A stretch of DNA of 34,324 bases from Spirulina sp. CS-785/01 (lineage in GTDB: Bacteria; Cyanobacteriota; Cyanobacteriia; Cyanobacteriales; Spirulinaceae): positions 1 through 34,324 of the forward strand of contig NZ_JAQMSD010000242.1 of assembly GCF_028330525.1 (NCBI RefSeq), written 5' to 3'. Position numbers and translations under genes: made by a program. Of the stretch, positions 1-34,324 are shown piece by piece (the stretch's first letter is position 1; each line of letters starts with the position of its first letter). The notes beneath the pieces are model-generated. The model was not told the origin of the DNA and made no database searches. It was given only the letters and a program-made list of their open reading frames with translations.

Positions 1-2
1 CC

Positions 3-752
3 CCATCTCCCATTGACGAAGACCCCTTCGCCAACTTTCCCCGTTATGAACAAGCATTAACAACCCCCCCATCCGGGTTTCTCCCCTCAGACTTAGAAAA
101 TAATGAAAATGTCCAAGCGACTCAAGACGCACTCGGCCAAGTCACCAACTTTTACAAAACCCAACTCCCCGAACGAGGGTTTCAAGACCCTCAATTAACC
201 AAAGGGGACGACAAATTTAGTATTTTTGAAATAGCAAAACCGGGGAGTAAAAGTCGCTATCTGCATTTATTCGCCGTCGAAGGCAAAACGGTTTTAATGT
301 TGCTCTCTAAACCCATCTCTGAAACCCAACTTGCTCGCCTCCAAGATATACAAGAATTATCCCCAGAAGAAAGACTCTTTGAAAGCGTATTAGTGTCCAT
401 TTATAACGACTTCAATTTACAAGAATTAAACGCTGAAGATGTCACCGAAGATGCAAGAAATCTCTTGACTGAGCTGACGAATGATCAAGAGAGTTTTCAA
501 TGGCGAGGCACAATTTCTGCGACCAACGCAGAATCCACGCAAGCCATTAAATCCCAAATCGTGGAAAAACTCGAACAGGAATTACTCACCAGTGAAATTT
601 TTGCTGATGTCCGTCCTATTCCTTTTTCTACTGATATTCAACAATATACATTTTATACTCAAAATGAAGAAAAACCCTTCAAAGTGATTTTTGTCCCCGT
701 TGAATCTGGAGGAATTGGAATTATTACAGACCGAGTAATCAACCGTTCATAA
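3..752 (+). CDS. Hypothetical protein, 5'-truncated by the window edge
   Basis: The reading frame is open from base 3 to a TAA at 750-752, so the ATG at 297 is probably internal and the real start lies outside the window. About 249 codons are visible. The first 30 or so residues are rich in Pro, Asp and Phe and look like a linker. The rest is a mixed alpha/beta soluble domain with no membrane segment, ending in a Gly/Ile-rich strand near VIFVPVESGGIGIITD. I do not recognise the family and no catalytic motif stands out. The next gene, 318 bases downstream on the same strand, is the Amt-kinase fusion, but the gap and the hairpin between them argue against one operon. Confidence is for this being a real coding region, not for any function. 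Confidence 0.7.
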   Translation, partial: PSPIDEDPFANFPRYEQALTTPPSGFLPSDLENNENVQATQDALGQVTNFYKTQLPERGFQDPQLTKGDDKFSIFEIAKPGSKSRYLHLFAVEGKTVLMLLSKPISETQLARLQDIQELSPEERLFESVLVSIYNDFNLQELNAEDVTEDARNLLTELTNDQESFQWRGTISATNAESTQAIKSQIVEKLEQELLTSEIFADVRPIPFSTDIQQYTFYTQNEEKPFKVIFVPVESGGIGIITDRVINRS

Positions 753-1070
753 AAAAAACAGTTCGTAGTAAGCTCTTTAGAGCTTACAATCCCCCTATAA
801 AATATCAACCCAGCCAATCTCTTATAAAAAATTATACCCCATAGATCAAACCAACAAATTCAAAATCATCCATTTTCAATTATCCATTGTCTATTGCCAA
901 TTCTCCATTCTCCGCTCAAAAGCCCTTAAAATTAATTAAAATTCTTTACTCACAAAAAAAAGGATACTCCCGGCAAACGGTATAAAAGATAACAACAGCA
1001 AGGTGTTCTAGACGACACAATGGAGGGAAAAGTGCTTCAATAGATAACAGTCTAGTTTTTAAATTTTACC
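753..1070. other. Intergenic region with a perfect 8-bp hairpin
   Basis: This 318-base gap has no supportable gene. After an A8 run at 751-758, a perfect hairpin at 768-787 pairs GTAAGCTC with GAGCTTAC around a TTTA loop. It resembles a short palindromic repeat scattered in cyanobacterial genomes. With the A run on one side and no T run on the other, it could serve as a weak terminator for transcripts reading leftward, but this is uncertain. From 840 to 920 the DNA is low-complexity, with imperfect repeats of CCATT and CAATT type. No convincing NtcA site (GTA-N8-TAC) was found ahead of the ammonium-channel gene. A GGAGGG at 1022-1027 is too far from the GTG at 1071 to be its ribosome-binding site. 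Confidence 0.5.
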
Positions 1071-3725
1071 GTGGATATTTTGTGGCTTCTCGTTTGCTCT
1101 GGCTTAGTTTTTTTGATGCAACCCGGTTTTATGTGCCTAGAGTCAGGGCTAACACGGTCAAAGAATAGCATCAATGTCGCCGTTAAAAACTTAGCAGATT
1201 TTGGTGTTTCTGTGGCCTTATTCTGGGCATTTGGCTATGCCCTGATGTTTGGGGCTTCACAACTAGGGATATGGGGGCAAACGGGATTTTTCCTCAACTT
1301 TGACTCAACTCCGAAACTGGCCGCCTTTTTTATCTTTCAGGTGATGTTCTGTTCCACGGCCACCACCATCGTTTCCGGTGCAGTGGCCGAACGACTCAAG
1401 TTTCAAGCCTATCTGATCATCACTGCCATTGCGTCGGGGTTGATCTATCCCCTCTACGGCCATTGGGCTTGGAATGGCGTAAACTTAGACAATATGACCG
1501 GGTGGCTTGCCCAATTGGGGTTTGTGGACTTTGCGGGTTCTACTGTGGTTCATAGTATCGGCGGTTGGATTGCTCTGGCCACCTTAACCCTCGTTGGGGC
1601 CCGACTGGGCCGTTACCCTAAAGGAGAACCTAGCCAAGAAATCCACGGGGCAAACCTGCCTTTCTCCGTCCTCGGTACAATGTTACTCTGGTTTGGCTGG
1701 TTAGGCTTCAATGGGGGCAGTACCTTCGCCATCAATGAGCAAGTCCCCCAAATTATCGCTAACACTATCTTAGCGGGAGTCGCCGGAATGCTCACCGCCG
1801 GAGTTATCGGTTGGCAACGTCGCCGTCTCCCGAAAGTCGAATTATTAATTAATGGGTCCCTGGCGGGGTTAGTGGGCATTACGGCCTCTTGTAACCTTGT
1901 TGAGACTCCCATTGCCGTCATTATTGGGAGCATTGGGGCTGCTATCATGATCCTCTGTGTTGATCTTTTAGAATACTGGCGTGTGGATGATGCGGTGGAT
2001 GCGGTGGCGGTTCATGGGGGGGCCGGGGCCTGGGGAACATTGGCCGTAGGACTCTTTGCCAACCCTGACACCTTGGGGACGGGGTTAAGTAAAGGCCAAC
2101 AAATTCTCGTCCAAGGGTTAGGAGTTGGGGTCGGTTTTCTCTGGGCCTTTGGTGCTACTTGGCTCATTCTGGGGTTACTGAACCGTTTTGTCACCCTGCG
2201 GGTTTCTCCCCAGGAAGAAGAACAAGGGTTAAATGTCTCGGAACACGGGGCAAAAACGGAAATCTATGACCTTGTACAGGTCATGGAATATCAGTCCATC
2301 AGCCAAGATTTGAGTGCGCGAGTCCCCGTCCATCCTTTCACCGAGGTGGGACAAATTGCGGCACGCTATAACCAAGTGATGGAAACCATGGAAGAAGCGG
2401 TGAGTCATAATAATGCTATTGTCCGCACTGCCAGTGATGCCATTATTACCTTTTCCACCTCCACCTTAAAGATTTTAACCGCCAATCCCAGTGCCGAGGC
2501 GATTTTTGGCTATACGCCCAACACCTTGAAACAAATGCCTATCACCAAGTTAATTGGTTGGTCTCCGACCAATACTATAGACCGAGTAAGTTTATTTAGC
2601 GAACTCCTCGATTCAGGGGCAACGGAGGTTACAGGGTATCGGGCAGACGGGTCAACGTTTCCGGTGGAAATGTGCATCACAAAAGCAGATTTGGGGTCTC
2701 GTTCGTTTTATACGGGGACTTTTCGGGACATTACGGAACGAAAACAGGCCGAAGAATCCCTCCGTCACAAAGCCCAAAATGAGAAACTGCAACGCACCCT
2801 AGAGGAGTTACGACGCACCCAAACCCAACTGATCCAAAGTGAAAAAATGTCTAGTTTGGGGCAAATGGTGGCCGGGGTTGCCCATGAAATTAATAATCCG
2901 GTGAATTTTATCTACGGGAATTTAATCTATGCGAAAAATTACACTAACGATTTACTGGATTTAATTGCCTTATATCAGGAGAAATTACCGAAAGCGGATG
3001 AGGTTATACAGGAGAAAATCGAGGAAATTGAGTTAGAGTTTCTCAAGGATGATTTACCTAAGTTACAGGATTCTCTCTTGGCGGGGTCAGAGCGTATTTT
3101 AGAGATTGTCCGGTCTTTACGCACTTTTTCCCGCTTAGATGAGGCAGAAGTGAAAAGTGTAGATATCCATGATGGGTTAGAGAGTACCTTACGGATTTTA
3201 CATAATCGCTTAAAAGAGTCGATTCGGGGGAGAAAGAAAGCTAGTTATGCCATTGAAGTGATTCGTCATTATGGGGATGTGCCTCCCATTGAATGTTATG
3301 CTGGACAATTGAATCAGGTGTTTATGAATTTGTTGGGGAATGCGGTGGATGCGTTAGAGGAATCTTACGATCGCGGCCATTTTGAACCCCCAGAAAACCC
3401 CACGATTCGCATTCAGACCAAAGTGAGAGATAAGAATTGGCTTGCCATTCACATTGCCGATAATGGTATGGGAATTAAACCGGAAGCGAAGCAAAAGTTA
3501 TTTGATCCCTTTTTTACGACAAAAGAAGTGGGGAAAGGCACAGGACTGGGATTATCTATTAGTTATCAAGTGGTGGTTGAACGACATAAAGGACGGATGA
3601 TCTGTGATTCTGAACCGGGGAAAGGGGCTGAGTTTATTGTGGAAATTCCCATCCATCAACGGCACATTGAATCCAATGGATATCATAAAGAAATTCAGCC
3701 ACAAATGGAGAATATGAAACCCTGA
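1071..3725 (+). CDS. Ammonium channel-PAS-histidine kinase fusion (Amt-type ammonium sensor)
   Basis: Residues 1-375 form a complete Amt/Rh-type channel. The conserved Asp is D153, the twin pore histidines are H161 (in GSTVVH) and H315 (in VAVHGGAG), and the likely gate aromatics are F93 and F213. Residues 400-440 look like a HAMP-like linker. A PAS domain spans about 445-558, ending in the usual TGTFRDITERKQ. After a coiled coil, a HisKA domain carries phospho-acceptor H605 in VAHEINNP. The ATPase domain has N757, the DNGMGI box at D797 and GKGTGLGL near 822-828. Because all the transport residues are kept, ammonium passage or binding may directly control the kinase, as shown for the Kuenenia Amt5 sensor kinase. 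No response regulator gene is adjacent, so the partner is unknown. The start is a GTG without a clear ribosome-binding site, chosen because the first Amt helix begins there. Confidence 0.93.
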   Translation: MDILWLLVCSGLVFLMQPGFMCLESGLTRSKNSINVAVKNLADFGVSVALFWAFGYALMFGASQLGIWGQTGFFLNFDSTPKLAAFFIFQVMFCSTATTIVSGAVAERLKFQAYLIITAIASGLIYPLYGHWAWNGVNLDNMTGWLAQLGFVDFAGSTVVHSIGGWIALATLTLVGARLGRYPKGEPSQEIHGANLPFSVLGTMLLWFGWLGFNGGSTFAINEQVPQIIANTILAGVAGMLTAGVIGWQRRRLPKVELLINGSLAGLVGITASCNLVETPIAVIIGSIGAAIMILCVDLLEYWRVDDAVDAVAVHGGAGAWGTLAVGLFANPDTLGTGLSKGQQILVQGLGVGVGFLWAFGATWLILGLLNRFVTLRVSPQEEEQGLNVSEHGAKTEIYDLVQVMEYQSISQDLSARVPVHPFTEVGQIAARYNQVMETMEEAVSHNNAIVRTASDAIITFSTSTLKILTANPSAEAIFGYTPNTLKQMPITKLIGWSPTNTIDRVSLFSELLDSGATEVTGYRADGSTFPVEMCITKADLGSRSFYTGTFRDITERKQAEESLRHKAQNEKLQRTLEELRRTQTQLIQSEKMSSLGQMVAGVAHEINNPVNFIYGNLIYAKNYTNDLLDLIALYQEKLPKADEVIQEKIEEIELEFLKDDLPKLQDSLLAGSERILEIVRSLRTFSRLDEAEVKSVDIHDGLESTLRILHNRLKESIRGRKKASYAIEVIRHYGDVPPIECYAGQLNQVFMNLLGNAVDALEESYDRGHFEPPENPTIRIQTKVRDKNWLAIHIADNGMGIKPEAKQKLFDPFFTTKEVGKGTGLGLSISYQVVVERHKGRMICDSEPGKGAEFIVEIPIHQRHIESNGYHKEIQPQMENMKP

Positions 3726-3802
3726 TAAGCATTCAGCGATCAACCGAGACTCTTCTAGACTCTGCTCAAATTATCTATTCATAAATCCTTTGTGTTCTTA
3801 CG

Positions 3803-3834
3803 CTTTGTGTTCTTTGTGTCTTTGTGGTTCATTG
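3803..3834. repeat. Interspersed CTTTGTGT-type repeat, copy 1
   Basis: A run of CTTTGTGT-like units ends in CTTTGTGGTTCA and overlaps the last codon and stop of hypC. A second copy lies at 34141-34172. The two share the core TTTGTGTCTTTGTGGTTCA. Repeats of this kind are common between genes in filamentous cyanobacteria. No function is evident. Confidence 0.6.
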
Positions 3835-4065
3835 CATCACAGGGGCGCATTGTTGAATATAATTGAGCGTTTCTTGCGCTTCTTCTTCATCTAACACAGT
3901 AAGGGCAAAACCCGCATGAACAATAACATATTGGTCAATTTGGACATCAGGAACATAAGCAAGACTCACTTCTTTTAAAACACCGCCAAAACTGACTTTT
4001 CCAGTGCGATAGAGGGGGTCTTCACCTTGAATTTTAACGATTTTTCCGGGGACTGCTAGACACAT
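3829..4065 (-). CDS. hypC: Hydrogenase maturation chaperone HypC
   Basis: HypC/HybG-family proteins bind the HypD iron-ligand assembly and the hydrogenase large subunit while the Fe(CN)2CO group is built and inserted. The 78-residue length is normal. The N-terminus MCLAVPGKIV is the family signature, with essential C2 exposed after removal of Met. The body forms the expected small beta barrel (KVSFGGVLKEVSLAYVPD) and is followed by the C-terminal helix with DEEEA. The gene starts 23 bases after the end of hypF on the same strand, so the two are very likely co-transcribed. No hypA, B, D, E or hydrogenase structural gene is in the window, so the hydrogenase served (Hox or Hup) cannot be told. 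The 3' end runs into an interspersed repeat. Confidence 0.95.
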   Translation of the reverse strand: MCLAVPGKIVKIQGEDPLYRTGKVSFGGVLKEVSLAYVPDVQIDQYVIVHAGFALTVLDEEEAQETLNYIQQCAPVMQ

Positions 4066-4088
4066 TTTAGGTAATGGGTAATTGGTTT

Positions 4089-6353
4089 TTAAGACTTTAA
4101 TTGAGCATAGATGGCTTGGCCTAGGGCGATGCTACCATCATTAGGGGGAGTTTGAGTATTCCAATAGGGGGTTATTCCTTGTTGTTTTAAGGTTTGAATG
4201 GTGGTTTCGGTGAGGTATTGATTTTGAAAACAACCTCCGGTTAAAATTAGCGTGTCTATCTCTATTTTTTGCGCGATCGCGGCAATACTGTCAATTAAAC
4301 TATTATGAAATTTTGCCGCAATAACTCCAGAGGGTATCCCTTGGGCAATATCCCCTAAAATGCCCGCTAACCAAGGATTCCAGTCAATTTCTAACGGCGT
4401 AGTTTCCGTAATTTCCACGGGATAGCGATCGACTACTCCTCCCTCTATCACAAATTCTAACGCCATCGCAGCCTGTCCCTCAAAACTGCTACGCTGACAG
4501 AGATTGAGGAGAGAGGCTATGCCATCAAAAGCACGTCCGACGCTCGATGTCAAGACCGTGTTAATATTTCTTTGCAAAGATTGACGTAATAAGGATAATT
4601 CTTGGGGAGTAAAAGGATTTAAAAAAGGTTGTAACGCTGCCTTCTCCCAGAGTTCCTCCCCAAACCTAGCATACAACAAGCCGAGCGCACTGCGTCGGGG
4701 TTCTTTACTGGCGCGATCGCCCCCCACCAGAGGAAACCGTCGTAAATGGGCCACACGCTCCCAACTTGCCCCAGAAACGCGCAAAAACTCCCCTCCCCAA
4801 ACCGTACCATCTAACCCGTATCCCGTGCCATCCCACGCAACCCCTAACACAGTCTTGTCTAACAAATGATGCTCCCCCAAACTCCCATACACATGGGCCA
4901 AATGATGCTGCACCGGAATTATTTTCCCCCCTAACTGTTTCGCGTATTGAGTGGAAAGATAGTCAGGATGTGCATCACAAGCAATAACTTCCGGGTGTAA
5001 CTCATACAGTTGGCCAAAACTCTCTATCGTCTCCTCAAAGGCCGCAAACGCTTGGGGGGTTTCCAAGTCTCCAATATGTTGACTGAGAAAAATGCGGGAG
5101 TCAGGAGAAGCAGGAGTCGCAAACGCCACCGTATTTTTCAGATGGGCCCCCACTGCTAAAATAGCCTCAGATTGCCCATTATTTGCCCCAGAAAGCGGTA
5201 ATGGAGCATATCCCCTAGCACGACGCATCAGCGCAGGTTTCCCCCCCATAACGCGCACAATGGAGTCATCCACAGGCCGCACAATAGGCCGATTATGCAC
5301 CAAAAACCCATCCGCGATACCCTGTAAACGGGTTAATGCCTCTTGCTCCTCAATACAAATTGGCTCATTTGTAAAATTACCACTGGTGGCGACAACCGGA
5401 ACAGCTAATTCGGCCATTAACAGATGGTGCAACGGGGTATAGGGTAACATTACCCCCAAATTAGGATTTTGTGGTGCAACTCCGGGGATATCTCGTTGTT
5501 TGCGTAATAAAACAATCGGTGCTTCCGCAGACTCCAGTAATGCTGCTTCTCCCTCCGACACCAGACAGTCTGCTTTTACTGCCTCTAAACTAGGATACAT
5601 CACCGCAAACGGTTTATCGGGGCGTTGTTTACGCTGACGTAACTGTTTGACTGCTTCCTCATTTTCTGCCATAACCATCAGGTGAAACCCTCCTAACCCT
5701 TTCACGGCCAGAATTTTCCCCTCTCGTAACTCCGCGACGGTTTTTAATAGGGCCCCATATTGGGTTTCTGTCACCTCTCCGGTGGTTTCCCAAAACTGCA
5801 ACTGGGGGCCACATTGTTTGCACGCATTGGGTTGAGCATGAAAACGACGGTTGCGGGGGTTTTCGTACTCCTGTTGACATTGCTCACAAAGGGTAAAATG
5901 CGCCATAGTAGTTTGGGGGCGATCGTAGGGCAATGCTTTAATAATGGAGTAGCGGGGGCCACAGTGGGTACAGTTAATGAAGGGATAGTGATATCTACGG
6001 TTATTGGGAGCAAATAATTCTGCTAAACAATCCGAACAAGTGGCAAGATCAGGTAAAACGAGGGTAGTTTTTTCTCCGGTGGTACTTTCCCGAATGTTAA
6101 ACGTTTCATAACCTACGGGAGATAACCAGTGAGTTTCGAGGGTTTGAATGCGGGAATGGGGAGGGTTTTCCTGTTGAATGCGGGTGATAAAGGTGTCGAG
6201 GGTGGTTTGCTCTCCTTCTGCTTCAATGAATACCCCTTGAGAGGAGTTATTCACCCACCCGGTTAAGTTTAATTCGGTGGCGAGGTTATAAATAAAAGGG
6301 CGAAACCCTACTCCTTGTACAATTCCGCGAATTTTAATGCTAAGACGAGGCAT
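4089..6353 (-). CDS. hypF: Carbamoyltransferase HypF, NiFe-hydrogenase maturation
   Basis: HypF uses carbamoyl phosphate and ATP to carbamoylate the C-terminal Cys of HypE, the source of the cyanide ligands of the NiFe site. All expected parts are present in 754 residues. The acylphosphatase domain spans about 1-90, with GIVQGVGFRPF and R18. Two zinc fingers follow the Cx2Cx18Cx2C pattern, at C106/109/128/131 and C156/159/178/181. A YrdC-like domain covers about 195-380 and includes KGLGGFHL and KQRPDKPF. A Kae1-like C-terminal domain carries HHLAHVYG and a late GGCFQN motif. Nothing is truncated. It lies directly upstream of hypC in the same direction. The ATG at 6351-6353 begins the acylphosphatase strand, so this start is secure. 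Confidence 0.96.
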   Translation of the reverse strand: MPRLSIKIRGIVQGVGFRPFIYNLATELNLTGWVNNSSQGVFIEAEGEQTTLDTFITRIQQENPPHSRIQTLETHWLSPVGYETFNIRESTTGEKTTLVLPDLATCSDCLAELFAPNNRRYHYPFINCTHCGPRYSIIKALPYDRPQTTMAHFTLCEQCQQEYENPRNRRFHAQPNACKQCGPQLQFWETTGEVTETQYGALLKTVAELREGKILAVKGLGGFHLMVMAENEEAVKQLRQRKQRPDKPFAVMYPSLEAVKADCLVSEGEAALLESAEAPIVLLRKQRDIPGVAPQNPNLGVMLPYTPLHHLLMAELAVPVVATSGNFTNEPICIEEQEALTRLQGIADGFLVHNRPIVRPVDDSIVRVMGGKPALMRRARGYAPLPLSGANNGQSEAILAVGAHLKNTVAFATPASPDSRIFLSQHIGDLETPQAFAAFEETIESFGQLYELHPEVIACDAHPDYLSTQYAKQLGGKIIPVQHHLAHVYGSLGEHHLLDKTVLGVAWDGTGYGLDGTVWGGEFLRVSGASWERVAHLRRFPLVGGDRASKEPRRSALGLLYARFGEELWEKAALQPFLNPFTPQELSLLRQSLQRNINTVLTSSVGRAFDGIASLLNLCQRSSFEGQAAMALEFVIEGGVVDRYPVEITETTPLEIDWNPWLAGILGDIAQGIPSGVIAAKFHNSLIDSIAAIAQKIEIDTLILTGGCFQNQYLTETTIQTLKQQGITPYWNTQTPPNDGSIALGQAIYAQLKS

Positions 6354-6401
6354 TTTTTTGGGTAATTGGTGATGGGTAATAGGTAATTGGTAATGGTAGC
6401 A

Positions 6402-6468
6402 AGAAACCGGGTTTCTGTGGTGATTTTGAGGTGAATTTTACTAATTTAGATAGAAACCTAGTTTCTCC
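6402..6468 (+). repeat. Interspersed inverted-repeat element (GAAACCGGGTTTCT family), copy A
   Basis: This roughly 67-bp element begins with the palindromic end AGAAACCGGGTTTCT and finishes with the related GATAGAAACCTAGTTTCTCC. The interior diverges from the two copies at 12661-12732 and 14900-14971 but keeps GAATTTTA and TTTAGATAG. It lies between hypF and phoU. The ends are inverted repeats of each other, so the element can fold into a long hairpin. The copy is diverged and probably old. Confidence 0.7.
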
Positions 6469-6560
6469 CTCAACCCCCTCTCCCACCTTTGGCGAGGGGG
6501 AGCAAGTGTTTTTCACTGATTTGCACATCGCTATAATTATTAATTATTAATTGCTAATTG

Positions 6561-7232
6561 TTATCCCCGTTTTCCAGTGACAATATAAGCGACACGCTGC
6601 CCAATATTTGTGGCATGATCAGCCATGCGCTCTAAATGACGAATCGTTAAAACTAAGAGTAAAATGGGTTCAATTCCCCCTTGAATATCTCTCGCTTCGG
6701 CAAATATTTGGTATAAATAATCATAGGCATCATCTACCGCATCATCCATTTTTTTCACTTCTCGGCCTGCCTCTGCGTCTAACTCTGCTAAAGCAACTAA
6801 ACTGGTGGCTAACATTCCTTGGGCATTATGCGACATTTCTTCCACCGCAGGTAATGAAGAATGGGGAGGATAGGGCAGTAATTTTAGGGATAATTCGGCT
6901 AAATCTTGGGCATAATCCCCAATTCTTTCTAAATCTCGAACTAGGTGCATAAATGCACTTAATAAGCGTAAATCTTGAGCAACAGGCCGTTGTAATGTTA
7001 TAATTTTAGCGCAGTCTAACTCAATTTGTTTATAATAGCGATCAATCTGCTTTTCTAAGAGATTAATTTTTTCAATCGCGCTAACATCTTGAGCAAATAA
7101 GGCTTGATGGGATAACCGAAAAGATTGTTCAACCAGTGTTCCCATACGCAATACTTCCTGCGCAATTCGCTGGAGTGACCGTTCTAATTGTGTTGTACTA
7201 TGGGCATAGAGCTTTTGAGTTGAGATAGTCAT
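6561..7232 (-). CDS. phoU: PhoU-family phosphate signalling regulator
   Basis: PhoU proteins bridge the PstSCAB phosphate transporter and the phosphate sensor kinase, holding the kinase off when phosphate is plentiful. The cyanobacterial example is SphU acting on SphS. The 223-residue length fits. Two helical repeats are visible, each with a metal-binding E/DxxxD-type motif: RDLERIGDYAQDLAEL near residue 90 and HLERMADHATNIGQRV near residue 200. The protein is soluble with no signal peptide. It lies 192 bases downstream of the SphS-like kinase on the same strand, matching the known functional pairing. A 15-bp tandem triplicate sits in the gap. No response regulator of the SphR type is nearby. 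Confidence 0.94.
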   Translation of the reverse strand: MTISTQKLYAHSTTQLERSLQRIAQEVLRMGTLVEQSFRLSHQALFAQDVSAIEKINLLEKQIDRYYKQIELDCAKIITLQRPVAQDLRLLSAFMHLVRDLERIGDYAQDLAELSLKLLPYPPHSSLPAVEEMSHNAQGMLATSLVALAELDAEAGREVKKMDDAVDDAYDYLYQIFAEARDIQGGIEPILLLVLTIRHLERMADHATNIGQRVAYIVTGKRG

Positions 7233-7325
7233 TGTTACAGATGGGGTTTAGTAAAAAGCAGAATGACGGGTTTGGGGAAAGATCAAGTTTGCGGTAATTA
7301 AAATCACTTGTGAATAAATTACGAT

Positions 7326-7370
7326 CCAGTGATATATTGACCAGTGATATATTGACCAGTGATATATTGA
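7326..7370. repeat. Three perfect tandem copies of a 15-bp unit ahead of phoU
   Basis: The unit CCAGTGATATATTGA is repeated exactly at 7326-7340, 7341-7355 and 7356-7370, in the gap between the sphS-like stop (7425) and the phoU start (7232). Exact identity suggests a recent expansion. The unit does not match the cyanobacterial Pho-box (8-mers of PyTTAAPyPyT type, three bases apart). It could be a protein-binding array or a neutral slippage product. Confidence 0.9.
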
Positions 7371-7424
7371 GTTTGGGTTTTATGAAGCAACCTATAAATA
7401 TTAGTAGCAACTGAATGTTAAGAT

Positions 7425-8807
7425 TTAGTGAAAAACGGGTAATTTTATTTGTATCCATGCTCCTCCCGTTTGCGGTGAATTCTGAGCCTGAATTGTGCCA
7501 TGATGGGCTTGGATGATTTGTTGTGCGATCGCTAAACCCAATCCACTGCCACTCTGCACACTGCCACTCTGCACACTGCCACTCTGCACACTGCCACTTT
7601 GCAAATTTGGAGTCGTCGGTTTAGCCGTTAAAGGGGTTTGAGTCGGCTGTTGTCGAGACGGATCACCCCGATAAAGCCGATCAAAGACATAATCTAAATC
7701 TTGGTCTTGGAAACCTTTTCCTGAGTCCACTATATCAATTGTAATCCAAGAGTCAGATTCATCAGTATGATTCTCTGGAATTGAGTCCACTGTAACTTGG
7801 ACTACAATGACCCCTTGAGGGGGACTATATTTAATACTATTATCCAAAATATTGAGAAAGACGCGCACCAGACGTTCCGCATCCCCTCGCACCTCCAGCG
7901 ACTCCCTGCCGTGATAACTCAGGGAGATTTGTTTTTGTTCCGCGATCGGTTGTAGGGTTTCCCAGGCAGAAAACAGGAGAGACGGGAGATCAAGGAGTTG
8001 AGTTTGGAGAGTGGGGGTTGCATTGTGTTGTAGGTGACTGAGTTCGAGACAATCTTGAATTAAATTAATTAAACGTTGGGTATTGTGCAGCATTTGCTCA
8101 ACCCAGCCTTTTTCCGGTGGTTCAAGACGACTCGACAATGCCTCAGCCACCAAATTAATCGACGTGAGGGGGGTTCGCAACTCGTGGGCCAGATCAGAAA
8201 AAGTGCGATCGCGCTCTTGTTGCGCCTTCACCAACGGCTGTAAATTCTCCAGAAAAATCCCCACCGCCCCCTCCTCCAGAGGCACAGACGAAGCCCGTAA
8301 ATGCACCTGATAAGGTTTAGGCGGTTGTGGACTATCCCCTTCCCCCGCCTCCGTCGCCGAATAAGTCGCCTGATATACCCACTCCTCCACCTGCGACTGC
8401 TGACAATGGCGCGTCTGTTGAATCAAACAATCCAACTCATAAGAGCGCACCAACTCCAACAACAACCGCACCCGCTCCGGTTGCCAGCGATGAATTTTCA
8501 ACAACTGCCGAGCATAAGCATTACACTGGAGCAATTGATTCAACCCATTCACCTGCAAATAGCCAACCGGAGCAGCCTCCATCAACTGGTGACATTCTTC
8601 TAGTTGAGCCGCGATCGCCGCTTGATCTTGACTAAACAAAGAAATCGCCCGACGTAACCGGGAAAGCACAGGAAGCGAGGAAGACTCATTCAACGTAACA
8701 GGCAACAACTCCAGAATCTTCTCAATCCGGCGTTGTAACCGATAATGCTGTATAAGGGCATACCCCAAACCAGCCAACAGTCCCACAATAAATGCCAAAA
8801 TGGTCAT
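7425..8807 (-). CDS. sphS: SphS-like phosphate sensor histidine kinase
   Basis: The ORF is open further upstream, but the ATG at 8805-8807 is the better start. It has an AAGGAA 10-15 bases upstream and opens directly into the N-terminal hydrophobic helix (about residues 3-20) that defines SphS-type kinases, giving 460 residues. A PAS-like domain spans about 70-190. HisKA carries phospho-acceptor H208 in AHELRTPL. The ATPase domain has N323 in LDNSIKYSP, D361 in DSGKGF and GSGLGLAI at 420-427. In Synechocystis, SphS needs its hydrophobic N-terminus and PAS region for control by SphU, and both are present. The adjoining phoU supports the call. The ATP-lid contains a repeated GSVQS stretch (about 404-421), encoded by a 15-bp tandem repeat and not expected in this family. 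Confidence 0.82.
   Translation of the reverse strand: MTILAFIVGLLAGLGYALIQHYRLQRRIEKILELLPVTLNESSSLPVLSRLRRAISLFSQDQAAIAAQLEECHQLMEAAPVGYLQVNGLNQLLQCNAYARQLLKIHRWQPERVRLLLELVRSYELDCLIQQTRHCQQSQVEEWVYQATYSATEAGEGDSPQPPKPYQVHLRASSVPLEEGAVGIFLENLQPLVKAQQERDRTFSDLAHELRTPLTSINLVAEALSSRLEPPEKGWVEQMLHNTQRLINLIQDCLELSHLQHNATPTLQTQLLDLPSLLFSAWETLQPIAEQKQISLSYHGRESLEVRGDAERLVRVFLNILDNSIKYSPPQGVIVVQVTVDSIPENHTDESDSWITIDIVDSGKGFQDQDLDYVFDRLYRGDPSRQQPTQTPLTAKPTTPNLQSGSVQSGSVQSGSVQSGSGLGLAIAQQIIQAHHGTIQAQNSPQTGGAWIQIKLPVFH
7546..7603. repeat. 15-bp in-frame tandem repeat inside the SphS-like kinase
   Basis: The unit CTGCCACTCTGCACA is present three times exactly (7546-7590), followed by a partial fourth copy with one change (7591-7603). 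Read on the minus strand it codes for repeated GSVQS between the F-box region and the GSGLGLAI box of the ATPase domain. Because 15 is a multiple of three, copy number can change without breaking the frame. Confidence 0.93.
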
Positions 8808-8940
8808 TTTCCCATATTCCTTGCGCCCCTCTCTTACTATTATCGTAAGAGAGTTGAGAGTTGAGAGTTGAACCACTTCCCTGTTTCCTCCCCCCCATCT
8901 CCCCCATCTCCCCAAAGACAGGTTATCTTAACTTGTCACC

Positions 8941-8961
8941 ATTCCCCATTCCCCATTCCCC
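8941..8961. repeat. Heptamer tandem repeat (ATTCCCC x3)
   Basis: Three exact ATTCCCC units are followed by a degenerate fourth (ATTCTC). Short tandemly repeated repetitive heptamers are a known feature of filamentous cyanobacterial intergenic DNA. Confidence 0.8.
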
Positions 8962-9130
8962 ATTCTCTAGACCAAAGTCTAATAACCCAAAATCCCCTTG
9001 ATGATTAAGCTAGAACACAATAGCTAGACCGAAAAAACAAAATTACTCACAAAAAAATCAAAATCACAAACACATCACTGACCCCCCTTCCGGGGGCCCG
9101 AAGATCGGACAGTCTCGTGTTTGCCCAAAT

Positions 9131-9157
9131 AGAAGGCAAAACCCACCCTTGCCTTCT
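9131..9157 (+). promoter_or_regulatory. Leader hairpin upstream of the CIS sheath gene
   Basis: AGAAGGCAA (9131-9139) pairs perfectly with TTGCCTTCT (9149-9157) around the nine-base loop AACCCACCC. It ends 41 bases before the sheath ATG. There is no T run after it, so it is not a typical terminator. An mRNA-stabilising or translational role for a highly expressed structural gene is possible but inferred. Confidence 0.55.
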
Positions 9158-9198
9158 TCACCCTTGCCCATTTTATACATAATGGAGGACAGCCACTC

Positions 9199-10947
9199 AT
9201 GGCATTGGATTATTTTGCTCCTGGGGTCTATGTCGAAGAAGTTGACCGAGGGAGTCGCCCCATAGAAGGGGTAAGTCTTAGCGTTGCGGGCTTTATCGGC
9301 TTCACCGAAGACGTAAGAGGGGATGCCGAACTGTTCAAACCCATCATGATCACCAACTTTGAACAGTACCTCGAATACTTCGGCAGACCCGGTTCAGACG
9401 GGTTCACCGAATATAAAAAAGTCGAAGACGACGGCACAGAAACCACCTACTACCCCTACCTCCCCTTCGCCGTCCAAGGATGGTTTATTAACGGAGGAGG
9501 ACGGTGCTGGGTGACAAGTATCGGCACCAAACTCCCTGGGTCTCCCGCCCCTCCGGAAGAAGAAGTAGCAACAAAATTCCTCACCCCCGGAGGCAAACCC
9601 GCCTTAGCCTTTAACCTGAAACTCCCTGAAGCCGCAGACGATGGCGTTCCCGCCCTCCCTGCCGGGTTAAACGATAACCGCCTCACCGTGGTTATTGCCG
9701 AAAGTACCCCCAAACCCCCCGAAAGTGAAGATGAAGACCCCCCCATCGACGATGGACAGTTCTTCAAACTCTCTGTCGTCTTAGGGGAAAGCGTCCTCGA
9801 AGAATACGACCATCTCACCATGAAGTCCGACGTAGAAACCGCCGTCGCAGACTACGTGGTGACGGCCCTAGAGGACTCGGAATATGTCACCCTCAACGAC
9901 ATTTCCATCACCGGCCAGTCTCCCCTCTCCCGTCGTCCCGCCAACGGGGTTTATGAAATTGCCCCACCTCCCTACATTTCCCCCGTCAGCAACGCCACAC
10001 GGGACATCGCTGGGAGTCGCAACGACAAGAAAGGGATGCAAGGGTTATTTGAGGTAGATGAAGTGGCCATGGTGGCTTTCCCTGACCTCATGTTGCTCTA
10101 TCAAACGGGTATTCTCGACCTCGACCAAGTTCACGGGGTTGTAGAAATGATGATCAGTATGTGCGAAAACTCCTTCCCCGGGCCGCCTTACCGCATGGCC
10201 GTCATCGACCCACCCCCCGTTAAACCCGGTAAGAGTAATGACCCGGTTTCCCCAGAACAGCAAAAACCCCAAGACGTGGATGCTTGGTTAACGGCCTTTA
10301 ACCGTCGCTCTATGTTCGGTGCGCTGTACTATCCTTGGATTAAAGTGGCAAACCCTGCTAATGCAGGCCGCCCCATTTTTGTTCCCCCTTGTGGTCACAT
10401 GATGGGAGTATGGTGTCGCGTGGATGAGTCTCGCGGTATCTTCAAGGCCCCTGCTAACGAAACCCCTCGCGGTGTGTTAGGACTGGCCTATGAAACCAAT
10501 ATGCGGGAACAAGAACTCCTTAACCCCAAAGGCATTAACTGTGTCCGCAACTTTGCCAACTATAACCGAGGCTACCTCATTTGGGGCGCACGGACGCTGG
10601 TTGACCCCACCAATATTCAATGGCGGTATATCAGTGTACGTCGTTTAATGAGCTACGTGGAAAAATCCATTGAAATTGGCACACAATGGGTGGTCTTTGA
10701 ACCCAATGACCAAGACTTATGGGCCCGAGTCACTCGGACGGTCACTAACTTCTTAGAAGGTCTCTGGCGTGCAGGTGCGCTGCAAGGCGGGTCTCCGGCT
10801 GAGTCTTTCTATGTCAAATGTGACGGAGAGTTAAATACCAACGAAACCATGATGATGGGTCGCCTTTACATTGATGTGGGAGTCTGTCCGGTACGTCCGG
10901 CTGAGTTTGTGATCTTCCGCATTAGCCAATGGGCCCCCGGTAGCTAA
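9199..10947 (+). CDS. Contractile injection system tail sheath protein
   Basis: This is the contracting outer sheath that drives the inner tube forward. The N-terminus (DYFAPGVYVEEVDRG, then a VAGFIG strand) is the conserved start of phage and CIS sheath proteins. The C-terminus (FYVKCDGELNTNE, then GVCPVRPAEFVIFRISQW) is the conserved sheath core that attaches to the next subunit. At 582 residues it is longer than minimal sheaths. The middle (about 110-310) looks like a surface insertion, including an acidic Pro-rich stretch near residues 172-185. A GGAGG ribosome-binding site lies ten bases ahead of the ATG. It is the only sheath gene in the window, whereas PVC/Afp-type loci usually have several. 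It is the first gene of the CIS run. Confidence 0.95.
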   Translation: MALDYFAPGVYVEEVDRGSRPIEGVSLSVAGFIGFTEDVRGDAELFKPIMITNFEQYLEYFGRPGSDGFTEYKKVEDDGTETTYYPYLPFAVQGWFINGGGRCWVTSIGTKLPGSPAPPEEEVATKFLTPGGKPALAFNLKLPEAADDGVPALPAGLNDNRLTVVIAESTPKPPESEDEDPPIDDGQFFKLSVVLGESVLEEYDHLTMKSDVETAVADYVVTALEDSEYVTLNDISITGQSPLSRRPANGVYEIAPPPYISPVSNATRDIAGSRNDKKGMQGLFEVDEVAMVAFPDLMLLYQTGILDLDQVHGVVEMMISMCENSFPGPPYRMAVIDPPPVKPGKSNDPVSPEQQKPQDVDAWLTAFNRRSMFGALYYPWIKVANPANAGRPIFVPPCGHMMGVWCRVDESRGIFKAPANETPRGVLGLAYETNMREQELLNPKGINCVRNFANYNRGYLIWGARTLVDPTNIQWRYISVRRLMSYVEKSIEIGTQWVVFEPNDQDLWARVTRTVTNFLEGLWRAGALQGGSPAESFYVKCDGELNTNETMMMGRLYIDVGVCPVRPAEFVIFRISQWAPGS

Positions 10948-10971
10948 GGTCAGCTAAAATAAATGGTTATT

Positions 10972-11001
10972 CCTCCTGAAATAAGATGAGTTTTCAGGGG
11001 G
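10972..11001 (+). promoter_or_regulatory. Sheath-tube intergenic hairpin
   Basis: CCTCCTGAAA (10972-10981) pairs with TTTCAGGGGG (10992-11001) over ten base pairs, one of them a G-U pair, around a ten-base loop. No T run follows, so a strong intrinsic terminator is unlikely. Its place between sheath and tube genes suggests mRNA processing or stability control that sets their ratio, which is an inference. Confidence 0.55.
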
Positions 11002-11050
11002 AGACCTCTATCCCCTTCGCATTTTTTCTCAATCTACGCAGAATCGAACT

Positions 11051-11524
11051 ATGGCAGAACTTAATCCTATCCCAACTAATCGGTTTTACATCGAATTCGA
11101 TGGCCTGACGGAAAAAATGGTGGCCAGTGTCGGTGAAATGTCCTTTGAAGGGAAAACCGGCGGCCACGAAAAACCCATTGCCACTACCAAAGATGGGAAA
11201 ACTCTCTGGCAAAGTACCTCGACGGGGTTTGCTGATAACCCGGACTTTTCCCTAGAAGTCTATCTCGTTGAAGGTGATATGGACTGGTACAACTGGTTTA
11301 AAGCCTGTACCCCGAAAAGTGAGGGAGGCGATGGAAAATGGAGCGAAAATCGGAAAAGCGGTAAATTAACGGCTTATAACAGTGGGGATGAAGTGGTTCT
11401 TGAATGGACAATTACCAATGCTTGGCCAAAAAGTTATTCTCTCTCTGATTTAGCTTCAGATGGGAGTGAGTTGGCGAAAGAAACCTATGAATTGGTTTGT
11501 GAAGATATTAAACGGACGCAGTAA
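11051..11524 (+). CDS. CIS inner tube protein 1 (T4 gp19/Hcp-like)
   Basis: The protein is a 157-residue member of the phage tail tube (gp19) family, which stacks as hexameric rings inside the sheath. The N-terminal strand (PTNRFYIEFDGL), the central VYLVEGDMDWYNWFKAC segment and the C-terminal WTITNAWPKSYSLSDLA segment are the usual landmarks: ring strands, the helix after a WYNW-type motif, and the final strands. It is the first of three paralogues in the locus. It follows the sheath after a 103-base gap with a hairpin. Which paralogue forms the main tube and which form the initiating rings cannot be settled by eye. Confidence 0.88.
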   Translation: MAELNPIPTNRFYIEFDGLTEKMVASVGEMSFEGKTGGHEKPIATTKDGKTLWQSTSTGFADNPDFSLEVYLVEGDMDWYNWFKACTPKSEGGDGKWSENRKSGKLTAYNSGDEVVLEWTITNAWPKSYSLSDLASDGSELAKETYELVCEDIKRTQ

Positions 11525-11575
11525 TTTTAATCCCACTAATTCTGCTAATTTAAGCATCACAAAAGGAGATGAACT

Positions 11576-12049
11576 ATGGCAGCCGGAGAAATTTTAGCAA
11601 CTTCTAAGTTTTATGTAGAAATTGATGGTTATCCCGATTTAATTATTAAGAGTGTCAGTGGGGTTAGTGCTACCCTAGAGGTTGCGGGGGCTGATATGTC
11701 TTATGGGGTAACAAAAGGCGGTAAAAGTACGGTACAAGCGACTGTAACTGGGGTGAGTAATGCCAATATTACGATTACCTTTGTGGGAACTTCCGATGAT
11801 AAATCTATGTATGATTGGTATTATGCGTCTCACTCGACGGAGTATGTTGGGGGAGGTAGTGAAAGCGGTGGTGAACGCAAGTCTGCTAGTATTGTTCTCT
11901 ACAACCAAGCGGGAGAAGAAGCCGCACGCTGGAATTTAACGGGAGTCTTTCCGGTGAGTTATAAAGGCTCTCAGTTATCGGCGGAAGATGCAGCTTTGTA
12001 TGAAGAAACTTTAGATTTTGCTTACGAAAACTTAGCCCGTGTAAGCTAA
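11576..12049 (+). CDS. CIS inner tube protein 2 (T4 gp19/Hcp-like)
   Basis: The second tube paralogue is also 157 residues. It shows the same layout as its neighbour: an N-terminal SKFYVEIDGY strand, a central MYDWYYASHS segment and a C-terminal RWNLTGVFPVSYKGSQLSA segment. A strong ribosome-binding site (AAGGAG) lies 8 bases before the ATG. It follows the first tube gene by 51 bases and is followed by a terminator-like hairpin, so sheath plus these two tube genes could form the high-output part of the transcript. The Ser/Gly-rich loop near residues 92-103 differs from the other two paralogues and may line the lumen or a ring contact. Confidence 0.88.
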   Translation: MAAGEILATSKFYVEIDGYPDLIIKSVSGVSATLEVAGADMSYGVTKGGKSTVQATVTGVSNANITITFVGTSDDKSMYDWYYASHSTEYVGGGSESGGERKSASIVLYNQAGEEAARWNLTGVFPVSYKGSQLSAEDAALYEETLDFAYENLARVS

Positions 12050-12069
12050 GATTTAAAGCTACATAATGC

Positions 12070-12113
12070 GGTAGGAATGTTTAATATAATGTTCCTACCT
12101 GTTAATTTTTATT
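12070..12113 (+). terminator. Probable intrinsic terminator after tube gene 2
   Basis: GGTAGGAA (12070-12077) pairs exactly with TTCCTACC (12092-12099) around a 14-base loop, followed by the T-rich tract TGTTAATTTTTATT. The stem is not especially GC-rich and the T run starts a few bases after it, so termination may be partial. It would reduce expression of tube gene 3 and the downstream genes relative to sheath and tubes 1-2. Confidence 0.65.
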
Positions 12114-12157
12114 CAATATTAATGATGTAATTTGAGAGCCTTTTAAGGGGAGTTATT

Positions 12158-12649
12158 ATGGCGAAATTACCCGAAGTTCTAATTAATAGTAAGTTTTATT
12201 TAGAGTTATCGTTAGATGGTTCTCAAGAAATTGATGCGTTTTTCATGGAATGTCAAGGGTTTAAACGCAGTCATGAGTTAATTGAAATTGCGGAAGTTAC
12301 TTCCCAGAAGTGGGGAAAAAAGGGGAATAGTCGGGGACGAGTGGTGCGGACGAAGATGCCAGGAAATACGAAAAGTGAGAATATTACGTTAAAACGGGGG
12401 TTAACTAATTCTATGTCTTTATGGACATGGTTTAAGATGGTGGAGGATGGAAAGTGGGGTGAAAAGTTCCGGGATGGTGATATTACGATTTATGATCAAG
12501 CGTCTAGAGAACAAGCGAGGTTTCGCTTTAAAGGGGCTTGGCCGATTAGTTATACAATTAGTGATTTAAGTGCTAATAATGCCGATTTTGAGCTTGAGGA
12601 GTTAGAGTTGGCGGTTGATGAGTTTAACCGAGTGAAGAAACAGACATAG
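12158..12649 (+). CDS. CIS inner tube or tube-initiator protein 3 (T4 gp19-like)
   Basis: The third gp19-family paralogue has 163 residues. It starts with INSKFYLELSLDGS and contains the segment SENITLKRGLTNSMSLWTWF that is characteristic of phage tail tube proteins, followed by a FKGAWPISYTISDLSA C-terminal strand pair. It is the closest of the three to ordinary phage tube proteins and is more basic in the segment around residues 45-75. In other CIS, minor gp19-like proteins join the baseplate hub to the tube. Its place after a terminator-like hairpin fits such a low-copy role, though this is an inference. Ribosome-binding site AAGGGGAG lies at 12145-12152. Confidence 0.88.
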   Translation: MAKLPEVLINSKFYLELSLDGSQEIDAFFMECQGFKRSHELIEIAEVTSQKWGKKGNSRGRVVRTKMPGNTKSENITLKRGLTNSMSLWTWFKMVEDGKWGEKFRDGDITIYDQASREQARFRFKGAWPISYTISDLSANNADFELEELELAVDEFNRVKKQT

Positions 12650-12660
12650 TTGATAGTTGA

Positions 12661-12732
12661 AGCTAAGAAACCGGGTTTCTGTGTAAAATTTAGGCTAAAC
12701 ACGATAACTTTAGATAGAAAACCGGTTTCTCC
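12661..12732 (+). repeat. Interspersed inverted-repeat element, copy B
   Basis: This 72-bp copy begins AGCTAAGAAACCGGGTTTCT and ends with AGAAAACCGGTTTCTCC. Its reverse complement matches copy C at 14900-14971 in 69 of 72 positions by eye. Similarity continues about 20 bases further on the GGAG side, giving roughly 12661-12755. The ends are mutually complementary, so the whole element can fold back. It lies between tube 3 and the first chaperone-like gene, ending just before the ATG at 12769, where no ribosome-binding site is visible. Confidence 0.88.
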
Positions 12733-12768
12733 AATAAACAACCAAGAACAAATAACAAACAACAAAAA

Positions 12769-13107
12769 ATGATTCAAACCGAGTTTGAATTTACGTTACC
12801 AAAAGGATATTTAGATGCAGAGGGGAATGTGCATCGGACGGGGATGATGCGCTTGGCGAGGGCGATGGATGAAATTGTGCCGATGCGGGACCCTAGAGTG
12901 AAGGCGAATCCGGCTTATGCGACGGTGATTATTTTGTCACGGGTGATTGTTCGCTTGGGGGCGGTTGAGGATGTTTCGCCTTCGGTGATTGAGGAATTAT
13001 TTGCGTCGGATTTGAATTATTTACAAAATTTTTATCGTAAGATTAATGATTTGGAGGAGGAGGAAACGGAAAGTCCGAGTCAGTCTGCGGGGGGTGAGGA
13101 GTCGTGA
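12769..13107 (+). CDS. CIS-associated small protein, possible tail assembly chaperone 1
   Basis: This 112-residue soluble protein opens with EFTLPKGYLDAEGNVHRTG and goes on to MRLARAMDEI, then a helix with SRVIVRLG and the ending DLNYLQNFYRKIND. The same layout is repeated in the next gene, so the two are tandem duplicates. The pattern of strand, conserved MRLA and late helix recalls small tail-assembly proteins of Mu-like phages, but this assignment is tentative. Residues after about 98 are an acidic and Ser-rich tail. The start has no visible ribosome-binding site and lies 13 bases beyond the outer edge of repeat copy B, so the insertion may have changed its translation. It overlaps the next gene by four bases. 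Confidence 0.72.
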   Translation: MIQTEFEFTLPKGYLDAEGNVHRTGMMRLARAMDEIVPMRDPRVKANPAYATVIILSRVIVRLGAVEDVSPSVIEELFASDLNYLQNFYRKINDLEEEETESPSQSAGGEES

Positions 13108-13418
13108 GTGATCAGCAGTTTGCGTTTACGTTACCCAAGGGGTTAGTGATGGAGACGGGGGAGGTGGTCCGAGAGGGGGTGATGCGGTTGGCTACGGGGG
13201 AGGATGAGTTGTTTGTCCAGAGACATCCTCGTGTGTTGTCGAATCCGTCTTATGGGGTGTTGGTGATGTTGTCGCGGACGATTGTTCGCTTTGGAGAGGG
13301 GCCGGGAGTGTCTGCGGAGATGTTGGAGGGGTTGTTTGTGGTGGACTCGGCCTATTTGCAGGATTTTTTTAATGAAATTAATCGCATGGGGGGAGAGTTG
13401 TCTATATCGGGGGAATGA
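13104..13418 (+). CDS. CIS-associated small protein, possible tail assembly chaperone 2
   Basis: This is a 104-residue paralogue of the preceding protein: FAFTLPKGLVMETGEVVREG, then MRLATGEDE, SRTIVRFG, and SAYLQDFFNEINRM. It starts with GTG inside a GTGA overlap with the upstream stop and has GAGGAG just ahead, so translation is probably coupled. Its own stop overlaps the next start as ATGA. A -1 frameshift fusing the two, as in lambda G/GT chaperones, is not supported because a TGA at 13095-13097 blocks this frame just before the overlap. DNA here is unusually G-rich on the coding strand. A structural or chaperone role in CIS assembly is inferred from position. Confidence 0.7.
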   Translation: MSDQQFAFTLPKGLVMETGEVVREGVMRLATGEDELFVQRHPRVLSNPSYGVLVMLSRTIVRFGEGPGVSAEMLEGLFVVDSAYLQDFFNEINRMGGELSISGE

Positions 13419-13558
13419 CGGGCTACCCCTTGGAGGAGTTATACCAAGAGGTAGCCTATATTGCGTTCTATTTTCACTGGGCCCGGTCGGATATTTTGTC
13501 TCTTGACCATGAGGAACGGTTACGCTGGGTGGAGGAGATTAATCAGTTGGTGGATTGA
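13415..13558 (+). CDS. DUF6760-like 47-aa CIS-associated protein
   Basis: A short gene starts at the ATG of an ATGA overlap with the preceding stop. It translates to 47 residues beginning MTGYPLEELYQEVAYIAFYF, then HWARSDILSLDHEERLRWVEEINQL. This matches my recollection of the small DUF6760 proteins next to tail tube and chaperone genes in bacterial and cyanobacterial CIS loci: a YPLEELYEEVAFIAYHFHW-like N-terminus followed by a conserved DHxERxxWxxEI motif. T4-like phages carry comparable small proteins beside tail chaperones. The function is not known to me. Both the coupled start and the conserved motif make it a real gene despite its size. Confidence 0.82.
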   Translation: MTGYPLEELYQEVAYIAFYFHWARSDILSLDHEERLRWVEEINQLVD

Positions 13559-13570
13559 GGGGAGGGACTT

Positions 13571-13608
13571 GAGAAACTGGGTTGCTGTTTGGAAAAATCT
13601 GGTTTCTC
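13571..13608 (+). repeat. Degenerate GAAAC-hairpin between DUF6760-like and kinase genes
   Basis: GAGAAAC (13571-13577) pairs with GTTTCTC (13602-13608), with partial pairing further inside, and is followed by AAAATTTTTGTAAC. It resembles the ends of the 72-bp element but lacks the middle. The T5 tract behind it could make it a weak terminator separating the CIS structural genes from the kinase gene. Confidence 0.5.
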
Positions 13609-13716
13609 AAAATTTTTGTAACAAAATTGTTGAACTCTTTCCGGATGATTCGGGGTTGGGTTTTAAATAGGGAATAAGTGTTTTAATTTTGCTGGTTCTG
13701 TGGGCAAATTGCATTT

Positions 13717-14871
13717 ATGTTCCCGTTATCGTTAGCCTATCCTGGGTCTGTGTCTGCTGCGTCTATGTTTGCCCCTGTTCCCGATTTAACGCAGATTTGC
13801 CGTCGTCAAGTTGAACAAGTGGGGAAACAATACACCCCTTTGGCCACTTGGATTGTGTATCGTAATGGGTTAGGAGAGGAACGGCATTTATCTCGCTATT
13901 CTACTCAGGGAGAGTTAAATGCTGAGATTCTTAGTTATTTGGAGTCGGAGGAGTGGTTAACGGAGACGTTACGGCCTAGTTTACAGTTGATTCCCATTCC
14001 CTTTGCGGATTGTTCGACTTTTGTCTATGTGTATGGGTTAACGGCCCAGTCGGAAGGGAATGAGTATTGGTTACTCTGGACTTCTCGGTGTCTTTCGGAA
14101 GGGGAACAAGCGGCATTTAGCCAGCAAGGGGCCTTGTTACAGGATTATATGGTGGCAGTGAGCGCGATCGCGCGTCAACAGCAAGAAATCCAACACCTCG
14201 AACAACTGGTACAACGAGGAAAACACCAACTCCGTGATCCCTTAGCCCTAATTGGATTATATGCCGAAAACCTGTCATTAGGACTCCCAGAAGGGTCATT
14301 CCGAGAACAAGCGTTAACCATCCGAGAAACGGTGAATGATTTAACCCTCAGTTTGCGCAAACTCCTCGATTGTACCCCAGAACGTCGCCTCCATCTGGCC
14401 CCCTACGACTTACGGAAAATGTTTCAAGAGTTAATCCGGGTGTTTCAACCTTGGTTAAGGGAGAAAAATATAACTTTAGTTTATCCCCAAAAAAGTTTAA
14501 TTGTTGCGGTCGATCGCTGGCAAATCAAACAAGTGTTAGAAAATCTATTAAGTAACGCTATTGATTTTAGTCCCAAGGACAGTGTAATTGAGGTACAGTG
14601 GCAAGGAAACGGTCAAGAAGCCTCCATGACCATCCGAGATCAAGGGCAAGGACTCTCCAGCGAAGACCTAGAAAAGGTTTTCACCCCCTTTTATTCTCGC
14701 CGATCGGGGGGAACTGGTCTAGGACTTGCGATCGCAAAAGATATTCTAGACCAACATCAAGGCAATATTATCGCCAAAAACCACCCCAACGGCGGCGCAA
14801 TTTTTGAAATCACCCTCCCCCGTCAAGGAACAGAAGAAATTATCGGTATTGTCGGGGAATTTTATTTATAA
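13717..14871 (+). CDS. Soluble histidine kinase embedded in the CIS locus
   Basis: The 384-residue protein has no signal peptide or membrane helix. The N-terminal 150 residues form an alpha/beta sensor-like domain (CRRQVEQVGKQYTPLATWIVY, later WLLWTSRCLS) in the position of a GAF-type domain but not clearly assignable. The HisKA part has H170 in KHQLRDPLALI, slightly unlike the usual HELRxPL. The ATPase part has N280 in NLLSNAIDFSP, D308 in DQGQGL and GGTGLGLAI at 331-339. The next gene is a NarL-type regulator, so the two form a likely pair. An alternative start is M17 (13765); neither has a clear ribosome-binding site. Base composition changes from G/T-rich to C/A-rich at the HIP1 site 14164-14171 in mid-gene. 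Confidence 0.9.
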   Translation: MFPLSLAYPGSVSAASMFAPVPDLTQICRRQVEQVGKQYTPLATWIVYRNGLGEERHLSRYSTQGELNAEILSYLESEEWLTETLRPSLQLIPIPFADCSTFVYVYGLTAQSEGNEYWLLWTSRCLSEGEQAAFSQQGALLQDYMVAVSAIARQQQEIQHLEQLVQRGKHQLRDPLALIGLYAENLSLGLPEGSFREQALTIRETVNDLTLSLRKLLDCTPERRLHLAPYDLRKMFQELIRVFQPWLREKNITLVYPQKSLIVAVDRWQIKQVLENLLSNAIDFSPKDSVIEVQWQGNGQEASMTIRDQGQGLSSEDLEKVFTPFYSRRSGGTGLGLAIAKDILDQHQGNIIAKNHPNGGAIFEITLPRQGTEEIIGIVGEFYL

Positions 14872-14899
14872 GTTTGTTGTTTGTTCTGGGTTGTTTGTT

Positions 14900-14971
14900 G
14901 GAGAAACCGGGTTTCTATCTAAAGTTATCGTGTTTCGCCTAAATTTCACACAGAAACCCGGTTTCTTAGCT
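14900..14971 (-). repeat. Interspersed inverted-repeat element, copy C (inverted relative to B)
   Basis: This 72-bp copy reads GGAGAAACCGGGTTTCTATC to CCCGGTTTCTTAGCT and is a reverse-complement match to copy B with three differences. Similarity to copy B's flank extends outward to about 14877 through a TTGTTCTGGGTTGTTTGTTG-like stretch. It fills most of the gap between the kinase stop (14871) and the regulator start (15021). Near-identity of the two copies suggests recent movement, gene conversion or selection on structure. Confidence 0.88.
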
Positions 14972-15020
14972 TCAATGACCAATTATCAACTATCCATTAT
15001 CAACTATCAACTATAAAAAA

Positions 15021-15686
15021 ATGCCCATCTCCACCCTATTAGTCGATGATGAACAAAAATTTCGGCAAGGACTACGCACCCTCTTAGAATTTTATAATCA
15101 AAACGGGTCACTAGAATTTGACATCGTAGGGGAAGCGGCCTCCGTTGATCAAGCCGTAACCTTAGCGCGACAACAGCATCCTAGACTCATCTTACTCGAC
15201 CTCGAACTCCCCCCCGATAACGGCATTAATGCCCTCTTACGCTTGCGAGAATTGCCCAACTTAGGGAAAGTCTTAGTCTTATCGGCCCATCATGATGATG
15301 ACTGGATATTTCGCGCCATGCAAGCCGGGGCTGTCGGCTATGTCTTTAAAGATAGTTTAGCCAATCAACTCCATGAAGCCATTGCCACCGTCCTCAATAA
15401 TCAAATTTATCTGGCCGCCGAAGTGGCCACCCATTTTTTCCGACATTTTCAATTTTTAGCGGGTCGATCCCTCCCCATTGCCCAATCTCTCAATTTAACC
15501 GAACGGGAACAAGAGGTTTTACACTGGTTGGTGCAAGGAGACTCCAACGAAGCGATCGCAGAACATCTTTATATTACCGTCGCCACCGTCAAAGCCCATT
15601 TAACCTCCATCTTTGAAAAACTCGGAGTCAATAGTCGCACCCAAGCGATCGTCAAAGCCTTAAAGTTAGGATTAGTCCGGGCCTAA
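15021..15686 (+). CDS. NarL/FixJ-type response regulator
   Basis: The 221-residue protein has an N-terminal receiver domain with acidic pair D9/D10, phospho-acceptor D60 (in LILLDLELPPDNG), switch S88 and K110 (YVFKDS). A LuxR-type helix-turn-helix follows at about 155-215 (LTEREQEVLHWLVQGDSNEAIAEHL, then VATVKAHLTSIFEKL). It should bind DNA as a dimer when phosphorylated, with the upstream kinase as the likely donor. Lying between that kinase and the DUF4255 cap gene, it is a good candidate to control the CIS genes, although nothing in the sequence proves this. The ATG follows an A-rich tract without a clear ribosome-binding site. Confidence 0.95.
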   Translation: MPISTLLVDDEQKFRQGLRTLLEFYNQNGSLEFDIVGEAASVDQAVTLARQQHPRLILLDLELPPDNGINALLRLRELPNLGKVLVLSAHHDDDWIFRAMQAGAVGYVFKDSLANQLHEAIATVLNNQIYLAAEVATHFFRHFQFLAGRSLPIAQSLNLTEREQEVLHWLVQGDSNEAIAEHLYITVATVKAHLTSIFEKLGVNSRTQAIVKALKLGLVRA

Positions 15687-15829
15687 CCCCTCCCTCAACC
15701 CCCAAAAGACAAAAATGCGACTAAAGCCCAATGGGCAACCGTCCCCCGTCCTAGCTAGGGTAAAATGGCGACTTAATCCCGAAACAGGTCTATTCCCCCC
15801 GACAATTCCTCGTGATCCGAAATTAATCA

Positions 15830-17116
15830 ATGAGTAATCACCTTGCTATTGCCACTGTAACCGCCACCTTACAACGATTGTTACAGGTGGCGATCCAACG
15901 AGATGTTGAAGGGGCCCGAGTTACCACCTTACGGCCCGATGCGATCGGAACAGCCACCCCCCAAACCGGAGTCAATCTTTACCTCTACCAAGTCCCCTTT
16001 AACCATATTTGGGGCAATAGTGCAGAAATTCAACGACGTAACCGGAAAGGAGAAGCGGCAACAAAATCGCGGACTGCCCTCGATATGCACTACATGATCA
16101 CCTGTTATGGCAACGACGCAGAACTCGAACCCCAACGACTTCTCGGTAGTGTCATTCGCACCCTCTCCGATCACAGTACCCTCACCCATGCCATGATCGA
16201 GACTACCCTCGTCGATGCCAACCTCGATTATCTCGCCGACTCCACCCTCCGCGATCAATTTGAACAAATCAGTTTTTCCCCCCTCAACCTCTCCCTCGAA
16301 GACCTCTCCAAAGTCTGGTCCGTCTTCTTTCAAACCCCCTACAACCTCTCCACCGCCTATAAAGCAACCGTGGCCATGATCGAAGGAGAAGAAGCCGGGG
16401 AAAAATCCTTACCCCTCAGAGATCGTCCGTCCGGCCCAGTTGGCCCCTACTTCTCCCAACCCAATATCACCGAAGTCATCAACCAAAACGGTCGCCTTCA
16501 ACCCATTGAAAGCGAGAGTACCATCCTCATTCGCGGCAACAACCTAGCCGGATTTGAAGAAACCTTGATCCGAATTGGAGATTTAGAAATCAGTCCAGAC
16601 CAAGTAACCCCCACCGAAATCACCCTCTCCCTCGCTGCGATTCCCCCCCAAAACCTTTATGCCGGAGTCCAAACCCTACAAGTTATTCATCCCCAAGGCA
16701 CAACCAACAACAACGGCAATAGTCAACCCCTCCAACAAGTCGTAGAATCCAACATCGTCCCCTTTGTCCTGCGTCCCTCCATCGTCAACTGTGACCTGTT
16801 ATCCATCACCGGCCATCCCGAAGAAACCCGTCAGGGAGAAATCCAAATCAACAGCAACTTAACCATTCGTCCCAAACAGCGTGTCATCATCTCCCTCAAT
16901 GAATGGTCCACCCAAAACCCCCAAAACTACCTCTTTGAAGCCACACGACACCGACGAAACACCAAAACCCTTAGCTTTCCTTTTCAAGGTGTAAAAGCTG
17001 GAGATTATTTAATTCGGTTGCACGTTGATGGGGCTGAGAGTAAATTAGAAGTCGATACCAATCCAGAGAGTGACACCTTTAATTGGTATATTAGCCCTAA
17101 ACTCTTAATCGTTTAA
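15830..17116 (+). CDS. DUF4255 (Pvc16-type) CIS cap or sheath-terminator protein
   Basis: Residues 1-190 match the DUF4255/Pvc16 N-terminal domain: an N-terminal helix (ATVTATLQRLLQVAIQ), GVNLYLYQVPFNH, LDMHYMITCYGND, and EPQRLLGSVIRTLSDH. In PVC and Afp particles the family member caps the sheath and tube end. Residues about 205-300 look like an IPT/TIG immunoglobulin-like fold (ITEVINQNGRLQ, then STILIRGNNLAG and LEISPDQVTPTEITLSL). About 310-428 forms another beta-rich domain. Cyanobacterial CIS are reported to anchor in thylakoid membranes; these extra C-terminal domains could provide contacts, but no transmembrane helix is seen. The 143-base gap from the regulator holds two small palindromes (15727-15737, 15750-15759). 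Confidence 0.88.
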   Translation: MSNHLAIATVTATLQRLLQVAIQRDVEGARVTTLRPDAIGTATPQTGVNLYLYQVPFNHIWGNSAEIQRRNRKGEAATKSRTALDMHYMITCYGNDAELEPQRLLGSVIRTLSDHSTLTHAMIETTLVDANLDYLADSTLRDQFEQISFSPLNLSLEDLSKVWSVFFQTPYNLSTAYKATVAMIEGEEAGEKSLPLRDRPSGPVGPYFSQPNITEVINQNGRLQPIESESTILIRGNNLAGFEETLIRIGDLEISPDQVTPTEITLSLAAIPPQNLYAGVQTLQVIHPQGTTNNNGNSQPLQQVVESNIVPFVLRPSIVNCDLLSITGHPEETRQGEIQINSNLTIRPKQRVIISLNEWSTQNPQNYLFEATRHRRNTKTLSFPFQGVKAGDYLIRLHVDGAESKLEVDTNPESDTFNWYISPKLLIV

Positions 17117-17243
17117 AAATGCAATGTTTTGTATTAAAGTTCCCACTCATCCTCTAGTTAACCTGAATCGTTATCTAAGCGTTATCTAAATGTTAATCCA
17201 TTCACTCTGAATTAAATCCCTCAATATACCAGCAAAATTAATC

Positions 17244-17465
17244 ATGGATGAAGAACAAGTGAGAGATCAAATGGATGCAGAAATGCTGCAAATTAGCTTT
17301 AACCGCCTCTATGAACTAGGCAACCAAGCCATTCAGTTAGGACTCATTGCCGGCCATGGGTTTCAAGGAGGAATGTACGAAATTCTCAAAGATGGCGAAG
17401 CCTTAACCATGAGTCCCGAAACCGCACAAACCTATTTAGAGGAATTAATTCAGAATAAAACCTAG
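17244..17465 (+). CDS. Small hypothetical protein at the end of the CIS locus
   Basis: A 73-residue acidic protein starts at ATG 17244, 127 bases after the DUF4255 gene. It is mostly helical (an N-terminal helix MDEEQVRDQMDAEMLQISFN, then RLYELGNQAIQLGLIAG), with a short GFQGGMYEILKDG beta-turn and a final helix SPETAQTYLEELIQ. No membrane segment, metal motif or known family is apparent. It may be a CIS accessory protein or an unrelated gene. The next gene converges on it after only 34 bases. The coding assignment is moderately supported by codon use and even composition. Confidence 0.62.
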   Translation: MDEEQVRDQMDAEMLQISFNRLYELGNQAIQLGLIAGHGFQGGMYEILKDGEALTMSPETAQTYLEELIQNKT

Positions 17466-17499
17466 TTCTCTGTGTCTCTGGGGTTCAAAAATCATCCCA

Positions 17500-19155
17500 T
17501 CAAAAATCAAAATAAATATAACGTAACCCCTCCTCTGGAGCTAAAATCCAAACCGCAAAAAGGCATAATGGCACAAGCACTAACTTGAGATGCCAATGGA
17601 GTTGTAACTTTAACCCCCGTTGGCCAAAATAAGTAATCCCCATCCCTGCCAATAATAGCCCAATTGCTGCTAATAAATCCGTTCGCCCAATCCCCAACGC
17701 CTCTACATATACCTTTTGAGTAAACTGCGCATCCCCTATTTTATTAAAATAATGGAACAACACATAAAGAGCTTGACGCACATCTGGGAGTCGGAAAAAT
17801 ATCCACGCCAAAAAAACCATTCCCTGCGTCAATACCCATGCTGTAATAGTCCCTGGAATGGTTTGCCACCATTGCCCGAACTGGGGATGATGTTTGCTGT
17901 AAATATCCGTCAAACGATGGGCCACCAACGCTAGGCCATGTAATCCACCCCAGATAATAAACCCCCAAGCGGCCCCATGCCAAATCCCCGCAATGAGCAT
18001 CACCACCAGTAAATTTAAACAAGTGCGGGTGACACCTTGACGGGACCCCCCCAAGGGAAAATACAGATAGTTGCGTAACCAATTTCCTAACGTCATGTGC
18101 CATCTACGCCAAAAGGAAGCAATACTGGTAGTGAAATAGGGAGCATTGAAATTTTCCGGGAGGGTAAACCCAAGAAACATGGCACTTCCGCGAGCAATGT
18201 CCACATAACCACTAAAATCAAAAAAGAGTTGTAACCCATAGGCCAGTGTCGCTAACCAAAGATCACCACTTCCGGCCCTTTCTAAATTCCCAAAACAGAG
18301 ATCAACAAAAATCCCTAAATTATCAGCAATGAGAGCTTTTTTCACTGCACCACAAGCAATCAACCATAACCCTTGAATAAAGTATTCTGGATAAGGCCGG
18401 GAATGATCCCGAAATTGCGCGTCGAAGGTATGAAAGCGGGTAATTGGCCCGGAAATGAGCTTGGGAAAAAAGAGCTTATAACCTGCAAATTTCAGTAAAT
18501 TAAAGGTCGCTGGTGCGCCCCGGTAAACGTCGATTAAATAGGCAATACATTCAAAGGTAAAGAAAGAGATTCCTAGAGGTGCAATCAAGTTTTCTTGAAA
18601 CCATCCTGCACTCTCAATGGCTACTGGAAAATCTAGAATTGCGCCAATGGTTGTTAATAAAAAGGGGATATATTTAAAGCTCAATAAGAGGATAACATTT
18701 ACCCCTATTCCGAAGGTTAAAATATGTCCATTGCGGTTACTCCAAACTTGATGGGCTGTGAACCATTCTTGCTCAGATAAATGAGACGCTGAGGTTGTAT
18801 TTTGCCCATTCTCATTAGTCTGAGGAGAACTTTCTTTAGAAATCTTCCGCCATTGCCACCGCACGGCCATAGCTTTCCCTAAATAGAAGTTTAAGAGCGT
18901 AATAATAATGAGAAGTGGGATATAATAAAGTTGTAGAAATGAGTAAAAGATTAAACTCGCAATGATAATGAGCCAAAGTTGGAGAGAGCGATTATTTTGC
19001 TGTGTTTTATATTGCGGTTTTTGCTCTAAATCTTCACTGGGTTTGGAGGAATTATTTAAGATTTTATTAAAGAGATTAATTAAGCTAGAATGCTGCCAAT
19101 AAAGCCAAGTTAAAATAATTAAAAATAACGCATAAAAACTATCTAAAAAGGTCAT
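17500..19155 (-). CDS. MBOAT-family membrane O-acyltransferase (AlgI-like)
   Basis: AlgI/PatA-type MBOAT proteins carry acetyl groups across the membrane for O-acetylation of exported polysaccharides or wall polymers. The 551-residue protein has about ten hydrophobic segments. It shows the family landmarks GISFFTFECIAYLIDVYRG (195-213), YGLQLFFDFSGYVDIARG (306-323), SFWRRWHMTLGNWLRNYLYFPLGG (347-370), the catalytic IWHGAAWGFIIWG region with H393 and the nearby H406. Residues 105-135 are a hydrophilic insertion. The upstream gene on the same strand encodes a membrane-anchored DUF1574/SGNH-like protein, the expected partner that completes acetyl transfer outside. The pair is separated by 164 bases with heptamer repeats. 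Confidence 0.93.
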   Translation of the reverse strand: MTFLDSFYALFLIILTWLYWQHSSLINLFNKILNNSSKPSEDLEQKPQYKTQQNNRSLQLWLIIIASLIFYSFLQLYYIPLLIIITLLNFYLGKAMAVRWQWRKISKESSPQTNENGQNTTSASHLSEQEWFTAHQVWSNRNGHILTFGIGVNVILLLSFKYIPFLLTTIGAILDFPVAIESAGWFQENLIAPLGISFFTFECIAYLIDVYRGAPATFNLLKFAGYKLFFPKLISGPITRFHTFDAQFRDHSRPYPEYFIQGLWLIACGAVKKALIADNLGIFVDLCFGNLERAGSGDLWLATLAYGLQLFFDFSGYVDIARGSAMFLGFTLPENFNAPYFTTSIASFWRRWHMTLGNWLRNYLYFPLGGSRQGVTRTCLNLLVVMLIAGIWHGAAWGFIIWGGLHGLALVAHRLTDIYSKHHPQFGQWWQTIPGTITAWVLTQGMVFLAWIFFRLPDVRQALYVLFHYFNKIGDAQFTQKVYVEALGIGRTDLLAAIGLLLAGMGITYFGQRGLKLQLHWHLKLVLVPLCLFAVWILAPEEGLRYIYFDF

Positions 19156-19227
19156 TTTTTTATTTGTTGTTGGTTATTTGTTGTTTTTTGTTTGTTCTTT
19201 GTGACATAGGGAATAGGGAATAGTAAA

Positions 19228-19248
19228 CAGTCAACAGTCAACAGTCAA
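19228..19248. repeat. Heptamer tandem repeats between DUF1574 and MBOAT genes
   Basis: CAGTCAA is repeated three times exactly and followed by a near copy. Two more low-complexity runs follow: CCCCCATCT twice at about 19282-19299, and AATTACC-type heptamers from 19304 that run into the stop of the DUF1574 gene. These are typical short tandem repeats of filamentous cyanobacteria. Confidence 0.8.
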
Positions 19249-19319
19249 CAGTAATGTTGTTTGTTCTTAGTTCTTTGTTCTCCCCCATCTCCCCCATCTC
19301 CCCAATTACCAATTACCAA

Positions 19320-22300
19320 TCACCAATTCCCCAAATCCTTCTGAATAATGGGGTCTTCTGCTAAGTGGGAAGAAACGCGACGGGCCCCGTATTGGTTGAG
19401 ATGACTGGGATCAGAGAAATAATAATGGCGATTTTGCCAACGTTGGGCGAGGTTGCGGAATTTTAACCCATATCGATCTTCTGCGGCCCTCATGTGTTCT
19501 TGAAATTCCTGTTCATACTTACTGCGAACGGGGTCTAAATATTCATTGGTCAAGGGAAGATTAACAAATAATACCTCGACCTCATGGCGGTTTAAATAGC
19601 CCATTAAATTTTGGAACGCCTCATATTGCTGTCCCGCTAGGGCAAAGGAATCATAATCTTGATCATAGGCCCCTGTGACTTTGGGATGAGAGCGATAATA
19701 GGTATCGGGATCAAACCGTAAATCTAGGGCTAAAAAGCCGTCATGATCAATATCTTCGGTGGCTGTAATTTCGGTGTCTAAGTCTTCTAGGTTGATTTCC
19801 GCTGGGGTGGGGAGGGGAGAGGAGAGTTGAGTGGTGAGCCAGGTTTTCGCGCGATCGCGCCTTTGATACAATGCCGAAAACTCTCCCAATGCCTCACTAA
19901 ACCACCCATTAGCCTCCTGATACCCCTCAGACAACGTTTCACTCAAAGCCCCCAAAGATAAATCCACCTGATCCCCCTCCGGATACAAGGGATTTTTCTG
20001 CCGAGGAAATCTCCCTTTTTCCACCTGACGATAGCCACGAGACGAGGTAATGGCCTCAAACGTCAAATCAGGCCGCCCACTATTAAACGCCCGGGCCCCA
20101 TCGGCCCAGATCACCAACTGAGGCAACTGGTCCGTCGTCAACAACTGACGCACCACAAAATCCACCACCTGCGCTGTCGCCCCATTAATGCCAAAATTAA
20201 ACACCTCTAACTCTGCCACCGTCTCACTTACCGACTCATCCGCCGGAGTTTCCGCCCGTCTCCGTTCCACAATCTCCTGTTTTAACACCGTAGGATCAAT
20301 CCCCCGCAAAGCGCGAGAACTGCCCACAATTAAAATATCCGGCGGTCCCGACTGCTTCACCCGGGCCTGATATAACGCCAATTTCTCCTCCAACAGGGGA
20401 TTATTAAACCCCGGATTATTGGATCGGGCCGCCGCTAACAGGGCCGCTTGCGTCATCTTCTTCTCCGCCTCTGTATTGCCCGTCTCCATTTGGGCCACCT
20501 CTTGGGTGGGTGGAGAAGCGGGTAAATATTGCCGCCCCATCCAATCTACCTGTATCGTCAACAAACAGCCCAATAAGCCCCAAATCAGCGCGACAGGCAA
20601 GGTATGGTCATCTTGCTCCGATAGCCCCATTTCTGCCCCCAAAGAGGGCGAATTCTCCTCCGTGGGTCGCACCTTAAATAACTGGGTGGCACATAGCCCC
20701 CGTTGAATGACCTGTCGCCACCGTTCCCACCCTGACAAGGGGGTTGGGGGGCGCACTTCCATCTCCTCACTAGATAGCTTGGCCTCTACCTCCTGAAACT
20801 CCGGCACTGGGGTTAACAGAGACGTTGCCGACTCTAAACTGGGCTGAGAGGACTCAAAATCAATGCCATAACTCCACAAGGGGCTATTTTGTCCGGCCCG
20901 ACGGCCATAAATCCGGGCCCCTGTCACCCCGACAATACCCAGAGAATTTAATAATCCTTCAATCGCGGCGGCCACTTGTGTCTGGCGAGGACAAACCACT
21001 GCTTCGGTCATAATATGTAGCAATTGCCCCTTAAAACAGAGTTTGACCCGAATGCCTCCGGTGGCCAAACGACTGTCAATGTCGGGGTTTAAGAGGCGTT
21101 GAATTAAAAAGGTTAAGGCGGCGGGATTTTTCTGACTGGCTAAAGCTGAAGTGGAGGGGGCCAAATAGGCATCGGTGGCCGCCGGGAGTTCCAACCAAGA
21201 CACCCACAAGGGGGCATCCCGGAGATGATCTAAGGCGAGGGTGGGGGATTCGTGGGGGATAAAGCCCTGTAATTCTGGGCTTTTGACCCCGTAAATGGTG
21301 GCCCCGGTTAGGCCTTGGGGGGCGAGGTTTTCTAAAATGTCCTCAATAATGGCCACAGTGTTCTCTTTGGCGGGAACATCGCTATCGGGGACGGTCTCGA
21401 AGTCCCAAGCGCAGAAAATGTGCAGGGTGGTTTCTTTGAGGACGGTTCCGACTTGTAATCCCTGACTGGCTAAACATTCATTGAGGAGACGGTCAATGGA
21501 CTGGATATCCCCCCACCGGGCCCAGTCCCGCAACATTTCTTCGGTGTGGGTGAGGTCGATCTGAAGTACCCAGTCGGGGGCAATTTCGCCGCTTACTTGG
21601 GCTCGAATGATGGCTTCTTTAAAGCCTTCTAGTTCTAAGTCTCGCAGTTGTTGGGCGATGGGTTCGGCGATGAGGGAGGCATCGGGGCTATAGTGACAGG
21701 TACAGATGGCCCAGAGGCGTTTGTTGTCGGTGGGGTTGGCATCGGGGAGTTTTTGAATTAATACCTTGACACTTACGCCGAGATGTGATAGGGATTCACT
21801 GAGGTATCGCGCGATCGCTTCTGGGGACCCGGTTCGGGCTAACTGTTCATTAGAAATAAGCAAAGTGGGGTGAGGTGCAACTCTCTGATTGTCGGCAGAA
21901 TGGGAATTGGACGGTTGACCGTTCTTAGAGGGGTCTTTCTCACTCCCCCCTACGGTGGAGTCCTGCTGACCCTTCTGGGGGTCTGTTTCTGGGGGTTGCA
22001 CCTCCGAGGGGAGGGACTCTGGGGACGTGGGTTGTTGAGACAAGATCTGTTCTAATACGAGGGACTCGATCCAATTAGGACGTTGATTGCCAATGCGACG
22101 ACCATAGAGAATAATTTTATAAATCGGGTCTTCCGCATTGCGGAAAAACTGGCGAAACCCCTTCTGTTGCGATCGCAATGCCTCCACCAGACGGGGTAAA
22201 ATGGTCTGGACTTCCGGGACTTGAGACCCCTCACAGAGAATGTGCAGGTTATTCCCCCGCAAGCGAATCCGCAAACGCACCCCCGGTTCTCGAATGGCAT

Positions 22301-22364
22301 GATACAACCATTGGGCGAGGGAAGAAGGATCTATTGTAGTCTGGCGTTGTTCAATGTCCCACAT
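19320..22364 (-). CDS. DUF1574/SGNH-like protein with repeated N-terminal domains
   Basis: The 1014-residue protein has three parts. Residues 1-515 contain about four diverged units of 90-120 residues. Each pairs an LHILCEG-like strand (38-45, 314-319, 449-454) with a later IYGRRxGxxxPxW-like end (85-98, 357-, 484-497). Pro/Ser-rich linkers follow, for example 110-165. A single transmembrane segment lies at about 589-606. The outer domain (640-1014) is DUF1574-like with SGNH features: DILIVGSSRALRGID with S682/S683, FNFGINGATA, and D985/H988 in DPSHLNQYGARR. It is probably the AlgJ/AlgX-like partner of the downstream MBOAT protein in polysaccharide O-acetylation. The cytoplasmic repeated part is unusual; such repeats could bind other proteins or a ligand, but I cannot name them. 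Confidence 0.85.
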   Translation of the reverse strand: MWDIEQRQTTIDPSSLAQWLYHAIREPGVRLRIRLRGNNLHILCEGSQVPEVQTILPRLVEALRSQQKGFRQFFRNAEDPIYKIILYGRRIGNQRPNWIESLVLEQILSQQPTSPESLPSEVQPPETDPQKGQQDSTVGGSEKDPSKNGQPSNSHSADNQRVAPHPTLLISNEQLARTGSPEAIARYLSESLSHLGVSVKVLIQKLPDANPTDNKRLWAICTCHYSPDASLIAEPIAQQLRDLELEGFKEAIIRAQVSGEIAPDWVLQIDLTHTEEMLRDWARWGDIQSIDRLLNECLASQGLQVGTVLKETTLHIFCAWDFETVPDSDVPAKENTVAIIEDILENLAPQGLTGATIYGVKSPELQGFIPHESPTLALDHLRDAPLWVSWLELPAATDAYLAPSTSALASQKNPAALTFLIQRLLNPDIDSRLATGGIRVKLCFKGQLLHIMTEAVVCPRQTQVAAAIEGLLNSLGIVGVTGARIYGRRAGQNSPLWSYGIDFESSQPSLESATSLLTPVPEFQEVEAKLSSEEMEVRPPTPLSGWERWRQVIQRGLCATQLFKVRPTEENSPSLGAEMGLSEQDDHTLPVALIWGLLGCLLTIQVDWMGRQYLPASPPTQEVAQMETGNTEAEKKMTQAALLAAARSNNPGFNNPLLEEKLALYQARVKQSGPPDILIVGSSRALRGIDPTVLKQEIVERRRAETPADESVSETVAELEVFNFGINGATAQVVDFVVRQLLTTDQLPQLVIWADGARAFNSGRPDLTFEAITSSRGYRQVEKGRFPRQKNPLYPEGDQVDLSLGALSETLSEGYQEANGWFSEALGEFSALYQRRDRAKTWLTTQLSSPLPTPAEINLEDLDTEITATEDIDHDGFLALDLRFDPDTYYRSHPKVTGAYDQDYDSFALAGQQYEAFQNLMGYLNRHEVEVLFVNLPLTNEYLDPVRSKYEQEFQEHMRAAEDRYGLKFRNLAQRWQNRHYYFSDPSHLNQYGARRVSSHLAEDPIIQKDLGNW

Positions 22365-22457
22365 TTATAACCCGAATCAACTCTTCTCTAATTCACTGTT
22401 TTCTCTTTAAATTAACTTTAAAATTAACAAATAAGGAAGATGAAACACTAACCTAAC

Positions 22458-23564
22458 ATGAGTCAACAACCCTCTTGGAATTTCGGTCGCTTTTTGCGCA
22501 CTGTTACCTATTTTGATACGTTACCCTTTCTCCGCTTTATTCCTTGCCTCAAGACGTTAGTCCTTGGAGATGAATCCACTGTGAATGATCCTGTTACTCC
22601 CCCCATTGGCACAATTTTACTGGTGAATGTCACCCCAGAATTAGGGAAACCGTTGGTGAACCTGTTACAGCAACAGCATTATCCGGTACGGGTCTATAGT
22701 CCTCATATTCAACCCGGACAACTGGGGGAAGGGGTGGACTATGTGACGGGAGATTTATCTGCACAGGCGTTTCAATCGGCACAAACCGTGATCTATTGTG
22801 ACACAGGGGAAGATTTTCGCGGTTTGCTTCAAGCTACTGTACACCATTTAGGGACAGGGGAGACAACGACCTTGTTTGATTTTGGTCAAGTAACGGAGGA
22901 TTTACGCAAGAGTTGGGGGGCCGTGGATGATGTGGTGATGGGGGGAGTGAGTGAGAGTGGAATTCGTTTAGTGGAGGGGAAAGCGGTGTTTGCGGGAAAT
23001 GTTTCGACGGCCAATTCGGGGGGGTTTGCTTCGGTTCGCAATCGTAATTTTGACCCTCCGTTGGATTTATCGGGATATGAGGGGATTGAGTTACGGGTTT
23101 GTGGGGATGGGAAACGGTATAAGTTTATTATGCGCTGTGAGGGGCGTTGGGATGGGGTGAGTTATTGTTATTCCTTTGATACGGTGGCCCAAGAGTGGAT
23201 TACGGTACGGATTCCCTTCCGGGAGTTAATTCCGGTGTTTCGTGCGAAAACGTTGCCGGATGTGGGAGGGTTTGATCCTAGTTGTATTTATTCTCTGCAA
23301 TTGATGTTGAGTAAGTTTGAGTATGATGGGGGGTTAAATCCCACTTTTGAACCGGGGGGGTTTACGTTACAGTTGGAACGGATTGCGGCCTATGGGGGAG
23401 AACCGACTCCTAAGTTTATTTGGGTGGGAGAGGATGAGATTGAGGTCACGGAGAAGGCGAGTTTACAAACCAGTAGTTTACCCTATGGAATGGTGACGGG
23501 GGTTTCTGCGGAGACGGTGGGGGAACAGTGTTTGCAGGTGTTAGAACGTCCCGTGACGGGTTAA
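22458..23564 (+). CDS. CIA30-family protein with a reduced Rossmann domain
   Basis: Residues about 138-312 form a clear CIA30 domain, the fold of complex I intermediate-associated protein 30: TLFDFGQVTEDLRKSWGAVD, DVVMGGVSES, VSTANSGGFASVRN, and VRIPFRELIPVFRAK. Cyanobacterial homologues I know are usually nearer 490 residues, with a full NAD-binding epimerase-like domain in front. Here residues 49-125 keep only the first strand-helix units (GTILLVNVTPELGKPLV, later VIYCD), and the GxxGxxG loop has become VTPELGKP. The conserved N-terminus WNFGRFLRTVTYFDTLPFL is kept. Cofactor binding is therefore doubtful. The gene is divergent from the DUF1574 gene (93-base gap), and its last 24 bases overlap the convergent SASA gene. 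Confidence 0.87.
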   Translation: MSQQPSWNFGRFLRTVTYFDTLPFLRFIPCLKTLVLGDESTVNDPVTPPIGTILLVNVTPELGKPLVNLLQQQHYPVRVYSPHIQPGQLGEGVDYVTGDLSAQAFQSAQTVIYCDTGEDFRGLLQATVHHLGTGETTTLFDFGQVTEDLRKSWGAVDDVVMGGVSESGIRLVEGKAVFAGNVSTANSGGFASVRNRNFDPPLDLSGYEGIELRVCGDGKRYKFIMRCEGRWDGVSYCYSFDTVAQEWITVRIPFRELIPVFRAKTLPDVGGFDPSCIYSLQLMLSKFEYDGGLNPTFEPGGFTLQLERIAAYGGEPTPKFIWVGEDEIEVTEKASLQTSSLPYGMVTGVSAETVGEQCLQVLERPVTG

Positions 23565-24419
23565 TGCAGGACAGGTGAGGGTTAACCAACTTTCGGCTAA
23601 ACGGTGGCCGAGTTCCATGAGTCCTGGGTTGTTAAAGTGGAGGTTATCTTCGTCTCTAGGGAGGTCGAGGGTTTCTACAAGTCCGGTGTTGGGGGTGGTT
23701 TCATGGACTTGGGTTTGGGATTGACGAATCTGGTCTCCCCAGGGGAAGGTTTTGGGGGGGTGGTAACTCTGATGATTTTCTCTGAGGAAGATTTGACCGA
23801 TAATGATGGGGAGGTCGGGGGTGTGGAAGTCTTGTCGTAGTTGGGTGATTAAGGTGCTTAAATTCGCTTCGTATTGTTGGGCCATGTCTTCGTCTTTTGC
23901 GTCAGATTCTCCCTGCATCCAGAAAAATCCGGCGATTTGGACGGGTTGGGGGGTTTGTAGGCTGAGTTGACCGATGGCCTGATAGGCGCGATCGCGCATG
24001 GCATAATACAGGGAGTCGGGGTTTTCTGGATTCCAGTCTTCTGCTAAGGTTGACCCTTCTACGGCATACTTGACAATGGCGACGGGTTGTTGTAGGCGAC
24101 GCGCGATCGTTTGTCCCAAGGTGATTTCGGGCCCAAACCCTCCCTCTTGTTTGTAGAGAGTAAAGGGAAGGGGTTCAGTTGGCGGTTGCAAGGCTTCCCA
24201 TTGATTCTCCTCATTGTACCAAAGTACATTCTCCTGGACTCGTCGATCCGAGGGGAGAAGCGTGGTCATAGTCGATTTAGACCCCACCATATTCGACTGT
24301 CCCGCTAAAATAAACACCGGACGAGTTTCTTGAGGACAAGTTAACGCTGTCACGGATTGAGGAACAATCAACCCAAACACCGTTAAGAAACTCAGAGAAG
24401 ACAAAACTTGACGCATCAT
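23541..24419 (-). CDS. Secreted SASA-type carbohydrate esterase (sialate O-acetylesterase-like)
   Basis: The 292-residue protein starts with a signal peptide: MMRQ, then a hydrophobic core to about residue 20, with likely cleavage after TALT or nearby. The mature domain opens with PVFILAGQSNMVG, where S42 is the nucleophile of the SASA/carbohydrate esterase family. It continues with FGPEITLGQTIARRL and FFWMQGESDA, and has a late DNLHFNNPGLMELG carrying the catalytic Asp/His. Such enzymes remove acetyl groups from polysaccharides outside the cell. Being close to a presumed O-acetylating pair (MBOAT and DUF1574), it could edit the same polymer, which is inference. A second ATG follows the first immediately. 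It overlaps the CIA30 gene tail-to-tail by 24 bases. Confidence 0.9.
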   Translation of the reverse strand: MMRQVLSSLSFLTVFGLIVPQSVTALTCPQETRPVFILAGQSNMVGSKSTMTTLLPSDRRVQENVLWYNEENQWEALQPPTEPLPFTLYKQEGGFGPEITLGQTIARRLQQPVAIVKYAVEGSTLAEDWNPENPDSLYYAMRDRAYQAIGQLSLQTPQPVQIAGFFWMQGESDAKDEDMAQQYEANLSTLITQLRQDFHTPDLPIIIGQIFLRENHQSYHPPKTFPWGDQIRQSQTQVHETTPNTGLVETLDLPRDEDNLHFNNPGLMELGHRLAESWLTLTCPALTRHGTF

Positions 24420-24790
24420 AAAGACTTACGGTTAAAGGAGAACATTATGGGGATAGGTTAAGACAGGAGAAGCACCAGAAAACCTCATAAATAGAAAATT
24501 TTATCATTGATTACTCTCGGTGAAACTAAAAATCGCCTAAAATTAAGCTGTTGTGCCTTTAAATTGGTATGTGATAGGAAGGAACAGCCTTTCGGCTTCG
24601 CTACCCCTGACGGGACGCTACGCGAACAAGGCAAGGGAACAGGGAAAGGGATTAGAGTATTTTTGCTCACTTGAAGAAACCCAGTTTAAAAGTGTTTTAC
24701 ATTAGCCAAAAGCCTTATGGTAATTAGTTTTTGACCTTCTTTTTAGTTGGACAACTTCGGACGCTATCAACTGTCAACTTAAAATGCTGA
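24420..24790. other. Intergenic region with a GC-rich cyanobacterial repeat
   Basis: No gene is supported in these 371 bases. At about 24593-24635, CGGCTTCGCTACCCCTGACG followed by GGACGCTACGCGAACAAGGC matches a widespread cyanobacterial repeat type (TTCGCT...GGACGCTACGCGAA). A related GAGACGCTGCGCGAACG stretch occurs at 34267-34283. A lone AGAAACCCAGTTT at about 24674-24686 looks like half of the GAAACC repeat family. The rest is AT-rich and featureless to the eye. Confidence 0.55.
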
Positions 24791-25816
24791 TTACTGTCTC
24801 AGTTTCCTCTGAATCATTTTCATCCATCGCTGAAGTTTCACCCATAAACGTTGAGAACGAAAACGCATCGGTTTCTCTTGAGGATTTTTAAGAAAGCGAT
24901 AATGTAAAAACACCTCTTTATAGGGAATCCCTACATCTATCCCTTGCACTAATTTCACAAAATCCTTTTCAGAGAACCCCATATAATGGAGACGATGAAT
25001 TGGTTTTAATCCTTGTGCATTATAAAGAATGTGATTAATATCTTGAAACGGATCAGCATCCGCACAATTCCCCGTCCGATCTTGGGAATTAGAACTGAGA
25101 GTAAAATTAAATAAAGGCCGTTCACACCGTAAAGTCAAATAATTAAAAAAATAGGCATCATCCCACCACCCCTTCCGGTTGATCCAAACTGCTTCTCCAC
25201 GGTTCACTAAATAGTCTTGTAGGGTGGCTAATTCTTCAGCAGGAAAGAGTCCTCGCTTTGACCCCCAAAAGCTAGAGCAATGCAATTTTGGGCGAATTTC
25301 AGCTTCTGAAAATGCTTTCGTTTCTTCAATCAAAGGAATATTTAAAGCAGCATAGGGAGTGAGTTTTGTATGTTCCCAATCATCAAACACAAAGTCATAT
25401 TCTGTTAATTTATCTAAGACATCATCAATCGGTTTCATGACTAAGGAATCGGCATCAAAATAGACAAATTGCTCAAAAATTCCATGAAATGCCGCAAAGC
25501 GACGGTGTAATTTGCCTTGATACCAGCGAGGATGAGAATTTGGATTTCCTCTTGCTTCTGGATGTGCTTGTGCATAAGCACAAGCGAAATTTTCCCAAGT
25601 TTTCAGAATATTTTGGTCTGGAAAAATACTCACATTGGGACGAGACGCAATTTCTTGTTTTATTCGCTCCAATTGATCATCAAAGGGAATAATACAAATA
25701 GGAATTGTTGAGCTAATATTGACCTCAACGCTATTCAGAAATGCAACCAACTGGTTGAATACTAAATCATTAGCAAGGGTATAAATCCCTAAAGGTTTCA
25801 TTGGCTTAACATTCAT
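24791..25816 (-). CDS. GT-A-like glycosyltransferase-related protein (Npun_R2821/R2822-type)
   Basis: The frame extends to 25873, but the ATG at 25814-25816 (MNVKPMKPLGIYTLANDL) is preferred because the extra 19 residues are hydrophobic and unlike the family; an ATG at 25801 is also possible. The protein then has about 341 residues. IYTLANDLVFNQLVAFLNS begins a GT-A nucleotide-sugar fold. FVYFDADSLVMKP at about residue 140 supplies the metal-binding DxD as DAD. LHCSSFWGSKRGLF and GWWDDAYFFNYL follow. The pattern fits a cyanobacterial family, known to me under Npun_R2821/R2822 names, that occurs in polysaccharide clusters. Donor and acceptor are unknown. It is the last gene of the glycosyltransferase run. 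Confidence 0.8.
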   Translation of the reverse strand: MNVKPMKPLGIYTLANDLVFNQLVAFLNSVEVNISSTIPICIIPFDDQLERIKQEIASRPNVSIFPDQNILKTWENFACAYAQAHPEARGNPNSHPRWYQGKLHRRFAAFHGIFEQFVYFDADSLVMKPIDDVLDKLTEYDFVFDDWEHTKLTPYAALNIPLIEETKAFSEAEIRPKLHCSSFWGSKRGLFPAEELATLQDYLVNRGEAVWINRKGWWDDAYFFNYLTLRCERPLFNFTLSSNSQDRTGNCADADPFQDINHILYNAQGLKPIHRLHYMGFSEKDFVKLVQGIDVGIPYKEVFLHYRFLKNPQEKPMRFRSQRLWVKLQRWMKMIQRKLRQ

Positions 25817-25963
25817 TAAAATAAACCCCAAAAACAAAGAACTAAAATCTCTGATCAACGCAAAAAAACTCACCCTAGTTTTTTATTATCAACGTAAATA
25901 TTTAGCCGTTACACGCTCAGAGATTGAAAAAAAACACTAATATAGTAAACCGATTAAAATGGA

Positions 25964-26587
25964 TTATTTAGACGTTTTTTCTAATACGAAGAAATAATGA
26001 TAGGCATTAAGTGGGTCTTGATATTCTCGTTTAATGGTTAAACCACTTTGTTTGAAAGAGTTGCGAATTCGCTGCAATGGATATCCTTTCAGTCCAATTT
26101 CCCAGTAATGATGTTCTTTAGCAAAGGGGATTGTAGTCCAAAATTTAGGGATTTGTAAAACTAGCGATCGCGTGCGCTTTAATAAAAAGTTAGATTGCAC
26201 TTGCAGCATAATATAATAGCTGTAAAAAGGCAGAGAAATGACCAAATATTTTTTAGTGGTTTGGCTCAATGTCACCAGCACTTTTTCAAAGATTTCATAA
26301 GGTATATGTTCTAAGACTTGAAAAAGTGCAATAACATCAAAGGTATCTTGAGGAAGCTCGATATCTTTGGTTAAATCTAATAAAATATCGGGATTTAATT
26401 CTGGATCAGCATCTGCTGTGGTAATTGAATAGCCATAAGGATTCAATAATTTTGATAAAAACGAATTGTATATCCCGACTTCTAAGATTGTATTCACTTC
26501 GTTACCCAAGGCGCGAATAATGCGAGACTGATTATAGTAACTAATTAATCTTTTTTGGGATACATACTCGTGGTTATTTTTATTCAT
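25964..26587 (-). CDS. Class I SAM-dependent methyltransferase
   Basis: The 207-residue protein has the Methyltransf_11-type layout. A SAM-binding strand-loop is at ILEVGIYNSFLSKLL (degenerate glycine motif, only one Gly), an acidic second strand at TTADADPEL, and the post-II motif at FDVIALFQVLEHIP. Residues 135-150 are hydrophobic (LVISLPFYSYYIMLQVQ) but shorter than a membrane helix. In this setting it may methylate a sugar or a lipid-linked intermediate, but the substrate cannot be read. It begins 45 bases after the GT4 gene stop. The surrounding DNA is more AT-rich than the rest of the window, consistent with horizontally variable surface-polysaccharide genes. Confidence 0.88.
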   Translation of the reverse strand: MNKNNHEYVSQKRLISYYNQSRIIRALGNEVNTILEVGIYNSFLSKLLNPYGYSITTADADPELNPDILLDLTKDIELPQDTFDVIALFQVLEHIPYEIFEKVLVTLSQTTKKYLVISLPFYSYYIMLQVQSNFLLKRTRSLVLQIPKFWTTIPFAKEHHYWEIGLKGYPLQRIRNSFKQSGLTIKREYQDPLNAYHYFFVLEKTSK

Positions 26588-26632
26588 GAGTTTTTGGGTC
26601 TGAGAGTGGCTAAAATAGTATATCTTTTAATT

Positions 26633-27850
26633 TTAAATAATTTTTCTAAAGTATTTAAAAAAATTTTGGGTCAATTGCCCCCATGGATTGGAAACTGGAG
26701 CAAGTTGCTGAGTAGCAAAGTCAACCACTTGTTTAGCTCGTTGCTCCCATGTAAATTGCTGAACATCTTGGAAAGCTCGTTGGGTCAGTTGTTTAGCTAA
26801 TTGAGGTTGAGCCAATAATTGGGTAATAGCTTCTTTAAAAGAATCGGCTTGATCAGGTTGAGCTAAAAGAGCATTTTTTTGATCGGTTAAAATGGTTTGA
26901 ATTGTTGGTAAAGCTGATGCAACAATGGGTCTTTGAACTGCCATATAATCAAAGAGTTTTAAAGGACAAGTGGCATTCGCTAATTCCCAATATTGACTCG
27001 TTGGTAGCAATAAAATATCTCCTGCATAAAGATAGTATTTTAGTTTATTTTGTGATATATGTCCAATGAACTTGATATTATTTAACTGTTTTTCTTGGCA
27101 TTGCGATCGCACCCTTTGGACATCCGTTTCCCACCCTCCCACTAAAATGAATTGGCAACTCGGTAGCTGTTGAGCTAAGTCTAAAATGACTGGAATTCCT
27201 TTATATTCATACAAATGTCCCGAATAAACTATAATAGTTTCATCCTGTGGTAAACCTAAATAATGGCGAGCAATAGATCGCTCAAGATAAGGAGAAAAGG
27301 TTTTTAAATCAACACCATTGGGAACAACGCAAATTTTATCTTCAGATAAACCACAGTTCATATAACTTTCTGCAATTTGAGGAAGCGTTGTTACCACTCC
27401 TAGTAAATGAGAACTTTTTAAGAATTGATGATAGGCCGAATTTTTCTCAATTGGTTCATGCCATTCCCAAAGAACAGGTAAACCCATTTTAAGTAGTAAT
27501 TTCACAAACTCAGGAGAGCGAGTATAGATAAGAGAAGGAGACTTAAAACAAGTATATAAAAGTGCTACTTTATAATAAGCTCTAGGAGGATAATACTGAT
27601 CCGGTAAAGGATATTCCACATTAATCTGCAATGGTAAACGCATTAATTGAAACCTGTCCTCTAGAGCATACCATTCTTGAAAAGCTGAATCCATTCCGCT
27701 TAGAAAAGAAAGAATATCCCCACGAGTAACTAATGTAAAGTTGGTAAATTCTTTCGCCAAAGACTGAGACATCTTCGCAATTTGGAGAGAATGTGCCATG
27801 GGAGATGGCAGATTACCAGGAGATAAATAAAGAATTGACTCAAGTTTCAT
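26633..27850 (-). CDS. GT4-family glycosyltransferase
   Basis: The open frame allows a TTG start at 27856, but the ATG at 27848-27850 (MKLESILYLSPGNLPSPMAH) is more likely, giving 405 residues. The N-terminal half has the acceptor-side Rossmann fold with SLQIAKMSQSLAKE. The C-terminal half has VVPNGVDLKTFSP, IVYSGHLYEYKGIPVIL, FILVGGW and a donor-site region LFDYMAVQRPIVASALPTI. These are the usual GT-B, retaining GT4 marks, although the E-x7-E motif is weak (only LFDYM is present where EAMA is common). It lies nine bases after the preceding GT4 gene and is part of the same run. Confidence 0.9.
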   Translation of the reverse strand: MKLESILYLSPGNLPSPMAHSLQIAKMSQSLAKEFTNFTLVTRGDILSFLSGMDSAFQEWYALEDRFQLMRLPLQINVEYPLPDQYYPPRAYYKVALLYTCFKSPSLIYTRSPEFVKLLLKMGLPVLWEWHEPIEKNSAYHQFLKSSHLLGVVTTLPQIAESYMNCGLSEDKICVVPNGVDLKTFSPYLERSIARHYLGLPQDETIIVYSGHLYEYKGIPVILDLAQQLPSCQFILVGGWETDVQRVRSQCQEKQLNNIKFIGHISQNKLKYYLYAGDILLLPTSQYWELANATCPLKLFDYMAVQRPIVASALPTIQTILTDQKNALLAQPDQADSFKEAITQLLAQPQLAKQLTQRAFQDVQQFTWEQRAKQVVDFATQQLAPVSNPWGQLTQNFFKYFRKII

Positions 27851-27859
27851 TATCAAAAC

Positions 27860-29023
27860 TCATTTTGCGACACTTTGTAAAATATCTTCAACTTGGTTTA
27901 CATTTCTTTCTAAAGTTAAGTTGTTCAAAAAAAACTGATGTAATTCTCCTTGTAATTTTGGTCTATCTTTTCTCCAATCAATAAAAGTTTCTAGTTTTTG
28001 AAATAACTCTTTTTCATTATTGATTTCAAACAAAAAATCTTGAAATTTGTAATTTAAAAGCTCAGGATTACCACCACTATTACTCGCAATAATTGGAATA
28101 CCACAAGCCATAGCTTCAATAATTACTCTAGCACAAGGTTCTGCATAGACACTCGGAAGAACAATCAAATCACTTGCTTGATAAAGTTTTACAGTATTCT
28201 TGACATAGCCCAAAAACGACACTTGCTCTTGAATCTTTAAATCAATAGTTAATTGTTGTAAAAACTGTTTATATTGTTCGCCTTGTTCAAGAGTAGGATG
28301 CAAAACAGGTCTTCCAGCAATCAGTAATCTTAACGGCAATTGGCTTGCTTGATTCAGTAAAGAAAAACTTTTAAGTAATGTTTCTAATCCTTTTTCTCGA
28401 TCTAAACGACCTAAATAAGTAATAATTTTCTCATCTTGAGACAATCCCCATAGTTTTCGACTTTCTTGCCAATTTAAACTTGGTTGATAATATAAAGGAT
28501 CAACACCATTTAAAACAACAGTAAACTGACTGGGATTTAACCCTAGATTTGACCATTGTTCTTTAATTTTTTGAGAAACGGTAATAAAAGCGGTAATTTT
28601 TTTTATCCCGATCCAATATTTGCGAGGAACTTTTGGTAAAATAGGTTGTCGAATATGAAAAACCGAAGGAATTGTACCTTTAAAAAAACCAAAAAGATTG
28701 GCAAATAAGCAATTCTGGCAATCATCTAAATAAATAACTTTTTTTTCCTGTTTAGATAAACTAAGAGAGTTTGCTGTTAAAAAAGTTGAGTATAATAGTT
28801 TTATACTCGAACGAATTAATTGGTACTTATTAATATCTTTAACTTGAACTTGAATAATCTTTTGGCAAAATTTCTGATACTGTTCTAATAAATCTCCTTC
28901 TTTCCAATAAAGTAAAATGATACTATGGCCTCGCTCTGCAAGAGACTGACAAACAGAAAGAGTAGATAATGGTTGGCCTCCACGAGAAGAACTCGGTTCT
29001 GTCGTTAAAGCAATAATTTGCAT
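27860..29023 (-). CDS. GT4-family glycosyltransferase
   Basis: A 387-residue GT-B enzyme. The N-terminus (IALTTEPSSSRGGQPLSTLS) has the Gly-rich acceptor loop. FTVVLNGVDPLYY, ITYLGRLDREKGLETLL, LLIAGRP and VLPSVYAEPCARVIIEAMACG follow, the last with the donor-binding E-x7-E motif intact (E of AEPCARVIIE), and then IIASNSGGNPELL. It most likely transfers a sugar from a nucleotide donor on the cytoplasmic side. Its ATG directly follows the TAA of the upstream GT2 gene (TAAATG), and the next gene follows after nine bases, so all belong to one transcript. Confidence 0.93.
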   Translation of the reverse strand: MQIIALTTEPSSSRGGQPLSTLSVCQSLAERGHSIILLYWKEGDLLEQYQKFCQKIIQVQVKDINKYQLIRSSIKLLYSTFLTANSLSLSKQEKKVIYLDDCQNCLFANLFGFFKGTIPSVFHIRQPILPKVPRKYWIGIKKITAFITVSQKIKEQWSNLGLNPSQFTVVLNGVDPLYYQPSLNWQESRKLWGLSQDEKIITYLGRLDREKGLETLLKSFSLLNQASQLPLRLLIAGRPVLHPTLEQGEQYKQFLQQLTIDLKIQEQVSFLGYVKNTVKLYQASDLIVLPSVYAEPCARVIIEAMACGIPIIASNSGGNPELLNYKFQDFLFEINNEKELFQKLETFIDWRKDRPKLQGELHQFFLNNLTLERNVNQVEDILQSVAK

Positions 29024-29974
29024 TTAAACTCCTTGTATTTTGAGTTTTAAAAAATAAAAAAAGCTAGAAATACGACTCAAATAAATTTGTAATTCACACT
29101 TAGCTATAATATCTTCCTGTACTTTATTTCCATATTGCAAGCGATAAAGAATGGCTTTATAAAGATTGCCTAAAATAGTTCGCACTAAAACCAAAGGTTT
29201 TTTCCAAACTGGAGTCACTAACATACGAAGGGGGAAAAAAGTCAAACAAGAACTATGGATCAATGATAATAAATAATCGTCCTCTAAGCGTTGCGCAGGA
29301 ATTAAATGATCAATGTGCATTGCAGCATTATACCAAATTTCCCAACCCGCTTTGTACATATATAAAAGCGGTTCCCAATCTGAACCACACACTAAAGAAT
29401 TTTCTGTACGGCCACTGAGTAAAGGTTTTTCAGGAAGACAGGTTTTCCATACTTTTGAGCGCACCACCAATCCAGCCCCAGTTGGCAAACTTAAAACTTC
29501 TGGCTGATATAAATTGGAAGTATTTCCGCGTTCTCGAATCGCTAAAAACCCAATTATTTTATCAAAATTTTCAGGAGGCGGGACTTCAAATTTAGCATGA
29601 ATTTGTCCCCCATACGCTCCAGCGCGAGGATAGTTTTCCCCAAATTGAAAGGCTTGATAAACCCAATCTAATGCCGGAATATTATCATCATCTAGAAAAC
29701 CAACATATTTTCCTTGTGCTTTTTGAATCGCTTTTGCTCTGGCAAAAGCTAATCCTTGTTGGGATTCAAAATAGTAATGTAATGCAAAGGGAAAAGACCA
29801 TTGTTTTTGATAGTTTTTAATTAAATTTCCTGTCTCATCAGTGCTATTATTATCAATTACAATAACTTCCCAATTGAGGAACTCAATTTGAGTTTGTTGC
29901 GTAAGCTTTTCTAACACCAAAGGAAGACGGGATGCACCATTATAAGTGGGAATCGCTACCGTAAAGTCAATCAT
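29024..29974 (-). CDS. HpsE-like GT2 glycosyltransferase, copy 2
   Basis: The frame extends to 29995, but the ATG at 29972-29974 forms an ATGA overlap with the upstream stop and starts directly with IDFTVAIPTYNGASRLP, so 316 residues is the better length. The GT2 marks are WEVIVIDNNSTDETGNLI, a DDDN metal site in VGFLDDDNIPALDWV, and the acceptor-side LPTGAGLVVR and WEIWYNAAMHIDHLIP. It is a clear paralogue of the next upstream gene. The pattern resembles HpsE of hormogonium polysaccharide clusters, which make the slime used for gliding. The DNA is more AT-rich than that of its paralogue, so the two have diverged in codon use. Confidence 0.85.
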   Translation of the reverse strand: MIDFTVAIPTYNGASRLPLVLEKLTQQTQIEFLNWEVIVIDNNSTDETGNLIKNYQKQWSFPFALHYYFESQQGLAFARAKAIQKAQGKYVGFLDDDNIPALDWVYQAFQFGENYPRAGAYGGQIHAKFEVPPPENFDKIIGFLAIRERGNTSNLYQPEVLSLPTGAGLVVRSKVWKTCLPEKPLLSGRTENSLVCGSDWEPLLYMYKAGWEIWYNAAMHIDHLIPAQRLEDDYLLSLIHSSCLTFFPLRMLVTPVWKKPLVLVRTILGNLYKAILYRLQYGNKVQEDIIAKCELQIYLSRISSFFYFLKLKIQGV

Positions 29975-30921
29975 GATTTTAACGCCTGTTTCCAAAGATA
30001 AAAAGGACTAACAATACTACTGCGAAGAAACTCCATTTCACAGGCCGCCACCACATCCTCTTGAAAACGATGACGGTATTTGAGAAAATAAAACAAAGCC
30101 TTTCTAATATCATTAGCCAACCCCACCGGAAACAAAAAAGGCCGTTGCCAAGGTTTGTAACGCAACATCCGGATGTGATGACGAGCTAACCCAGTGCTGC
30201 GGACTAAATAAAGGAGATAGGCTCTAGTTAAACGATCGCGCGGAATCTGATGATATAACTCCATCTCCGCATTGTACCAAATCTCCCAGCCCGCATTCTG
30301 AATATAAAGAATCGCCTCCAAATCCTCACTATTTAACACCGAATTTTGCGATCGCCCCGTCAAAAACGGACGCTCCGGCACAATCTCCAACCAAACCCGC
30401 CGACGCACCACCAACCCCGCAGACGGCGGCAACATCTTCATCTGGGGATGATACAAATGAGGGATTTCCCCCCGTTCCGTAATCGCAAAAAAACTAGCAA
30501 TTTTCTCAAAATCCTCCGGCGGTTCAGTCTCATACTCCCCATGAATTTGACTGCCAAACGCACCCGCCTGGGGATATTCCCGCGCAAACCGACAAGCCGC
30601 ACTCACCCAATTCTCCTTGGGTAAAGTATCATCATCTAAAAACCCCACCAACTCCCCTTCAGCTTCGTGTATCCCGCGAATACGCGCAAACGCCGCACCC
30701 TGCTGCGTCTCCGTACACACCCGCAACGGCACATCCGCCAACCACTGCTGCTGATACTCCTCAACAACCGCCAACGTATTATCCCGACTATTATTATCCA
30801 CCACCAGCACCTCCCAACCGAGAGATTCCGTCTCGACTTGCCGCTTTAAACAGTCCAGCAACTGAGGTAAACGTCCAGCACCATTATAGGTGGGGATAGC
30901 GACGGTCAAATCAAAGGACAT
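29971..30921 (-). CDS. HpsE-like GT2 glycosyltransferase, copy 1
   Basis: The 316-residue protein begins FDLTVAIPTYNGAGRLPQLL, with WEVLVVDNNSRDNTLAVV, the metal-binding VGFLDDDTLPKENWV, LPPSAGLVVRRRVW, and WEIWYNAEMELYHQIPRDRL. The late HHIRMLRYKPWQRPFLFP and AACEMEFLRSSIVSPFYLW segments closely follow what I recall of HpsE, the hormogonium polysaccharide glycosyltransferase. It heads the glycosyltransferase run and starts 38 bases after the clpB stop, so some clpB transcripts may read into it. The tail-to-head ATGA overlap with the second copy indicates tight coupling. The gene name hpsE is likely but not proven. Confidence 0.87.
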   Translation of the reverse strand: MSFDLTVAIPTYNGAGRLPQLLDCLKRQVETESLGWEVLVVDNNSRDNTLAVVEEYQQQWLADVPLRVCTETQQGAAFARIRGIHEAEGELVGFLDDDTLPKENWVSAACRFAREYPQAGAFGSQIHGEYETEPPEDFEKIASFFAITERGEIPHLYHPQMKMLPPSAGLVVRRRVWLEIVPERPFLTGRSQNSVLNSEDLEAILYIQNAGWEIWYNAEMELYHQIPRDRLTRAYLLYLVRSTGLARHHIRMLRYKPWQRPFLFPVGLANDIRKALFYFLKYRHRFQEDVVAACEMEFLRSSIVSPFYLWKQALKS

Positions 30922-30959
30922 AGGGAATAAGAGAAATTTCTTCTGTTATAGATCAAAAA

Positions 30960-33848
30960 TCACCATTCTCCATCCCAAACTTCCTTTTGCGACAGGGGAG
31001 TATAAGGTTCAGTATCCGCCACAATTTCCGGAGTTACAGTATTCTCAGGCGGTTCAGACGGAGGAGGAGTCTTATCTTCCTCTGGGGGTTTGGGTTTCTC
31101 CTCCTCTTTCTCCCCTTGGGGAGGTTCAGGAATAGCTGTTTTTGCCTCTTGGAGAGGTTCAGGAGTGGCCTTTTCCTCCACTTGGGGAGGGTTAGGTTCA
31201 ATTCTCACCGTATCAGGGACTTGCTCAGTATTCGTTTCCTTAGTAAAGGTTAAATAATTCTCTGCACAATCAATTAACACCGTATCCCCCTCCACAAAAG
31301 CATTTTCAAGGATTCTCGTTGCCATAGGGTTTTCTAATTCCTTCTGAATTGCCCGTTTCAGAGGACGCGCCCCATACACCGGATCATAGCCCACATCTAC
31401 CAAATAATCCTGAGCCGCCGGAGTCAGATCAAGACTTAATTGCTGTTCTGCTAATAACGTCTGTAACCGTTGTAACTGAATCGTGACAATCTTCCGCAGT
31501 TCATCCCGTTCTAAGGCCGTAAAGATAATTAAATCATCAATGCGGTTGAGGAATTCTGGACGGAAATGCGCTCTGAGTTTCTCTAATGCTCTCGCATTAA
31601 TCGCACTTTTCTCCTGTCCTTCCTCTCGCAGTCGTAAAATATCCTCACTGCCAATATTACTGGTCATCACAATAATCGTATTGCGGAAGTCCACGAGCCG
31701 ACCTTGAGAATCTGTCACGCGACCATCGTCAAGGATTTGTAATAAAATGTTAAAAACATCTCGGTGTGCCTTTTCCACCTCATCCAACAGCACCACCGAG
31801 TAGGGCCGACGGCGTATGGCTTCAGTGAGTTGTCCCCCTTCCTCATAGCCAATATAACCCGGAGGCGCACCCACGAGGCGTGAGACGGTGTGCTTCTCCA
31901 TATATTCGGACATATCGAGGCGCACCATCGACTCCTCACTATCAAAGAGCAACTCCGCCAAAGCCCGGGCTAACTCAGTTTTTCCGACCCCTGTGGGACC
32001 CATAAACAGGAATGAACCGATAGGTCGGCTGGGGTCTTTCATCCCTGCCCTAGCCCGGCGAATGGCGGCAGAAACGGCGGCCACGGCTTCATCTTGACCA
32101 ATGACTCGTCCGTGTAAATGGCCTTCGAGTTGTAAGAGTTTTTGCCGTTCTGACTCTAACAGACGGTTGACGGGAATACCTGTCCAACGGGCGACAATTT
32201 CGGCAATATCGGCCTCGGTAACTTGTTCCCGTAATAATGCACGGCCTTGGGACTGCATTTCCAAGAGTTTGGCTTCTTTCTCCTCTCGTTCGTGTTGTAG
32301 GGTTTCTTGTTCGTATTTCAATTGATAAGCGCGGTTTTGGTCGTACTCCCGAAAGGCCCGTTCAACCTGTAAACGCACTTTATCTTCTTTCTCTTTCAGG
32401 ACGTTCATTTCGTCCAGCATTTGCTTCTCAGACTGCCATTGTGCCGTGAGTTGCTGCTGTTTCCCTTCTAGTTCTTTAATTTCCTGTTCAATGCGCTCTA
32501 AACGGTCTTTGGAGGCACTATAAACGCTGCTACTACCTTCTTTTTCTCCTTCGAGGGAGAGTTTCTCCATTTGTAACTGCATGATGCGGCGGTCGGTGTC
32601 CTCTAATTCCGTGGGTTTCGAGGTGATTTCCATTTTGAGGCGTGCGGCGGCTTCATCGACCACATCAATGGCTTTATCGGGGAGGAAGCGGTCGGCAATA
32701 TAACGATGGGAGAGGGTGGCCGCAGCAACTAAGGCGGAGTCGGTAATTTTTACGCCGTGATGGACTTCGTAGCGTTCTTTGAGTCCTCGTAAAATGGAGA
32801 CGGTATCCTCAACGCCGGGTTGTTTGACATAGACTTGTTGGAAGCGGCGTTCTAAGGCGGGGTCTTTTTCGATATGATTGCGGTATTCATCGAGGGTGGA
32901 CGCGCCAATACAGCGCAGTTCGCCCCGTGCTAACATGGGTTTGAGTAGGTTTCCGGCATCCATTGAGCCTTGGCTGGATGCTCCTGCCCCCACTACGGTA
33001 TGCAGTTCGTCGATAAATAAAATAATTTGTCCGTCGGAGTGGGTGACTTCGTGGAGGACTCCTCGCAAACGGTTTTCAAATTCGCCCCGATATTTTGCAC
33101 CAGCGATTAAACTTCCCATATCGAGGGAAATGAGTTGGCGGTTTTTGAGGGATTCGGGGACATCTCCGTTGACAATACGTTGGGCGAGTCCTTCGGCTAT
33201 GGCAGTTTTGCCGACTCCAGGTTCACCAATTAAAACGGGGTTGTTTTTGGTGCGACGGGAGAGGACTTGAATAACGCTGCGGATTTCTTCATCCCGACCG
33301 ATTACGGGGTCTAGTTTACCCCCTTTGGCTTGTTCGGTTAAGTCGCGGCCATATTTACTGAGGGACTCGTATTGTTCTTCGGAGTCTGGTTCGGTGACTT
33401 TTTTTGTCCCGCGCACGGATTTTATCACGGCTTCGAGGTCTTGGGGGTCGAGGTTGAAGCTGCGGAGGAGTTTGCGGCCGAGTCTTTCATCTTCGGCAAA
33501 CCCGACGAGGAGGTGTTCGACGGAGATGTATTTGTCTTCCCAACTGTTGCGGGAGGCTTCTGCGCGATCGAGCATAACATCTAAACCGCGACCGAGGTAG
33601 AGTTGTTCGATGTAGGGGAATTTGGTTTGACGGTGGGTGAAGCTGTCCACTTGTTGGGTGAAGCGGCCAAGATCAATGCTGGCTTTATTGAGAATACGTT
33701 GGGTGAGTCCGTCGTCTTGTTCGAGTAAGGAGAGGACTATATGTTCGACTTCTAGTTGTTGATTTTTGTAGCGACGGGCAATATCTTGGGATTTGACAAT
33801 GGCATCCCATGCCTGTTCGGTGAATTGGCTCGCGTCTGTTGGCTGCAT
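30960..33848 (-). CDS. clpB: ClpB disaggregase with a long acidic Pro-rich C-terminal tail
   Basis: ClpB threads aggregated proteins through its hexamer, working with DnaK. An N-domain spans about 1-145. The first AAA+ module has Walker A GEPGVGKT (208-215), Walker B DE at 280-281 and pore loop KYRG (252-255). A coiled-coil middle domain covers about 410-530. The second AAA+ module has GPTGVGKT (617-624), DE at 689-690 and GYIG (664-667). The usual protein ends near residue 868. Here a further 94 residues, rich in Pro, Glu, Lys and Thr ([16 protein letters not shown] type repeats), end in KEVWDGEW. No CIRCE heat-shock element was seen upstream. Which cyanobacterial paralogue (ClpB1 or ClpB2) this is cannot be decided by eye. 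Confidence 0.95.
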
Positions 33849-33930
33849 TGCGTTTCTTGGTAAGGCCGTTCCGGGTCTTAGTATATCAGGTGAGTTTCTT
33901 TTGTTATTTTAGCGTTCAGGAGGGGGAGTT

Positions 33931-34065
33931 ATGGGGATTGACGAGGATCACCTGCCGGGAACTGTAAACCCCTTTCCCCTCAGCGTTGTCGAGCCTTTTG
34001 ATGGACATCCTCCCCCTTGGGACACTCCCTTTATCTTCCGCTCTATAAAACTTACTCAAACTTAA
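33931..34065 (+). CDS. Possible 44-aa ORF with a strong ribosome-binding site
   Basis: An ATG at 33931 is preceded by AGGAGGGGGAG, an excellent ribosome-binding site about seven bases away, and the frame stays open for 44 codons to TAA at 34063-34065. The product begins MGIDEDHLPGTVNPFPLSVV and is rich in Pro and Asp (EPFDGHPPPWDTPF). I do not recognise it, and no signal peptide or membrane helix is present. It is divergent from clpB. It may equally be chance coding within repeat or IS-remnant DNA. Confidence 0.25.
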   Translation: MGIDEDHLPGTVNPFPLSVVEPFDGHPPPWDTPFIFRSIKLTQT

Positions 34066-34140
34066 TCATTTGATGTTTACTTCCTAGCTTGGATCTTTTG
34101 AGACCTATCCACCACTAGGCTTGCACGGTTGAAGCTCTCC

Positions 34141-34172
34141 CTTTGTGTCCTTTGTGTCTTTGTGGTTCAATG
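34141..34172. repeat. Interspersed CTTTGTGT-type repeat, copy 2
   Basis: CTTTGTGTCCTTTGTGTC followed by TTTGTGGTTCAATG shares its core with the copy at 3803-3834 near hypC. It lies in non-coding DNA here. Confidence 0.65.
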
Positions 34173-34197
34173 ATCAGCTATTTTTTCAACAAAAGAG

Positions 34198-34241
34198 CCG
34201 CGGGACTCCCCCACCTCGGAACAGGTGGGGGAGGAAAGCGG
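34198..34241 (+). repeat. Long GC hairpin, possible IS200/IS605-type end or structured RNA
   Basis: TCCCCCACCT (34207-34216) pairs perfectly with AGGTGGGGGA (34223-34232) around the loop CGGAAC. Outside it, a symmetric 5/5 internal loop is closed by CCGC (34198-34201) and GCGG (34238-34241). Subterminal hairpins of this form occur at the ends of IS200/IS605-family elements in cyanobacteria, but no transposase is seen in the window. Confidence 0.55.
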
Positions 34242-34242
34242 G

Positions 34243-34300
34243 TGAGTCGATACCGCTTCTCCTGCGGAGACGCTGCGCGAACGATGCGGCTGAGACTCAC
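34243..34300 (+). repeat. Second nested hairpin containing a GACGCTGCGCGAACG repeat
   Basis: GTGAGTC (34243-34249) pairs with GACTCAC (34294-34300). After a symmetric four-base loop, CCGC pairs with GCGG, and inside lie TCTCCTGCGGAGA and CGCTGCGCG self-complementary stretches. The core TTCTCCTGCGGAGACGCTGC and GCGAACG is a common cyanobacterial interspersed repeat. The tandem layout with the previous hairpin is striking. Confidence 0.55.
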
Positions 34301-34324
34301 AACCTCTTAGGCTACACATAGACC

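Follow-up and report, generated by a model that had tools for sequence, protein, structure and literature searches.

The locus analysed here raises the question of whether a sensor kinase and a response regulator encoded among CIS genes control the expression of those genes and, if so, through which DNA site. The window, i.e., the whole stretch of DNA under investigation (34324 bases, corresponding to an entire contig), harbors the two ORFs where the earlier note had placed them (13717-14871, +, 384 aa, and 15021-15686, +, 221 aa); both are intact and lie between the CIS tail genes and a Pvc16-type cap gene, with all the neighbours on the same strand. Judging from the sequence, the pair probably represents a dedicated two-component activator switch for the CIS sheath operon. 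The features on which this reading is based are the following, all on the + strand:

8964..8987, +, putative regulator operator of 24 bp (motif obtained from 51 other loci; sole strict match in the genome)
8968-8981, +, dyad TAGAC-CAAA-GTCTA in the putative operator
9006..9011, +, putative -10 element TAAGCT of the sheath promoter (fixed spacing from the operator)
9199..10947, +, CIS sheath (PF17482 and PF04984 above cut-off)
11051-11524, 11576-12049 and 12158-12649, +, three gp19-type tube genes (PF06841 above cut-off in each)
12769-13107 and 13104-13418, +, two small CIS-associated proteins (no significant Pfam match; kept beside the sheath operon in relatives)
13415-13558, +, DUF6760 protein of 47 aa (PF20546)
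13717..14871, +, soluble HisKA-type sensor histidine kinase, phospho-acceptor H170 (boxes, HATPase_c)
13765..14166, +, N-terminal GAF-like sensor domain of the kinase, residues 17-150 (predicted fold)
15021..15686, +, NarL/FixJ-type response regulator with D60 and a GerE DNA-binding domain (Pfam, conserved residues)
15830..17116, +, Pvc16_N cap gene (PF14065, 146 bits; located just after the pair in many relatives)

Baseplate_J has no match within the window, the matches of this genome being located on contigs C94 and C285. The latter hosts another CIS, represented by two sheath matches, one baseplate match and an AAA ATPase; a cap-like gene (29%) and AAA genes are found on C140, an AAA gene on C28, and a further baseplate match on C94. 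Elsewhere in the window, positions 1071-3725 encode an ammonium transporter fused to a PAS-histidine kinase.

The product of the first ORF had been described as a soluble kinase with H170 and complete ATPase boxes, and this description was confirmed. The HATPase_c domain scored 91 bits (Pfam cut-off 26.4); since the HisKA score (17.4 bits) is under the curated Pfam cut-off (26.9), the kinase is termed HisKA-like from its boxes and fold, HisKA being matched at E<=1 by 43/49 of the aligned kinase relatives. In these 49 sequences, the phospho-acceptor His and the N, G1, F and G2 boxes are conserved, with H170, N280, G310, G332, G334 and G336 invariant and N276, D308 and G312 nearly so. No transmembrane stretch was detected in the kinase, whose top 19-residue hydropathy mean is 1.21. 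Pfam lists no family for its N-terminal part, GAF being absent among the 5 families listed for the window kinase (E<=1) and among 25 of the 35 listed across the 49 members. This part is predicted to be GAF-like: when modelled alone, it yielded a confident alpha/beta domain (pLDDT 90.1, pTM 0.85), whose nearest solved folds are GAF domains, i.e., 3p01 of Nostoc sp. PCC 7120 (Foldseek E 6e-5) and the DosS GAF, and phytochrome GAFs lead the VIA-align results obtained with the same model (Z up to 11.6, rmsd 4.1, 122 residues aligned). A bilin or haem cofactor was considered and rejected, no cofactor residue being conserved in the alignment of 44 N-termini; in this alignment Y101 is the sole invariant residue (E62, W64, Y88 and L110 are nearly invariant), and therefore no cofactor is claimed. 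The sensor part is more variable than the catalytic one (mean top-residue frequency of 0.54 versus 0.71, 77 sequences), and the kinase is more variable than the regulator (29-51% identity to the window copy for the kinase in the 49-sequence set, versus 58-73% for the regulator in 80 named loci).

The second ORF does encode a NarL-type regulator with D60, as previously noted. Both Response_reg (PF00072, 79 bits) and GerE (PF00196, 72 bits) scored above cut-off, and D60 and K110 are invariant in 10 aligned regulator sequences. The closest solved relatives are VraR, NarL and DevR/DosR. The DNA-contact residues of DosR are Lys179, Lys182 and Asn183 (PMC4082495); K191 of the window regulator aligns with the base-contact Lys182 and is invariant in 10 relatives, whereas Lys179 and Asn183 align with alanines, so that two of the three base contacts are not kept and the regulator does not carry the full set of DosR/DevR contact residues. 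The GerE gene adjoins CIS structural genes, as expected for a regulator of an eCIS locus. According to the text of Geller et al. 2021 (PMC8213781), a GerE gene is found beside 25.8% of eCIS loci and a histidine kinase gene lies upstream in 9% of the GerE-bearing eCIS operons, and a two-component system for eCIS was suggested. The general kind of locus, in which a GerE gene, sometimes accompanied by a kinase gene, adjoins an eCIS, is therefore already published; its passages on these genes describe no operator, no promoter layout and no distribution among cyanobacteria, all of which are given here, and a full-text literature search (main texts of open-licence papers) found neither the operator nor the cyanobacterial pair in print.

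The distribution of the pair in other cyanobacteria was analysed on the best 80 of 138 named regulator relatives, i.e., the less distant ones, and the pair turned out to be a conserved companion of CIS genes. In this set, the kinase is directly upstream of the regulator in 77/80 loci, and the surrounding DNA contains a sheath gene in 57/80 and any of sheath, cap and small protein in 61/80; among the loci flanked by 9 kb or more on each side, a CIS gene is present in 44/50. Thirteen of the 19 named loci without a CIS gene nearby have less than 9 kb on at least one side. A sheath was also sought elsewhere in ten genomes with none visible at the pair locus; nine of them possess a close one, whereas in L156 just a distant match was retrieved. 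Orthologues of the pair are thus not generally distant from CIS genes; such a distance would, according to the earlier note, have spoken against its proposal. The CIS loci L160, L071 and L078 contain regulator and cap with no kinase, and L072-L077 and L079 contain neither. Among 291 genomes taken from the phylum, the kinase (E<=1e-30) was retrieved in 9, the regulator (E<=1e-50) in 10, a close sheath (E<=1e-140) in 18 and a sheath at E<=1e-30 in 30. A close sheath is present in 10/10 regulator genomes versus 8/281 of the others (p=4e-14, Fisher, related genomes treated as independent); the kinship of the genomes inflates the p-values.

The arrangement of the locus varies. In 56/57 named sheath loci (among the best 80 of 138) sheath gene and pair occupy opposite strands. 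As a rule the two are divergent, with a short Pvc16_N protein encoded ahead of the sheath (recognized by a profile match in L084 and L064 and by similarity in the others). The co-directional order of the window is also found in one named relative, L098 (Cyanobacteria bacterium SBLK); in Spirulina sp. CCY15215, whose sheath is 87% identical, the pair plus cap and the sheath operon are located on separate contigs. In some loci the pair is followed by the cap gene and often by an AAA ATPase.

A motif search was run on 51 named loci, using from each the DNA that separates the short Pvc16 gene from the kinase; the window was left out. The 10-mer AAAGTCTAAT is present in 20/25 non-redundant intergenic regions, and 12-mers from the same site in up to 14/25; the maxima obtained with shuffled regions were 10 of 25 for 8-mers, 4 for 10-mers and 3 for 12-mers. 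Throughout the 51 regions the core AAAGTCTAAT is exact in 46, has one mismatch in 3 and is missing in 2; its main copy always points to the sheath operon. The distance from this copy to the short Pvc16 gene that follows is about 60 bases in many loci and 100-425 bases in the others. The enumeration of dyads alone was weak (best 5/25 regions, shuffles <=3), the signal having come from plain conserved 8- to 12-mers. The window, unused in motif discovery, carries GACCAAAGTCTAATAA at 8970-8985, upstream of the sheath gene. A matrix constructed on 21 distinct sites without the window scored this site 27.2, versus 15.2 for the next-best place in the 34 kb and 16.7 for the best score in 20 shuffled windows. 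The dyad of the window has the form TAGAC-N4-GTCTA, and the palindrome is longer in SBLK and Spirulina.

No operator core, with up to two mismatches, was found upstream of the kinase (13419-13719) or of the regulator, and therefore autoregulation via the operator is not claimed; read-through from the sheath operon into the pair, across the gap of 158 bp after the DUF6760 gene, is possible. The other CIS islands of this genome have no site in the stretches scanned (C94 4000-23900 of 25199; C28 1-10000 of 26953; C140 whole; C285 1-31900 of 54071), their best scores (9.1-12.4) corresponding to background.

The alignment of 30 non-redundant sites disclosed a TANNNT hexamer at exactly +36 from the operator GAC in 70% of them, versus <=20% in any column in 500 shuffles. 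In the window, counting from TAAGCT (9006-9011), the operator centre falls near -43 and the predicted start near 9018; a centre near -43 is the position of a class II activator. The aligned sites have no conserved hexamer at the -35 place, nor any column of at least 0.8 bits outside the operator, its flanks and the -10-like hexamer; the core columns are conserved through the selection of the rows, the independent columns being only -6, -4, -2, -1, 13, 15, 17, 36-38, 41 and 42. Generic sigma-70 and terminator scans remained at shuffle level (11 vs 10.6 and 13 vs 11.7, respectively) and were not used.

The strict pattern GACNNAAGTCTAATNA occurs once in the genome under study and once each in G008, G303, G301, G291 and G191, always at the CIS; one extra site each is present in G293 and G165, and none in G302 (SBLK), whose site differs by one base, or in any of the eight regulator-less genomes of the strict-pattern set. 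The pattern GACNAAAGTCTAATNA was found in 13/291 genomes, i.e., in 8/10 regulator genomes versus 5/281 others (p=5e-11), an association that is partly circular because the motif was discovered in regulator-linked loci. Each of the eight regulator genomes has one match at the CIS, and G213 has a second copy elsewhere. Because a reversed control pattern matches 21/291 genomes (3 of them among the 10 regulator genomes), the number of matches is not above chance; the signal is the coincidence of the matches with the regulator and the sheath promoter. The core GAC...AGTCTAA is located within 1.7 kb upstream of the sheath in 54/57 named sheath loci (56/57 if one mismatch is allowed). In nine genomes the close sheath is away from the pair, and the site stays at the sheath in 7/9, which argues for an action of the regulator in trans. 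One contig of Calothrix brevissima NIES-22 carries both the regulator (near 102 kb) and the sheath (near 2.63 Mb), and a Baseplate_J match is found 15 kb from the regulator. The site is absent at the second sheath of G024 (L080).

Some operator-like sequences were also observed in other contexts. G239 (L075) has one about 125 bases upstream of its sheath, in a genome without a regulator orthologue; L103 (Laspinema palackyanum D2a) has two more cores, close together and away from the sheath; and G145, G181 and G266, belonging to one genus, have the pattern without a regulator or sheath match.

What is known of the site is its position and its conservation, and a site just upstream of the -10 element can also block the polymerase. 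The regulator might then bind it as a repressor, or as a switchable activator/repressor, and the signal would release CIS synthesis rather than drive it; however, a centre near -43, a kept -10 element and the lack of a conserved -35 hexamer are the usual layout of class II activation, which makes repression unlikely. It is a little less likely still that the site belongs to another of the many NarL-type regulators of cyanobacteria and that the pair controls something else, e.g., only its own operon with the cap and AAA genes. Such an assignment would account for the site of G239 and for G060 (same record as G299), G297 and G123, which possess regulator and close sheath with no site. Nevertheless, genomes having both site and regulator are far commoner than those having just one of them, the site is missing from 6/7 genomes that possess a close sheath but lack a regulator orthologue, and a one-mismatch site is kept in G253, whose regulator is diverged (45%; this genome was counted both as regulator-less without the site and as regulator-bearing with the site, p 0.008 and 0.009, respectively).

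The linkage to CIS genes might also derive from shared ancestry without any regulation, the pair being a mere hitchhiker, and the sample is indeed dominated by related, mostly Nostoc-like genomes. Yet pair and site persist in divergent, co-directional and split (over contigs) arrangements, and the distance between the site and the -10 element is kept while the surroundings differ; hitchhiking is thus very improbable.

The preferred reading, i.e., an activator switch for the CIS sheath operon, takes its elements from the sequence itself, in which the domains, the linkage, the conserved site and the fixed distance of the latter to a -10-like hexamer are all visible; from these we infer phosphotransfer, binding of the regulator to 8964-8987 and activation upon binding. 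A cytoplasmic signal would act on the GAF-like domain of the kinase, which would autophosphorylate at H170 and hand the phosphate to D60 of the regulator. Once phosphorylated, the regulator would dimerise on the dyad at 8968-8981 and behave as a class II activator at the sheath promoter (operator centred near -43, -10 element at 9006-9011, transcription starting near 9018), so that the sheath, tube and small genes would be turned on. Moreover, the pair may have been kept for one promoter, that of the CIS sheath operon, with about one operator per genome and a link outlasting the relocation of the sheath; in Nostoc-type loci this single-target system would have been extended by membrane-anchored pseudokinase-like/PstS-like and FHA proteins, which may add a second input. 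The chances of this broader scheme being right or wrong appear evenly balanced. The analysis provides a candidate CIS regulator together with its putative operator of 24 bp, predicts where transcription starts and lists named cyanobacteria that share the arrangement, and, if the regulator has essentially one target, a controlled laboratory induction of the machine would be allowed.

By analogy, the nearest mechanistic parallel is DosS/DosR-like signalling. The half-site spacing of the DosR box resembles GAC-N4-GTC. Unlike DosS, whose kinase is of the HisKA_3 type, the kinase described here is of the HisKA type, and it has one GAF-like domain without a conserved haem ligand. As in DosS/DosR (DevS/DevR) of mycobacteria (PMC4082495) and OsdK/OsdR of Streptomyces (PMC5069765), a kinase with a (here predicted) GAF domain is coupled to a NarL-type regulator. 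The putative operator is palindromic like that of OsdR, a 16-nt palindrome; for OsdR 43 sites were predicted (PMC5069765), in contrast to about one per genome here.

The earlier note had suggested that the kinase might sense a cytoplasmic or thylakoid stress signal and trigger CIS synthesis. The control of synthesis is supported by linkage, by phyletic co-occurrence and by a putative operator falling inside the interval 8808-9198, to which the regulator had been proposed to bind; the thylakoid part was not borne out. The window sheath matches the Streptomyces CIS sheath over its full length (residues 4-581, E 8e-101), but its match to All3325, the thylakoid-anchored sheath of Anabaena, is confined to the C-terminal portion (residues 390-576, E 6e-49). 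Furthermore, L102, a MAG labelled Gloeobacterales, an order without thylakoids, has the pair, the sheath operon and the site. The features of the thylakoid-anchored CIS are a transmembrane domain in Cis13, an extension of Cis12 and the Cis19 crown (PMC8894136). The system of the window shares with that of Anabaena (Weiss et al. 2022, PMC8894136) its being a cyanobacterial CIS with sheath and tube, and the words kinase and regulator are absent from the main text of that paper. The cytoplasmic CIS of Streptomyces coelicolor (PMC10066040) provides the closest solved sheath (8bky/8bl4), to which the full-length match refers; in the main text of the corresponding paper neither "regulator" nor "two-component" is used.

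In the Nostoc-type loci, the genes after the pair encode a protein of about 720 residues and then an FHA protein. The former combines a hydrophobic segment and a PBP_like_2 domain with a degenerate kinase-like part, which has HGN for the expected HRD and scores under the Pkinase cut-off, and the two proteins are possibly a second signalling layer for the CIS. This arrangement is found, among others, in L107 (10784-13580), L139 (10656-13455) and L136 (10824-13659), the FHA protein weakly matching the type VI FHA family TIGR03354. A relative of the pseudokinase-like protein (34-36% identity) is located near the sheath operon in pair-less CIS loci, divergent from it in L073 (9111-11054) and L074 (6441-8480) and on the same strand in L077 (3581-5653) and L080 (1637-3592). 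Lastly, G123 (L062 11070-11727) also carries kinase and tube genes in a second island, where the frame of the regulator is interrupted near residue 62; this island looks like a decaying copy.
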